A stretch of DNA of 64,000 bases from Acorus gramineus. Taxonomy: Eukaryota > Streptophyta > Magnoliopsida > Acorales > Acoraceae. The notes under the pieces are model-generated. The model ran no database searches. It saw nothing but the letters and a program-made list of their open reading frames with translations, and was not told where the DNA came from. The translations under genes and the position numbers were made by a program. Position 1 is the first letter of the stretch. Each line of letters begins with the position of its first letter. Shown in pieces: positions 1 through 64,000 of the stretch. The stretch lies in the NCBI GenBank assembly GCA_030737835.1, contig CM060849.1, forward strand, positions 930,001 to 994,000, read 5' to 3'.

Positions 1-988
1 TAAAACATTCAAAGAGGAGGATATAGCAATGGCTACGAACTTGAGGACAAGTTCTCTACAAGTGGAGGGCATTGATGCAGGAAGATTTGACAAGAAAATC
101 AACCATTATTGGGGAAGGAAAGTTAAAAAAAAAGAACAATTAATGTGATGTAAAAAGGGAAACAATTAATGCTCATAATCAGGAGAATCAAATTTACATT
201 GATTTCTCCATGATTATGAATTTATTTTGAATATTTTGTCACATTTAATTACCTATTAATTGGGTATTAATTTAGGAGCAATATATAATATTTTAGGAGC
301 TATTTTAGTAAGTTTTAATGGTGTTTTAGTTGCTCCATTATAGGGATCCGAATTTCTGTATTTTTTTTCCTTAGGTTTTCTTGCTTTGCAAGTCACATCA
401 CTCTATTTAATCATGTCAAGGGGTTGTGCAAATGATCAATAAATAATATTTTGAGTTTTCTAATTATTTTGAGAGTTATTTCTTTTATTCCTTCTTCCGT
501 ACTACGGAAATGATTTTACGGAGTCGACGTTGTTTGTCTTCGTCTTGTTTCTCGCAGCTTTTCACGTTTTCGACTACGTCACAATGGTATAAATTTCTTA
601 TATCTGATCTTTGAATGAAGTAGACATAAGTTCAATGTATCCTGCAATATAATTAATTTTCTTTAACCAATGCATAAGCTTTTGAATATATTGCATGCTT
701 GTAAATCATGGGACTTCAATGTTCTGTTTCTTACATTTCAAGTTATGCTTCCATATATGCTATTACTTCCAAAGGAATTTTTAGGAATTTAATATATATA
801 TTTTCTTTTAAAAAAAGCAATCCTTGTTGGAAGCACATTTGAATGTTACAATGCTGTTTACATTCCCACAGTAATATTGTGAGCCATAACCTAATTTGAA
901 TTAGAGTTGAATAATTTGTTTTTGTGAAGTGTGAATTGTTATCCTACTATTATGTTTTATCTAAAGCCTTCAAATTTTTGTATTGAAG
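1..988. other. AT-rich stretch upstream of first visible CID exon; possible old copia-type LTR tail
   Basis: No coding exon of the downstream gene is recognisable here. The missing first half of its first RRM and its N-terminus must lie upstream of the window or be too short to see. Around 230-600 the sequence (repeated TATTTTAGGAGC-like phrases, an ATCAATAAATAATATTTTGAG phrase near 438, then a pyrimidine-rich run) resembles the end of a plant Ty1/copia LTR followed by a leader. No matching second copy or target duplication is in the window, so this is only a suggestion. Confidence 0.3.
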
Positions 989-3900
989 GTAGTTGATTGT
1001 CGTATTTGTGGCGACCCCCATTCACACCTTCGATTTGCCTTTGTAGAGTTTGCTAACGAGCGTAAGTTTGTTCTCTGCCTACTTTATCTTTGTTAAATAT
1101 AATATATTATAAGTTTGTTCTCTGCCTACTTTATCTTTGTTAAATATAGTATATTATCTTGGTTCATTCTTTTTCTTTTTGGTGATGAGGGACCCGAACA
1201 AGAGTTGGGGAAACACTAGATGCACATAATAACCCACAAACATTATGCACCAGGTAAGCCTGAGTGCACAGGGTTGTATATTACAGTGAACAACCAAGAT
1301 TGGATCTTACAGTGGCATATTGGAAGTGCCATGTAATAGGGTTAAATGGGGTTAGGATTTTGGGGCAAAGATGTCATAACTTTGATCATGTTGTTGAATT
1401 CGTGTAAACAGAAGGAGCAAGAACAGCCTTGAACCTTGCTGGAACTATGCTAGGTTACCATCCTGTCAAAGTTTTGCCATCAAAAACAGCGATTTTACCT
1501 GTAAATCCAACATTCCTTCCAAGGGTGAGCATGAGGTCTCTTTTCTTTTATCATGTACACTATATGTCTTGATCATCTTTCTATTTCTGTTCTCCAGAAT
1601 GTTCTTTTCTCATTTCTTTTTTTCTCTGTAAATTGCTCTTCACTAAAGTTGTGTTTCTTGATTTGGATGAATACAGTCTGAAGATGAACGAGAAATGTGC
1701 GCGAGGACAATTTATTGCACAAATATTGATAAAAAGGTATTGACAATGAAATTGTTATTTGGTGGTGATCTAATTTAAAGGAAGATGCAATCTATTGATA
1801 ACTTCGTATCAATATTCCTATTGCACTACATATATCATTATTAACAAATTAGAATGTACTTCTACTTGCACAGGTTTCTCAAACAGATCTAAAAAACTTT
1901 TTTGAATCTTCATGTGGTGAGGTCAGAACACTGCTTTTTTTGTTTTGAAAGAAAATTGATTTGTTTCGATCATAACACTGCCTTTATGTCGGTATTTCTT
2001 AAAATAAGATATGTTTTTGGACAGTCCTCTGATGTAGTTGGCATAATATGTTTTTTTTTTTTTCGCAGGTTTCTCGTTTGAGGTTACTTGGGGATCATGT
2101 ACATTCAACTCGCATAGCATTTGTGGAATTCTTTTTGGTGAGTATCCGTAAAACAACACGAAATTTAGGCTTATAACAACGACAATGCCACAGATAAAAC
2201 CAGGACACGAGGTGTTGATGTGTCATTTTCAGGATTTCTTTGAGCTTTAGGCGAAAGTAGTGAATTGGTTTTGCTCAGTGATTTGGTTCTCAATAATTTG
2301 AGTATGTGGAAATGCTCGTAACTTCTTTCATTTAATGTGATATTTTATTTTGATAATTTTCTCGACTAAGAGGGTAGAACTTTTATGATGATTAAAAATG
2401 TGCTCTTTAATTTATTTATATTTACTTTTTGCCTGTTCCTAGTGTGTATCAATAAAGTTCTTGGTCTATAGTATAGATATCATGTTTCTATTTCTCACTG
2501 GTGTCAAGCAACTTTAAGTACCAAACAAATTATGTATTTTGCTTACCGAAAAGAATTAGGGATCCATCACTTGCTGCAAGCTACATGCCTCCATTCTAGA
2601 ACGGTGTGGCTCAAAGCAGGTGATGTAAATATGTAGTTCTTTTCTAAGATGGCAAACAATTGAAAACGAATAAACTTAATTCATTCAATCAAGGCAGGTA
2701 AGGAGCGACTTGATGCACTTCAAGGATAGAACAATAAATTGAAAATTACATAAAAATTCTTTAAATAGGAACGATCATGGTTCCTACAATATCACGACAA
2801 ACACCTACCCAACATCCCCACATCTCAGCACAACGTAGAGAACAATTGGAGGCATCATTTAGTGAAAGAGAGGTTATGGAAGCTCTTTTCTATATGGACG
2901 ATGACAAGGTACCTGGGTCTGATGGTTTTCCAATGTTCTTTCAAGTCTCTTGGGGTATGATGAAGAACGAGATGATGTAGAGATGGACGTTCTTTTTGAG
3001 GATAGGAAAGGTTGTGCTTGCCTCAATTTTAGTTTTTATCTCATTGATCCTAAAGAGGGATGGTGCAGAAAGTATAAGGGACTGTCATCCAATCAATCTT
3101 CTCAATAGTGTGTATAAAATCATTGCCAAGGTATTTGTAGCTTCTTCTTGGATAATTGGTAATCGACTTTTATTTAATAGAGGTCCTTACTCAATGATTT
3201 TTGTTGACACATGAATGCGTTGTGGGGGGCGCACAAAGACAAATTTAAGGGATTTCTTTGTGAGCTTCATTCAAGAAATCCTACTTTTATTCAAGAAGTT
3301 GTTGGATGAGATTATGGTTTCTTGACAAGATGGTTGAGATGGCTTAGACAATACATTAGCACAACCTGCTTGTTGATTCTTGTCAATTAAAATGCAGTGG
3401 GTTATTCATGGGGAAAGGTCTTCATCGGAAAAATGAAAAAAATTGTTCATAAAAAAGCAAGAGGATCACGATTAAAAAAATTGTCTAGAGCTTGTTAAGC
3501 TCTTCTTTGGAAGTCTTCATGGGATGAGGACTAGAGATGTGCAGTTTGTGAGAACTAAGAGGTGGGAACATGGTCTTGGAAGATGGAATCACGTATCTAG
3601 CATTTGGCAGGGATTTGTCTCTCTCATAGTTCTTGAGTTTCAAGATTCAAATCCAAGGTGGGTTTTAGAGGCACAATCTCACTTTGAAAGGATGGGTGGT
3701 CCTTGAGATTCCTTTGGCCAATAACTTACCTGCATTTTTTGGTTAGCTACAGACTCTAAAGCATGGACACGTCATTTGACGTGCCGTACCCGTGTCCGGC
3801 ACTTGTCAAACATGGGACACGTGCCCAACACGGATGTCTTGGAGTTGTCCTGTAAAATAGGCCCAATTTTCCATTTTGGACATGGCCCAGAACACGATCA

Positions 3901-6900
3901 CCTATTTGTGGCCCATTTACCTGAATACCTAACCTGTTTTTTTTTTAAAATATAAAAACAAAACAAACAGAACAACCGTTTGATTTCCCTCTCTCTCGAC
4001 ACTCCAACCATAGTCGCCATGGGAAGAAATGATTGTCCCCATCTCTCTCTCTCTATCTCTGTATTCTTTTCTTTGCTTTGTTATTCCTTTTCTTTTTAAT
4101 ATTCAATGTCTGATTGCTTCTTTTTCTTTATATGACTGGATTGTTTTATTTGTTAGTGTCCTTGTTTGTTCTTTAATTTTTTTTTTCTTTTTTTTTCTAT
4201 TTTGTAGAACGCATCAATGTTTGTTGAAATGTCCAAATAGTATTTTTGTTGATTGGGTTCAGATTTAATTCAGATTATATAATATATTTTGATTTTGGTT
4301 TTTTGGTTCATTTTCCTATATAACACATGACTTATGAGAACATTCCCTTGGCTAAATATTGTTAAGCTTTTATGGATTCATTGTTTATTGTTTTTATTTG
4401 AGTTCATAGGAATAACTAATTATATATTATATTCTTTTATTTGTTGTTGTGTCCTAGCCGTATCCATACCTATTTTTTTTAAAAAAATTATTGTGTCGTC
4501 GAGTTCGAGTCGTCGGGTCCCCGTGTCATGTCTATTCTTCATAGGCTACATATTTCTATGCCTAAGTTAGTGATTACATCCAAGCAGCATTATGATGGTT
4601 TCATATGAAACATTAAAAAAAGGTTAAATGTATTTGAACACCCAAAAGTTTTCCAAACCTAGAGAAATACCCCCTGAAGTTTAAAAATTGCATATACACC
4701 CCTTGTCATTATATTTTTCCGTTAAGATGGGACATAAGTAATTTAAAATTATTGTTTTCCCATTAACTCTCTAAATATTCAGAAAAATTAATTAATTAAT
4801 TTTGGATATGCTTTATGAATATTAACTTATATAATAAATAAATCTTCAAATGAGTCTGAATGCATTTTTTTTTATAATTAAGTCACACAACAATTAATTA
4901 GAAAGTAAAAATAACCCATAAAAAAAGTGAAAATACGATAAAGATTCAATGAAAGGCGTAAAATCATACTTTTACCCCATCATGAATGAAAAATCAAATG
5001 GTAGGGGGTGTACTTGCATGTTTTCTGAACTATGGGGGGGGGGTGGGGTGGGGGATGTTTGTGCATGTTTAGAATACTTTAGGGGGTCCGAACGCATTTT
5101 CCCCAAAACAAAAACTACTTCCGTCCTACGCATGGGTGATGAGACTAGGCTTTCCATCTGGACCTATGCGTTCATCCGTTAAGTCAGCTTGTACATTAGG
5201 CAAGCGTTTGGGCCTGTATACACACACCTAGGCATTGCTTTTCCCACCTAAGCGCAATAAATGGGTCGGGGCAGATGCTTAATGGACATGGTTTATTTTT
5301 TATGAATGATTGAGATTGAAACAAGTGTTGGGATTAAATTAAAACAAAAATAAATAGATATATAACCTAATTATTTCGCTTATAAAAGCTAACCTAAACT
5401 TTTTTTATACATCATTTATTGACTTGTGACAAAAAAAATCAAAATATTCATTTAAAATATATTAATTAAACAATAATAGCCAATGGGTCATGACCAATAG
5501 GGTATGGGTTTCCTTTTTTTTTTTTTTTACTATTCAACAAGCCACAAAAATAGAGGAAGTAACATCATGTAGAAGTGGTGGATTGATGGTAGGTTTGTCC
5601 CCCTTCCTCCAACACGTATCATATACTTTCATTTATAAAATTAGCATTCTCATTTCAATTCACTTGCGAGAAACAATGCACGCATAATTAGTGAATTGAC
5701 ACCAATGAAATCACATGTAATCTTCAAAATACAAGTACAATTAAGCACCGCCTGCCTTGCCGCCTCGGTAACTATGGTCGCACGGAAGAATATGGATGCA
5801 TCCACATGATTTAGGAGCCAGAAAGAATGACAATCCCTTTGTTGATCTCAAAATATGGGTTGTTAAGAAAGGTTTCTTTTTTGATGGGGTCATCCTCCAA
5901 CTTTATAGTAGAGTGCGGAATAGACTAAAAGCAAAGGATACATGGGTTTGGTGAAAGAAGAGAGTTGCTATTGTCATTGAGATGTCTTTCATGTTGTCAG
6001 TTGATGCACCTGGATATGGATATAATTTATGCATATGACCACAGTGGATTTGGAAGCTATGAATCATTTTGGAATTCATTGAGATGAGCCCACAGTTATT
6101 ATTGCTTTCATATCTAAAGCTCTGGGCATTCGACTCTTTAGTAGATCAAGGAAATCAATGGACCCTCTCTGGTGCCATTTTCAGTCTGCTTGTCATTTTG
6201 ATGGGATAGATGAATTTAGAATATTCTAATACTATGGAATTTCTTTTATTCAATTCCTGTTGTTATCACACCTTCTCTCTGAATCATTTTGGATCAGTTC
6301 CAATCATTTTGACACAACTGGCCATATATTTAATCTATGCATATGACCACAGTGGATTTGGAAACTATGGATCATTTTGAAATTCATTGAGATGGACCCA
6401 CCAATACTTCTTTTCATGTATGGAGCTCTGGGCATTTTCATATTTATTAGGTGGAGAAAATCAATGGCTCCTCTGGTGTCATTCTGTTGGTTGATTTGGT
6501 GGGATAGAAAAATGGAATATTTAGCTATGTGGGCTTGGGAAGCAAATTAAGCACTAGATTCTAAGACTATAGAGCTTCCTCTTTTTTTAATTCAATTCAT
6601 GTTATCCACATTCTTTAAATCGTTGTTTTACATCAATCCCACTCTTTTTTATTTTTGGTAGGTGGGTTTTCTTCTCTCTTTTTTTTGTTTTGTGTTTTTT
6701 GTTATTTATTTATTTATTTTGGGGGGGGGGGGGGTGTGGTATGTGCTCTATCTTATTGACTGGGAAAGACTTAGTTCTTAAAAAGAGCGGGAGTATTTTT
6801 GATCAAAAAGTGTAAGCATAACTGAATCTAGTTGATGCTAGGCTTTGACCGACCATCCCTCATATGGTGTCCATGACATAGTGAACTTTCTAGGTTCCAG

Positions 6901-8616
6901 TTATAGAGGGAACATGTTCCAGGAGGATGGAATGATGTATCCAGCATTTGAAATGACATATATGATGTGCATTTTCTGGTTAACTGCAGACTACATTAAT
7001 CAAGTTAGCAATTACATACAGAGCAACCTGAAGATGGTTTTGACTTAAAAGAAACTACTTTGATCCACATAGGAATATGCATACATCAAGATGATGGAGG
7101 AGCAGGAAACTCAGAACGTGGGTCATTAAGTAAGTGACATTTTTTATAGGATCTTTCCAACTTTGTCATAAAGAAGTGCGTTAGAGAATCCTTCGATAAT
7201 CATGTGCGGAATAGATTAAAAGCAAGGGATTCATGAGTTTGGTGAAAGAAGAGTGCTGCTATTAGCAATAGGATTCCCTTTATGTTATCACTTTACCACA
7301 TATTTGTTATATATGCATTCGACCACATTGGATTTGAAAGGTATGGATCATTTTGGAGTTTACTGAGATTGACCCACCAATTTGCTTTCATGTTTGAGCT
7401 CTGGGCATTTGCTTCTCTAGTAGGTGAAGAAAATCAATGAGCCTCTTTGGTATTATTTTCCATCTGTTGGTAAATCTGGTGTGAGAGAGAAGTTCTGGGC
7501 ATTTTCTATCTGTTGGTCGATTTGGTTGGAAAGAAAAAGTAATTTTAATGTGCACCTTAATTTATTTGATCTGCCAGTTACTATTTGCTTCTGAAATTGT
7601 TTTCTGATACCAAAGCTGTGTCTCTAAATATCATGTTTGAAATAAGTTTAAGGTCTAAAAGTTAAAACATGGAATCTGTGTTTTATACTTTACCTATTCT
7701 AATATTGATCCATATGATGGTGTAAGTACATCATCCTCAAGCTCACTGCAGTGTACATTGAGGGACAGTGCTGCTGGTGCATTTCAAGGTTTCAGATTCT
7801 TAAGTTGATGAGTTTTCAGTGTGGGCATATTTCTAATGTTGATTGCTTAACAATCTACATTTTGCGCAGAATTCTTAAATTGTTAATGCATATCTGTCAC
7901 ATATTCTAGAGGACATTGATTATTTACGGTGTGTTTGTGCTAAAGGGAAAGTGATGGGAAATGAAAAATTTTCCTTTGACCATCCAAAAATCTAATCTTT
8001 GTGCAAAACAATGGAAAGAAAAAAAATTTCCATCACTTTCGTTCTCCTATTTTGTCTTATTAGAAAAAGAAAAAAAAAATCCCTTTCCCATATGTGAGAA
8101 TTTGAGAGAGATAAAATTCTTCCATCATGCATAAACACTATGAAAGTTGATCAAATGGAATTTTTTACTTTCCACCAATTTCTCTTTGACTTAAATTCTC
8201 TCTTTCTTTCACTTTCCCTTCAAATTTGTGCACAAACACACCCTTGATTTCTCGTCCCTTTACACATGGTTTGTCTAAGGGGTGTTATAAATGTGCATTT
8301 TTCATTCAGCTGTATCATTAATTTTTTGTCTGGGACCTCTCAAATACACACGTTGAAGATGGTTGTATATTTCCTTAATCTTTTCTAACTCTTTCTTCTC
8401 TATGCTGCAGGCAGATAGTGCACTTCTTGCATTGAATCGTAGTGGGAAGGTATTGGGAACTGAGCAAATCAGGTGTAGTTCAAAATCCCATGATCACCAT
8501 GTTGGTCTGAATTCCTTTTTCTGCTCTTAACCTTGACTTATGCTTGAGTTTTTGGGTTCTATAGGGTGAGCCCCTCAAAGACTCCAGTGAGGCTTCGTGT
8601 TCCTCGGCAATGCTGA
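989..8616 (+). CDS. CID: CID-type RNA-binding protein (PABP-interacting, two RRMs), 3' seven exons
   Basis: Exons seen: 989-1061, 1412-1524, 1677-1736, 1874-1921, 2069-2137, 8411-8472, 8565-8616 (stop TGA 8614-8616). Every intron is GT-AG. Phase holds across all junctions, including the split codons C|AA at 1061/1412 and AG|G at 8472/8565. The product has the end of RRM1 (RNP1 LRFAFVEF, then NLAGTMLGYHPVKVLPSKTA), the linker NPTFLPRSEDEREMCA, and RRM2 (RNP2 TIYCTNI, RNP1 TRIAFVEF), ending RVSPSKTPVRLRVPRQC. These are hallmarks of plant CID8-CID13-group proteins, which bind the MLLE domain of poly(A)-binding protein through an N-terminal PAM2 motif and bind RNA through two RRMs. PAM2 and RRM1's N-terminal half would be encoded upstream of the window. 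No stop or shift is seen, so this part looks functional. The intron 2138-8410 is unusually long and full of repeats. Family assignment is strong; the exact paralogue is unknown. Confidence 0.9.
2777..3714 (+). pseudogene. Decayed L1-type LINE reverse-transcriptase fragment
   Basis: The frame 2777-2980 encodes FSEREVMEALFYMDDDKVPG followed by SDGFPMFF. This matches the 'EV..AL..M...KAPGPDGF...FF..CW' entry of plant L1-type reverse transcriptases. The frame 2996-3214 then gives RDGAESIRDCHPINLLNSVY and KIIAKVFV, the next conserved block (…DYRPISLLNSVYKIIAKVLA…). Stops and frame changes separate these pieces, and no endonuclease domain or poly(A) tail is recognised. The frame 3524-3706 may be more of the same element but is not diagnostic. 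The element lies inside the 6.3 kb CID intron in the same orientation. It is a dead 5'- and 3'-truncated copy. Confidence 0.75.
3715..4620. other. Intron sequence without a gene; ACACG/GTGTC-rich patches at both ends
   Basis: I see no coding exon. Near 3760-3850 and again near 4490-4540 there are repeated GACACG/CCGTGTC phrases in opposite senses, with T-rich sequence between them. This could be an old non-autonomous transposon, but I could not find clear terminal repeats or a target duplication. Confidence 0.3.
4621..5104. mobile_element. MITE-like element with long imperfect inverted ends
   Basis: The left 80 bp (AGGTTAAATGTATTTGAACA, then repeated pyrimidine-rich ACACCCC phrases) and the reverse complement of the right 80 bp (starting GGGGAAAATGCGTTCGGACC) follow the same order of motifs: A-rich start, 'TTGAACACCC/TTCGGACCCCC', a TTTAAA-like spacer and an 'ACACCCCCT' block. 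About 480 bp in total, with a core full of short A/T runs and no transposase. A target duplication is not evident. It resembles small non-autonomous DNA transposons of plants and sits inside the long CID intron. Confidence 0.5.
5105..5909. other. Intron sequence, no feature recognised
   Basis: AT-rich sequence with short homopolymers (a T run near 5514-5528). No exon, tRNA or repeat structure is evident. Confidence 0.5.
5910..6195 (+). repeat. Dispersed intronic repeat, copy 1
   Basis: Begins with a phrase 'GTGCGGAATAGACTAAAAGC', then 'GGTTTGGTGAAAGAAGAG', then 'TGCATATGACCACAGTGGAT', 'CATTGAGATG…CCCAC' and 'AGCTCTGGGCATT'. The same ordered phrases return at 6335-6510 and 7200-7490. Short frames such as LWAF and WWDR suggest it may come from a retroelement coding region, but this is weak. 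Confidence 0.7.
6335..6510 (+). repeat. Dispersed intronic repeat, copy 2 (3' part only)
   Basis: Repeats the second half of copy 1, from 'TGCATATGACCACAGTGGAT' through 'GAGCTCTGGGCATTTTC' and 'AAAATCAATGG'. It is only about 140 bp downstream of copy 1, so a local duplication is likely. Confidence 0.7.
6720..6735 (+). repeat. Poly(G) run
   Basis: An uninterrupted G run after a TTTATT microsatellite. Its length is likely to vary between individuals and to be error-prone in sequencing. Confidence 0.8.
7200..7490 (+). repeat. Dispersed intronic repeat, copy 3
   Basis: Same order of phrases as copy 1 (TGTGCGGAATAGATTAAAAG, GTTTGGTGAAAGAAGAG, GCATTCGACCACATTGGATT, GAGCTCTGGGCATTTGC). It spans both halves of copy 1, about 1.3 kb downstream in the same intron. 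Confidence 0.7.
7928..8243. mobile_element. MITE with GGTGTGTTTGTGC terminal inverted repeats
   Basis: The left end is GGTGTGTTTGTGC followed by TAAAGGGAAAGTGATGGG. The right end, read in reverse complement, is GGGTGTGTTTGTGC, then GAAGGGAAAGTGAAAG. The inverted repeats are perfect over the first 13 bases and similar over about 35. The element is about 316 bp and codes for nothing. Ends of this kind are typical of small hAT-like MITEs in plants. An 8-bp target duplication is not clear. It ends about 165 bp before the acceptor of the penultimate CID exon. Confidence 0.7.
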
Positions 8617-10619
8617 ACCAATCTGTGTGCCCTCAACAATCAAATGGATTGTGGCATGTTTGGTTCCTGTGAGGCCTTTCTGCTGGAAAGGAATGGTTAT
8701 AAAAAAAAACATTTTGAACATTTGAACTTCACCAAAGCAAACCTTGCAAATAGCATTTATCGCATTTCTTTGACCACCAAAAGATTAATTGTGTTTATTG
8801 GGCTGGGGAGGATTTGATCAACCTTTTAGGGAGGACTCTGGTAGGTATTTAATTTTGTGGATGGTATACATCTTGAACAAGCCTGGTGTTTTATCATCAA
8901 GACAATGTTTATTTACCATAATGGTTTATTATGGATGTTTATCTGTTATTTGAAGACTCAAATCATATATACCATGTACTTTTGCTCTCTATGATGTGTG
9001 GCACATCTTTCATATTGTTGATATTTTGAGATATTGAAATATGGTGTCACCTTTTGCAGCTGCTTTATTGGCCATTTTCTTTAGGTGGATATGAATTCCT
9101 TGCTGCCTCCGAGATGATGTTTGCCGTGTGTGTAATTTGTCACTCTTTTCAGGATGTAACTGACACTGACATGTGAGAAAATGCAATTTATGTGAGCGTC
9201 CCCTTCTTTGTGCTTTGGGTTATAAAGGAGAAAAGAGGATCTTGAAATATTTTCCCTTGACTTAAAGTTGCCCTCATTTTTTGTGGTTGGAAAATAAATT
9301 CCCCCTTCCTTTTTTGAGAAATTTTCAAAAATTACACTACTAAAAAAATCAATTTCAAATTTGACTCCAGGACCATAATATTTTGTAAAACTGGTCATGG
9401 GATCTTTTTGATTCTGGTCAGCGCGTCAACGTGGCGCGTTGACTGGTCAAATATACGCCATGGTGAAGACATGATTAGCTATCACGTCTTTGTTGACCTC
9501 CCGTGGCGTGCTCGGGCAGCGCATGGGGATAGGTGAACGTGTCTCCGTTGGAGACATGAGAAGTGATTATCACGTCTCCAATGAGAGAAGTCTGTTTGTC
9601 AACTTCGCTTCCCATGCACGTCGCAGGCCGCGTGGAAAAACAGCATGTGATCACAATATCGATTCCCTGGTTTTGGGGGACAATATTACCATCCACCTGT
9701 AACGTTTAAAAAATTACCGGAAATCTATGATCTTACAATTAAAAATAAAACCACACAAAAAAATAGCTTTGTATATAGTCATATTATAATTTGGTAAATA
9801 TATATACAGTCATCCCAAAAACCATCTCCATCCTTTCTTTTTCTTAATAGGTGCAGGAGGTGCTGAAGAAGAAGGCATATTTGAGTAAAGAGTGATAAAA
9901 CAAAGGAAAGATGCTTTAAAATTTAAAAAAATTACCTTAGTTTATGAGGCAAACAATTTTTCCTTTTATCAGGTGGACCAATCTTCAGGCCATACTAATG
10001 TAATGAAGGTGGCATGATTTGGCGAGTATGAGTCCAAGAAAAATAAAAGTTGGGTAGGCATTCCCAGAGTAGGGTATGGGTGATCACATAGGGTCCCTCC
10101 CTGTTGGTTGCATCTTACCTTTTGGATGGGGCTGTCTTGATAGCATAATTTGCTTGAGTACTATCTCCCCAATTTTAAACTTCCTCTCTATTACTTTCTT
10201 TTGAAAGGCCCTGGTTATCCTTCTTTGGTAGGCTTGGGTGTGATGTATCATTTTTCTTTCTCTCCTCTGTTTTTTTTTTGTTTTATTTTTCATTTTTTTT
10301 TTGTTTTTGGGAAAACAATAAACAAATATGTACATGATTTTAGAGGTGCGATGGCATGTAAACAAATCTCTTTTTTTTTTTTTGGTTTTTGGGAAAGCAT
10401 GTAAAAAAATCTTTTTTTATTTTATTTTTGGAAAAGTAATAAACAAATATGTACATGATTTAGAGATGTGATGGCTTAGTATGATGGGTAGTTTGTCGGC
10501 TTCTGAGTTTGAGCCGTTTCTTCCAGGCGGCTAACTTTGGGTTGCCGTCCCGTGCCTGGGGGAGGTTCTCCATCTTCAGCTTCTTCCTCTTCCCTTGCTC
10601 TCTTGGGCAGGCGTCCTTG
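8617..10619. other. Sequence downstream of the CID gene; no gene recognised
   Basis: The first several hundred bases are probably the CID 3' UTR, but I could not fix a polyadenylation site. At about 9410-9620 there are repeated GTTGAC and CACGTCT phrases on both strands, suggesting a small decayed repeat. At 9326-9340 the phrase CACTACTAAAAAAA resembles a CACTA-type end, with no partner found. From 10040 to 10480 the sequence is T-rich with duplicated 'ACAAATATGTACATGATTT' phrases near 10323 and 10443. The open frames here are unsupported. Confidence 0.45.
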
Positions 10620-13561
10620 TCTAAGCATATCTTCTGGTGAGTAGTTCTTCATCTGATATGAAAACATTTCTCACTTGATGCGCATTGCCAGATGGTCTAG
10701 TTGTGGGTTTGAGTTCTGTTGAACCGTGCTTCTCCCCAAATCGATATGATCTTCCCTTTGTAGGGGAATAGTAAGCATTGATGCCTAGTGGATGAGACGG
10801 CTTCAATACTGTCAAGCCATGTCCTTCCAATGATAAGGGGGTGTGGTGACTTTATATCCATCACCATGCGGTTTATAGTGGTTGACACTGATCCTACTTT
10901 CATCTGGAATGTAACCAGCCCGCAGATGGATCTTTGTACATTGTCAAAACATAGACAACTTCATCTGATGGCTCCATTTCTGGGATCTGATTTTTTACCT
11001 TGTGGTATGCAGATAGGGTTAAAATGTTTGTTTCTGCCCCGGTGTCAATGAGAACATGTTTGAATTCTCTCCACCCGAAATGTGTGGTTATTTGGAGAGG
11101 GGAGGAGCGTGTTCCGGTTTTGGCAACCTCATAGGGTAGGAAGATGATTGGGCTGGATTCTATTTGGTTACTCACTGAGTTCATTGTTCCAACTGACCAT
11201 TAAGATTTGTATATGTCATTGCTAGGGGATTTGGGTGGGCTATCATCCTCGGATTCGATACCTGGATGTAGGGTTAGTGCAAACATGCTATATAGTATCC
11301 AGTTTTCCTTGTTAACATACCTGAGGCGTGCCTCTCCCCATATTGTCAAGACGTTGCCCATGAACGGCAACAGGAGACACTGACGTCTTGGGGAACAAAT
11401 GGCTTGAATGCTGTCAAGCCACAGTTGCCCTAGCATTAATGGGTATCGTGTGTCAATGTCTACCACGAAGCATTCTACTTCGCAGGTTAGGGGACCAACT
11501 ATTAGGTAGAACATTCTGAGACCGTAAATGGTTTTTCCAGAGTTGTTGAAGGCTTGTATGGTGGAGCTTACAGGTAGGAGAAAAGGGCGGGTCCACTTTG
11601 GCATTTGTAGATAAGTGGAGAAGGTTATGATATTCATATCGGATCCCGGGTTGATAAAAATGTTATTTAGATCTATCATTTGAATTCATCCACGGATATG
11701 TAGAGGGTATACCCGTAATCGTGGATTCGGGAGGTTGTAATCCGTGAAGGATGTGGTCAATGGATGGTGAGGGCTGTCAACGGAATCGATACTTTTAGAG
11801 GACCCATGGTTATCTAGATGTAGATCATCCGAGGTGCATTCTCCTCCTTTGGGCCCTTCATTTGCTCCTTTCAGAACCTCTTCAAATGATTCCTCCTCCT
11901 CTTCTTCAGGGTCGACTTCACCTGGGCCATCCTCATTGGATTCTATGTTGATCACATCAACCATGGCTGAGATCTCTTCTTCTTCCTCCCCATAGAGTAT
12001 GGAAATGTCATTATCATTTTGGTTTAGGTTAAAGGGTTCTTCTTCTCTCTCTTCTTCTGAGGATTCTTTTGATGAACTGCTGTCTGTCGAGCTGTCCGAA
12101 CTGTTTGGCATCGGTGAAGGACCCCCCCTTTTACCGTGTTTATGGTGTGGATTTTAGAGGTGGAGGCTTGATTGTGATCCAACATTGGATTAGAATGAAT
12201 GCTAAGCAGTTTTGCAGTTTGATGGGGAGGGGTTGCCCTTGTTCAAATGACCTTTGATCATGGCCTAGTCGAGGCGCCTGTCACCATTAAGATCATAAAC
12301 AAAGTTCTTGAAAACAAAGCATTGCTCAATGGTATGGTCGTTTTGCTGATGATATGGGCAGTAACGGGTGAGATTGACTCCAGGGGATGAATGTCTCTAG
12401 CCACAGGGAGAGAAATGCTATTTGTTTCCACCAAAACCTTAAAAATGTTTGCTAGGGTTTCCAGAAGTGGTGGGTAACAGTTTCTTTTGCCCAGCCATTT
12501 TGGGCCATAGGAAGAAGGAGGAGAGCTGTCACTATATTGTCCTTGGGTAGGTTGCCTAGGAGTGGGATTTTGTGCTCTTGGAGGAGCAGAGTAGGCAGGA
12601 GCATTTCTAACTTGTCCTGGATTCTAGCTTATAGGGTTTTGAACAGTGGGATTTTGGATTATTGGGTTCTGTTGTAACGGCACAGAAGCGGGTACCGATC
12701 GAGTGGTAAAATTGTTGGAATAAGTTGCTTGCTGAGGAAGCATATATCTGAAAGGACCGGGCATATACTGTCTCGGAGCTCTTTCCTCGATTTGGGACTC
12801 GCACCCCGTTTGGGCAGAGTGCCAAAACTTGTGTTACCCCCTCTACCATAGGGGTTAGTGTCTTCTTGGGTGGTCCAACCCTGGTGGGGACGTGGGTGGG
12901 ACTACACAATGGGTGATCTTATTCTGGCGATCTATGATGAGCTGGTATGTGGTGCAATCTCTGTACAAGAGACATGTACAGAGTTCTGGGCTTAAATTAT
13001 GTAACATCATATTAATTTCTTGGCATTCCATTAATTGCATATTAGTTCTATGTACTAAAGTGCGCAATCTAGACACACACAGCTCAAACTCCTCTCTAAG
13101 ACTCATCTTTTCAGTGGTGAGGTCAGAGATCGAGGGGGCTCTAACTCTCTGGTAGCCATAACGACCTAAATTTTTTTTGCTAACAGCCAAAAAGTTTAAT
13201 AGATGATTTATAGGGAATGTTGAGAACCATTGCAGTGCCTCTCCTTCCAGTGATTTCTAGAATAGGAAAACAACGAGAGTTGGTTGTCTAGAAAGGGCCG
13301 GGAGTCTAAGTAAAAGGCGGTCAAGTGGACGTCCAGGTCTCCACGGCCACTATATTGGAGGTACTTCGGGATTTTAAATCCCTCCGAAAGGTTGACTGAT
13401 TGGATCTGCTGTAGGTTATGTGGGGATATGTGCTTGGGAGCAAAGGGGCTTGTCTCAAAGATGATCCTCTGAATTGTTTCATCCAATGTTTTTGCCCTGG
13501 ATGGATAATTTAGTGGTCCTCCACTGGAAGTGGCTTGGTAGGGACCTGGGGTAGAAATCAT
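10620..13561 (-). mobile_element. Old Ty3/gypsy-like gag-protease fossil with two retropepsin-like domains
   Basis: Reading right to left: a gag-like piece (SEGFKIPKYLQYSGRGDLDV, 13208-13561), a second gag piece (12855-13190), a Ser/Glu-rich acidic stretch (11686-12111), then two retropepsin-like stretches in a row. The first (11200-11679) has a NPGSDMN active-site-like turn and later PLMLGQLWLDSIQAICS. The second (about 10697-11184) has VLIDTGAETNILTL and later PLIIGRTWLDSIEAVSS. Both end in a similar 'QCLL.P..G….IWGEAR' block. No reverse transcriptase or integrase is present. The order gag - acidic linker - protease fits plant gypsy elements in general; the lineage is uncertain. The element is clearly broken in several places, has no matching LTR pair in the window, and is probably among the oldest insertions here. 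Confidence 0.65.
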
Positions 13562-13784
13562 TGGAAGAATTGGATTTATTAGGGGAGTTGGATTAGACGG
13601 GAAAGGTGGTGTAAATGAAAAGGTAGGAGCAGAAAAAGGGTCGGATTAACTGAGAAGTTGGGTGTGATTGGGATAATGGGGGTGAGGTATGTTATCCGGG
13701 TTAAATTCAGCCATGGGGTACAAATGTGGAAGTAATGGAGTAACTTGGGGAGTGAGTAAAAGGGTAGATGAGTAAAGCAGTAAA

Positions 13785-14240
13785 AAGGGTGCAACTCAGT
13801 GCAAAGGATGAGAGTTTTAAAGTAGTAAATAAAGCAGTAATGGGGGGGGGGGGGGGGCGGGGGCAAAAAAAGTGGGTGATTAAAGTAGTAAAGGGTGCAA
13901 ATCAATGCGAATGGTGAGAGTTTTAAAGCAGTAAATGAAGCTGGTAAAGAGGGGGAGGGGCAAAAAAAGTGGGTGATTAAAGCAGTAAAAGGGTGCAACT
14001 CAGTGCAAAGGGTGAGAATTGTAAAGCAATAAAAAAAACAGTAAAGGAGGGTGGAAAAAGTGGGTGATTAAAGTAGTAAAGGGTGGGAGTTTTAAAGCAG
14101 TAAATAAAGTAGTAAAGAGGGGGGTGGGGCAGAAAAAGTGCATGATTAAAGTAGTAAAGGGTGCAACTCAGTGCAAAGGGTGGGAGTTTTAAAGCAGTAA
14201 AGGGGGATAGAAAAAGTGGGTGATTAAAGCAGTAAAGGGT
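13785..14240 (-). repeat. Minisatellite, about six units of 78-97 bp
   Basis: The + strand phrases GTGGGTGATTAAAG, AGTAAAGGGTGCAACTCAGT and GAGTTTTAAAGCAGTAAA recur in the same order. GTGGGTGATTAAAG or a close variant starts at 13872, 13969, 14060, 14138 and 14216, giving spacings of 97, 91, 78 and 78. Units differ mainly in a G-rich segment, which is a pure G run near 13841-13858. The array lies between the gag fossil and its putative promoter leader, where some plant gypsy elements carry tandem repeats. Confidence 0.85.
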
Positions 14241-14279
14241 GCAACTTTGGGGGCCATCGAGGACAAATTGGGGTGGAAA

Positions 14280-15470
14280 TTATAATTTTTCCAAAAGAGC
14301 AACTTTTATCAAATTCTTGGTATGCATAAAAGATTACCTTTTGTTATTTTTCTTGAGGGATGTCCCACCGTGATCGTTAGATTGTCGGTATTGGAATTTG
14401 GGGTTATCTGAACTTGGGTCTGATTCTTCTCACAATGAATCAGATCGCTGCCCGGAGGGTCGCTTCTTAATGGTCCGACAACCTCTCAGAATGACTAAAA
14501 TGTGATCGCCACCTGCTTTAAAAAAGCAAGAAAATTTGGTATTTCTGTTGATCGCCTCACTGGGGTTAGATTAGGTGGGTTCTCCTCTTTGAGCTACGGC
14601 TGGCCGCACGTAGAGGTGAAAACAGGGAACCATTTTTGCTAGACAAGAATTTGAAAAAAGGGCTACTAAAAGTGGGAGGGCTCCAGTTACTCTAACCTAA
14701 CCGTCTTGGTCCGACGGCTGGTTTGGAGTAGTCGTCTGTTACCTGGGTGTTTCTGGTTTTCTAAATTTGGGCAGAAACTCGATATGAAAGTGGTTTGGCT
14801 TGGCTAGAGTTAAAAAGGTTTTAACCAGGGGTTTAGAGAGAGTTTACAGAGAGCGGAATTTGGTGGAAAATGAGTTTCCTTCTCTCTCAAATAGGGCTTT
14901 CTGTCTGTCTCTCTCTCTCTCTCAAAGGTGGGGAGTGGGTGTGATGTGGCTTTGATTGATGTTGGTTTTAGATGTGTTGATTCTTGGTGATGCATGAAAA
15001 TAATTTTGGTTCACCCCTATTTATAGTAAAAATGATGCAAGGGAGTTACCTTTAGACAATAGATCCAATTGGATATTAGGGTGGTTGATTAGACCCCGTT
15101 AGATCTTTGTGTTCTGAAACTTGATCCAAGTAGGGGTCGGCTACTTGGAGTTAGCTGTCGGGCTCGGGCGACTGGGTTTTGCATCCTTACCTGCCATATG
15201 TCCCATCTCTGACAAGCAGTGGAATAGGCCGGTCACTTGGATTGAACTGACAGAGAAGAACGGCTAATCTAAACAACCCGCTGCAATGATGAGCATTAAA
15301 TGCCAACTTTATGTCCCATGTTTGAAAAGCGGTTGGGGGACGGGTTGTTGAAGTTAGCCGTCGGGTAGGGATGGCTACTTTGAAGTGGCCGTCTAGGTTC
15401 TGGTCTCTTAATTTTTTAGGCCTTCTTTCTATTTTTCTCCCTTTGATTTTTCAAAGATATTCTTCTATAT
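14280..15470 (-). mobile_element. Putative leader/LTR region of the minus-strand gypsy fossil
   Basis: It lies immediately upstream (minus sense) of the gag-like fossil. It contains a TATA box, a pyrimidine/GA-rich leader (GAGAGAGAG near 14905-14925) and repeated GGCTACTT.../CCGTC phrases, as expected of an LTR U3-R-U5. No second copy, primer-binding site or target duplication was identified, so the boundaries are approximate. Confidence 0.4.
15014..15026 (-). promoter_or_regulatory. TATA box, CTATAAATAGGGG on the minus strand
   Basis: A near-perfect plant TATA box. About 100 bases further in the minus direction comes a GA-rich untranslated-leader-like stretch. It would drive transcription leftward towards the gag-protease fossil. 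No experimental support. Confidence 0.55.
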
Positions 15471-15875
15471 GGTCCAAAAATGTTTTGCTACTTGAGGTAA
15501 TTTTCTTTCTTTTGGACAGTCAAAATTGGGGTATCTAAAGTGTAAAGATGATGAATGAATCCATAAACGTGAGAAAGTGAGCCACGACCTCGGCTCACAT
15601 TTGAAAATCTTGACTATCATTTTCTTCCCAAACAATGACACCCAAACAACCATCACAACTTTATAAATGAAGGTCCCTGTAAGGGTTATTTGCACACAAC
15701 CAAAAACGTGTACCCAGAAATACATCTTCAAATCCGTGAACCAAAACTGGAAAACGTTTCAAAATATTCACAGTCACTTCCGTCCCAAATAATTTCACCC
15801 GGGCTAATGAAATTATGAAAACTCAAAATGTAGTATTCAACAGTACATGCCAAAATACATTTTGCTCTTCATTCA

Positions 15876-16174
15876 TTACACATTGTTCTGAGGACATGTA
15901 AGCCTATTGTGACCCCTTTCCTTACATTTTCAACATTTGTTCTTGGTAAAATCTTTATTAATGTCCATGTACATGCGTTTCCTCACAGACTTGGGGCGTC
16001 CTGTTGGCCTTCTAATTTTTGGTGGGATGAAAATCAGATCGTTTTCTCTTGGAGTCGACCAACCACTCAGGTCATCTACCACGTGGAATGTGGGTGCATA
16101 TCTGCCTTGAATGAATCCGCATAAAAGCACTGAGAAACATATGTCCCTGGGCCTATCCAGGCATACCCACATGC
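15876..16174 (-). pseudogene. MULE (MuDR-type) transposase C-terminal remnant
   Basis: The minus strand encodes RYAPTFHVVDDLSGW, then IFIPPKIRRPTGRPKSVRKR, then a zinc-knuckle-like end (KCKERGHNRLTCPQNN) before a stop at 15876. The 'PP..RRPTGRPK..R' stretch followed by C-x2-C-x4-H-x4-C is the usual C-terminus of plant Mutator-like transposases. An in-frame TGA replaces a residue just after the first cysteine, so the copy is dead. The catalytic DDE region and SWIM finger are not seen. On its upstream side it is cut at 16174/16175 by the start of element A's LTR, so A inserted into or beside the MULE remnant. Confidence 0.7.
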
Positions 16175-16430
16175 TGTAACAACTGTGGTTTTTGATGGCT
16201 CGGGGAAGAGCCGTTGGGTTCTGACGGCTCCTAGAGAGGTGCCGTAGGGCTATGGGCGATGGGCGCAACCTGAGCGGTCGATCTGGGCGGCTTTCAAATT
16301 CAAATTTTAGTTCATTTTTGGAAAGAACAAAGGCATTGATTGTGGTTATTCTGATTTGATGGTGTTGTATTTTTGTCCCCATGTGTGTGAGGTTTATTAA
16401 CCTCTCTTTCTCTCTCTCTCATTTGCATCG

Positions 16431-16448
16431 AAACCCTAAAACCCTAAA
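16431..16448 (+). promoter_or_regulatory. Double telo-box (AAACCCTAAAACCCTAAA)
   Basis: Two overlapping AAACCCTA motifs directly follow a CT-rich leader (16401-16420). In plants such telo-boxes sit in leaders and promoters of translation and cell-cycle genes and are bound by Myb-like telobox factors. Its place in the transcribed part of the LTR suggests a borrowed control motif (inference). Confidence 0.5.
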
Positions 16449-17699
16449 GTTTTCTTCTTCTCTTCAGCACCACTGTTGAGGAGCTAGGGAAGAGAGTTGA
16501 ACATAGATTTTTAGTGAGTATTACCTTCTGTTTATGAAGATTTTTGACTTATAATGATTTCCCTTTTAAAGTCATATTATATGATTTCATTTTTAAGGTT
16601 TTTCCAACAAAAAGAATGGACTTTTCTTCTTGATTCTTGAAAGTTTTCGTATGATTTCGGGTTCTTGTATTTTTTCAATGTTATGTCAAAGATTTATGAC
16701 GTTTTAACAAGTTTTAGACGATGGTATTAGGTCTCACGAGTATATATTCGAGATTTATGATTTCTTGAGTTTTCCTTGTTAGATTCCTCATGATTATTTT
16801 ATATGGTATAAAAGACTTTTGGATCTTATGTTACAATTATTATATTATGTGATTGTAAATAACTTATAGGCATTTTCATATAGAAATGAATATGTTTTTA
16901 TATATATCATGCTTATCATTGTTGTTCAAGGTAGAAATTGTGTCTTATGATAATTTAAGTCTTGTTTCGACCCTTATATGCATAGATCCGAACCTATACA
17001 TGTTTTTATGACTCTTCTGAGTTTAAAGATAGATCTATATTAGTTATTATGCCCACGATAGATCTAGGGTCTCCAAAGATGTTTTTAATGAGATTTGATT
17101 TGGTTTTTAATTTGATTTTTTACGTATGATTGATTTCGTTGTGAGTTCCTTACTGTTTTGTACTATTTTAAAACGACTCATGTTTTGTTTTCAATAGTAG
17201 AATGTTTTTAAAGTATTTTTACAAAAAAAATAATAATAGGGTTCCATGCTTTCTACCTCAGGACGGCTCGGTTCATAGCCGTCAGGCACGTTTCTGGATG
17301 GCTCCTAGAGGAGCCGTCGGTTTTGTCATGGACGACCCCTGTGGGAACCGTCGGGTTTGCCTCGAACGGTTCTTATGAGATCCGTTGGGTTTCTGTGATT
17401 TTGGGTACATCGGGTTTCGTACTGTTTGCGCATGTTGTGATAAATTCGTATCGTTTTCAGGTCGGGTTAGGTTGCCTTAGGCCTCCTAGAGTTGTTTCGG
17501 ATTGTTGGATCTAAGGTGAGTGGGTCTAGCCTCCTATGTAGTTTTTGAAGGATTTATAAATGATTTCAATTGCTATTTTATGTATTAAATTCGAGCATCT
17601 CATATGATATATAGGATGATGCTCATTAGGTATTGTATTGGTAAATATTAATATTTTGAAACTATCGCATGCATATATACTTGAAATGTAAAACATGTG

Positions 17700-17850
17700 G
17701 TTGATCATGTATGCATCATGTCGCCTAGGTGGCTCAATCTAGGTGACTACAGTTCAGAAAGAACCTAAGTCTAGGTGACTCCGTGTAGGTGACATGTCTA
17801 GGTGACACGATTTCCAGAGCGAAATCGTTATGGCTAGGTGCCATGGAATA
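17700..17850 (+). repeat. CTAGGTGAC motif cluster in LTR A
   Basis: Variants of CTAGGTGAC or CTAGGTGGC/CTAGGTGCC occur about six times in 150 bp (for example near 17726, 17740, 17771, 17798 and 17833). Spacing is irregular. It may be a decayed tandem array or a cluster of binding sites. Confidence 0.55.
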
Positions 17851-18454
17851 CGGGCATGTGTGTCCGTTGCATTCATATGCATTATATGGTTTGAGAAAGT
17901 TCTTGGCGACTATGCATCAAAAAATGTTATTCTTGTTTAAGTTATGATTTTTGAAGTATCGTTATTATATATGCAACTGTTTCTATGACACTTTATCAAG
18001 GTTATATTTTGGAATATGTTTATTATATTATTGGGGCCTAAAGGTCCGTTCACTGAGCGTGTGGTAGCTCACCCCTCTTTTTCCCAACCTTTCAGAGTAG
18101 CCATTGGTGATCGTCTATCTCGGTGGTGGCGATTGTAGTTCGTGCGTTATCTTCCGTTGCATCTAGGTGGTTGAATAAGATTTTCCTTGGCATGTAGTTT
18201 CCTTAGTCCCTTTCAACAAAAATAGTTGGATGTTGTGTTAAAACTATTGTGTGTGTAATCATCCGCGTTTAGGATGAGTTATGTTTAGATCCTGGTTATG
18301 GTTTATCATTTGGTATGATTAAATAAATCTCTTATGTTTTCCTATAAAAAAAATTAAAAATATATATATGACCTGTGTTTTTATCAAAACATTTTAGGTA
18401 ACGGACTATATTCGAGCTTCAAAATGGAGTCTTGGGTACGGGGGGGTTATAGAG

Positions 18455-18466
18455 TGGTATTAGAGC
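18455..18466 (+). other. Primer-binding site of element A
   Basis: TGGTATTAGAGC is one mismatch from TGGTATCAGAGC, the plant initiator-methionine tRNA complement used by many gypsy and copia elements. It lies just after the LTR end. Confidence 0.8.
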
Positions 18467-19775
18467 TTGCATTTTTTCTGTTAAGGCTAAGGACATAGGA
18501 TAGAACTCTTAGCTTTGCATTCATATAGATCACGTTCTAATCGGGTGTTACTGCATCTAGGAGAAATACTTGAAATGGCGAGTAGTAGCAACACTTTGCG
18601 TCAGGATCTCCAAACCCTGACAAACCTGGTGGCCCTGACGATTCAATACCAAAATGACATGGCGAACCAACCCGAGCGGTTGGTGATGAGATTTAAGAAG
18701 ATGGATCCGCTAATATTCCAAGGCGTCGGCACTGATCCACTGTTATGCCTGTGTCATTTGGAGTCTTATTTTTCGATTGGAGTCGGTAAAATTTTGGGTT
18801 TTAGCCACCTACAGGAGTTGAAGTGCTCTGATTGAAAATTTGGCTACATAATTTTTTTCTCTTCTCCTAGAAGTTATGCATTTCCGATTTGGTATTTGGA
18901 TTTCATTTTGTTAAAATCCAAGATGAAAAGGTTTAAATATGATTTTATCACGAGATGCTCAGTTTTGAGTTAGCTTTCGTACAAAAGTGGAATTAGATCA
19001 ACTGGATTCATGTAGTAAAAGTTATGGGTATTTTTCCAAGTATACCCCGGGGATGAGAAAATTCTGGCAGCAGCCCTGTTCAATGTTTAGCTCTCATTTT
19101 GGAATAGCTGGAGGGATTATTTGATCTTGGCATAAACATGAAAGTTGTAGATAATCTTCTTGGGGTTCCAAAGGATTTTGAATTGTGCAATTCGGAGCTA
19201 TATAGTGGAAGTTATGGCTGTTCGAGTGAAGCCTATCCAGAAATTTCTGGTCAGGGACGAATTGGTCATTTGAATCCCTGTTTTGGCTATTTATTGGCCC
19301 AAATATCTCTCTCGCCTAGCACTCTCGACCAGCCCTTCTTATATGAAAATGAAGAAGATAAAGTGGAGGTGGTGTTGAAGTCCCCTCTTCTGATGTCATG
19401 GTATGTATGTTGTTTGAGGGGAGGTACGGGGCGCCGATGGTGATAAAGGTGGAGCTGTGGCGTGTGGGCGTGCCGGAGCCGCGTATGGACCTCCCGCTCT
19501 CCGTGTTGGGTTCAGCCATGTCTTTTGTAGCTGATGGGGAGGAGTGGAAGCTCCATTGCTTTGTGTTGTTGTTGTGTATGCATGGAATTGAAGAGGATGA
19601 GGGAGAGAAGCCCATGTTCATGTGTTATGTGTTGTGTATGTGTGTACGCCACCCGTTTGTGAGTATGTGTGAGTGAACCTTGTATGCCTCTTCTTCTCTT
19701 CTTTCAAATGAGGTTCCTCATGCATCACTTGAACTTGTGTTTATAGGCTAAAAGGGCGTAGGGTTGGCACATCAG

Positions 19776-20024
19776 GTGCTCGAGTGCATGCATAGCATTC
19801 TCGCATGTGTGCGGAGCATGTGGGAAGCATGCACAGAGTGCTCGAGGGCGTGCTTGGCGTTGTCCGATGCATGCGGAGTGCGTGGTCAGCGTGCACGGAG
19901 TGCTCGAGGGCGTGCTTGGCGTTCACCGATGCGTGTGGAGTGCGTGGACTGCGTGCACGTGGTGCTCGGGGCCGTGCTTGCAGTATTCGGACCCGTTCAG
20001 AGTGTGTTTCGGGGTATCGAGCAC
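19776..20024 (+). repeat. Tandem repeat, about four units of 62 bp, in LTR B
   Basis: GTGCTCGAG or a variant starts near 19776, 19838, 19900 and 19962, with spacings of 62-63 bp. Each is followed by GGGCGTGCTTGGCGT and GATGC.TG.GGAGTGCGTGG. CpG-rich and GC-rich. Open frames here only reflect absence of stops in the unit. Confidence 0.85.
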
Positions 20025-20831
20025 CTTGTTATAGCCCAATCCAAACCATTGGTCAATTTCGGGATTGGATGATTCTTGGCGGATTGGTATCATGCTTCGG
20101 ATTCAATTTTTCTCCCTCTTGTGTTTCGTGAGCCGTGCGCTCGTTAGGTGAGTGATTTGATCCAATCCCCCCCCCTCGGGATGCGCTCGACGCGCGTAGT
20201 CGCGCGTCGTGCATCGATGGGCCCCCCTAGCTATACTACTTGTGTAGATAAGTAGTATGGCCATGCTTAAACTATAATATGTTAGATATCTTGCATGCTA
20301 GGCTTATATGGCATGTATTGTATCCATGTATGTATGATTGTATTGCATGCGCCCCTCTAGTATGGGCATGTATTTCTGTAATGTGTATGGATGTATAGAA
20401 TATGGCATGCCTTAGGTAGTATTGTAATACTACTCCCACCATATTAATTGGAATATCCAGCATGATTAAGTCTGGGTTAATAACGGGCACCTGCCTAATA
20501 TTCCCTTGTGATAAGACTCGAGGGCGTGGTGTAGTTGTTGCGCCCATGCTAATGGGGCAAAGCTATGACCAACTTCAAGAGATGATGATCTCTCTCTCGC
20601 CCTCTCCCTCTGCACGAACTGAGTAAGTAGAGGCGATTTCCTACTCGACTCGGGTTCGTTTGGAATATTGGCATGCACCTGTTAGTGCGCGAGATCGCGC
20701 TTGACTCTTTCTTTTAAGTTGGTGATATCCAACGCATGCTTAAGTTATGCCTTGTGTGCTTATATGATTAATGGCCACATATGCATGTTTAAGTGGGCCA
20801 TACCATGTATGCATGTTGTATGATTTGTTGT

Positions 20832-21455
20832 TGTAACGCTCCGCATTAACCTAACCGTTTATCGGACGATAAATGCGTCGCTACTAAATTTAATCTAAAT
20901 ACAAGACCAAAATTTGCAGCTCTTTTTTTTTTATGATAACAATATAATAAAACAGATGATAATAAATATAAATAATATCCAATGTTTTTAAATCACCAAT
21001 GGTCTTACAAAATATCAGAGTTTTGCGGAAACAAGATACTAAAAGGAAATACACAATAAACCACCCCTATGGGAGCCATCTAAACTGAACAAACCCAAAT
21101 AGTCGATCGTGACTATAATTCACATTTGAACCACTACTTCGAAGATATTCATGAAAGATGCGAAAAGCCCAAACTTCAATTTGATCCTCGAAATATGCGA
21201 TACCTGGTTATGAAACAACCAGCCCATATCGAAAAGGGTGAGCAATTAACTCAGTGAATAAGCCCATTGACAAATTACTTCACGTGACAGTTATATATAA
21301 AAATAAGTTATATAAAAATCAGAATTTCTTTTAATAAATCTTTTATTTTATTAAATCAATTTAAAATCATGAACTTAAAAAAAAAACATTTTAATGCAAG
21401 CACATGGCCCAATCCTTGGCCCACACACGAGAAAGCATGAGAGTTAAATGATACA

Positions 21456-21492
<37 letters not shown>

Positions 21493-23106
21493 AAGTTATA
21501 TTAAAAACAAGAATTTCCTTTAATAAATCAATATAAATTCATGAGTTTAAAAAAATATATATATTTTAAAGCAATCATGTGGCCCAATCCTTGGCCCACG
21601 TTGTAGAAATCATGAGGTTTAAATGATATGACCGGGTCGGGTTCTCAATCGGGAGAACCGTTTCCCCAAAATAGGTGTGCCAAGCCCCAAGCGACTAAAT
21701 CGCTCAAAAAGCTCCCTCGAGGAGACGTCGGATCTAGAAGACGCTGATGGGTCGCCGCTGCCATCACTACGAGAACACCAGCACAGGATGCCCCGGTTGC
21801 TGCAAACTCCAAACAAAGGAATCCGCCGCTGTAAGGAATGCTTTACCACACCCCTCACCGATCTTGGGACTCTTCGAGTCCTAGACCTTCCTCCCCAAAG
21901 GCGAAATACAACGGGGGGATTTATTCCTGAAATATGCTATGATGTGCATCTTAATAAAATCACCTAGGACTAGGTTGTCTCCACTAGTCCTAAATTTTTC
22001 CAAAAATATCAAAAATGATAATCCTTAATCCAAATATTATTTCAAAAACATAAGCATTAGAAAATGTATTACATTAATTCTTGAAACATGAATAGCATAA
22101 TACATGCTATTTTAAATGACATAATGAATGAATTAAATCATGCAATTTTATTTAATAAAAATGCAATTTGACCAATATGAAAAAAAAAATCCAAATCATG
22201 CAAATTTATCACAATAAATATCATTGGCATATGAAATTCAGCGTTATAGAGCAAAAGCTCACATGAAATAAATCGATAAGCCCACTCACCTCGAATGGAC
22301 CCTAGGTCCGGAGAATGAAGCCCGCAACAAAATTTACAACCTAGATGAACCAAATAAATTATTAATTAAAACCTATAATTCAAGCCTAGACCTAATTTCT
22401 CTAATCATAATCAATAGGTATAAATCTTTATACCCAATGATCTAAATTTATTTCATATAAATCATACAAAAGAAAATATAATAGAACCTAAGAAGAAGAA
22501 TAAAAACCTATTTACCATCTAACCAAACACTAAAAGACAAAACCAGAAAAGATAAAACACAGAAAAACACAATATCCAGAAAATTCAAAATAATAATAAA
22601 ATAACAATAATTGATATAATAACATTAAAACATACATTTTTCTCTATAAAAATAAACTATTAATTAGTAAAAGTTGAAAGCAAATAAAACTTATCATCTT
22701 ATGGATTTGTATAAATCATAAAACTAGTATGATAAATTAAAAACTCATAGTTTAATAATCTAAACACATATCTATTCTTTAAAATAAATGATAAATCAAA
22801 ACCCTAAGTTTATGAAGACTCAAAAATCCAAATACCTAACATAGATCTAATAATAATAAATTATAGATCAAAACCCTTGTTTTTTATTTATAAAATCATA
22901 AAAATCTAACAACATGAACGTATATATATCAAAACTCTAATTTGATCAAAAACTAAAAATCCCATAACATAAAAATATATTTAACCATGAAAATAAATCA
23001 AAACCCTAATTTTATTTTTAAAAAAGAAGACTTAATAACCTAAACATAAATCTAATATCACTAATAAATAACAATAATTTAAAAGAAAATCAATAGCCAA
23101 GAAGAG

Positions 23107-23140
<34 letters not shown>

Positions 23141-23609
23141 GAATAGAATACACAGCCGCACACATTTTTTTTTTCTTTCACCCCAACATATATAATTAGA
23201 TATCTAAATCTATCAAAAATTACAAAATCACCCCCAGATTGTTTTGGATTTACAAATAGGTCCCTATCCAAATTACAGATAGGTCCCTGCAGCTTATTAC
23301 AAGAAATTCATAATTCAAAGCTAAGTCCCTGAAAATAAATAATAATGAAATCTCAAAACTTAATCTTTTGAGCTCTAAAATTTTATAAAATTGTAACCAT
23401 TTAAAACCTTGAAAATCTTCGAAAGAAAATATATACAATTTTTAAAATGAACAAATAGTATTTAAAATTGCAAACTAAAATGGGCCCATAAGGATACACT
23501 AAATGGGCCAAAATTTAAAAACACACAAAATACAATAATTTTAATTCAAATATCCTATTTATATATTTAAATCAAATATATAAATAAGAGAAAATGCACA
23601 GGTGTTACA
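20832..23609 (-). mobile_element. Solo LTR D (A-type family), 2.8 kb, inside B
   Basis: Begins TGTAACGCTCCGC and ends GTGTTACA, with perfect 5-bp target duplications GTTGT at 20827-20831 and 23610-23614. Read in reverse it starts TGTAACACCTGTG, like element A's LTR (TGTAACAACTGTG), so it lies in minus orientation. No gag or pol is present. It includes an (AT)n run near 21462-21487 and a long (CT)n run at about 23110-23136, which on the minus strand gives a GA-rich leader. Confidence 0.85.
23107..23138 (+). repeat. (CT)n microsatellite
   Basis: A perfect CT dinucleotide run inside solo LTR D, likely polymorphic. Confidence 0.9.
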
Positions 23610-23935
23610 GTTGTTTATGATGTAAATCCTTGTTAGGGGTCACCCTTATGGTCAATTATTAGATGATTGTGCATATGGTTCATGCACATAGCTAGATATA
23701 ATTCTCCTGGATATATATATATATATATGCGCATGTTAAGACTGATAGGCCTATCTGAAATAGGCGTGGGTATGACCCGCTGTCGGGTTGTACCTTATTA
23801 GTTAGAGCGCTAGCGATATAATCGCCCTGTGCATCCGAGCTATGCACTCGTTTGGAATTTAGGAGAATTCATTATCTTATCGGTTTTGTTAAGCCGGTAG
23901 TTGGGGCATTAAGCTAGGCCTACCCGTGCTAGGCG

Positions 23936-26544
23936 TGTTATATATGTGTCACTTTTATCCTTCTGGTCACCATTGGAGCATTCTGGCAGTTTTTCAACTT
24001 TTTCTTTTTTCGATCGGAACCGCTAAAATTTTGGACTTTTAGCTATCATCCTAAGCCTAAGGTCTCCGATTGAAAATCTAACTACATATTATGTGTCCTG
24101 GTGCCATTCCAAGCCACTCACAAAAATTTCATCGAATTCCGGTAACGTTTCAGAATTTCGCAGTTCCGAATCGTATCCGGGTTTTGACCAAGCGAAAAGT
24201 CATTGGGAGACTTGACTTGGTCAATGTTGACCCTTGACTTGGTCAATTGGGTTTGTTTTCTAGTGTGGTTGGGTTGACTAGGGTCAAAGTGCACTTAAAC
24301 CTAACCTAACCTAGCTTAACCTAATTATTTTTTTTTCTAAGTGTGAGTGGTGAGTGTGTGAGTGTGTGTGTGCTTAAGTGATGTCCACGCCCAAGAATAG
24401 TTGCACTATTCATCATCTTCTCCATTTCAAGCTCTCTCTCTCTCTCTCCCTCTTTATTTCCTCCATGTGATCTAGCTAGGGTGGTTAAAAAGAAAAGCCA
24501 TAAAGGAGAAAAGGAAAGGTATGGACCCGATCTATCGTTCCATGGTCTCGGATCTTCATTCCCCTTTGTTTTTCCTCCTCTCTTACCTCCTTTTCTCCTC
24601 TGTTTTCAGCCCCGCTTTGGCTGAGAAGAGGGCTTGGTAGAGGTGGTCTTGGTGGTGGCAAATCGGTGCGCGAAGAGCACCCGAAGATCTCTCCTTTCCC
24701 GTCCTCCTTTGGGTAAGCTTTCTTCCTTCCTTTTTCTTGTGTAGATGCTTGTTTAGGGTTGCATATGGGTATGCATGGCATGCATGGTGGTTAGGGGGTT
24801 GGGGGGGGGGGGGGGGGGGGCTGTGGGGGGTGTGGGAGTGGCTCGGGCGCGCGTGCGGGGCCATCCGCGCGCGTGCGCGCGAGCCTGCGCGCGCAGGTAA
24901 GCGCAGGCAAGCGCAGGCGCGCAGTCGGGGCGCTGGCGGGCGTGCGCGCGTACGCGCAGGCTGTACACGCGGGCGTGCGAGCGGGTGCTGCGCTGGGGCG
25001 CAGTGCCCGCGGGTGCACCCGGGGCTGGACGCGCGGTGCGCGCGGGCGCACGGCAGTGCGCCCGGGGCGCGGGGCTGCGTGAGTGCGTGCGCACCCGTGC
25101 GTATGCGTGCGGGTGGCCGTGCGCATGGCTGCCGTGGGTGCGGGAGTGTGTCGGGGCACTCGGGCTCGCGTGCGTGCGGGCCGTATGCATGCTTGTCCGA
25201 GTGTTGGGTATTTCTAGCGTATTTCTTGTGTATTTGTGTATTTTACTCACCATTTTGATTCCCATGTCTTGCAGATCTCGACGGGCGGTCACGCGACGAC
25301 CCGGGTATTGGTGAGTGGGACAATCCAACCCAGTTGGGAGGCGTTCGATGCACGTAGGCGTGCATTGCCCTCCCCTGGGGCACCATAGTTGCATATTAGT
25401 TAGTATAAATTGTAAACTATGCATGCATGATTATTATGTAGTATCCATGCCACCCTAGGCCTTGCATGTTAGGGATATGTACCCTTATGATATGTGTAAA
25501 GGCCCAAGCATCCTGATACCATGTTTTCATGCTAGGGAAGCCCCGACCTACGCATGCGTCCCATTTAGTTTACTTTATTTAAATCAAATGCGAGTTTTGT
25601 AATTAGCATGCCTTAGAGAATATTATAACCTTGTGGTTATAATATATGCTTCCCCGCATCTTAGTTATGCGCCCTGGAGGAATTCTGAAGAATTCATGAC
25701 ATTTGTAGAGTTGAGATCGGTGTCGGCGGATCCAAGTGGATCGTATCCGTGTGGGTAGGCTGTTTCTCTTCCCTTCGTTGGATCCGTGTAGGGACTCCTC
25801 AGCGTTAGACAGGCCGTCCTGATAGAGGGCTCCCATCAGTAGGCACCTCCTGATTTGGTTTCGGACTGTGCTGAATCATGGGAGTAGACCAGGCGAGCTA
25901 CGGTGTGGAGGAGAGGCTATCGGTGGACCAAGGGTGATTAACAGCCTAGTCAGTCCCAAGAGACCATGTCACCAGTTTGAGGGTGAGGGTGAGGGTGTAA
26001 TGGGTTGGCGATGAGCGACCCACGGGTTTGTGTAGTTGTTGCCATTTAGAGGCTATGAATGATTTGAGGTTAATATGAATTGTGATGCATGGGTTGTGCT
26101 ATTCACTGAGCGTGTGGCTCACCCCTCGCATATATTTTTCTCCAGTGATATCTGAGTCGGATCGGCAGGAGGAGCTCCCCAAGGCACGTTAGCAGTAGCG
26201 GAGCAACGTCACCTTTCTGCTTGAGAGAGGCCATTCAGCATCCCCCCCTTTGATTGTATGTATTGTATTCCGTGCTTGAGCACACGTTTGTATTATATTT
26301 GGATGTCGTTGTATATATTGGCTCTCACAGGACAGTTGATTATGTATCGAGTCTGTAATATGTCTTTGAATTACAGATTCAGTCTTTTAGCTTCCGCTAT
26401 TTGTGTATATATCATGTCAGCCTCTTTGTTGTCTGTGTTGTCATTGTTGATATTGTTTGAGTATATTATTGACATCTTGTATAGACTGCAGATATCATAT
26501 ATACACTTGCCGCGTCCTGGGGACGGCCGCCCTGGGGCGTGACA
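23936..26544 (+). mobile_element. Solo LTR E (long type-2 LTR), 2.6 kb, inside B
   Basis: Starts TGTTATATATGTGTCAC and ends CCCTGGGGCGTGACA. The surrounding sequence on both sides is LTR B. A CGTGT repeat is compatible with a target duplication, but its left copy overlaps the LTR end, so this is less clean than for D and H. Layout: U3 with CATCGAATTCCGGTAACG, a leader, a donor-like GTAAGC at 24713, a very GC-rich block (24839-25190, with a pure G run near 24799-24820), an acceptor TTGCAG ending 25274, a 36-bp conserved block, a GTGAGT at 25311, a four-G-run motif at 25981-26004, and a TTCTCCAG acceptor-like site ending 26145. No internal coding region, hence solo. Confidence 0.85.
24713..25274 (+). 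other. Putative intron inside LTR E
   Basis: Bounded by G|GTAAGC and TTGCAG|ATCT. The same boundaries occur in LTRs C (37568-38547), J (52355-52834), H (28535-29072, minus), L (48813-49718, minus) and F (56088-56606, minus). Lengths run from 480 to 980 bp, the interior varies strongly and is CpG-rich, and the flanks are conserved. LTR fragment I lacks this block exactly at the junction. Confidence 0.65.
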
Positions 26545-27270
26545 CGTGTATATGAACCGCCTGTTGGGTTATGTGCCTTGGGATTATTTCTGCGTGAGAG
26601 CAGAGGCAACCCCCTTGTGTCCGAGCGACGCAACCGTGTGGGAGTACAATAGTATTCGCTATCATCGATATGTGATTATCGAGAGTAGTTGTTTTTCCAT
26701 TGGGTTCGCTTTGCGAACATGGAGTGTTTCCTCCCAATGTCGTCCATGTTGAAGCGGCCCAGGTTGTAGCTGTCCTGACAGAGGGCCCCCACCGGTAGGT
26801 ACTATCGATGCATGCGGCAAGATGTACTGATCGTGGGGGTATACCAGGTAGAGGCTACCTGGGAGAGGGCTAACGAATGATATTGCGAGCGTGGAATCGT
26901 TCTCCCCTTCGTTGGATCCGATGTAGAAACTTCCCGGTGTTGGAAAAGCTATCCTGACAGAGGGCTCCCATCCGTAGGTACCACCGAGGCGTTCGGAAGC
27001 GTACTGATCATGGGAGTATACCAGGTAGTGACTACCCGGGGAAAGGGCTACTGGTGGACCAAGGGTGTAGAGGAGTCTAATCTCTCCAAAAGTCCTATGT
27101 CACCTGTAAAGGGTGAGGGTGAGGATGAGGTGAAGACACGTCGCCGCGTGACCCATTCGTGGTTCGTCCGTTCCCATAGTTGTTGGGTCCGGTTGCGTAT
27201 CGATGTTCAAAGACATCGTTGGGCAGTTATCTCGATGTAGATGATCCAGTAGTGTTGTGTAGACCAGTAA

Positions 27271-29846
27271 TGTCACGCCCCAGGGCGGCCAACCCCGGGA
27301 CGCGGCAAGTATATATAATATCAGCAGTCCATACAGGAGATCAATAATAGACTCTAAACAACATCGAAAATGACAACGCAATCAATAATGTAGCTGACAT
27401 AATATATATACATATAGCGGAAGCTTAAACGACTGAGTCTGTAATTCAAAGACATATTACAGACCTGAATACATAATCAACTGTCCTGTGAGAGCCAATA
27501 TAAACAAAGACATTCATATACAAGTGTTGTGCCCAAGCACGGATAACAATACATACAAGCAAGAAGGGGATGCTGATGGCCTCTCACTTGCAGAACCCAA
27601 AACGTGAACGCTGCTCTGCTACTGCTGTGATGCCTCGGGGAGCTCCTCCTTCAGATCCGACTCAGTAACAACTGGAGGAAAAGAATATGCGAGGGGTGAG
27701 CCACACGCTCAGTGAATGGCACAATCTATGCAACACAACTCATATTAACCTTAAAATATTTAAAGTCCCTAAACGGGAGTAACTGTACAGGTCGTAACAC
27801 CGCCGACCCACCCCACCCTCACCCTCACCCTTTAAGGGGTGACATGGGCCTTTTGGGACAGACTAGACTGCTCTCCACCCTTGTCCACCAGTAGCCTCTC
27901 CCTCGCGTAGCCTCTACCTGGTATACTCCCACGATCAGTACCCTCCGACGCATCGGTGGTACCTACAGATGGGAGCCCTCTGTCAGGACAGCTTTCCAAC
28001 GCCGGGGAGTCCCTACTCGGATCCAACGAAGGGGAGAAAATAGCCTACCCACACGGATACGATCCTCTTGGATCCGTCGACAACGATTTCTAACACTACT
28101 AATGTCATGAATTCTCAAGAATTCCTCCAGGGCGCATAACTAAGATGCGGGGAAACATATATTATAACAACAATGTTATAATATTCTCTAAGGCATGCTT
28201 ATAACAATATAATCTCATTTGATTTAAATAAATTAAACTAAATGGGAAACATGCGTAGATCGAGGCTTTTCAAGCATGGGACATGGTGTCTAGGCATGTA
28301 TGGGCCTCTATACATGATACATGGATGTATATCCCTAGCATATAATGTCTAACAAGGCATGGTTATATCATAGCAAACATGCATTAACATGGTTTTTCAT
28401 TGACACAAGTTAATATGCAATTATGGTGCCCCAGGGGAGGGCAATGCACGCCTACGTGCATCGAACGCCTCCCTACTGGGTTGGATTGACCCACTCACCG
28501 AAACCCGGGTCGTTGCGTGACCGTTCGCCAAGATCTGCAAGACATGGGCATTCAATATGGTGAGTAAACTACACAAATATACATGAAATTTACTAGAAAT
28601 ACCAAATACTCAGACAAGCATGCATACGGACTCGCACGCATGCGAGCACGCACGTACGCACGCGAGTCCGAGTGCCCCGACACCTACCCGAACCCTCGGG
28701 CAGCCACACGCATGGCCCCCCGCATGCGCACGCACGCATGCGCGCGCACGCACGCGCTCTAGCACCCATGGAGCACTACCGCGTGCTTGCCCGTGCGCCC
28801 AGACGCACTGCCGCGCGCTCGCGCGCACCGCGTGTCCAGCCCGCGTGCCCTCGCACGCACCGCGCGCCCGTGCAGAACCCCGAGCGCACGCCCGGGCACC
28901 AGCGCCCGTCTGCGCGCGCAGATGCGCGCGCACGCGCGCGGATGGCTCCGCGCGCACGCCCGAACCCCTTCCACCCCCTCCTCAGCCCACCCACACCCCC
29001 TACCACCTATGCAATGACCACTTAAAAAACCTAACAATCATCCAAACAAGCTAAGGGAGGAGGAGGACTTACCAAAAAGGAGGGGAAGGAAAAAGGGGGA
29101 AGCTCGGGTGCCCTTTGCGCACCAAACCACCACAACCGCCACCACCAAGACCACCACCTTCTCAGCCACTCACAAGCCCTTGATGGCTGAAAACAGAGGT
29201 GGGGAGGGAAGGCATGAGAGGGAGATAGAGAGAAGGGAAACAAAAACAAACACCACACAAAGGTTGCACACACACATACCTTCACTTCTCCTCTCTAGGT
29301 CTTTCTTCTTCTTCTTCTTCTACTACCTCTATTTGGAACAAAAAGAAGAGGGAGTGATGGAGTGTGTGAGAGGGAGATGGAGATGGGGAAGAAGGGGGAC
29401 GCCCACTAATAGGACCTCACACTACACTCACACACACACTCATTAATGAAAAAAATGAAGGGTTGGTGAGGCTTGACTTTGAGTCAACCCAACCACACAA
29501 AAAAACAAAAGGGTTTGACAAAGTCAATGGTCAAATTTGACTTGGTCCAAGTCTCCTTGACTTGGTCAAGTCTCCCTTTGACATTCCAAATCGGTCAAAA
29601 TCCGGATACAATTCGGAACTGCCAAATTTCTAAAACGTTACCGGAATTCGATGAAATTTTTGTGAGTGGCTTGAAATGGCACCAGGACTCATAATGTGCA
29701 GTTAGATTTTCAATCGGAGCCCTCGAGCTCATGCAGATAGCTAAAAGTCCAAAATTTTAGCGGTTCCGATCGAAAAAAAAAAATTTGGAAAACTGCCAGA
29801 ATGCTCCAATGGTGACCAGAAGGCAAAAAGTGACACATATATAACA
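27271..29846 (-). mobile_element. Solo LTR H (long type-2 LTR), 2.6 kb, inside B
   Basis: Minus orientation: the left edge is TGTCACGCCCCAGGGCGG and the right edge ACACATATATAACA. Perfect 5-bp target duplications AGTAA at 27266-27270 and 29847-29851. It carries the putative intron (28535-29072), the GC-rich block (about 28640-28975) and the four-C-run complement of the G motif (27807-27830). No gag or pol, therefore solo. Confidence 0.88.
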
Positions 29847-29849
29847 AGT

Positions 29850-30045
29850 AATTCCGGGTCTCTTTGACCAACGGTATGGTCTCTCCCCAAGAGACCCAAG
29901 AGTCTCCCTCCGGGAGTGAGGGTGAGGTTGGTGATTCAGTAGTGTTGTGTGGACCAGTAATTCTGCGTCTCTTCGACCAACGGTATGGTCTCTCCCCAAA
30001 AGTCCCAAGAGTCTTCCTCCGGGAGTGAGGGTGAGGGTGAGGTTG
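29850..30045 (+). repeat. Tandem duplication of about 113 bp in LTR B
   Basis: The phrases CCAGTAATTC, GGTCTCTTTGACCAACGGTA, TGGTCTCTCCCCAA and TCCGGGAGTGAGGGTGAG occur twice in a row. Insertion H lies at the first AGTAA of this duplicated stretch. Confidence 0.75.
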
Positions 30046-30586
30046 GTCGCGCTGCCGCGTGACCTTGTTATCCATTGGGTTTCTACCCATGTTTTTCCTT
30101 GAAAGGAAATTGTTTTAGTATTGAACTGTTGTATGGTGATTGGTTTCCAGCCACTCACTGAGCTTGTAGCTCACCCCTTGCATACTGTTTCTTTTCAGGG
30201 GCAGTGTTGGGCGTGGAGCTGGAGCTTTCCTGTGGCGTGGTCTTATGGGCGTGGAACGTTCTTCCGGCAGGTGGTGAGTGCGAGGCTGTCAACAGTCCTA
30301 GAGTCATTGTATGTATTGTAAATTGTGCATGTGGCACAGGTTGTATTTTATTTGGATTAGACTTGGCTCTCACAGGACAGTGATTGTGTATTCGAGTCTG
30401 TAATAATGTTTTTGATTTTTAGACATTGTTGATATCTTATGCTTCCGCTTTTCAGTCAGTTATCATTATCATTGCTTTGCCACCTTGTGTGTTATTGTTG
30501 GAGTCTTTGTTGACCTCATGTATTGATAGCTGATACTTCATTATTGCCACGTCTCGGGGACGGCCGCCCTGGGGTGTGACATCCAC

Positions 30587-33500
30587 TGGCTCGAAAGCAC
30601 TGGTCACTAAGCTTGAAGGGATCTTCAAGACCATGTTGCTGACTGACAGCCGGCGTATTCTCTTAGCAGCTCATCAACTGAGAGGGACTGCTATTCAATG
30701 GTGGAACGTCCATCAACAATCTCTGAACCATGGAATCGAGTAGATCACCGGGGAAGAGTACGTAGAGATGTTCTACAAGAATACTTTCCTCTGGCAGAGC
30801 GCGATCGCATCATTCAAGAATTTTTGGACCTTTGTCAGACTCATGACATGAGGTGGCCCAGTATGAAGAGAAGTTCCTAGAGCAGTCGGTCTTTGCGCCA
30901 CAGTCATTCAAGTGGAGAGCGAGAAGTGTCATCGTTTCCTGGAAGGTCTGAGGAGTGACATTCGTCATAGGCTACGCACTCTCCGAATTCGTGTCTATGA
31001 GGAGCTCAAGGATTGTGCACTAGTTATGGAACAAGACTACTTGGAAAGGACGAAGGAGAATGAAGCCCGTGCAAAGAAAAAGAATGATGCTCGTCCCGGT
31101 GGTGATCAGGGGTTTGACAATAGGAAGCGGAACCATGGCAATACAAGTCCTGATTGGGGAGTTCGTAGCAAGGTTATTTGCTATTTCTACAGAGAAGCGG
31201 GACACAAATCCAATGTATGTCCTAAGAAACAGACTGATCCTCGTGCATGCTACAACTGCGGGAAGTTGGGTCATCGTATAGCTGAACGCCCTGAACCGAA
31301 GAAGCCGCGAGCTAGAAATCCACAAATACAAAATGGTGAGTCCGTTGGAGGTGGTCAGAAAGCGTCGGGTTCGCGTGGTCAGCCACCTCAGCCTCAGCAA
31401 TGTGTAAAAGTCCACGCCTTATCTGTGGGGGATGTCCGCGTGACTGATGAAGTCGTCCAAGGTACGGTTTTGATCGCCGGACCTAATGCTTTCGTACTAT
31501 TTGACTGTGGAGCTTCGTATTCATTCGTATCTGCTGAATATGTAAAAAGAGCATGCTTAGTTGCTAGTCCTCTACAAACACCATTTATTGTTGCAACCCC
31601 AGCCGGCGAGTTGATCACCATTCGATCTGTCTATCGTGGATGTATAGTCTGGATAGAAGATCAGTATCTAGTCGCAAATCTGCTGTTGTTGGAAATTCAA
31701 AAGTTTGATGTCATCCTTGGCATGGATTGGCTCTCTGCCTATCATGCCAGCGTGGACTGCTTTTTGAAGACCGTATTGTTCAAGATTACGGGGTTGCAGA
31801 CTTTGCACTTTGTCAGCGATGAAAGCGTCAAACCATTGGGCCTTATTTCAGCATTGCAAGAACAACATTTTCTGGAGAACGGTTGCATGGGGTACATAGC
31901 AAGCATAGTGGATACTAAGGCGATAAAAGCAAGTATCGAAGGTACATCGGTGGTCGCAAAATTTCCTGAAGTTTTTCCAGACGACCTACCGGGATCGCCG
32001 TCCAATCATGAAATTGAATTTTCTATCGATTTAATCCTAGGTACCGAACCGATATCAAAGGCTCCTTATCGTATGGCGCCTGCAGAATTGGAAGAGTTGA
32101 AGGCTCAATTGGAGGAACTGCTAGAGAAAGGATTCACACGACCGATTGTGTCTCCTTGGGGTGCACCAGTATTGTTCGTAAGGAAGAAGGACGGTTCATT
32201 GCGTCTATGCATCGATTACCGTCAACTGAATCAAAAGATGATCAAGAACCGATATCCTCTTTCGAGAATAAATGACTTGTTCGATCAACTTCAGGGAGCT
32301 ACGATTTTCTCCAAGATTGATTTGAGGTCAGGCTATTACTAGTTGAACATAAAAAAAGACATTCCGAAGATGGCCTTTCGCACTCGATATGGACATTATG
32401 AATTTCTAGTCATGCCGTTTGGTTTGACAAACGCCCCTGCAGCATTCATGGACATGATGAATCGGGTCTTCAAGCCTTTCCTTGACGAGTTTGTTGTTGT
32501 CTTCATCGATGACATTCGGATATACTCGAAGAACAAGGAAGATCATGCCGAACATCTTCTTTTGGTACTCCAGAAGCTGAAGGAATATCAACTCCACGCA
32601 AAGTTTAGAAATTCAGAGTTTTTTGGGCTTAGCGGGTTACTACTGGAGGTTCGCTCAGGACTTCTCAAAGATTGTAGTTCTGTTGACCCATCTGACTCAG
32701 AAGAATGCCAAGTACGTCTAGTCGGAGCAGTGTGAGAAAAGTTTCCAAGAGCTGAAAAGGAGACTTACGTCTGCTCCTATATTGACTATTCCATCTGGTC
32801 CTGGTGGGTACGTAGTGTATTGCGATACTTCCCATCGAGGCTTGGGTTGCGTGTTGATGCAGCACGGGAAGGTGGTCGCATATGCATCTTGTCAGTTGAA
32901 GGTGCATGAAGTAAATTATCCCACTCATAATTTGGAGTTGGCAGCGGTAATCTTTGCTCTAAAGATTTGGAGGCATTATCTCTATGGCGAAGAGTTTGAA
33001 GTCTTCACTAACCATAAGAGCCTAACATATCTACAGTCTCAACCAGATTTGAATAATCGTCAAAGGCGATGGATTGAGTTTCTGAAGGATTACGACTGCA
33101 AAGTCCAATATCACCCCGGCAAGGCTAACGTGGTCACGGATGCGCTAAGTCGTCAACCTTCAGGAATTTTGTCACACATGATGGTTGACAAGTGGAAGCT
33201 TTTGAGAGAAGCAGCCAGTCTTTTTAGTGTGGTACATTCATCAGAGAAGGGCCTCTTTGAACGGCTTGTTGTTAAGCCAAACCTCATCGATGAGATAAAG
33301 AAGGCAGAACTGATGGATGAAGAGCTGAAGAAGGTTTCATCTAAAAAAGACCAAGGACTGAGGCCGGACTTCACCATCCAGGCTGATGGAGTCCTTTGAT
33401 ATCACGGTCGTTTCTGCGTCCCTGCAGATGCCAAATTGAAAAAGAAGTTCCTTGATGAGGCACATAGGTCTCGGAACATCGTACACCCTGGTGGTATGAA

Positions 33501-33604
33501 GATGTATCAGAATCTTAAATTAAAGTTCTGGTGGAATGGAATGAAGAAGGACATTGCAGAGTTTGTGTCGAAATGCTTGGTGTGTCAGAAAGTTAAGGCG
33601 GAAC
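30587..33604 (+). mobile_element. Element A internal part: gag end, protease, RT, RNase H, integrase start
   Basis: This is the part of element A downstream of insertion B. A long open stretch at 30912-32342 covers the gag zinc knuckles, the aspartic protease ([16 protein letters not shown]) and the first RT blocks. Further RT, RNase H (CVLMQHGKVVAYASCQL, KANVVTDALSRQP) and the integrase zinc-binding region (HRSRNIVHPGG…CLVCQKVKAE) follow before the junction with C. It is broken, with several breaks, and treated as a fossil. Confidence 0.85.
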
Positions 33605-33916
33605 TGTTATGCCTGTGTCATTTGGAGCCTTATTTTTTGATCGGAGTTGCTAAAATTTTGGCTTTCAGCTACCTACAGGAGTTGGCTCTCACAGGACAGA
33701 TGATTGTGTATCGAGTCTGTAGTATGTTTTTGGATTACAGACTCAGTCTTTTAGCTTCCGTTATTTGTGTATATATTATGTCAGCCTTGCTTTCATCTGA
33801 GTTGTTGTCATTTTAGTTGTTGTTTAGTGTGGTTTATTGATTCCCTGTATAGTTGCTGATATCATGTATACACTTGCCGCGTCCCGGGGACGGCCGCCCT
33901 GGGGCATGACAAAAGT

Positions 33917-33928
33917 TGGTATCAGAGC
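33917..33928 (+). other. Primer-binding site of element C
   Basis: Perfect TGGTATCAGAGC, the initiator-methionine tRNA complement, five bases after the LTR end. Confidence 0.9.
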
Positions 33929-34053
33929 CTGGTCCTGTCAGAGCCAATGGTCTTCTTTTCGTAGAGATGAGTCCTAGGATTTCTATATGAGTATTCTGAT
34001 CCTAGTGTCTGGTTTTCTTAGGTTGCTGAAGCGGACGAGGTCCCTCTCGACCT

Positions 34054-35217
34054 TTGGAGGTTTCCAGACCTGCCAGAGGCGAGGATGCTATTGGAGAGTC
34101 CTCAGCCGTAAGGCCAGGATCGGCAGTGGAGCCTCTTGCCTGGGAGCGCGCGTTTGCGCGGTTAGCAGATTTGGTGGAGACGCAGACCAGGGCATTGGAG
34201 GCCCAGACGAGGATGGTGGCAAAGCAGACACGGGATATTCAGGAGCTGCGGGCGGCCCGCGAGGCAGTTCCGCAGGTTCCTCTGGTGGCAGATCCACCTG
34301 TGGTACCCGATGTACCCCCAGTCCCTGTGGTTGTTCCAGCGGCGAGAGTTCAGGATCCCCAGGAGAGGGAGATGGTGCTAGAGGCTGCAGGGCGAGTGCA
34401 GCAGAGTGGCCTCGCAGCCTTTCTGAAGCTCCACCCTCCCGAGTTCCACGGTCAGACGGCGGATCCCCTTGCTCCAGAGCAATGGTTGAGGGAGGTGGAC
34501 ACGATCTTCTGGGCCATGCACTGCACTGATCGCCAGCGTGTCTCCCTGGCCACCTTTATGCTGAAGGGTAACGCCGCCGACTGGTGGGCTACCCGAGTGG
34601 TGGACATCCCCGAGGGAGTGGAGCAGCTTTCTTGGGCGGGATTCCAGAGGTATTTCCTGGAGGAGTACTTTCCGTTCTCGACGAGGCAGATCGTGATGCG
34701 GGAGTTTGAGCAGCTGACGCAGGGCTCTATGCCCGTCGCTGACTACTCCACGCGCTTCACGAGGCTCTCCAGATTTGCTCCGGCCTTGGTGATGGATGAG
34801 GACACGCGGTGCCGCCGTTTCGAGTTGGGTCTCAGCAGCGCCATTCGGGTGCATGTCACCTCCCAGGCATTCACGAGGTTCTCGGACTTGGTGTCTCGGG
34901 CGAAGACAGTCGAGCGAGACCTCGGGATCATCGTGGGGGTTCCGACCCCTCTTGCAGATCAGAGTCCTTCCGGGAGCCAGGACCAGGGGCAGCGCAAGAA
35001 GAAGAGGCCCCGCTTCGATCAGCCAGCGGCTGCCTCTCCTCCAGTCGATGTGGTGCCAGTGCGAGGTCCAGCACCCATTGCAGCAGTGCCCATCCAGTCC
35101 AGGCAGCCGGAGAAGCGGCGCTGCTTCCATTGTCAGCGCATCGGGCATATCAGGTACAATTGCCCTGATGCTGGCCGACCCCGCGTGCCGCCTCCGCAGC
35201 AGCAGTTCCAGCAGTAG
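34054..35217 (+). CDS. gag of gypsy element C (387 codons)
   Basis: Open throughout. N-terminal part: a coiled-coil-like stretch (ETQTRALEAQTRMVAKQTRD, about residues 48-67) and a Pro/Val-rich linker. Middle: the retrotransposon gag core, with FLKLHPPEFHGQTADP, EQWLREVDTIFWAM and LATFMLKGNAADWW (about residues 120-190), then YFPFSTRQIVMREFEQL and YSTRFTRLSRFAP. C-terminal part: a basic stretch KKKRPRF and one CCHC zinc knuckle, CFHCQRIGHIRYNC (about residues 358-371). Gag forms the virus-like particle and its knuckle binds RNA. It lies just downstream of the primer site. Codons are strongly GC-rich compared with the host gene. It is part of a broken element, so I treat it as a remnant although the frame is open. 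Confidence 0.8.
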   Translation: MEVSRPARGEDAIGESSAVRPGSAVEPLAWERAFARLADLVETQTRALEAQTRMVAKQTRDIQELRAAREAVPQVPLVADPPVVPDVPPVPVVVPAARVQDPQEREMVLEAAGRVQQSGLAAFLKLHPPEFHGQTADPLAPEQWLREVDTIFWAMHCTDRQRVSLATFMLKGNAADWWATRVVDIPEGVEQLSWAGFQRYFLEEYFPFSTRQIVMREFEQLTQGSMPVADYSTRFTRLSRFAPALVMDEDTRCRRFELGLSSAIRVHVTSQAFTRFSDLVSRAKTVERDLGIIVGVPTPLADQSPSGSQDQGQRKKKRPRFDQPAAASPPVDVVPVRGPAPIAAVPIQSRQPEKRRCFHCQRIGHIRYNCPDAGRPRVPPPQQQFQQ

Positions 35218-35514
35218 CAGCCTTCGCGCCAGCCGCAGCAGCAGCCTCAGCGTCAGCAGTAGCCACAGGGTGGCCGAGTCGACCAGTGGAGGCAGCCAGT
35301 GCAGCTGGTGAGGCGTGCCCCTGCTCCTCAGCCGCAGCTTGTCCAGGGCAGAGTTGCAGCGCTTTCGGCCGAGGAGGCGCAGGCTTCGGGTATCATGGTT
35401 CGAGGTATTATCTTGTGTTCCCAGCTCTCTAATATAAGGATAGGTGTGTGTGGTTGGTAGTTGTTATGCAAGTGTGTGTGGTATTTCGATGAGTGAAGTA
35501 TCAAGAATGGTTGT

Positions 35515-35990
35515 TCGGGTTGAGGAGGCCGGGTTGTAGCCGTCCTGGCAGAGAGTTCCCATCAGTAGGTACCACCGATGCAGTCGGAGGGGTACTGATC
35601 GTGGGAGTATACCAGGTAGAGGCTACCCGGGAGAAGATTATTGAATGGTGTCGCGAGCGTGGAATCGCTCTCCCCTTCGTTGGATCCGCGTAGTACAGCC
35701 CCGGCGTTAGACAGGCTTCCGGTCAAAGGACCAGGTAAGCTACGGAGCGGGGAGAGGCTACCGGTGGACCAGGGGTGAAGAGCAGTCTAAGTCTCTCCCT
35801 AAGTCCCAAAATGTCTCCTTTCGGGAGTGAGGGTGAGGATGAGGCGAAGGCGGGTCGCTCGTGACCTATTTGTAGTTTGACCGTTCCCAAGGTTGTTGGG
35901 TCCGGTCTTGTATTGGATGTTGAAGGACATCGTTGGGCGATCATCTGGATGTAGATGATCCAGTGAGGTTGGTAATGTTCTTTAAGAGTG
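35515..35990 (+). repeat. LTR-derived segment inside element C
   Basis: The run GTAGCCGTCCTGGCAGAG, CCCATCAGTAGGTACCACCG, TACTGATCGTGGGAGTATAC, CCTTCGTTGGATCC and GGGAGTGAGGGTGAGG follows LTR B at 26750-27140 step by step. Such sequence normally lies only in LTRs of this family, yet here it sits between gag and pol. Confidence 0.75.
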
Positions 35991-36021
35991 ATGTCTTCTT
36001 CTAGTGTTCCTTTTCTGGTTT

Positions 36022-36138
36022 AAGGGGCCGTGTGAGGTCAGCGTTGAGACCCGGGCTAGGGTACTCCGTGTTCCTTGTTTGGTTGTCGGGGTATCCTATG
36101 TCGGGACCTCATGTTGCTCTCCCGAGATTTCTTTTCCC
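36022..36138 (+). repeat. Copy of a 120-130 bp module (C interior)
   Basis: Contains GAGACCCGGGCTAGGGTACT, CCGTGTTCCTTGTTTGGTTG and TCGGGACCTCA. The same module is at 38897-39020 (+) and twice at 48158-48280 and 48342-48463 (-). Confidence 0.8.
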
Positions 36139-36800
36139 AGTCAAGGAGTACCCTGGAAGCATCAGCTGGTGGTGGATTAAGTGCGAGTTTTGGTTGGAGC
36201 GGATGGTTTTCTGGGCCACGTGATTTTCGGCAAGGGCATATCTGTGGACCCGGTCAAGTTGCTCGCCGTGTCAATTGGCGTCGACCGTCGAACCCTGCAG
36301 AGATTTGGAGCTTCCTAGGCCTGGCGGGTTATTGCGGGAGGTCTGTCGAGGGTTTCTCGAAGATAGCTGTACCTCCGAACCGCCTCGCTTTGAAGGATGT
36401 CCTGTTCGAACGGTCCCCGTCTTGCGAGGAGAGCTTCCTGGAGTTTAAGTTAGGCTCACCTCAGCGCCAGTTCTTACCCTTCCATCTGGGAGGGGTGGGT
36501 TCGCAGTGTGCTCCGAGGCATCGCGGTTGGCTGAGGAGTTGCGTCCACGATCCTGCTCACGTCATCCCGTTCGAGCCGCTCGTCTTCGAGTCGGGCTTGT
36601 CTTTCGTGGAGCAGCCGATTGAGATCATGGACCGCCGCGAGAAAGGGCTCCGCACCAAGACCGTTCCGTTGGTCAAGATGCGATGGCTGCACCGTTCCGG
36701 TGCTGAGGCCCTCAAGAGCTCGAGGATGCCTTGCGTGACGCGTATCCGCATCTCTTCCCTTCCTAGATGTTTTTGTATAATTTTGAGGACAAAATTTCCT

Positions 36801-36813
36801 AAGGGGGGAAGAA
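36801..36813 (+). other. Polypurine tract of element C
   Basis: AAGGGGGGAAGAA lies directly before the right LTR (TGTTATATATG). The same tract in reverse complement flanks the LTRs of I (41653 onward) and F (61580 onward). Confidence 0.85.
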
Positions 36814-37240
36814 TGTTATATATGTGTCACTTTTAACCTTCTGGTAACCGTTGGGACATTCTGGTAGTTTTTCGGTTTTTTTTCGTTTTTCGATCGGAAC
36901 CGCTAAAATTTCGGGCTGTTAGCTATCGCCATGAGATTGAGGGCTCCGATTGAAAATGTAACTGCATATTATGTGCCCTGGTGCCATTTTAAGCCACTCA
37001 CAAAAATTTCATCGAATTCCGGTAACGTCTCAGAATTTCACAGTTCCGGGGCGTATCCGGGTTTTGACCGAGCGAGAAGTCATTGGGAGAGTTGACTCGG
37101 TCAAAGTGGGCCCATGACTTGGTCAACCCTTTTTGTTTTTATTTGTGGTTGGGTTGACCCAAGTCAAAACCCACTTAACTCATCTAATCATGCCTTAAGC
37201 CCTAATTAACCTTGGTTAACATTAATCTAAGTGTTGACTT

Positions 37241-37248
37241 TATATAAG
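37241..37248 (+). promoter_or_regulatory. TATA box of the long LTR family (copy C)
   Basis: TATATAAG about 430 bp into the LTR, followed by a pyrimidine-rich leader. A matching TATATAAG is on the minus strand of LTR L near 50036-50044. It probably marks the LTR promoter. Confidence 0.55.
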
Positions 37249-38896
37249 TGTAAGCTAAAAAAAGGTTCCTACACTATTCATCATCTTCTTCCTTGGAATT
37301 TCTCTCTCCCCCTCTCTCTTTTTCTTAGTTTTGAGCCACCTAGAGGGCTTGGAACTTAAAACTCAAAGCATAGAAAGGTTATATCTGGTCCCGATCTACA
37401 CCCCGGTGTTTTCGGATTCGAATTCCGGCGTGTTTAGCCCCTTCTCCCCCTCTCTTTTCTCCCCTGACTTGAGCCATTTCAAGGGCTAAGGAAGAGCTTG
37501 GCGGTGGAGGTCCTTGGGGAGGTGTTTCGGTGCGCGGAGAGCAACCGAACTTCCCTTCCTTCCCTTGGTAAGCTCTTTTTCCTTCTTTTTTTGGCTTAGA
37601 TGCTTGTTAGGAGGGTGGTTTTGAGGTTGGGTGGTGGTCGGCGGCTGTGGGTGGCTGTTGGTGGTGGTTGGGAGGCGGTTGGAGGCCATTGGTGGCCAGA
37701 GGGAGGAGGTTGGGCTGCTTGGGCAGGGTGGTTGGCTGTCCCGGGTAGGATGGCAGCGGGCGGAGCAGGCATCGCATCAGGTGGCCGGGCGCGAGAGCGC
37801 GTGCGCGCAGGCGTGCGCTCGGGTGGTGCAGGGGGCGTGCTAGGCGCACTGGGTAGGCTGGCATGTAGGAGGCAAGCAGGCGGGCAGTGCTCGGGCAGCA
37901 GGCGAGCGGTGCTCGGGCCATTCGGCGATGCGCGCAGGCAGGCAGCGCGGGCAAGCAGCGCGGGCAGGCTGGCAGGCGCGCTGGGCGTTGGGTGAGGGTC
38001 CCGGGTGCTGGGCGCTGGGTCGCGGATGCTGGGCGCTGGTTGTGGGCGATGGGGCGCTGCGAGGAGGGCGCCGTGCGGGGGCGTGCGTGCGGAGAGTAGA
38101 GGCGCAGGCGCGCTGTGCGTGCGCGGCGAGTCGATGGAGTGCTGGGCGAGCGGATGGTGCGCGCGGAGCTAGGCGAGGGCGCGGTTAGGCGAGCGGTGGT
38201 GCACGCGGGGTGCGCGCGGGGCGAGGAGCTGGGCGTAGGGCGTGCGGTGAGCACGCGGGCTGCTGTGCTGGGGCGCAGTGAGAGCGCGGTGCACTCGGGA
38301 AGCTCGGCAGGGTGTCCGGGCGTGCAGGCTGGGTTCGGCAGGGCGCCTTGGCGCGCGGGCCGGGGCTCGGCTATGCGCCCGGGGCAGGTGGCCGTGCGTG
38401 CGGCTGCCCGGGGGTTCGGGAGTGAGTCGGGAGGCTCGGACACGCGTGCGTACGGGCCGTATGTACGTTTGTCCGAGTGTTGTGTATTTTAGTGTATTTT
38501 GTTGTATTTGTGTATTATACTCACCGTATTAAATACCTGTCTTGCAGATCTTGACGGACGGTCGCGCGACGACCCAGATACCGGTGAGTGGGACGATCCA
38601 ACCCAGTAGGGAGGCGTTACATGCACTTGGGCGTGTACCGTCCTCCCCTGGGGCACCATAGTAAATATTAACCTGTTTAATATGAAAATTATGTAAGCAT
38701 GATAATCTGTAGTATGCATGCCACCCTAGATTTGTATGCAAGGAACTTATACCCTTAGGACCCGTATAAGAACCATGCACCCTGTTATCATGTTTCCATG
38801 CTAGGAAAGCCCCGATTGATGCATGTTCCCATTTAGTTTAATTTATTTAAATAAAATGTGAGCATGTGATTATTAGCCTGTCTTAGTGAATATTAT

Positions 38897-39020
38897 AGGG
38901 GAGGGGCCTCGCGAGGACAGCGGTGAGACCCGGGCTAGGGTACTCCGTGTTCCTTGTTTGGTTGTCGGGATGTCCTATATCGGGACCTCACGCTGCCCTC
39001 CCAAGGATTCTTTCCCCGTT
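38897..39020 (+). repeat. Copy of the 120-130 bp module (right LTR of C)
   Basis: GGGGAGGGGCCTCGCGAGG … CTTTCCCC, inserted at a place where LTRs E, H and J read through without it. The flanking bases look like TATTATA/TTAATATT, so it could be a tiny transposon with TA-rich target preference. It has no open frame. Confidence 0.7.
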
Positions 39021-40072
39021 AATATTCCAACCTCTTTATTATTATAACGCATGTTTCCCCGCATCCTGGTTATGCCCTGTTGGAATTCTGAAGAATTCAA
39101 GGCATTAGAGTTGTAGAGATGTGTGGTCGGCGGATCCGAATGGATCATATGCGTATGGTTAGGCTGTTCTGTTTCCCTTCGTTGGATCCGTGTAGAGACT
39201 GCCCCAGCGTTAGAAAGGCCGTCCCTTCCGAGGGCTCCCATCAGTAGGCGCCTCCCGATATTTGTGACGGACTGTGCTGAAGTGTGGGTGAAGGCCAAGC
39301 GGCCTACGGAGTGGAGGAGAGACTATCGGTGGACCAAGGGTGACCAACAGCCTAGTCAGTCCCAATATCCTATGTCACCCATAGAGGGGTGAGGGTGAGG
39401 GTGTGGTGGGTCAGCAATGAGGTGACCCACTGGTTTGTGGAATTGTGGTCTAAGGATGATTATTAGATTAGTAAGTCTTAATATCCTATGTCACCTATTG
39501 AGGGGTGAGGGTGAGGGTGTAGTGGTTCGGCGATGTAACGGACCACTGGATTTATGTTGTTTATGCCACTTTGAGGCTGGTTGTTGATTAATTGTGGTTA
39601 ATATAGCTGTGATGCATGGGTTGTGCTGTTCACTGAGCGTGTGGCTCACCCCTCGCATATGTTTTCTCCAGTTGCCACTGAGCCGGATCAGCAGGAGGAG
39701 CCTTCCGAGGGATTCCTTCAGTAGCGGAGCAGCGCTACGTCCCGCGAGTGTTAGAGGCTATCAGCATCCCTTTTTGGCTGTATGTATTTTATTTCCGTGC
39801 TTGAGCACGCGTTTCTATATATTCAGTTGTATATTGTGTATATTGGCCCTCACAGGACAGATGATTGTGTATCGAGTCTGTAGTATGTTTTTGGATTACA
39901 GACTCAGTTTTTTAGCTTCCGCTATCTGTGTATATATTATGTCAGCCTTGCTTTCATCTGAGTTGTTGTCATTTTAGTTGTTGTTTAGTGTGGTTTATTG
40001 ATTCCCTGTATAGTTGCTGATATCATGTATACACTTGCCGCGACCCTGGGACGGCCTCCCTGGGGCGTGACA

Positions 40073-42670
40073 CAACAGATGGAAGCAACTACTTAAGCTA
40101 GTGGGTCGTTTAACAACCCGAGCCCACCACACCTTCACCTTCACGGAATGACTTAGGACTATTGGGAGAAAGTCGACTGTTCTACACCATTCGTCATCCG
40201 GTAGCCCTCTCCAGAGTAGCCTCTACCTGGTGGCTTCTCATGACCGCTACCTCTACCATACGGGCGCACCAATAGGCGTCATGAGTAGTGTCTGGTAGCA
40301 CATCGCAGGACAGCTATAAGCTGGGCAGCTTCAACATGGAGCCGACGAAGGGGAGAACACTCGACACTCGCGAATATGATCCTCATGGATCCGTCGTCAT
40401 CTGTTATTAGACATCGAAAAAAGGTAACAAATTCTCATGAATTCCCTTCAGAGCGCATAACTCAGATGCGGAGAAAACATATCATTCGTAGTGTCAATGC
40501 CATGGTATGACCATCAGAGGTCATACACTTGCTTAACCTCATTAGGCAAGGTTCATGGCTTCATATAAGTATATATATAATATACAACATATAATTAATT
40601 ACACAAGGAATTAATCATGGAAGCATTTAAATAAATATAATAACAAGGTTATAATATCATATGAGGCATGCTTATACCTATACATCCTCATTAAGTTAAA
40701 TTAAATTAAATTAGATGGGAACATGTATGGATCAAGGCCATGCTAATATGTGACATGGTATCTAGGCATGTATGATTCCTATACATGATACATGGATGTT
40801 TAGCCCTAGCATACAATATCTAACATGGTATGGGTGCAACTTAGCAAGATAGGCAATAACATATACATATTCTCAAATAAGTTAATATGCAATTATGGTG
40901 CCCCAAGGGAGGGCAATGCACGTCAACGTGCATCGAACGCCTCCCAACTGGGTTGGATTGACCCACTCACCGTAACCCGGGTCGTTGCGTGACCGTTCGC
41001 CAAGATCAGAGGGGAAAGAAAGGGGAGATTCGTGGGTCCTCGGCTGCACCCACGGCTACCACAACCACCACCACCACCACCACAACCCCTCAAGCTCCTT
41101 CACTCCTATGAATGGCTTAAGCTTTCTCTTGTGCTTCTTCTTCTTCCTTTCCTTCTTCAATCAACACACACACACAAAACACAGAGGGAGAGGGAGAAAC
41201 GTGAGTGAGAATGTGTGAGAGAGTTCAAAAGTTCTCTTTGGAGGGGGGGCAGTGCAATGGAAAAAGGGGGGGGGGGGGTAAACCTAACCTACACTCACCC
41301 TCTAATACACAAAATAACCAAGAATTCCTTAGCTATTAAGCAAGAGGGGGGTGAGGTTACCATATTCACCAAAATATCCAAACACTATGCCACCCACCAA
41401 ACCAGTAACGCCCAAACCTGGATACGGTTTTGAACTGCATAATTTTTAAAACGTTATTAGAATTCGATGAAATTTTTATGGGTGATACAAAATGGTACCA
41501 GGACTCATAATATGCAGTTAGATTTCCAATCGGAGTACTCAAACTCACGAGATGGTTAAAAGTTCAAAATTTTAGCGACTCCGATCGAAAAAAAAAATGG
41601 CCAGAAATGACCCAAATATAACCAATAGGCTAAAAGTGACACATATATAACATTCTTCCCCCTTAGGAAATTTTGTCCACAAAATTTAAAACAAAAACAT
41701 CTAGGAAGGGAAAAGATGCGGATATGCATCACGCATGGCATCCTCGGGCTCCCAGGTGGCATTGGCACCCGAACGGTGCTGCCAACGCACCTTAACCAAC
41801 TGGATGGTCTTGGTGTGGAGCCTCTTTTTGCGTTGGTCCAAGATCTCGATCGGCTGCTCCACGAACGACAAGTCCGGCTCAAAGACGAGCAACACGACGG
41901 GATGACGTGAGCAGAATTGTGGACGTAACGGCTCAGCTACGAGACATGGAAGACGTCATGGGCATGAGCCAACTGTGGGGGCAAGGCTATGCGATAAGCC
42001 ACCTCTCCAATCTGCTCAAGGACTAGAAACGGGCCAATGAAACGCGGACTCGACTTGCCCTGCACACCGAAATGGAAGATACCCTTTGACGGGGACACCT
42101 TCAATAAAACATGGTCACCAACCTCGAAGGCGAGCGCATGGCGATGATGATTGGCGTAGCTCTTCTGACGGCTTTGAGCGGTGTGGATACGCTCACGAAT
42201 CGTCTTAACCTTCTCTGAGGTCTGACGAACGATCTCCGGTCCCTCCAACTGGCGCTCTCCAACCCCGTCCCAACATAAGGGAGATCTGCAGCTGCAGCCG
42301 TAGAGTGCCTCATACGGTGCCATCTGAATACTCGAGTGGTAGCTGTTGTTGTAGGTGAACTCCACCAACAGAAGATGCCTCTCCCAACTACCCCCAAAGT
42401 CGAGAATGCAGGCATGCAGCATGTCCACCATGGTCTGTATCGTCCTCTCTGACTGGCCATCCTCTCTGACTGGCCGTCCGTAGAGTGCCTCATACGGTGC
42501 AATCTGAATACTCGAGTGGTAGTTGTTGTTGTAGGTGAACTCCACCAATGAGAGATGCATCTTCCAACTGCCCCCAAAGTCGAGAATGCAGGCACACAGC
42601 ATGTCCTCGAGGGTCTGTATCATCCTCTCTGACTGGCCGTCCGTCTGCGGATGAAACGCTGTACTGAAGT
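40073..42670 (-). mobile_element. Gypsy fragment I: partial LTR plus integrase end
   Basis: Minus orientation. The LTR start (TGTTATATATG) is at 41652, and the LTR runs left to 40073, where C begins, so its distal part is missing. The polypurine tract is at 41653-41667 and integrase sequence at about 41700-42670: [81 protein letters not shown] and a chromodomain-like end (VKVRWQHRSGA). The integrase part contains a short internal repeat. The fragment ends where an A-type LTR end begins. Broken, with several breaks. Its LTR lacks the family intron (junction 41006/41007) but keeps the later GTGAGT site. Confidence 0.8.
41006..41007 (-). other. Intron-less junction in LTR I
   Basis: In sense orientation the LTR reads TTTCCCCTCTG|ATCTTGGCGAACGG. 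In copies F, H and J the same flanks are separated by GTAAGC…TTGCAG and 480-540 bp. The acceptor side is exact; the donor side differs by a few bases inside a pyrimidine run. This is what reverse transcription of a spliced LTR transcript would leave. Confidence 0.7.
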
Positions 42671-42960
42671 TGTAACGCCCCCGAATCCACGACTCCATTT
42701 TGAAGCGTGAAATCCAGTTGCGTTAACTTAATTCCTCAAATCTCAAAGTTCTACATATATATTTTTTTCATCCAAAGAACATAAGAATACATCACCATAA
42801 TTATACATATAAGAGAAGCGCGAAAGTCTTCTACCATATCCTTGGTTGGGACAACCCCAATCACAGTAGCACTCGCCGACTTGGGCCTCATTTGGGTGAT
42901 GTCTTTGTGGGTCCATCTTCTCCACCCGCCGAATAGCCCTCTAATCTATCCCCGCATGTA
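42671..42960 (-). repeat. End fragment of an A-family LTR
   Basis: Starts TGTAACGCCCCCGAATCC, then GACTCCATTTTGAAGC. This is the reverse complement of the end of element A's LTR (GCTTCAAAATGGAGTC…). Similarity is clear for about 100 bp and then fades. No second end or target duplication was found. Confidence 0.55.
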
Positions 42961-43350
42961 GGCCAATCTTCAGAGGCAGAGGATCAGTCGGAGGAGGAGT
43001 TGGAACTACTTTTTACTCTAGGGTTTGCTGATCCGATGGTGATCGAGAGCTCTTCTGGCAGCATTTGACACGGCTCCCGTTCCCATAGAGGATCCAAAGG
43101 CAGTCCCAAGCTAGGGGAGAAGTCGGGCCCTAGCTCTATTGGGAGGACAATCCTCAACTCCAACGAGAAGGAGAAGAAGTCTAGATTGAAGGCATTGAAG
43201 TCCAACATAGACAGGAGGTTGGGAAACATTGGCGGGGCTCCTAGCCCTGAAAAGAGGAAGCATTCAGCGAGCAGGCATGCGACAAATATTCCAACCATGA
43301 GGGGCAAGCTATCGGTGGTCAGCTAGTCTTCGTCAGCACCAAATATTTTC

Positions 43351-44400
43351 CGTCTGCCCCATGCGTCCCTTCTAGTAAGAGAAAGGAGGTCGTGCCAACC
43401 TTCCAATTGCCGCACCCACCTGATAACCTCCAAGATTCAAAGTTGCAAGAATTTCTTCGTGCCCCCAAGACCAAGACATGGGAATTCGCGTCTTGGATTC
43501 TGGTTTGAAAGATCGCGATGTAGCTATCAGACTGATGAACTCTGCTATCCTTGAGAAAGATAGATCCCTTGCCGACAATGTGTCTCCTTCAGAGGCAGGA
43601 TCAGTCCTGCAGAGCATGGCCTATCAGGTACATTCTCACCGTTATGACTCGTATACAGGAAATTTTCCATCTGTATGCCTTTCTCATTAGTTTGGTGTCT
43701 TGATGCAGCTCAATATTTATTCCAGCGTGGTGGGTCGTAAATATGACCATGTCATAGGTGACGCTATGAAAGCAATCCGAGAGCGTGAAGAGGAGTGAGC
43801 GCTTCGGTAAAAGGCTGAGGCTAGCCTGAAGGCCGCCCAAGAGGAGCGTTCTCAGGCGATTGAAAAATTTAAAAAGGATTTCAAGAAGGTCTCTGAGGAC
43901 CAAAAGAAGGAGCAAATTGAAAAAGTCAGCATCATCTCCAAAGCTGAATAGAGGAAGAAAGAGATGGAATTGGATTCTGAAATCGAAATCCTTGAGAAGG
44001 CTCAAGAGGAGCTTGGTCGAATTGAGAAGAGGGTTGTGGAAGCTGTCGCAGTTTGGTATGACAATGGTTACCGCAAGGGCTTTAAAGATTGCGGTGACGG
44101 GCTACCAGAGCCAGGCCTAGAGCGGGTTGTACAGGTGCTCGGATCCCAACTTCTTTAACCCAACGCTGACATTAATAAGGATGGTCCTTCAGATCTGGCT
44201 TCTCCTCCTCAACAAAAGGAAATGCCCGACAAGGTAACCAACTTTCTTGGTTGTACTTTAACGGACATAATCGATGTTGATGACTTTCCTTCCCCTACCC
44301 GGCTCGATGATCCTTATGCTATGAAGTCAGGAGTTACAAATGTTGCAGGGGTGAAGAGAGAGCTAGCTGAAAATGCCATGGAGGCAGAAGTCCGTTTTCC
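43351..44400 (+). pseudogene. Coiled-coil protein gene fragment, unknown function
   Basis: Not confidently recognised. One frame gives VPTFQLPHPPDNLQDSKLQE and a nearby one VLDSGLKDRDVAIRLMNSAI and SEAGSVLQSMAYQ, ending at a plausible donor (CAG|GTACAT, about 43628). After an acceptor-like TTGATGCAG (43709) comes LNIYSSVVGRKYDHVIGDAM, then a Lys/Glu-rich heptad-like coiled coil (EERSQAIEKFKKDFKKVSED, KAQEELGRIEKRVVEAVAVW) and YDNGYRKGFKDCGDGLPEPG. This resembles the coiled-coil C-terminal part of TE-associated proteins annotated in plants as 'putative transposase, gypsy type', but I would not insist on that. Several stops and one frame change are visible, so it is a pseudogene. It runs directly into the Helitron helicase fragment with no spacer, so it may be captured or fused sequence. 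Confidence 0.45.
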
Positions 44401-47400
44401 TACTGCGAAGACGTCTGAGATAGTGGTCCACATGAACGAGGACTTGGTAACCTTAGCAAGTTGCCCCCACAACCAGGACACTTATGCCGACTTGATCCAT
44501 GATGATAAAGGTTTCGTTCAATATCAAAGGAGAAATAATGGACATACAACCACCAAGGGTGGTCACGAAATGATAATCGTTGAGTGGTTTCATGTAACAT
44601 CGATCTAATCGCACTTTTCAAGGCACATATTAACATGGAGGTTGTTGCTCAGTCTAAGATATTCATATAGCTTTGCAAATATGTAAATAAGGGACAAGAT
44701 CTAGCAACCATAATCATAGAAGACAATGGAATTCCACAAACCTCTGATGCTCAAGGAAAATTCAAAAAGGTTGATGAAATAAAACAATATTTAGATTGCA
44801 GGTACATCTACCTATTTATTCTGCAATCACTAACTTTTAACGAATTTGTATTATATGAGATATTTTAAATAATTATTTCATGTAATTTGACTTTTGAAAA
44901 AATATTTATTGATATATCACATGCTTTATTAATATTATTTCATTTTCATGCACATTGTGCGTGGGTGCAGGTATTTCTTCTATTGAAGCATGTTGAAGAA
45001 TATTAGAATTTGATTTACATGGGCATTACCCCCTCCGTTGAGCGCTTGCCTTACCATTGTCTAAATGAGCAGAATATTGTATACAATGATGATGATAATC
45101 TACAACATGTTTTACAGAGGACAAGTGTTCATCAAACAAAATTGGAACAATGGTTTAGAGCAAATATTGTGCATGAAGATGCAAAGGAATTAACTTATGT
45201 CAAATTTCCTAAAAATTGGGTTTGGGATGATAGAAAAAAAAGAATGGAAAAGGTGAAAAATGCAGACATGCATCGGAAGATTGTAATATGCTCATCCATC
45301 ATTCGGAGAGAGAATTTATTTGTGAATGTTACTGAATGTTGTGCGTGGGCCAATGTCTCATGAGGATTTGAGAAAGGTTGATTGCATTATCCATCCATCT
45401 TTCAAAGCATCTTGTGCTGCATGTGGATTATTAGATGAGGACAATGAATTGCATGAATCACTAAATGAGGCCTCAACATGGGTGTCAGGAAATCAGCTGA
45501 GAAATATGTTGTTATTCTGTGACATAACAAATCTGAATGATTTTTCAGAAAGGCATTGGAAAAATATGTCAGATGATATCTCGATAAAGTTTAGAAGGTA
45601 GGCGATTATTCTATTCAACTCGAACCGCGACAAGTAAAAAATAAGGCACTTATTAAAATAAAAAAAAAATTTGAATAGCAATGGAAAATCTTTATGTTAT
45701 TTTCAACCTATGGAGACACCAACAAATGATGATGACTCTTTCATTCCTAGCAGGTTAATTCGTGAAGAGGTAGCATATGACATTGATTCATCATCTGATT
45801 AGTATGCCATTTTGTACCCCCTTTTAAATGAAGAGCAGAAAAATTGTCTACAGCGAAGTCATTAATTCATGCTTAAATAATGAGGATGGATTGTTTTTTG
45901 TTTACGAAAGTGGTGGCACAAGAAAATCCTTCATATGGAGAACTCTTATAGCCAAGAGGCGAGCAGAGAGGAAGACATTTTTGACAATGGCCTCTTCGGG
46001 TATTGCAGCATTATTGTTACCAGGTGGAAGAACAACACACTCAAGGTTAAAAATTCCATTGGATCTGCACGAAACTTCAATGTGTCGTATAAGTCAACAA
46101 TCGCATTTATCTGAGTTTATTCAAAAGGCGCATTTAATTATATGGGATGAATCACCATGATGCATCGACATTCTTTTGAGCGGTTGATCGAACTTTCAAG
46201 GACTTGATGAAATTTGAAACTCTTCATGCATCAAAAAATTAGTTTAGAGGTAAGACTATAGTCTTAGGTGGTGACTTCAGACAGATCCTACCAGTTGTCA
46301 AAAAGGGTGGGAGAGAAGCTACTGTTTAGAGGTAAGACAATTTCTTGTTGTGTAAGCCTGGAGCGTTACAGAATGAATATTAAAGATTGGAGAAGAAAAG
46401 ATTCAAGGAGAATCTGTGATCGACGGAGCGGAACCGGACTGGATATTGATTCCTAAAGACGTGCTAATTGGCAAAGAGAGTGGATGTATTGAAGAATTGA
46501 TCTGCTTCACATATCCAAATATTCGTGAGAATTATAAAGAATGCTCATACCTTCAAAATCGTTGTATATTGGCCCCAACAAATGAAGATGTTGATTATGT
46601 TAACATGTCCGTATTGTAAATGATTCCTAGAGAGGGAAAGAAGCTTTTTCAATGCTGATAAAATTAATGAAACAAATGAACAAGAAATAGGCGAGGTTGC
46701 ATACCCAACTGAATTTCTAAACTCTTTGAAATGTAGGGGTTACTAAATCATTGTCTTGAAATAAAGGTTGGGGTACCGGTTATACTAATAAGAAATCTAA
46801 ATCAGGCTGCTGGTCTTTGCAATAGAACGCGACTCATTGTTCATAAAGTGGGGAATAAGGTGATAGAGTGCAAGATCATCACTGGCAAAAACATTGATGC
46901 ATTGTTCTCATTCAAAAATTATAATGTAAACAAGTGAATCTAATTATCCCTTTATATTATGTAGAAGGCAATTTTCATTGAGACTAACATTTTTAATGAC
47001 AATAAATAAAAGTCAATGATGGACCATAGAAATGGTCGTGTTGTACCTTCCTAGACCGGTATTCACACATGGGCAATTGTACGCTACTTTGTCGTGAGTG
47101 ACGTCATGTCACGCCCCAGGGCGGCCGTCCCCGGGACGCGGCAAGTGTATATAAAATATCAGAATCTACACAGGAGGTCAATAATATATCATACACAAAC
47201 AACCAGAAGGACACACAGACAATCAAAGAGGCTGACATGATATATACACCAAATGCGGAAGCGAAAGACTGAATCTGTAAATAAGCATACTACAGACTCG
47301 ATACTCTGTCCTGTGAGAGCCAATATACACAAATACAACTGAATATATACAAACGCGTGCCAAGCACGGAAATAAAATACATACAGTCAAGAAAGGATGC

Positions 47401-50400
47401 TGATAGCCTCTGGCACTCGTGGAACGTAGCGCTGCTCCGCTACTGAAGGAATCCCTCGGAAAGCTCCAACTACTGCTCCGGCTCCAGCTCAGGCTCAGTG
47501 GCAACTGGGAAAAACATATGCGAGGGGTGAGCCACACGCTCAGTGAACAGCACAACCCATGCATCACAGACAATATTGACCACTATCCAGATCTTAATAA
47601 TCCACAATCTCTTATTAACAACCACAAAATGGTAACAAATACTCAACTAGTGGGTCGCTCAATCGCCAACCAACTACACCCTCACCCTCACCCTTTAATG
47701 GGTGACATAGGATTTTGGGACTGATAATCATCCAATCACAACTCCAATGGGTCGCTCATCGCCAACCCACTACACCCTCACCCTCACCCTTCCACGGGTG
47801 ACATAGGATTTTGGGACTGACTAGGCTGTTGGTCACCCTTGGTCCACCGATAGTCTCTCCTCCACTCCGTAGGCCGCTGGGCTATCACCCCCACAACTTC
47901 AGCACAGTCCGTCACAAATATCGGGAGGCGCCTACTGATGGGAGCCCTTGGAAGGGACGGCCTTTCTAACGCTGGGGCAGCCTCTACCGGATCCAACGAA
48001 GGGGACATAACAGCCTATCCATACGCATATGATCCACTCGGATCCGCCGACAACGCATCTCTACAATTCTAATGTCCTGAATTCCTCAGAATTTCTCCAA
48101 GGCGCATAACCCATATGCGGGGAACATACACAATAATTAGCAAGGGTGGAATATTATTGGGGGAAAGAAACTTGGGAGGGCAGCGTGAGTTCCCGATATA
48201 GGACACCCCGACAACCAAACAAGGAACACGGAGTACCCTAGCCCGGGTCTTACCGCTGTCCTCGCAAGGCCCCTCCCCTATAATATTCACTAAATATGCT
48301 AATAATCATATAATATGGTATAACATTTCTTATAATATTATTGGGACAAGAAACCTTGGGAGGGCATCGTGAGTTCCCGATACAGGACACCCCGACAACC
48401 AAACAAGGAACACGAAGTACCCTAACCCGGGTCTCAGTGTTGACCTCGCAAGGCTCCTCCCTATAATACTATCTAAGGCATGCAATTTATCATACACTAG
48501 CATTTAATTTAATAAATAAACTAGTAGGACGCATGCATAGGCCGAGGCTTCCTAGCATGAGAACTGGGGGACATGATGCATGGCTCATACACATATCCTA
48601 GGGGTGCAAGTTCCTAACATGCAAAGTCTAGGGTAGCATGCATTCTACAATTAAATCATGCTCGCATGGAATATACATTACGATAGGTTAATATAAATCC
48701 ATGGTGCCCCAGGAGAGGTCGGTATACGCCCAAATGCGTATAACGCCTCTCTACTGGGTTGGATTGTCCCACTCACCAGAAACCGGCTCGTCGCGCGACC
48801 GTCCGTCAAGATCTGCAAGACAGGCATTTATACGATGAGTTAAATACACAAATACTCCAAAATACATTAAAAATACTCTAAAAATACCCAACACTCGGAC
48901 AAGCATACATACGGCCCGTACGCACGCGTATCCGAGCATCCCGACTCACTCCCGAACCCACCGGGCAACCGCACGCACGGCCACCCGCCTCGGGTGCACA
49001 GCCGAGCCCCGGCCTGCGCGCCAATGTGCCCTGCCGAACTCAGCCCGCACGCCCGGACACCACCGGCGTACTGCCGCACGCCTGCCAGCGCGCCCTGACG
49101 CACCGCCGCACGCACGCGCACGCTCGCGTGCGCCCGCGCGCACCGTGCGTCCAGCCCAGCGCGCCCCCGAGCGCACTGCACGCACGCCCCAGCACGCGCG
49201 CGCACTGGTCCCCAGCACCGCGCCCAGGCGCATGCCCAGGCGCCCTGCCCAGCACCCAGGCACAGTGCCCAGGCGCCCTGCCCGCGCGCGCGCACGCTCG
49301 CGCGCACTCCCGAGCCCGCCCGCGCGCACCCGCGCGCACTCCCGTGCACACCCCCGCTCGCGCCAGCACCCGCGCGACCACTCCGCGCGCACGCACCCGC
49401 CAGCGCCCAGCACCCGCGCCCAGCGCCCAGCACCCAGCGCCCAGCGCCACCCGCGCGCACACCCGCGCGCACGCCCTCGCGCACGCGCGCGCGCCTCTGC
49501 CAGCTGCTGCGCCTGTGCTGCCTGTGCTGCTGCCTGCTGCCCGGGACTGCCAGCCTGCCAGCTCGAGCTCCTCTACCACCCACCTCCGACCACCCCAAGG
49601 ACTCCGACCACCTCGCACAGCCCTCCGACGGCCACCCACCGCCGCCGACCACCACCCAACCTCAAATCCACCCTCCTAGCATACATCTATGCAAGAAAAG
49701 AGAGGAAAAGTGGCTTACCAAGGGGAGGAAAGGAAATCTGGTTGCTCTCCGCGCACCGAAACCTTTCCCCAAGGGCTTCCACCGCCCGGATCTCACTCGG
49801 CCTTCGAAACAGCCCAAAACAGAGGAGAAGAGAGGGGGGACGGAGGGGCTAATCTCGCCGGAATCGGGATTTGAAAGCACCGGGGTGTAGATCGGGACCC
49901 GATCTACACTTCCTATGCTTTAGGTTTTTGGGTTTGAGGGGTCTAAGGGCTTCAAAAGCAAGAAAAGAGAGAGGGGAGAGAGAAAATCCAAATGGTAGGG
50001 ATGATGAATAGTGCCCAAGATATTTTCTCACCCACCTTATATAGCCGGGTCACTTAAAAACCCAGATACGCCCCGAAACTGTGAAATTTTGGAAACGTTA
50101 CCGGAATTCGATGAAATTTTCGTGAGAGGCTTAAAATGGCACCAGGACACCAAATATGCAGTTAGATTTCCAATCGGAGTCCTCTAACTCAGGACGATAG
50201 CTAACAGTCCAAAAATTAGCGGTACCGATCGAAAACAAAAAAAAACGAAAAACTGCCAGAATGCTCCAACGGTTACCAGCAGGCTAAAAGTGACACATAT
50301 ATAACACGTCGAGGGGAGGTATCAAAATTTTGATAATGGACGAGTACAAAAATGTTATATCATCGACTAGAAATGTAGTATTCAAGGAGATTTTCAGTGA

Positions 50401-50780
50401 TCTAGATAATCACGTTTGAGCTATTTCAATTGCTAAGGTACGATATAACTATAATCCTCAATATTTATTTTTTTATGAAACCTATTATTGTATATGAAAT
50501 ATGGCTAACTTATTTATTGCAGGATTTCGATGAAAGAATTGAAACAGATGGAGCAGAGAATCAAAATTGTAATATACATTTGTTTCCTTCATAATTTGTT
50601 GCATGTGATTTTTTTTTTGTAATTTGACTTTTTCAAATATTCTATGTATTATTTTTATTATTTGAAATTTATTTAATAAATATTTTATGTCATTTAAATT
50701 TTTTTAAATATTTTTAATATGTCATATATTTTATTAATTGTATTTTAATTATCACACACATCATGCGTAGGAAAGACTAG
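44401..50780 (+). mobile_element. Helitron with broken Rep/helicase gene, interrupted by solo LTR L
   Basis: Helitron protein blocks in order: KGFVQYQRRN (44506), HI then NMEVV and KYVNKGQDLATIIIED (about 44620-44730), PSVERLPYHCLNEQNIVYND (about 45030), YVKFPKNWVWDD, HEDLRKVDCIIHPSFKASCA, then a PIF1-type helicase: FFVYESGGTRKSF (45895; Walker A has R and S where GGTGKT is expected), MASSGIAALLLPGGRTTHSR, LIIWDESP (Walker B), VLGGDFRQILPVVKKGG (46260), ILAPTNEDVD, GVPVILIRNLNQAAGLCN. The last block (GIKILI…NVVFKEIFSDLDN, 50316-50418) lies beyond solo LTR L (47107-50306). Multiple stops and frame changes, and the altered Walker A, make it non-functional. The 3' end is CTAG at 50777-50780 preceded by a hairpin. 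The 5' TC end was not found and may lie further left. Confidence 0.8.
47107..50306 (-). mobile_element. Solo LTR L (long type-2 LTR), 3.2 kb, inside the Helitron helicase
   Basis: Minus orientation: left edge TGTCACGCCCCAGGG, right edge ACACATATATAACA. Flanks CGTCA (47102-47106) and CGTCG (50307-50311) form a target duplication with one mismatch. Helicase coding sequence lies on both sides. It contains the putative intron (48813-49718, the second longest of the set), a GC-rich block (about 48940-49500), two copies of the 120-130 bp module (48158-48280 and 48342-48463), two C-run clusters (about 47680-47706 and 47772-47796) and a TATA box near 50036-50044 (-). No gag or pol. Confidence 0.87.
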
Positions 50781-50781
50781 T
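50756..50781 (+). other. Helitron 3' terminus: hairpin plus CTAG|T
   Basis: ACACA-TCA-TGCGT forms a five-base-pair stem with one A·C mismatch, consistent with a CpG-to-CpA change from ACGCA. Eight bases later comes CTAG followed by T. Helitrons end in CTRR with a short GC-rich hairpin about 10 bp upstream and insert between A and T without duplication. Confidence 0.6.
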
Positions 50782-51413
50782 ATCACTTTAGTTTGAGTTT
50801 TTTTGATAGCTTGAGTTGAGGCTGCGCATTGTATCACCTAAGGGCGATTTGGTAGTTTACAAAATTCAAAATTTTAATTGAAAGCTGAAGTCAGTGATGC
50901 ATATATGTGCTTTCAAGAGTCAGGCAATGCTCATTTCGGTGAGAGAAGAGAAAGGGAACTTCAAAAAAATTGAGAAAAGCTCTTTGAAGTAATTTTGGCA
51001 CTGCACTGGGTAAAGGTTCTCATTATTTTCATCATTTCTACTCGTATAGGATTATTCTATTTCCGTTATGAAACAAAATTTTAATTTGATACTAAAATAT
51101 GAATATGTTTGTGGGGATGAATAAGTAGGAATTAGAGGGTTTTTGTTGTTCTATCAATTTAGGGTTTGAATTTGGATATCAGGTTCGTCTTGGGGGATTT
51201 GGGGATTTCTTGAATAATGGGGGTAAGATGTGGTATCTGATTGAGATTACATTCTGAACAGTTTGTTCTTATTTTCGTGGTTTAAGAGCTGGATTAGGGT
51301 GAGTCCAGCTTGTTGTGAGTTGTCAGGTAAGTGATCCCACAGCTCTTGTGAGTACAGCTTTATGTTGTACAGGCACCCTAGAAAAGTCACCTAAATGAGT
51401 GCAAGATGAAGGC
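50781..51413. other. Sequence between the Helitron and LTR G; no feature recognised
   Basis: No open frame of note, no tandem repeat and no RNA gene recognised. It is probably the old insertion site or an earlier repeat. Confidence 0.5.
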
Positions 51414-51706
51414 TGTTGTGCTTATGTCATTTGGAGCCTTATTAATTATATTTGGGTAATTTTTGGGCCATATTTTCAGATCGGGGTCGCTAAAATTTTC
51501 AATTTTTAGCTATCTATGTGAGTTTGAGAACTCTGATTAAAAATCTATCTTTAGCTATCTGCGTGAGTTTGAGTACTCTGATTAAAAATCTAACTGGATA
51601 TTATAGATCCTGGTACTGTTTTGTCCTACCCAAAAAAATTTCATCGAATTCCAATAACGTTTTAGAAAATATGCGGTTCCGAATCACGTCCGGGTTTGGT
51701 CGTTAC

Positions 51707-54121
51707 TGTTATATATGTGTCACTTTTTAGCCTATTGGTCATATTTGGGTCATTTCTGGCCATTTTTCCAATTTTTCATTTTTCCAGTAACGTTTTAAAA
51801 ATTATGCAGTTCCGAATCGTATCCGGGTTTCGGTCGTTTCTGGTTTGTTAGGAGGAATAGTGTTGGGATATTTTGGTGGTTAAGGTGACCTTGGGTAACC
51901 TCACCCCCCTATTGCTTAAAGAGTAAGAAAACTATGGATATTTTAAATGTGTGTGGGTGAGTTTAGCTTAGGTGCACCCCCCCCCTTTTTCCCTTCTCAT
52001 CACCACCCCCAAATGGTGGAAAAAGTGGGCTCTCTCTCTCTCCCTCACCATTCCCACGTCTCCCTTTCACTTGTGTGAATGTGTGTGTGTGTGTGTTCTT
52101 TTGAAAGAAAAGAAGGAGAAGAAGAAGCAAAAGAAGAGGAATAGTGTAAGAGGAAGAGCACTCAAAGGTGTGTTTGTGTTGTTGTTGTTGTCCCTTTCTC
52201 TCTTTCTTTCTCTCTAGCTTTCACCCCTCTCATGCTCCCCTTTTTTTGCCCCTGATTTGCAGCCAAGTAAGGCTGAGGAGGTGGTGGTGGCGGTTGAGGT
52301 GGTTTTGGTGCGCCAAGGGCACCCGAATACCTCCCCTTTCTTTCCCCTCCTTTGGTAAGCTCTCCTCCTCCCTTATCCTTGTTTTAAATGGTTGTTAGGG
52401 CTCTTAGGGTGTTCATGCATGCCATGCATAGGTGGTAGGGTGAGTGTGAGGGCTGAGGAGGGGGTGGGAGAGGTTTGGGCGCGCGCGCGGGGCCATCCGC
52501 GCGCGCGCGCAGAGGGGCGCTGGCGCGCGCAGTCGGGCGCGCTGGCGGGCGCGTACGCTTACGGGCAGGCGCGCAAACGTGCGCGCGGCAGTGCGCCAGG
52601 GGGTGCTGGGGCGCGTGCGTGCGTGCGTATGCGTGCGTACGCGTGCGGGGGGCCATGCGTGTGGCTGCCCGAGGGTTCGGGTAGGTGTCGGGGCACTCGG
52701 ACTCGCGTGCGTACGTGCGTGCTCGCATGCGTGCGAGCCCGTATGCGTGCTTGTCCGTGTTTTTGGTATTTCTAATAAATTCCATGTATATTTATGTAGT
52801 TATACTCACCATATTGAATGCCCTTGTCTTGCAGATCTTGGCGAACGGTCACGCAACGACCCAGGTTGCGGTGAGTGGGTCGATCCAACCCAGTTGGGAG
52901 GCGTTCGATGCACGTAGGCGTGCATTGCCCTCCCCTGGGGCACCATAACTACATATTAACTTGTGTGAATAAAAACTTATGATAATGCATGTTTTGCTAT
53001 GATGTAACCATGCCATGTTAGACATTGTATGCTAGGGATATACATCCATGTATCATGTATAGAAGCCCATACATGCCTAGATACCATGTCCCATGTTTGA
53101 AAAGCCTTGATGTATGCATGTTCCCATCTAGTTTAATTTAATTAAACCAAAATGAGAATATATTAGTATAAGCATGCCTTAGAAAATATTATAACCTTGT
53201 TATTATAATATGTTTTTCCCCGCATCTTAGTTATGCGCCCTGGAGGAATTCTTGAGAATTCATTACCTTAGCAGTGTTTAGTAATCGTTGTCGACGGATC
53301 CAAGAGGATCGTATCCGTGAGTGTAGATTGTTTTCTCCCCTTCGTTGGATCCGTGTAGGAACTAACCGGGTTGGGAAAAGCTGTCCTGACAGAGGGCTCC
53401 CATCTGTAGGTACTACCGATGCATTCGGGAACGTACTGACCATGGGAGTATACCAGGTAGAGGCTACCTGGGGAAAGGGCTACCGGTGGACCAAGGGTGT
53501 AGAGCAGTCTAATCTGTCCCAAAAGTCCTATGTCACCTCTAAAGGGTGAGGGTGAGGGTGTGGTGGGTCGGCGTCGCTACGACCCACCAATTTGTACAGT
53601 TACTCCCATCTTGGGATTTTAATGATTTTTAAGGTTAATATGAGTTGTGTTGCATAGATTGTGCCATTCACTGAGCGTGTGGCTCACCCCTCGCATATCT
53701 TTTTCCTCCAGTTGTTACTGAGTCGGATCTGAAGGAGGAGCTCCCCGAGGCATCGCACCAGTAGCGGAGCAGCGTTCGCGTATTTGGGTCTTGCGAGTGA
53801 GAGGCCATCAGCATCCCCCCTTTTTTTGCTTGTATGTATTGTTACTCGTGCTTGGGCACAATATTTGTATGTGGATGTCTTTGTCTTTTAATTGGCTCTC
53901 ACAGGACAGTTGATTATGTATTCTGGTCTGTAATATGTCTTTGAATTACAGACTCAGTCGTTTAAGCTTCCGCTATATGTATATATATATTATGTCAGCT
54001 ACATTGTTAATTGTGTTATTACCTTTGAAGTTGTTTAAAGTCTTTTATTGATCTCGAGTATGGATTGCTGATATTATATATATTTGCCACGTATCGGGGA
54101 CGGCCGCCCTGGGGCGTGACA
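51707..54121 (+). mobile_element. Solo LTR J (long type-2 LTR), 2.4 kb, inside G
   Basis: Starts TGTTATATATGTGTCAC and ends CCCTGGGGCGTGACA. Perfect 5-bp target duplications GTTAC at 51702-51706 and 54122-54126. It has the shortest putative intron of the set (52355-52834), a GC-rich block (about 52475-52745), a four-G-run motif (53544-53567) and an acceptor-like CTCCAG ending 53711. No coding interior. Confidence 0.9.
53544..53567 (+). promoter_or_regulatory. Potential G-quadruplex in LTR J
   Basis: Four GGG runs spaced by TGA, TGA and TGTGGT. Equivalents: 25981-26004 (E), 39387-39410 (C), and on the minus strand 27807-27830 (H), 55207-55230 (F) and two weaker ones in L. Position relative to the LTR end is conserved. 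Confidence 0.6.
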
Positions 54122-56774
54122 GTTACTAGATTGGGAGTTGAGACTTGACTAAAGGGTGACTTTGACCAAGTCAAAGGTGAGTTTTGTTTGGTTGTGGTTG
54201 AGTTGACTTGTTAACCCCCACCAACCCCTTTTTCCCCAATTGAAAACTCTCTCGCTCTCCCTCTCACCCATCCAAGCTCTCTTTCTTTCTTTCTCTCCCT
54301 CTCAGTTGTGTGCATTTGGTGGAGAAGATGAAGAAGAAGAAGGAGATCATGGAGAAGAAGAAAGGAAGGTGAGTGTGTGCTTATGTGTGTGTTGTTGATG
54401 ATATCTTCTCCTCCTCCTCCTCCTGTAGCTCCCCCTCTTAATTTCCCTTTGTCTCCCCCCTCCCCGTTTGGTCCAGCCAAGAAGAAGAGAAGCAAAGAAG
54501 ATGTGGTTGTAGTGGTGGTGGAGGTGGGCATGGGTGCGCTTAAGGGCCCTTGCATCTCCCCCTTTCCCTCCTCCTCTCTTGGTAAGTATTCCCTCTTCCT
54601 TTTCTTGTTTATTTGCATGTGTGGGTGTGTTTGGGGTCATGCATGCAAGGTGTTTGTGTCAGGCCCCAGCGCGGCTGTCCTCGATACATGGCAAATATAT
54701 ATAATATCAGCAGTCCATACACGAGATCAATAAAAGACTCTAAACAACATCGAAGGTAATAACACAATTAACAATGTAGCTGACATAATATATATACATA
54801 TAGCGGAAGCTTAAACGACTGAGTCTGTAATTCAAAGACATATTAAAGACCAGAATACATAATCAACTGTCCTGTGAGAGCCAATATAAAACAAAGACAT
54901 CAACATACAAGTACTGTGCCCAAGCACGAGTAACAATACATACAAGGAAAAAGGGGGATGCTGATGGCCTCTCACTCGCAAGACCCAAAACGCGAACGTT
55001 GCTCCGCTACTGGTGCGATGCCTCGGGGAGCTCCTCCTTCAGATCCGACTCAGCGACAACTGGAGGAAAAAGGTATGCGAGGGGTGAGCCACACGCTCAG
55101 TGAATGGTACAATCCATGCAACACAACTCATATTAACCTTTAAAAAATCATTAAAGTCCCTAAGATGGGAGTAACTACACAAATTGGTGGGTCGTAGCGA
55201 CGCCGACCCACCACACCCTCACCCTCACCCTTTAGAGGTGACATAGGACTTTTGGGAGAGATTAGACTGCTCTACACCCTTGGTCCACCGGTAGCCCTTT
55301 CCCCGGGTAGCCTCTACCTGGTATACTCCCACGATCAGTACGTTCCCGATTGCATCGGTAGTACCTACGGATGGGAGTCCTCTGTCAAGACAGCTTTTCC
55401 CAATGCCGGGGAGTTCCTACATCGGATCCAACGAAGGGGGGGAAACAATCTACACTTGCAGATACGATGCTCTTGGATCCGTCGACACCGGTTTCTAAAC
55501 ACCGATCGGTAACGAATTCTCAAGAATTCCCTCCAGGGCGCATAACTCAGATGCGGGGAAAACATATTATTCATAGTGACAATTGCCAAGTATGACCCCC
55601 ATAAGTGGTCATACACTTGCCTAAACTCATTAGGCAAGATTTGAGGCTCAACTTAAGCATATAACATGGATAATAAATACACAAGGAATTCATCATGGAA
55701 GCATTTAAATAATATAATAACAAGGTCATAATATTTTCTAAGGCATGCTTACACTTATGCTTTTCATAGATAGCTAAGGGTATACTTAGGCAAGGTCGGG
55801 GTGCATGTAGGAATCAAATGTTATCCTAACATGGGACATGATGCATGAACAAGCATTGGACCCTACACATGATACTAGGATGTATAACCCTAACATGTTA
55901 GGTCTAACATGACATGGATGCAACCTAGCAAGCCCAATAATAACATATACATGCAAATATGGTTAATATGCAGTTATGATGCCCCAGGGGAGGGCAATGC
56001 ACGTCTACGTGCATCGAACGCCTCCCAACTGGGTTGGATCGACCCACTCACCGCAACCCGGGTCGTTGCGTGACCGTTCGCCAAGATCTGCAAGACAAGG
56101 GCATTCAATATGGTGAGTATAACTACATAAATATACATGGAATTTACTAGAAATGCCAAAGACTCGGACAAGCACGCATACGGGCTCGCACGCATGCGAG
56201 CACGCACGTACGCACGTGAGTCAGAGTGCCCCGACACCTACCCGAACCCTCGGGCAGCCACACACATGGCCCCCGCACGTGTACGCATGCATAAGCACAC
56301 GCGCACGCGCCCCCGCACCCCCTGGCGCACTGCCGCGCGTCCAGATGCGCTGCCGCCCCTGCACCAGCTCCTCGCTCGCATGCTCCCGCGCCTGCGCCCG
56401 CCAACGCGCCCGACTGCGCGCGCCAGCACCCCTCTTCACGCAAGTCTGCGCGTGCACGCACGCGGATGGCCCCGCGCGCACGCCCAGACCTCTCCCACCC
56501 CCTCCACAGCCCTCACACACACCCTAACCCACATGCTTGGCATGCATGATCACCCTAATAGCCCTAACAACCATTAAAACATAGATAAGGGAGGAGGAGA
56601 GCTTACCAAAGGAGGGGAAAGAAAAGGGGAGGTATTCGGGTGCTCTTGGCGCACCAAAACCACCGCAACCGCCACCACCAACACCACCACCTCCTCAGCC
56701 TTACTTGGCTGAAAATAAGGAGCAAAAGGGGAGCATGAGAGGGAGCCTAAGAGAAGGGAATCAACAATCACTAC

Positions 56775-56909
56775 TGTTAGATTATATGTGTTATCTTATA
56801 ATGTGTGTAGTGTATTACACGTGTAACTCCTAAACATTTGTATATATAAAGGGATTAACCCCTAAGTGGAATACAAGGATTTCTATTATTTTATTTTCTG
56901 TTTCTATCA
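56775..56909 (+). repeat. Left LTR of the copia element
   Basis: TGTTAGATTATATGTG … GTTTCTATCA. Contains TATATATAAAGG as a TATA box and a small inverted repeat (GTGTAGTGTATTACAC). The identical layout is at 60841-60975. Confidence 0.95.
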
Positions 56910-56921
56910 TGGTATTAGAAC
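56910..56921 (+). other. Primer-binding site of the copia element
   Basis: TGGTATTAGAAC, an initiator-methionine-tRNA-like complement directly abutting the LTR. Confidence 0.8.
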
Positions 56922-56964
56922 TAAAAATTAAAAAAAACCCTAATTTTTTCTTTTTTGGAATCCT

Positions 56965-57122
56965 TCGCCGTCGCCGTGTCGTCTGCCGCCTCCGGCCGCC
57001 CTCCGCCGCCTCCAGCCGCCGTTGCCACCTCCGGCTGCCCTCCGCCACCTCCGGCCGCCGTCTGCCACCTCCGGCCGCCCTGCGCCACCTCCGGCCGCCG
57101 TCTGCCGCCTCCGGCACCTCCT
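56965..57122 (+). repeat. CCGCCTCCGG minisatellite in the copia leader
   Basis: About eight imperfect units of 15-21 bp built on GCCACCTCCGGCCGCC lie between the primer site and the protease. They would encode Pro/Ala/Ser-rich repeats in any frame. No gag motif overlaps them. Confidence 0.8.
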
Positions 57123-57247
57123 TGAGACTTCAAATCACTAAATCGGTCATAACTTCCTCTCCGGAAGTCCGATTATGGTGATCCAGTAGTCCATTTTGCT
57201 CAATTTTTCGTGCTCTACGTCCTCGTCTGCTTCTGATCCTCATCCGA

Positions 57248-60200
57248 GTGGTTCTGCACAATGTCAGAAAAACCAACGGCAACCCTACTCTTCCGACACC
57301 GGCGGCTTCGAAGGTATCTCGTCAGTCTACTTCATCATTTCTCTATGAGGGCATCTTGGGGGCCGCTCCTGCTATAAAAAGACAACGACCTTCTAAGCAG
57401 CGTTATCAACCGAAAGGCCGAGGACATCATCTTCCTCCTGTTGCCGCTGCGACTGCTACTTCGATTGCCTCCATTCAGTCACACTCGGATATGCTTGTCC
57501 AGATCAGTCAGCGCCTAGACCACCTGATTCTGCAGCAGTCACTTTCTGGTGCTTCTACTCCCTTTGCCTTGTCTTCTACTATGGGTACTCCTGCTTATTG
57601 GATTTTTGATTCGGGTGCCTCACATCACATGACTCCTGATAGTTCTATCCTCACTGCATGCTCACCTGCACCCTCACACCTCCCTTCGATTCATACTGCT
57701 AATGGCTCTCCTTTAGTCATCACGCAGTGTGGATCGATCACCACCACATCCCACCCTACTGGCCGCCTTTCATTACCATTTGTTTTGCATGCTCCTGAGC
57801 TTTGCATGAATCTTGTGTCTATTAGTAGATTGTGTGATTCTGGATTCACCATTACCTTTACCTCTTCTGGGTGTTCTGTGCAGGATCCACGTTCAGGGCA
57901 GAGGATTGGTGTTGGTCGTCGGATTGGCGGACTGTATTATGTGGAGTATCTTTATCTTCCTGTACCTGATCCCTCAGTTTTCTGTGGCACTGTCACCTCT
58001 GATACTGACTTGTGGCATAAGAGGTTAGGCCATGTTTCTGAATCTCGTCTTAAAGACCTTATTAAGTCTGGTGATTTAGGTCATGTTTCTTTCTCTCCTC
58101 TTTCTGTTTGTGAGGGCTGTAAATTAGCCAAACCTGTTGCTACTCCATTCCATTCTAGTAATCATCAGTCCTCTATTCCATTTGAGCTTGTTCATTCTGA
58201 TATCTGGGGTCCTTCTCATATCACGTCAAAGAGTGGTTTTTCGTATTATATCAGTTTTATTGATGACTATTCTCGCTTTACCTGGATTTATTTATTGCGT
58301 CATCGATCTGAGGTCCCAAAGATATATGAGGTCTTTACCACTATGATTCACACCCAGTTTCAGACTCGTATCAAAATCTTTAGGTCTGATTGTGCTCGAG
58401 AATATATTTCTTCCACGATGCGTTCTCTTCTTCAATCTCATGGCACTCTCTTTCAGCAATCATGCCCTTATACTCATGAGCAGAATGGTGTTGCTGAAAG
58501 AAAACATCGCCATATTCTTGAGACCGCTCGTTCCCTCTTACTTTCTTCTTCAGTCCCCAGCACATACTGGGCTGAGGCTGCTCTTCTATCTGTTCATCTT
58601 ATCAATATCACTCCCTCTTCTGTCCTCTCCGGTATGACTCCTCATGAGCGCCTTTACTCTTCCAAACCTGATTATAGTAGACTTCGCACTTTTGGATGTA
58701 CTTGTTTCGTGCTTCTCCCTCCTCATCAACGCACTAAGTTGGCCGCTCGGTCAGTTAAGTGTGTATTCTTGGGGATTAGTTTTGAACACAAGGGATATCG
58801 CTGCTACGATCCTATTGGAGATCGTTTTTGGATAGCTCGTCATGTGTCATTTGTCGAAGATGTTCCCTATTTTTCTTCTACACCCACTGCCTCCTCTCCT
58901 CCGGTGCCTTCTCCTGTTCAGGCCTCTCCTATTGAGTCTCTACCTCTTCTCGGGCCGTCTGTTCTGCTTGAGCCCACTCCTAGTTCTGTTCTCCCTGAGT
59001 CTCATCTTGGCATTCCCACTGCTGACTCTCCTGGTTCTTCGTCTCCTCTTCACACTCCTGCAGCCAACCCCCATGGTCCTCCCTGTTCTCCTCCTATTGT
59101 GTCTCCTCTTGCTCCTTCCGCAGATGACTCCGCTGGTATTTCTCTGTCTTCCACAGCTAACACACCTCCCTCTGATGTGGATCCTCGTCCCTTGACTCGC
59201 TACCCTCAGCGTGAACGTCATCCGCCTGATCGTTTCAGTTTTGACTCTGGACTTGACCGATTTGGCTTTGCATCAGTGAGTACCTATTCTCCAGAATTTC
59301 AGGCCTATCTCACCGCTATACATGCCCATCGTGAGCCCCGATCTTATCGAGAGGCAGTCGAGTACCCTGAGTGGCAGCAGGCCATGGCTGAGGAGTTTCA
59401 GGCGTTTGAGCAGACACAAACCTGGATGTTGTTCCCTTGAACGTGGATTTTCAAGATCAAGCATCGCCCTGATGGTTCCATTGAACGACATAAGGCTCGT
59501 CTTGTTGCCAGAGGTTTCACTCAGGAGTATGGCATTGACTATGAGGAGACCTTTGCTCCTGTTGCTCAGATGACTACTGTTCGCACCCTTCTCGCTGTTG
59601 CTGCTGTTCGTCGCTGGCCTCTCTTTCAGATGGACGTGAAGAATGCTTTTCTTCATGGTGATTTATCTGAGGTTGTTTATATGCAACCACCTCCAGGTCT
59701 CAGCACTCCTCCTCAGCATGTTTGTCGTCTTCGGCGGGCTATATACGGACTGAAACAAGCTCCTCGTGCCTGGTTTGAGCGTTTTCGCAGTGTTATTCTG
59801 ACAGCTGGTTTTGTTGAGAGCCACCAGGACCACTCTATGTTTGTGCGATCCTCATCGCAGGGGCGGGTAATCCTTCTTCTGTATGTTGACGACATGATTA
59901 TAACTGGCGATGACTCCGCTGGTATTACTCGGGTCAAGAATCACCTCAGTCGACAGTTTCAGATGAAAGATCTTGGTACTCTTCGCTACTTCCTTGGTCT
60001 CGAGATTGCACAGAGTGATCGTGGGATTCTGCTTTCTCAACAGAAGTATACAGCTGACATTTTAGAGCGTGCTGCCCTCTCCGATACCCGCAGTGCGGAT
60101 ACTCCTCTTGAGCTTAATGTGAAGCTTCGTCCTACAGATGGTGAGCTCCTCTCAGATCCTACTCGATACAGACAGATCGTGGGTCAGCTTGTGTATCTCT

Positions 60201-60830
60201 GCATCACTAGACCTGACATTGCTCATGCCGTCAGTATTGTTAGTCAGTTTGTCTCGGCTCCTCGATCAGTGCATTATGGTGCTCTTATGCGAATTCTTCG
60301 ATATTTGCGTGGTACTATCACTAGATCGATCTATCTGTCATCCTCTTCGACTCTGGTTCTCAGGGCTTACACTGATGCTGATTGGGCTGGAGACCCGACC
60401 ACTAGACGCTCCACCACTGGTTTCTGCATATTTCTCAGAGATTCTATCATCTCTTGGCGCAGCAAGAAACAGGAGGTTGTTTCTCTTTCCAGCACTGAGG
60501 CTGAATATCGAGCCATGGCTATCACCACCAAGGAGATTGTTCATCTCAGACGTCTCTTGGTGGATCTAGGAGTTACTATGACTGGTCCTACTCCTCTTCA
60601 CTGTGATACGGTCTGCTATTCAGATTGCTAGCAATCCGGTCTTTCATGAGAGGACCAAACACATTGAGATCGATTGTCACTTCGTTCGTCAGCACTTTCT
60701 TGCAGAGACATTATCGCTTCCGCATATCTCCTCTGCTGAGCAGCTTGCTGATTTCTTTACGAAGTCACATCCAATTCCTCGATTTCAGTTTCTTCTTCGC
60801 AAACTCACTTTGTATGATCCACCGTGAGTT
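57248..60830 (+). mobile_element. Copia coding part (protease, integrase, RT, RNase H)
   Basis: A long open stretch at 57248-59440 encodes protease and integrase, followed by a Ser/Pro-rich linker and the conserved RYPQRERHPPDRF. The RT and RNase H portion follows at about 59450-60830, ending [20 protein letters not shown] before the polypurine tract (GAGTTTGAGGAGGGC). It is part of a broken element and listed as a fossil. Confidence 0.9.
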
Positions 60831-60840
60831 TGAGGAGGGC

Positions 60841-60975
60841 TGTTAGATTATATGTGTTATCTTATAATGTGTGTAGTGTATTACACGTGTAACTCCTAGA
60901 CATTTGTATATATAAAGGGATTAACCCCTAAGTGGAATACAAGGATTCCCATTATTTTATTCTCTGTTTCTATCA
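60841..60975 (+). repeat. Right LTR of the copia element
   Basis: Matches the left LTR at 131 of 135 positions. All four differences are transitions, concentrated in the second half. Confidence 0.95.
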
Positions 60976-63900
60976 ACTACAAACAACACAATTACACACC
61001 TTTGTGTGTCCCTTCTCTTTCACTTTTCCTCTTCTTTTGCTTCTTCTTCTCCTTCTTTTCCTTCAAAACACACACACACACACACACACAAACAAGAGGG
61101 AGAGGGAGGCGTGAGAGGTGGTGAAAGAGAGAGAGAAATAAATTTTTTCTCAAAAGGGGGGGGGTGATGAGAAGGGAAAAAGGGGGTGGTGAACCTAAGT
61201 TAAACTCACCCACACACATCAAAAATAACCAAAGTTTTCTTACCCATTAAGCAAGAGGGGGGTGAGGTTACCCAAGGTTACCATAACCACCAAAATATCC
61301 CAACACTATTCCACCAAACAAACCAGTAACGACAGAAACCCGGATACGATTCGGAACTGCATAATTTTTAAAACTTTACTGGAATTCGATGAAATTTTTA
61401 TGAGTAGTACAAAATGGTACCAGGACTCATAATATGCAGTTAGATTTCCAATCGGAGTACTCAAACTCACGCAGAAAGCTAAAAGTCCAAAATTTTAATG
61501 GCTCCGATCGAAAAAAGAAAAAAAATTGGAAAATGGCCCAAATGTGACCAATACGCTAAAAAGTGACACATATATAACATTCTTCCCCCCTTAGAAAATT
61601 TTGTCTACAAAATTTAATACAAAATCATCTAGGAAGGGAAAAGATGTGGATATGCGCCACCCATGGCGTCCTCATGCTCCCAAGTGGCCTCAGCACCAGA
61701 ACGATGCTGCCAACGCACCTTAACCAACTAGACGGTCTTGGTGCGGAGGCTCTTCTCGCGTCGGTCCAGGATCTCGATCGGCTGCTCCACGAATGACAAG
61801 TCCGGCTTGAAGACGAGCGGCTTGAACGGTTTAACGTGAGCAGGATTGTGGACTTAACACCTCAGCTGCGAGACATGGAAGACGTCATGGGCTTGAGCCA
61901 ACTGTGGGGGCAGGGCTATGCGATAGGCCACCTCTCCAATCCGCTCAAGGATGAGAAACGGGCCAATGAAATGCGGACTCAGCTTGCCCCACACACCGAA
62001 ACGGAAGATGCCCTTCGACGGGGACACCTTCAGGAAAACATGGTCACCAACCTCGAAGGCGAGCTCATGGCGACGACGATCGGCGTAGCTCTTCTGACGG
62101 CTTTGAGCGATTCGGATATGCTCACGAATCGTCTTGACCTTCTCTGAGGTCTGGCGGACGATCTCTGGTCCCTCCAACTGGCGCTCTCCGACCTCGTCCC
62201 AACACAAGGGAGACCTACAGCTGCGGCCATAGAGTGCTTCATATGGTGCCATCCGAATACTCGAGTGGTAGCTGTTGTTGTAGGTGAACTCCACCAACGG
62301 GAGATGCCTCTCCCAACTGCCCCCAAAGTCGAGAATGCAAGCTCGCAGCATGTCCTCCAGGGTCTGTATCGTCCTCTCCGACTGGCCGTCCATCTACGGA
62401 TGAAATTCTATACTAAAGTGGAGGTCTGTACCAAGGGCGTGTTGGAGGCTGCACCAGAACCTTGAAGTAAACCTCGCGTCTCGATCAGAAATGATGCTGA
62501 CTGGAGTGCCATGGAGACGAACAATCTCAGAGACAAACAACTGCGCCAGGGTGTCCAGAGAATCGGTGAGTCGAATGGGGAGGAAATGAGCGGACTTAGT
62601 CAGTCGGTCGACGATCACCTAGATGGCATCGCGACCCGAACGTGACCTCGGCAAACCCGAAATGAAGTCCATGGTGATCTGCTCCCACTTCCACTGAGGA
62701 ATCTCAATGGACTGCTGCTTCCCGCAGGACGCTGATGCTCCGACTTCACCTGCTAGCATACCAAGCAACGAGCAATGAAACGGCCAACATCCGCTTTCAT
62801 CCCGTGCCACCAGTAGCCACGACGAAGGCCCCTGTACATCTTCGTGCCACCAGGATGCATTGTGTACCTCGAACGATGGGCCTCATTTAAGATCTTCTGC
62901 TTCAACTCTACGTAGTCAGGAATCATACCCGACCTCTGAACCGCAGGATTCCATCCTCGCGAATCTGGTAGTCCAGACGCTCACCCCGGGCGACGCCTTC
63001 AGAGAGGACTAGAAAGTGAGGATCCCGCCCCTGAGCCGTGCGGATCTCATCGAGAAGAACGGGCTGCACCACTAGCCTGGCCAAAAAGCCACCCGCAGGC
63101 GTCTCTCGAATGCTGATCCAGCAAGCGGCCTCCTCCAGAAGCCTTCAACGTACAACCAAGTGGGCGGCCATGCCCAAGGGCTGCCTGCTGAGAGCATCGG
63201 CCACGACATTCACCTTACCCGGATGGTAAGCGATGTCACAGTCATAGTCCTTCAGGAACTCGACCCAACATCGCTGACGCATGTTGAGCTCCGGCTGGGA
63301 CTGCAAATAAGTCAGGCTCTTGTGATCCGTGAAGAGTTCGAACTCCTCGGCATAGAGGTAGTGCCTCCATATCTTCAGCGCAAAGATGATCGCTGCTAAC
63401 TCCAAGTCCTGGGTGGGGTAATTCTGCTCATGGGGCTTCAACTGACGCAACGCATAGCCACAACCTTACCATACTGCATCAGGACGCAACCCAAACCCAG
63501 CCGTGATGCATCGAAGTAGACTGCGAATCCACCACTCTCAGACGGAATGGTAAGAACTGGCTCTGAGGTGAGTCTCCGCTTCAACTCCAGGAAGCTATCC
63601 TTGCAAGATGGGGACCACTCGAACCGGACATCCTTCCATCTGAGGCGGGTCAGTGGCACAGCTATCTTCGAGAAACCCTCGACAAACTTTCGGTAATAAC
63701 TGGCCAAACCCAGGAAGCTCTGAATCTCGGTGGGGTTCGACGATCGCTGCCAATTCGACACGGCGAGCGTCTTGTCCGGGTCCACAGATTTGCCCTCACC
63801 GGAAATCACATGGCCCAGAAATGCCACACGCTCCAACCAGAACTCGCACTTACTGAACTTGGTGAATAACTGATGTCGGGCCAAGGTCTCCAAGACAGTG

Positions 63901-64000
63901 CGAAGATGGTCAGCGTGCTCATCAAGACTCTTCGAGTACACCAGAATATCATCGATGAAAACTACCACAAAGGAGTTGAGGAAGGGCCAAAACACCCGGT

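Follow-up and report, generated by a model that had tools for sequence, protein, structure and literature searches.

Introduction

The intron of the plant LTR retrotransposon Ogre is located in the internal region of the element, where it affects gag-pol. The introns of BARE1 and EVADE are placed in the internal region and described as affecting gag-pol in the extracts available of two articles (PMC3735527; PMC12786077), the second of which, a 2025 review, names Ogre and EVADE as exceptions to the general absence of introns from plant LTR elements. For BARE1, two RNA pools have been reported (PMC3735527, extract). In foamy viruses, according to the extract of PMC3694450, the LTR carries the major splice donor within its R region, ahead of the poly(A) signal, and the binding of U1 to this donor suppresses polyadenylation. 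In intron-marked retrotransposition reporters, first built with Ty, the loss of the intron shows that an RNA intermediate was used (PMC12786077, extract).

The LTR family of Acorus gramineus described here resembles Ogre, EVADE and BARE1 in that its RNA would occur in spliced and unspliced form, for which distinct roles have been proposed in the extracts on those elements (PMC12786077; PMC3735527), the splicing being read here from the DNA. Unlike in these elements, the putative introns lie wholly within the LTR, so that each element has two copies of each, and spliced forms turn up as new insertions. Whereas only a donor has been described in the foamy-virus LTR, the LTR studied here contains the donor and the acceptor of two whole introns. 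As compared to the intron-marked reporters, the case is natural, located in the LTR and has been run many times in one genome. A search of the open-licence literature with fixed phrases retrieved no report of plant LTRs with whole introns inside them, and none of LTR introns in the chromodomain-bearing Ty3/gypsy group.

Results

The LTR family and its copies in the window

One Ty3/gypsy LTR family is abundant in the 399 Mb genome, and several of its LTRs are located in the window, which is the whole stretch of 64,000 nucleotides that was analyzed. The LTRs begin with TGTTATATATGTGTCAC and end with GGGGCGTGACA, with the polypurine tract (PPT) AAGGGGGAAGAA upstream and a primer-binding site (PBS) with TGGTATCAGAGC downstream. 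The following features were identified in addition to those within the LTRs:

41937..42722, minus strand, C-terminal part of the integrase (SH3_Tf2-1 match) of the element owning LTR I
41701..41955, minus strand, end of the pol reading frame beside LTR I, with a chromodomain match just below the Pfam cutoff
51707..54121, plus strand, LTR J, apparently solo, with GTTAC on both sides
27271-29846, LTR H, which looks solo, with a 5-bp duplication, TTACT

The C-terminal domain of the integrase is of the Tf2/gypsy type (PF24626, E 8.5e-21, 74.3 bits against a cutoff of 30), and the match of the pol end to a chromodomain lies just under the cutoff (PF00385, E 4.1e-5, 23.9 bits against 25.1). The integrase C-terminal SH3 domain, the PBS and the 5-bp target site duplications (TSDs) are features shared with chromodomain-bearing Ty3/gypsy elements, to which the near-cutoff chromodomain match may also point, and the family may be a Tekay/Del-like chromovirus. 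The LTRs also seem to recombine across subfamilies, since in the genome copy L093 exon 1 clusters with the third-type LTRs and exon 2 with the J/H-type LTRs.

Two probable introns within the LTR

Six LTRs in the window contain a block with GT...AG ends, here called intron B, and the coordinates at which it had been placed in the initial annotation were all correct. A second, shorter intron, intron A, was identified about 100 nt upstream of intron B in an alignment of the leaders; the two are separated by exon 1, which is about 100 nt long. The LTR had been thought to hold one intron, and while intron B stands, the number has to be raised to two. The introns and exons in the window are:

52168..52262, plus strand, intron A of LTR J, 95 bp, GTGTGT...TTTGCAG; the homologous intron is absent from block-less copies
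52263..52354, plus strand, exon 1 of LTR J
52355..52834, plus strand, intron B of LTR J, 480 bp, GTAAGC...TTGCAG
52835..52870, plus strand, exon 2 of LTR J, 36 nt, followed by donor-like GTGAGTGGG
24519..24609, plus strand, intron A of LTR E, 91 bp, GTATGG...TTTTCAG
24713..25274, plus strand, intron B of LTR E
29187..29279, minus strand, intron A of LTR H, 93 bp
28535..29072, minus strand, intron B of LTR H, 538 bp
37568..38547, plus strand, intron B of LTR C, 980 bp
48813..49718, minus strand, intron B of LTR L, 906 bp
56088..56606, minus strand, intron B of LTR F, 519 bp

The length of intron B ranges from 428 to 980 bp in the 43 complete blocks measured. It starts with GT in 44 of 45 block-holding copies and ends with TTGCAG in 41, and a branch-site-like motif (CTCAC, CTCAT or CTTAC) is located 23-26 nt before the acceptor in 40. 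Intron B thus has the GT...AG ends, the branch-like motif and the acceptor signal of a spliceosomal (U2-type) intron. Its GC content is 59-71% in 42 of the 45 copies, which is unusual among plant introns, described as mostly U-rich in the extract of PMC3735527, and counts against reading the block as an intron. Intron A is 85-95 bp long and has the ends GT...TTTTCAG or GT...TTTGCAG.

Both introns are probably located in the 5' leader (R/U5), preceded by a TATA-like box. A TATATA or TTTAAG motif is found 28-37 nt upstream of CTATTCAT in 7 of the 16 leaders aligned, and a CT-rich stretch and then intron A follow; the motif is missing from the leaders of I and L058 and from the J-, H- and third-type leaders. 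The placement of the motif upstream of intron A favors the leader position. Alternatively, the splicing could be real and the introns located in U3, to be spliced from the 3' end of a transcript whose start site lies beyond the block and near the LTR 3' end. U3 often makes up most of an LTR, and TATA-like runs are present close to the LTR 3' end, but TATATA/TTTAAG, CTATTCAT and the CT-rich stretch before intron A resemble a plant core promoter and leader, and we consider a location in U3 unlikely.

Most of the copies that were read, including seven LTRs in the window, contain a further donor-like sequence, GTGAGTGG, 36-39 nt into exon 2. Changes at this site were observed in a few copies (among them L002, L047, L062 and L066), and the length of exon 2 varies among the third-type LTRs. 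The sites in the window, with an acceptor-like sequence, are:

25309-25319, 38582-38592 and 52869-52879, plus strand, donor-like GGTGAGTGGG, 36 nt into exon 2
56043-56053, 48768-48778, 40962-40972 and 28490-28500, minus strand, donor-like GGTGAGTGGG, 36 nt into exon 2
39662-39671, acceptor-like TTTTCTCCAG, near the LTR 3' end

In L112, the acceptor-like TTTTCTCCAG is matched by CTTTTCTTTTCAG. It is possible that TTTTCTCCAG is the partner of the GTGAGTGG donor. When the genome was searched for the loss of such a third intron, from GTGAGTGG to TTTTCTCCAG, the sole exact match to the pattern with the J-type exon was a point mutant, and the joined pattern with the C-type acceptor had no matches. 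If the exon-2 donor were joined to an acceptor beyond the PBS, reverse transcription of the product would be impossible, and this would explain why the donor was not found spliced. The conserved GTGAGTGG donor is the nearer analogue of the foamy-virus donor and may, like it, act on polyadenylation.

Fragment I and other copies lacking intron B

Fragment I, a 3' LTR on the minus strand, starts at 41652 and was apparently cut at 40073 by an insertion carrying LTR C. It consists of the following parts:

41007..41652, minus strand, 5' part of the 3' LTR, beginning with TGTTATATATGTGTCAC after the PPT, with exon 0 and exon 1 joined
41115..41116, minus strand, junction A, CTTAAG/CCATTC, short intron A absent; placed by eye from L002, L003 and L008, a few bases uncertain
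41006..41007, minus strand, junction B, CCCCTCTG/ATCTTGGCGAACGG, block absent
40073..41006, minus strand, exon 2 and further LTR sequence

Read in the sense direction, the block-holding J-type copies have ...CTCCTTTG/GTAAGC...TGTCTTGCAG/ATCTTGGCGAACGG, as compared to ...CCCCTCTG/ATCTTGGCGAACGG in fragment I. The absence of the block and the joining of its flanks at 41006/41007, from which the analysis started, were confirmed. Fragment I clusters with L002 and L003 in trees of both exon 2 and exon 1, which points to a small block-less lineage and to no fresh event in I.

The block-less junction pattern had 110 matches in the genome, as compared to 19 for the reversed control. At least 60 block-less sites from two subfamilies were recognized by eye from the matched letters among the 100 of the 110 matches that were listed, with one more uncertain. 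In the third subfamily, there were 28 block-less pattern matches and none for the control; these 28 are pattern matches only, in which the final exon bases are those at the donors in L076, L078, L079 and L088. The total is thus at least 88 block-less sites (60 among the matches listed and 28 third-type). The block-holding acceptors numbered 3934 of the J-type (3 mismatches), 8024 of the C-type (1 mismatch) and 4572 of the third type (2 mismatches), where the J-type and C-type counts may overlap and the pattern tolerances differ. With patterns of such unequal tolerance, block-less copies amount very roughly to half a percent.

These block-less copies have one shared junction: in 29 of the 33 copies whose DNA was read, the match to exon 1 runs up to ATC with offset 0. 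Leftover bases remain at the junction in L002 (3 nt), L003 (4 nt) and L008 (2 nt), and L070 has no exon-1 match. Since most of the copies were located by the junction pattern, the exactness is partly a result of selection; eight were located by BLAST as well. The control was a sample of 27 loci selected by exon 1 (L016-L042), of which 20 contained a complete block and six a block that starts at the donor and breaks off inside. The remaining locus, L023, has an ordinary deletion (L023:1825), with one end inside the block and the other 60 nt into exon 2. A gap starting at the donor was found in none of the 27 loci.

Wherever the donors differ between subfamilies, the junction tracks the donor. 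TTGG/GTGAGC in L095 corresponds to TTGG/ATC in L061, while at third-type sites CTCTTTTG/ATCTCG corresponds to CTCTTTTG/GTAAGT in L078, and CTCCCTTG/ATCTCG to CTCCCTTG/GTGAGC in L076. The initial annotation had described the acceptor side as exact and the donor side as exact to within a few bases; both hold, and in close pairs (L061 against L094 or L095) the donor side is itself exact.

Joint loss of introns A and B

In the subfamilies that possess intron A, this intron was absent from 11 of 14 block-less copies (I, L002, L003, L005, L008, L046, L057, L058, L061, L069 and L071). In the other three, L056 has lost intron B and kept intron A with good splice sites, L066 has kept the 3' part of intron A, and in L064 intron A was hit by an ordinary deletion of 84 bp that left both splice sites. 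In the alignment, L005, L046 and L061 have the gap at the splice sites of intron A, and L057 has it at the acceptor side; the remaining seven losses were judged by eye against diverged relatives, with a few extra bases in I and L058. No gap of 50 bp or more was observed at intron A in 48 block-holding copies, some of which, such as LTR F, are truncated upstream. The association between the loss of intron A and the loss of the block has a Fisher p of 7e-10, which is only indicative because the rows are related and not independent. The intron A region is retained in 19 C-type block-less copies, and no good intron A donor was seen in the C-type leaders that were aligned.

The best case is L061 in comparison with L094. 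The two are identical at 581 of 581 bases in exon 2 and at 102 of 103 in exon 1, with about 94% identity in exon 0, and L061 lacks both introns of L094, A (91 bp) and B (626 bp), exactly removed to leave joined exons. On the exon-2 side, L061 is 100% identical to four block-holding copies, as compared to about 88% for the nearest other block-less copies.

Repeated loss and ordinary insertion

In the exon-2 tree of 61 rows there were 12 changes between the block-holding and the block-less state, of which 11 are forced by starred branches; the tree is without 13 of 74 rows that ran into foreign sequence, which lowered the number of changes from 13 to 12. The exon-1 tree of 75 rows had 10 state changes, all 10 forced. 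The counts give no direction in themselves. BLAST matches link 61 of the 66 pairs among 12 ordinary intron B blocks from different subfamilies, and with blocks homologous across subfamilies, losses are the simpler reading, according to which the block was lost many times. The block-less copies could instead be an old, separate subfamily that never held the block, the block being a later insertion. Some block-less lineages do exist (I/L002/L003 and L053/L072 in both trees, L050/L051/L052 in the exon-2 tree), but the changes of state, at least 10-12 on the two trees, the loss of intron A along with the block, the homology of the blocks and the near identity of L061 to the block-holding L094 make a separate subfamily exceedingly improbable. 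A single origin of the block-less state was also rejected by the bootstrap analysis, with either state in one clade in 0% of 200 trees.

Nine same-strand block-less LTR pairs were tried for TSDs, of which C58, C82 and C55 have the far LTR end outside the piece examined. Five of the six pairs resolved are flanked by 5-bp TSDs: C78 (TTATG), C2 (ACCAT), C54 (AGACT), C59 (TTTCT) and C65 (AGATT); a TSD was absent at the C3 pair (C3:2044645/2050203). Both LTRs were read in C78, C2 and C54, with pair identities of 98.4, 97.0 and 95.4%, respectively, while one LTR of C59 and both of C65 are block-less by pattern match only. The PPT precedes seven block-less 3' LTRs, and the PBS follows the block-less 5' LTRs L008 and L071. 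The block-less elements thus have the two LTRs, PPT, PBS and TSD of LTR retrotransposon insertions.

These data also bear on removal of the block at the DNA level, whether through deletion or recombination or because a mobile insert was excised. Deletions do occur in the LTR DNA, as in intron A of L064 and intron B of L023, but both of these end away from the splice sites. A deletion would not hit one and the same GT and AG from subfamily to subfamily, take two separate introns together as in L061 or recur in both LTRs of TSD-flanked elements. Deletion was rejected on the joint intron loss in L061, the trees and the TSDs, and we regard any removal from DNA as very improbable.

An unrelated intron B in third-type LTRs

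Three third-type LTRs contain an intron B that is unrelated to the others:

L080:1515-2031, L081:990-1508 and L083:1515-2033, unrelated intron B
L038:2-365 and L061:565-868, relatives

The intron B of L080, L081 and L083 is 517-519 bp long with a GC content of 38-39%, and had no BLAST match to the 12 ordinary blocks. The exons are like those of other third-type LTRs, and the switch in sequence falls at the splice sites GTAAG and TTGCAG. Over 300 bp, exon 2 of L080 shares 97.0% of its bases with L079 and 96.7% with L091; the identity in exon 1 is about 80%. LTR introns might be replaceable, if a spliced, intron-less LTR RNA gained a foreign intron by reverse splicing at the junction of its exons and was then reverse-transcribed. 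We consider such a course of events rather doubtful; if true, it would mean intron gain as well as intron loss within one family.

Discussion

Precise joint removal of both introns in close pairs, many separate losses and insertion by ordinary retrotransposition are all observed in the DNA. The best explanation, and in our view a highly probable one from the sequences, is that the LTR contains two spliceosomal introns and that some transcripts were spliced and then reverse-transcribed. The shared junction, the joint loss of intron A, the TSD-flanked elements and the state changes, at least 10, support the original proposal that a real LTR intron was spliced from an RNA that was reverse-transcribed. 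The further suggestion that every transcript of the family is spliced found no such support, as most copies keep the block.

We propose that host spliceosomes take introns A and B out of some element transcripts. Since both introns are wholly within the LTR and upstream of the PBS, the spliced RNA would retain the PBS and the repeats. It would still be a template and, once reverse-transcribed and integrated, yield a new element with both LTRs intron-less. The block is kept in nearly all copies, so the usual template must be unspliced, a situation comparable to the two RNA pools of BARE1 (PMC3735527); this would allow the introns to persist in thousands of copies, the spliced form serving mainly as mRNA. 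Another possibility is that the intron is restored when an early strand transfer goes to the 3' LTR.

The family would thus provide a natural retrotransposition assay with many repeats, in which each block-less element records the copying of spliced rather than full-length RNA. Because the genome allows both kinds of template, spliced and unspliced, to be counted, the separation of mRNA and genomic RNA in LTR elements becomes testable. The finding raises the question of how introns stay unpurged in a repeat that is regenerated in every cycle, and it provides datable examples of intron loss.
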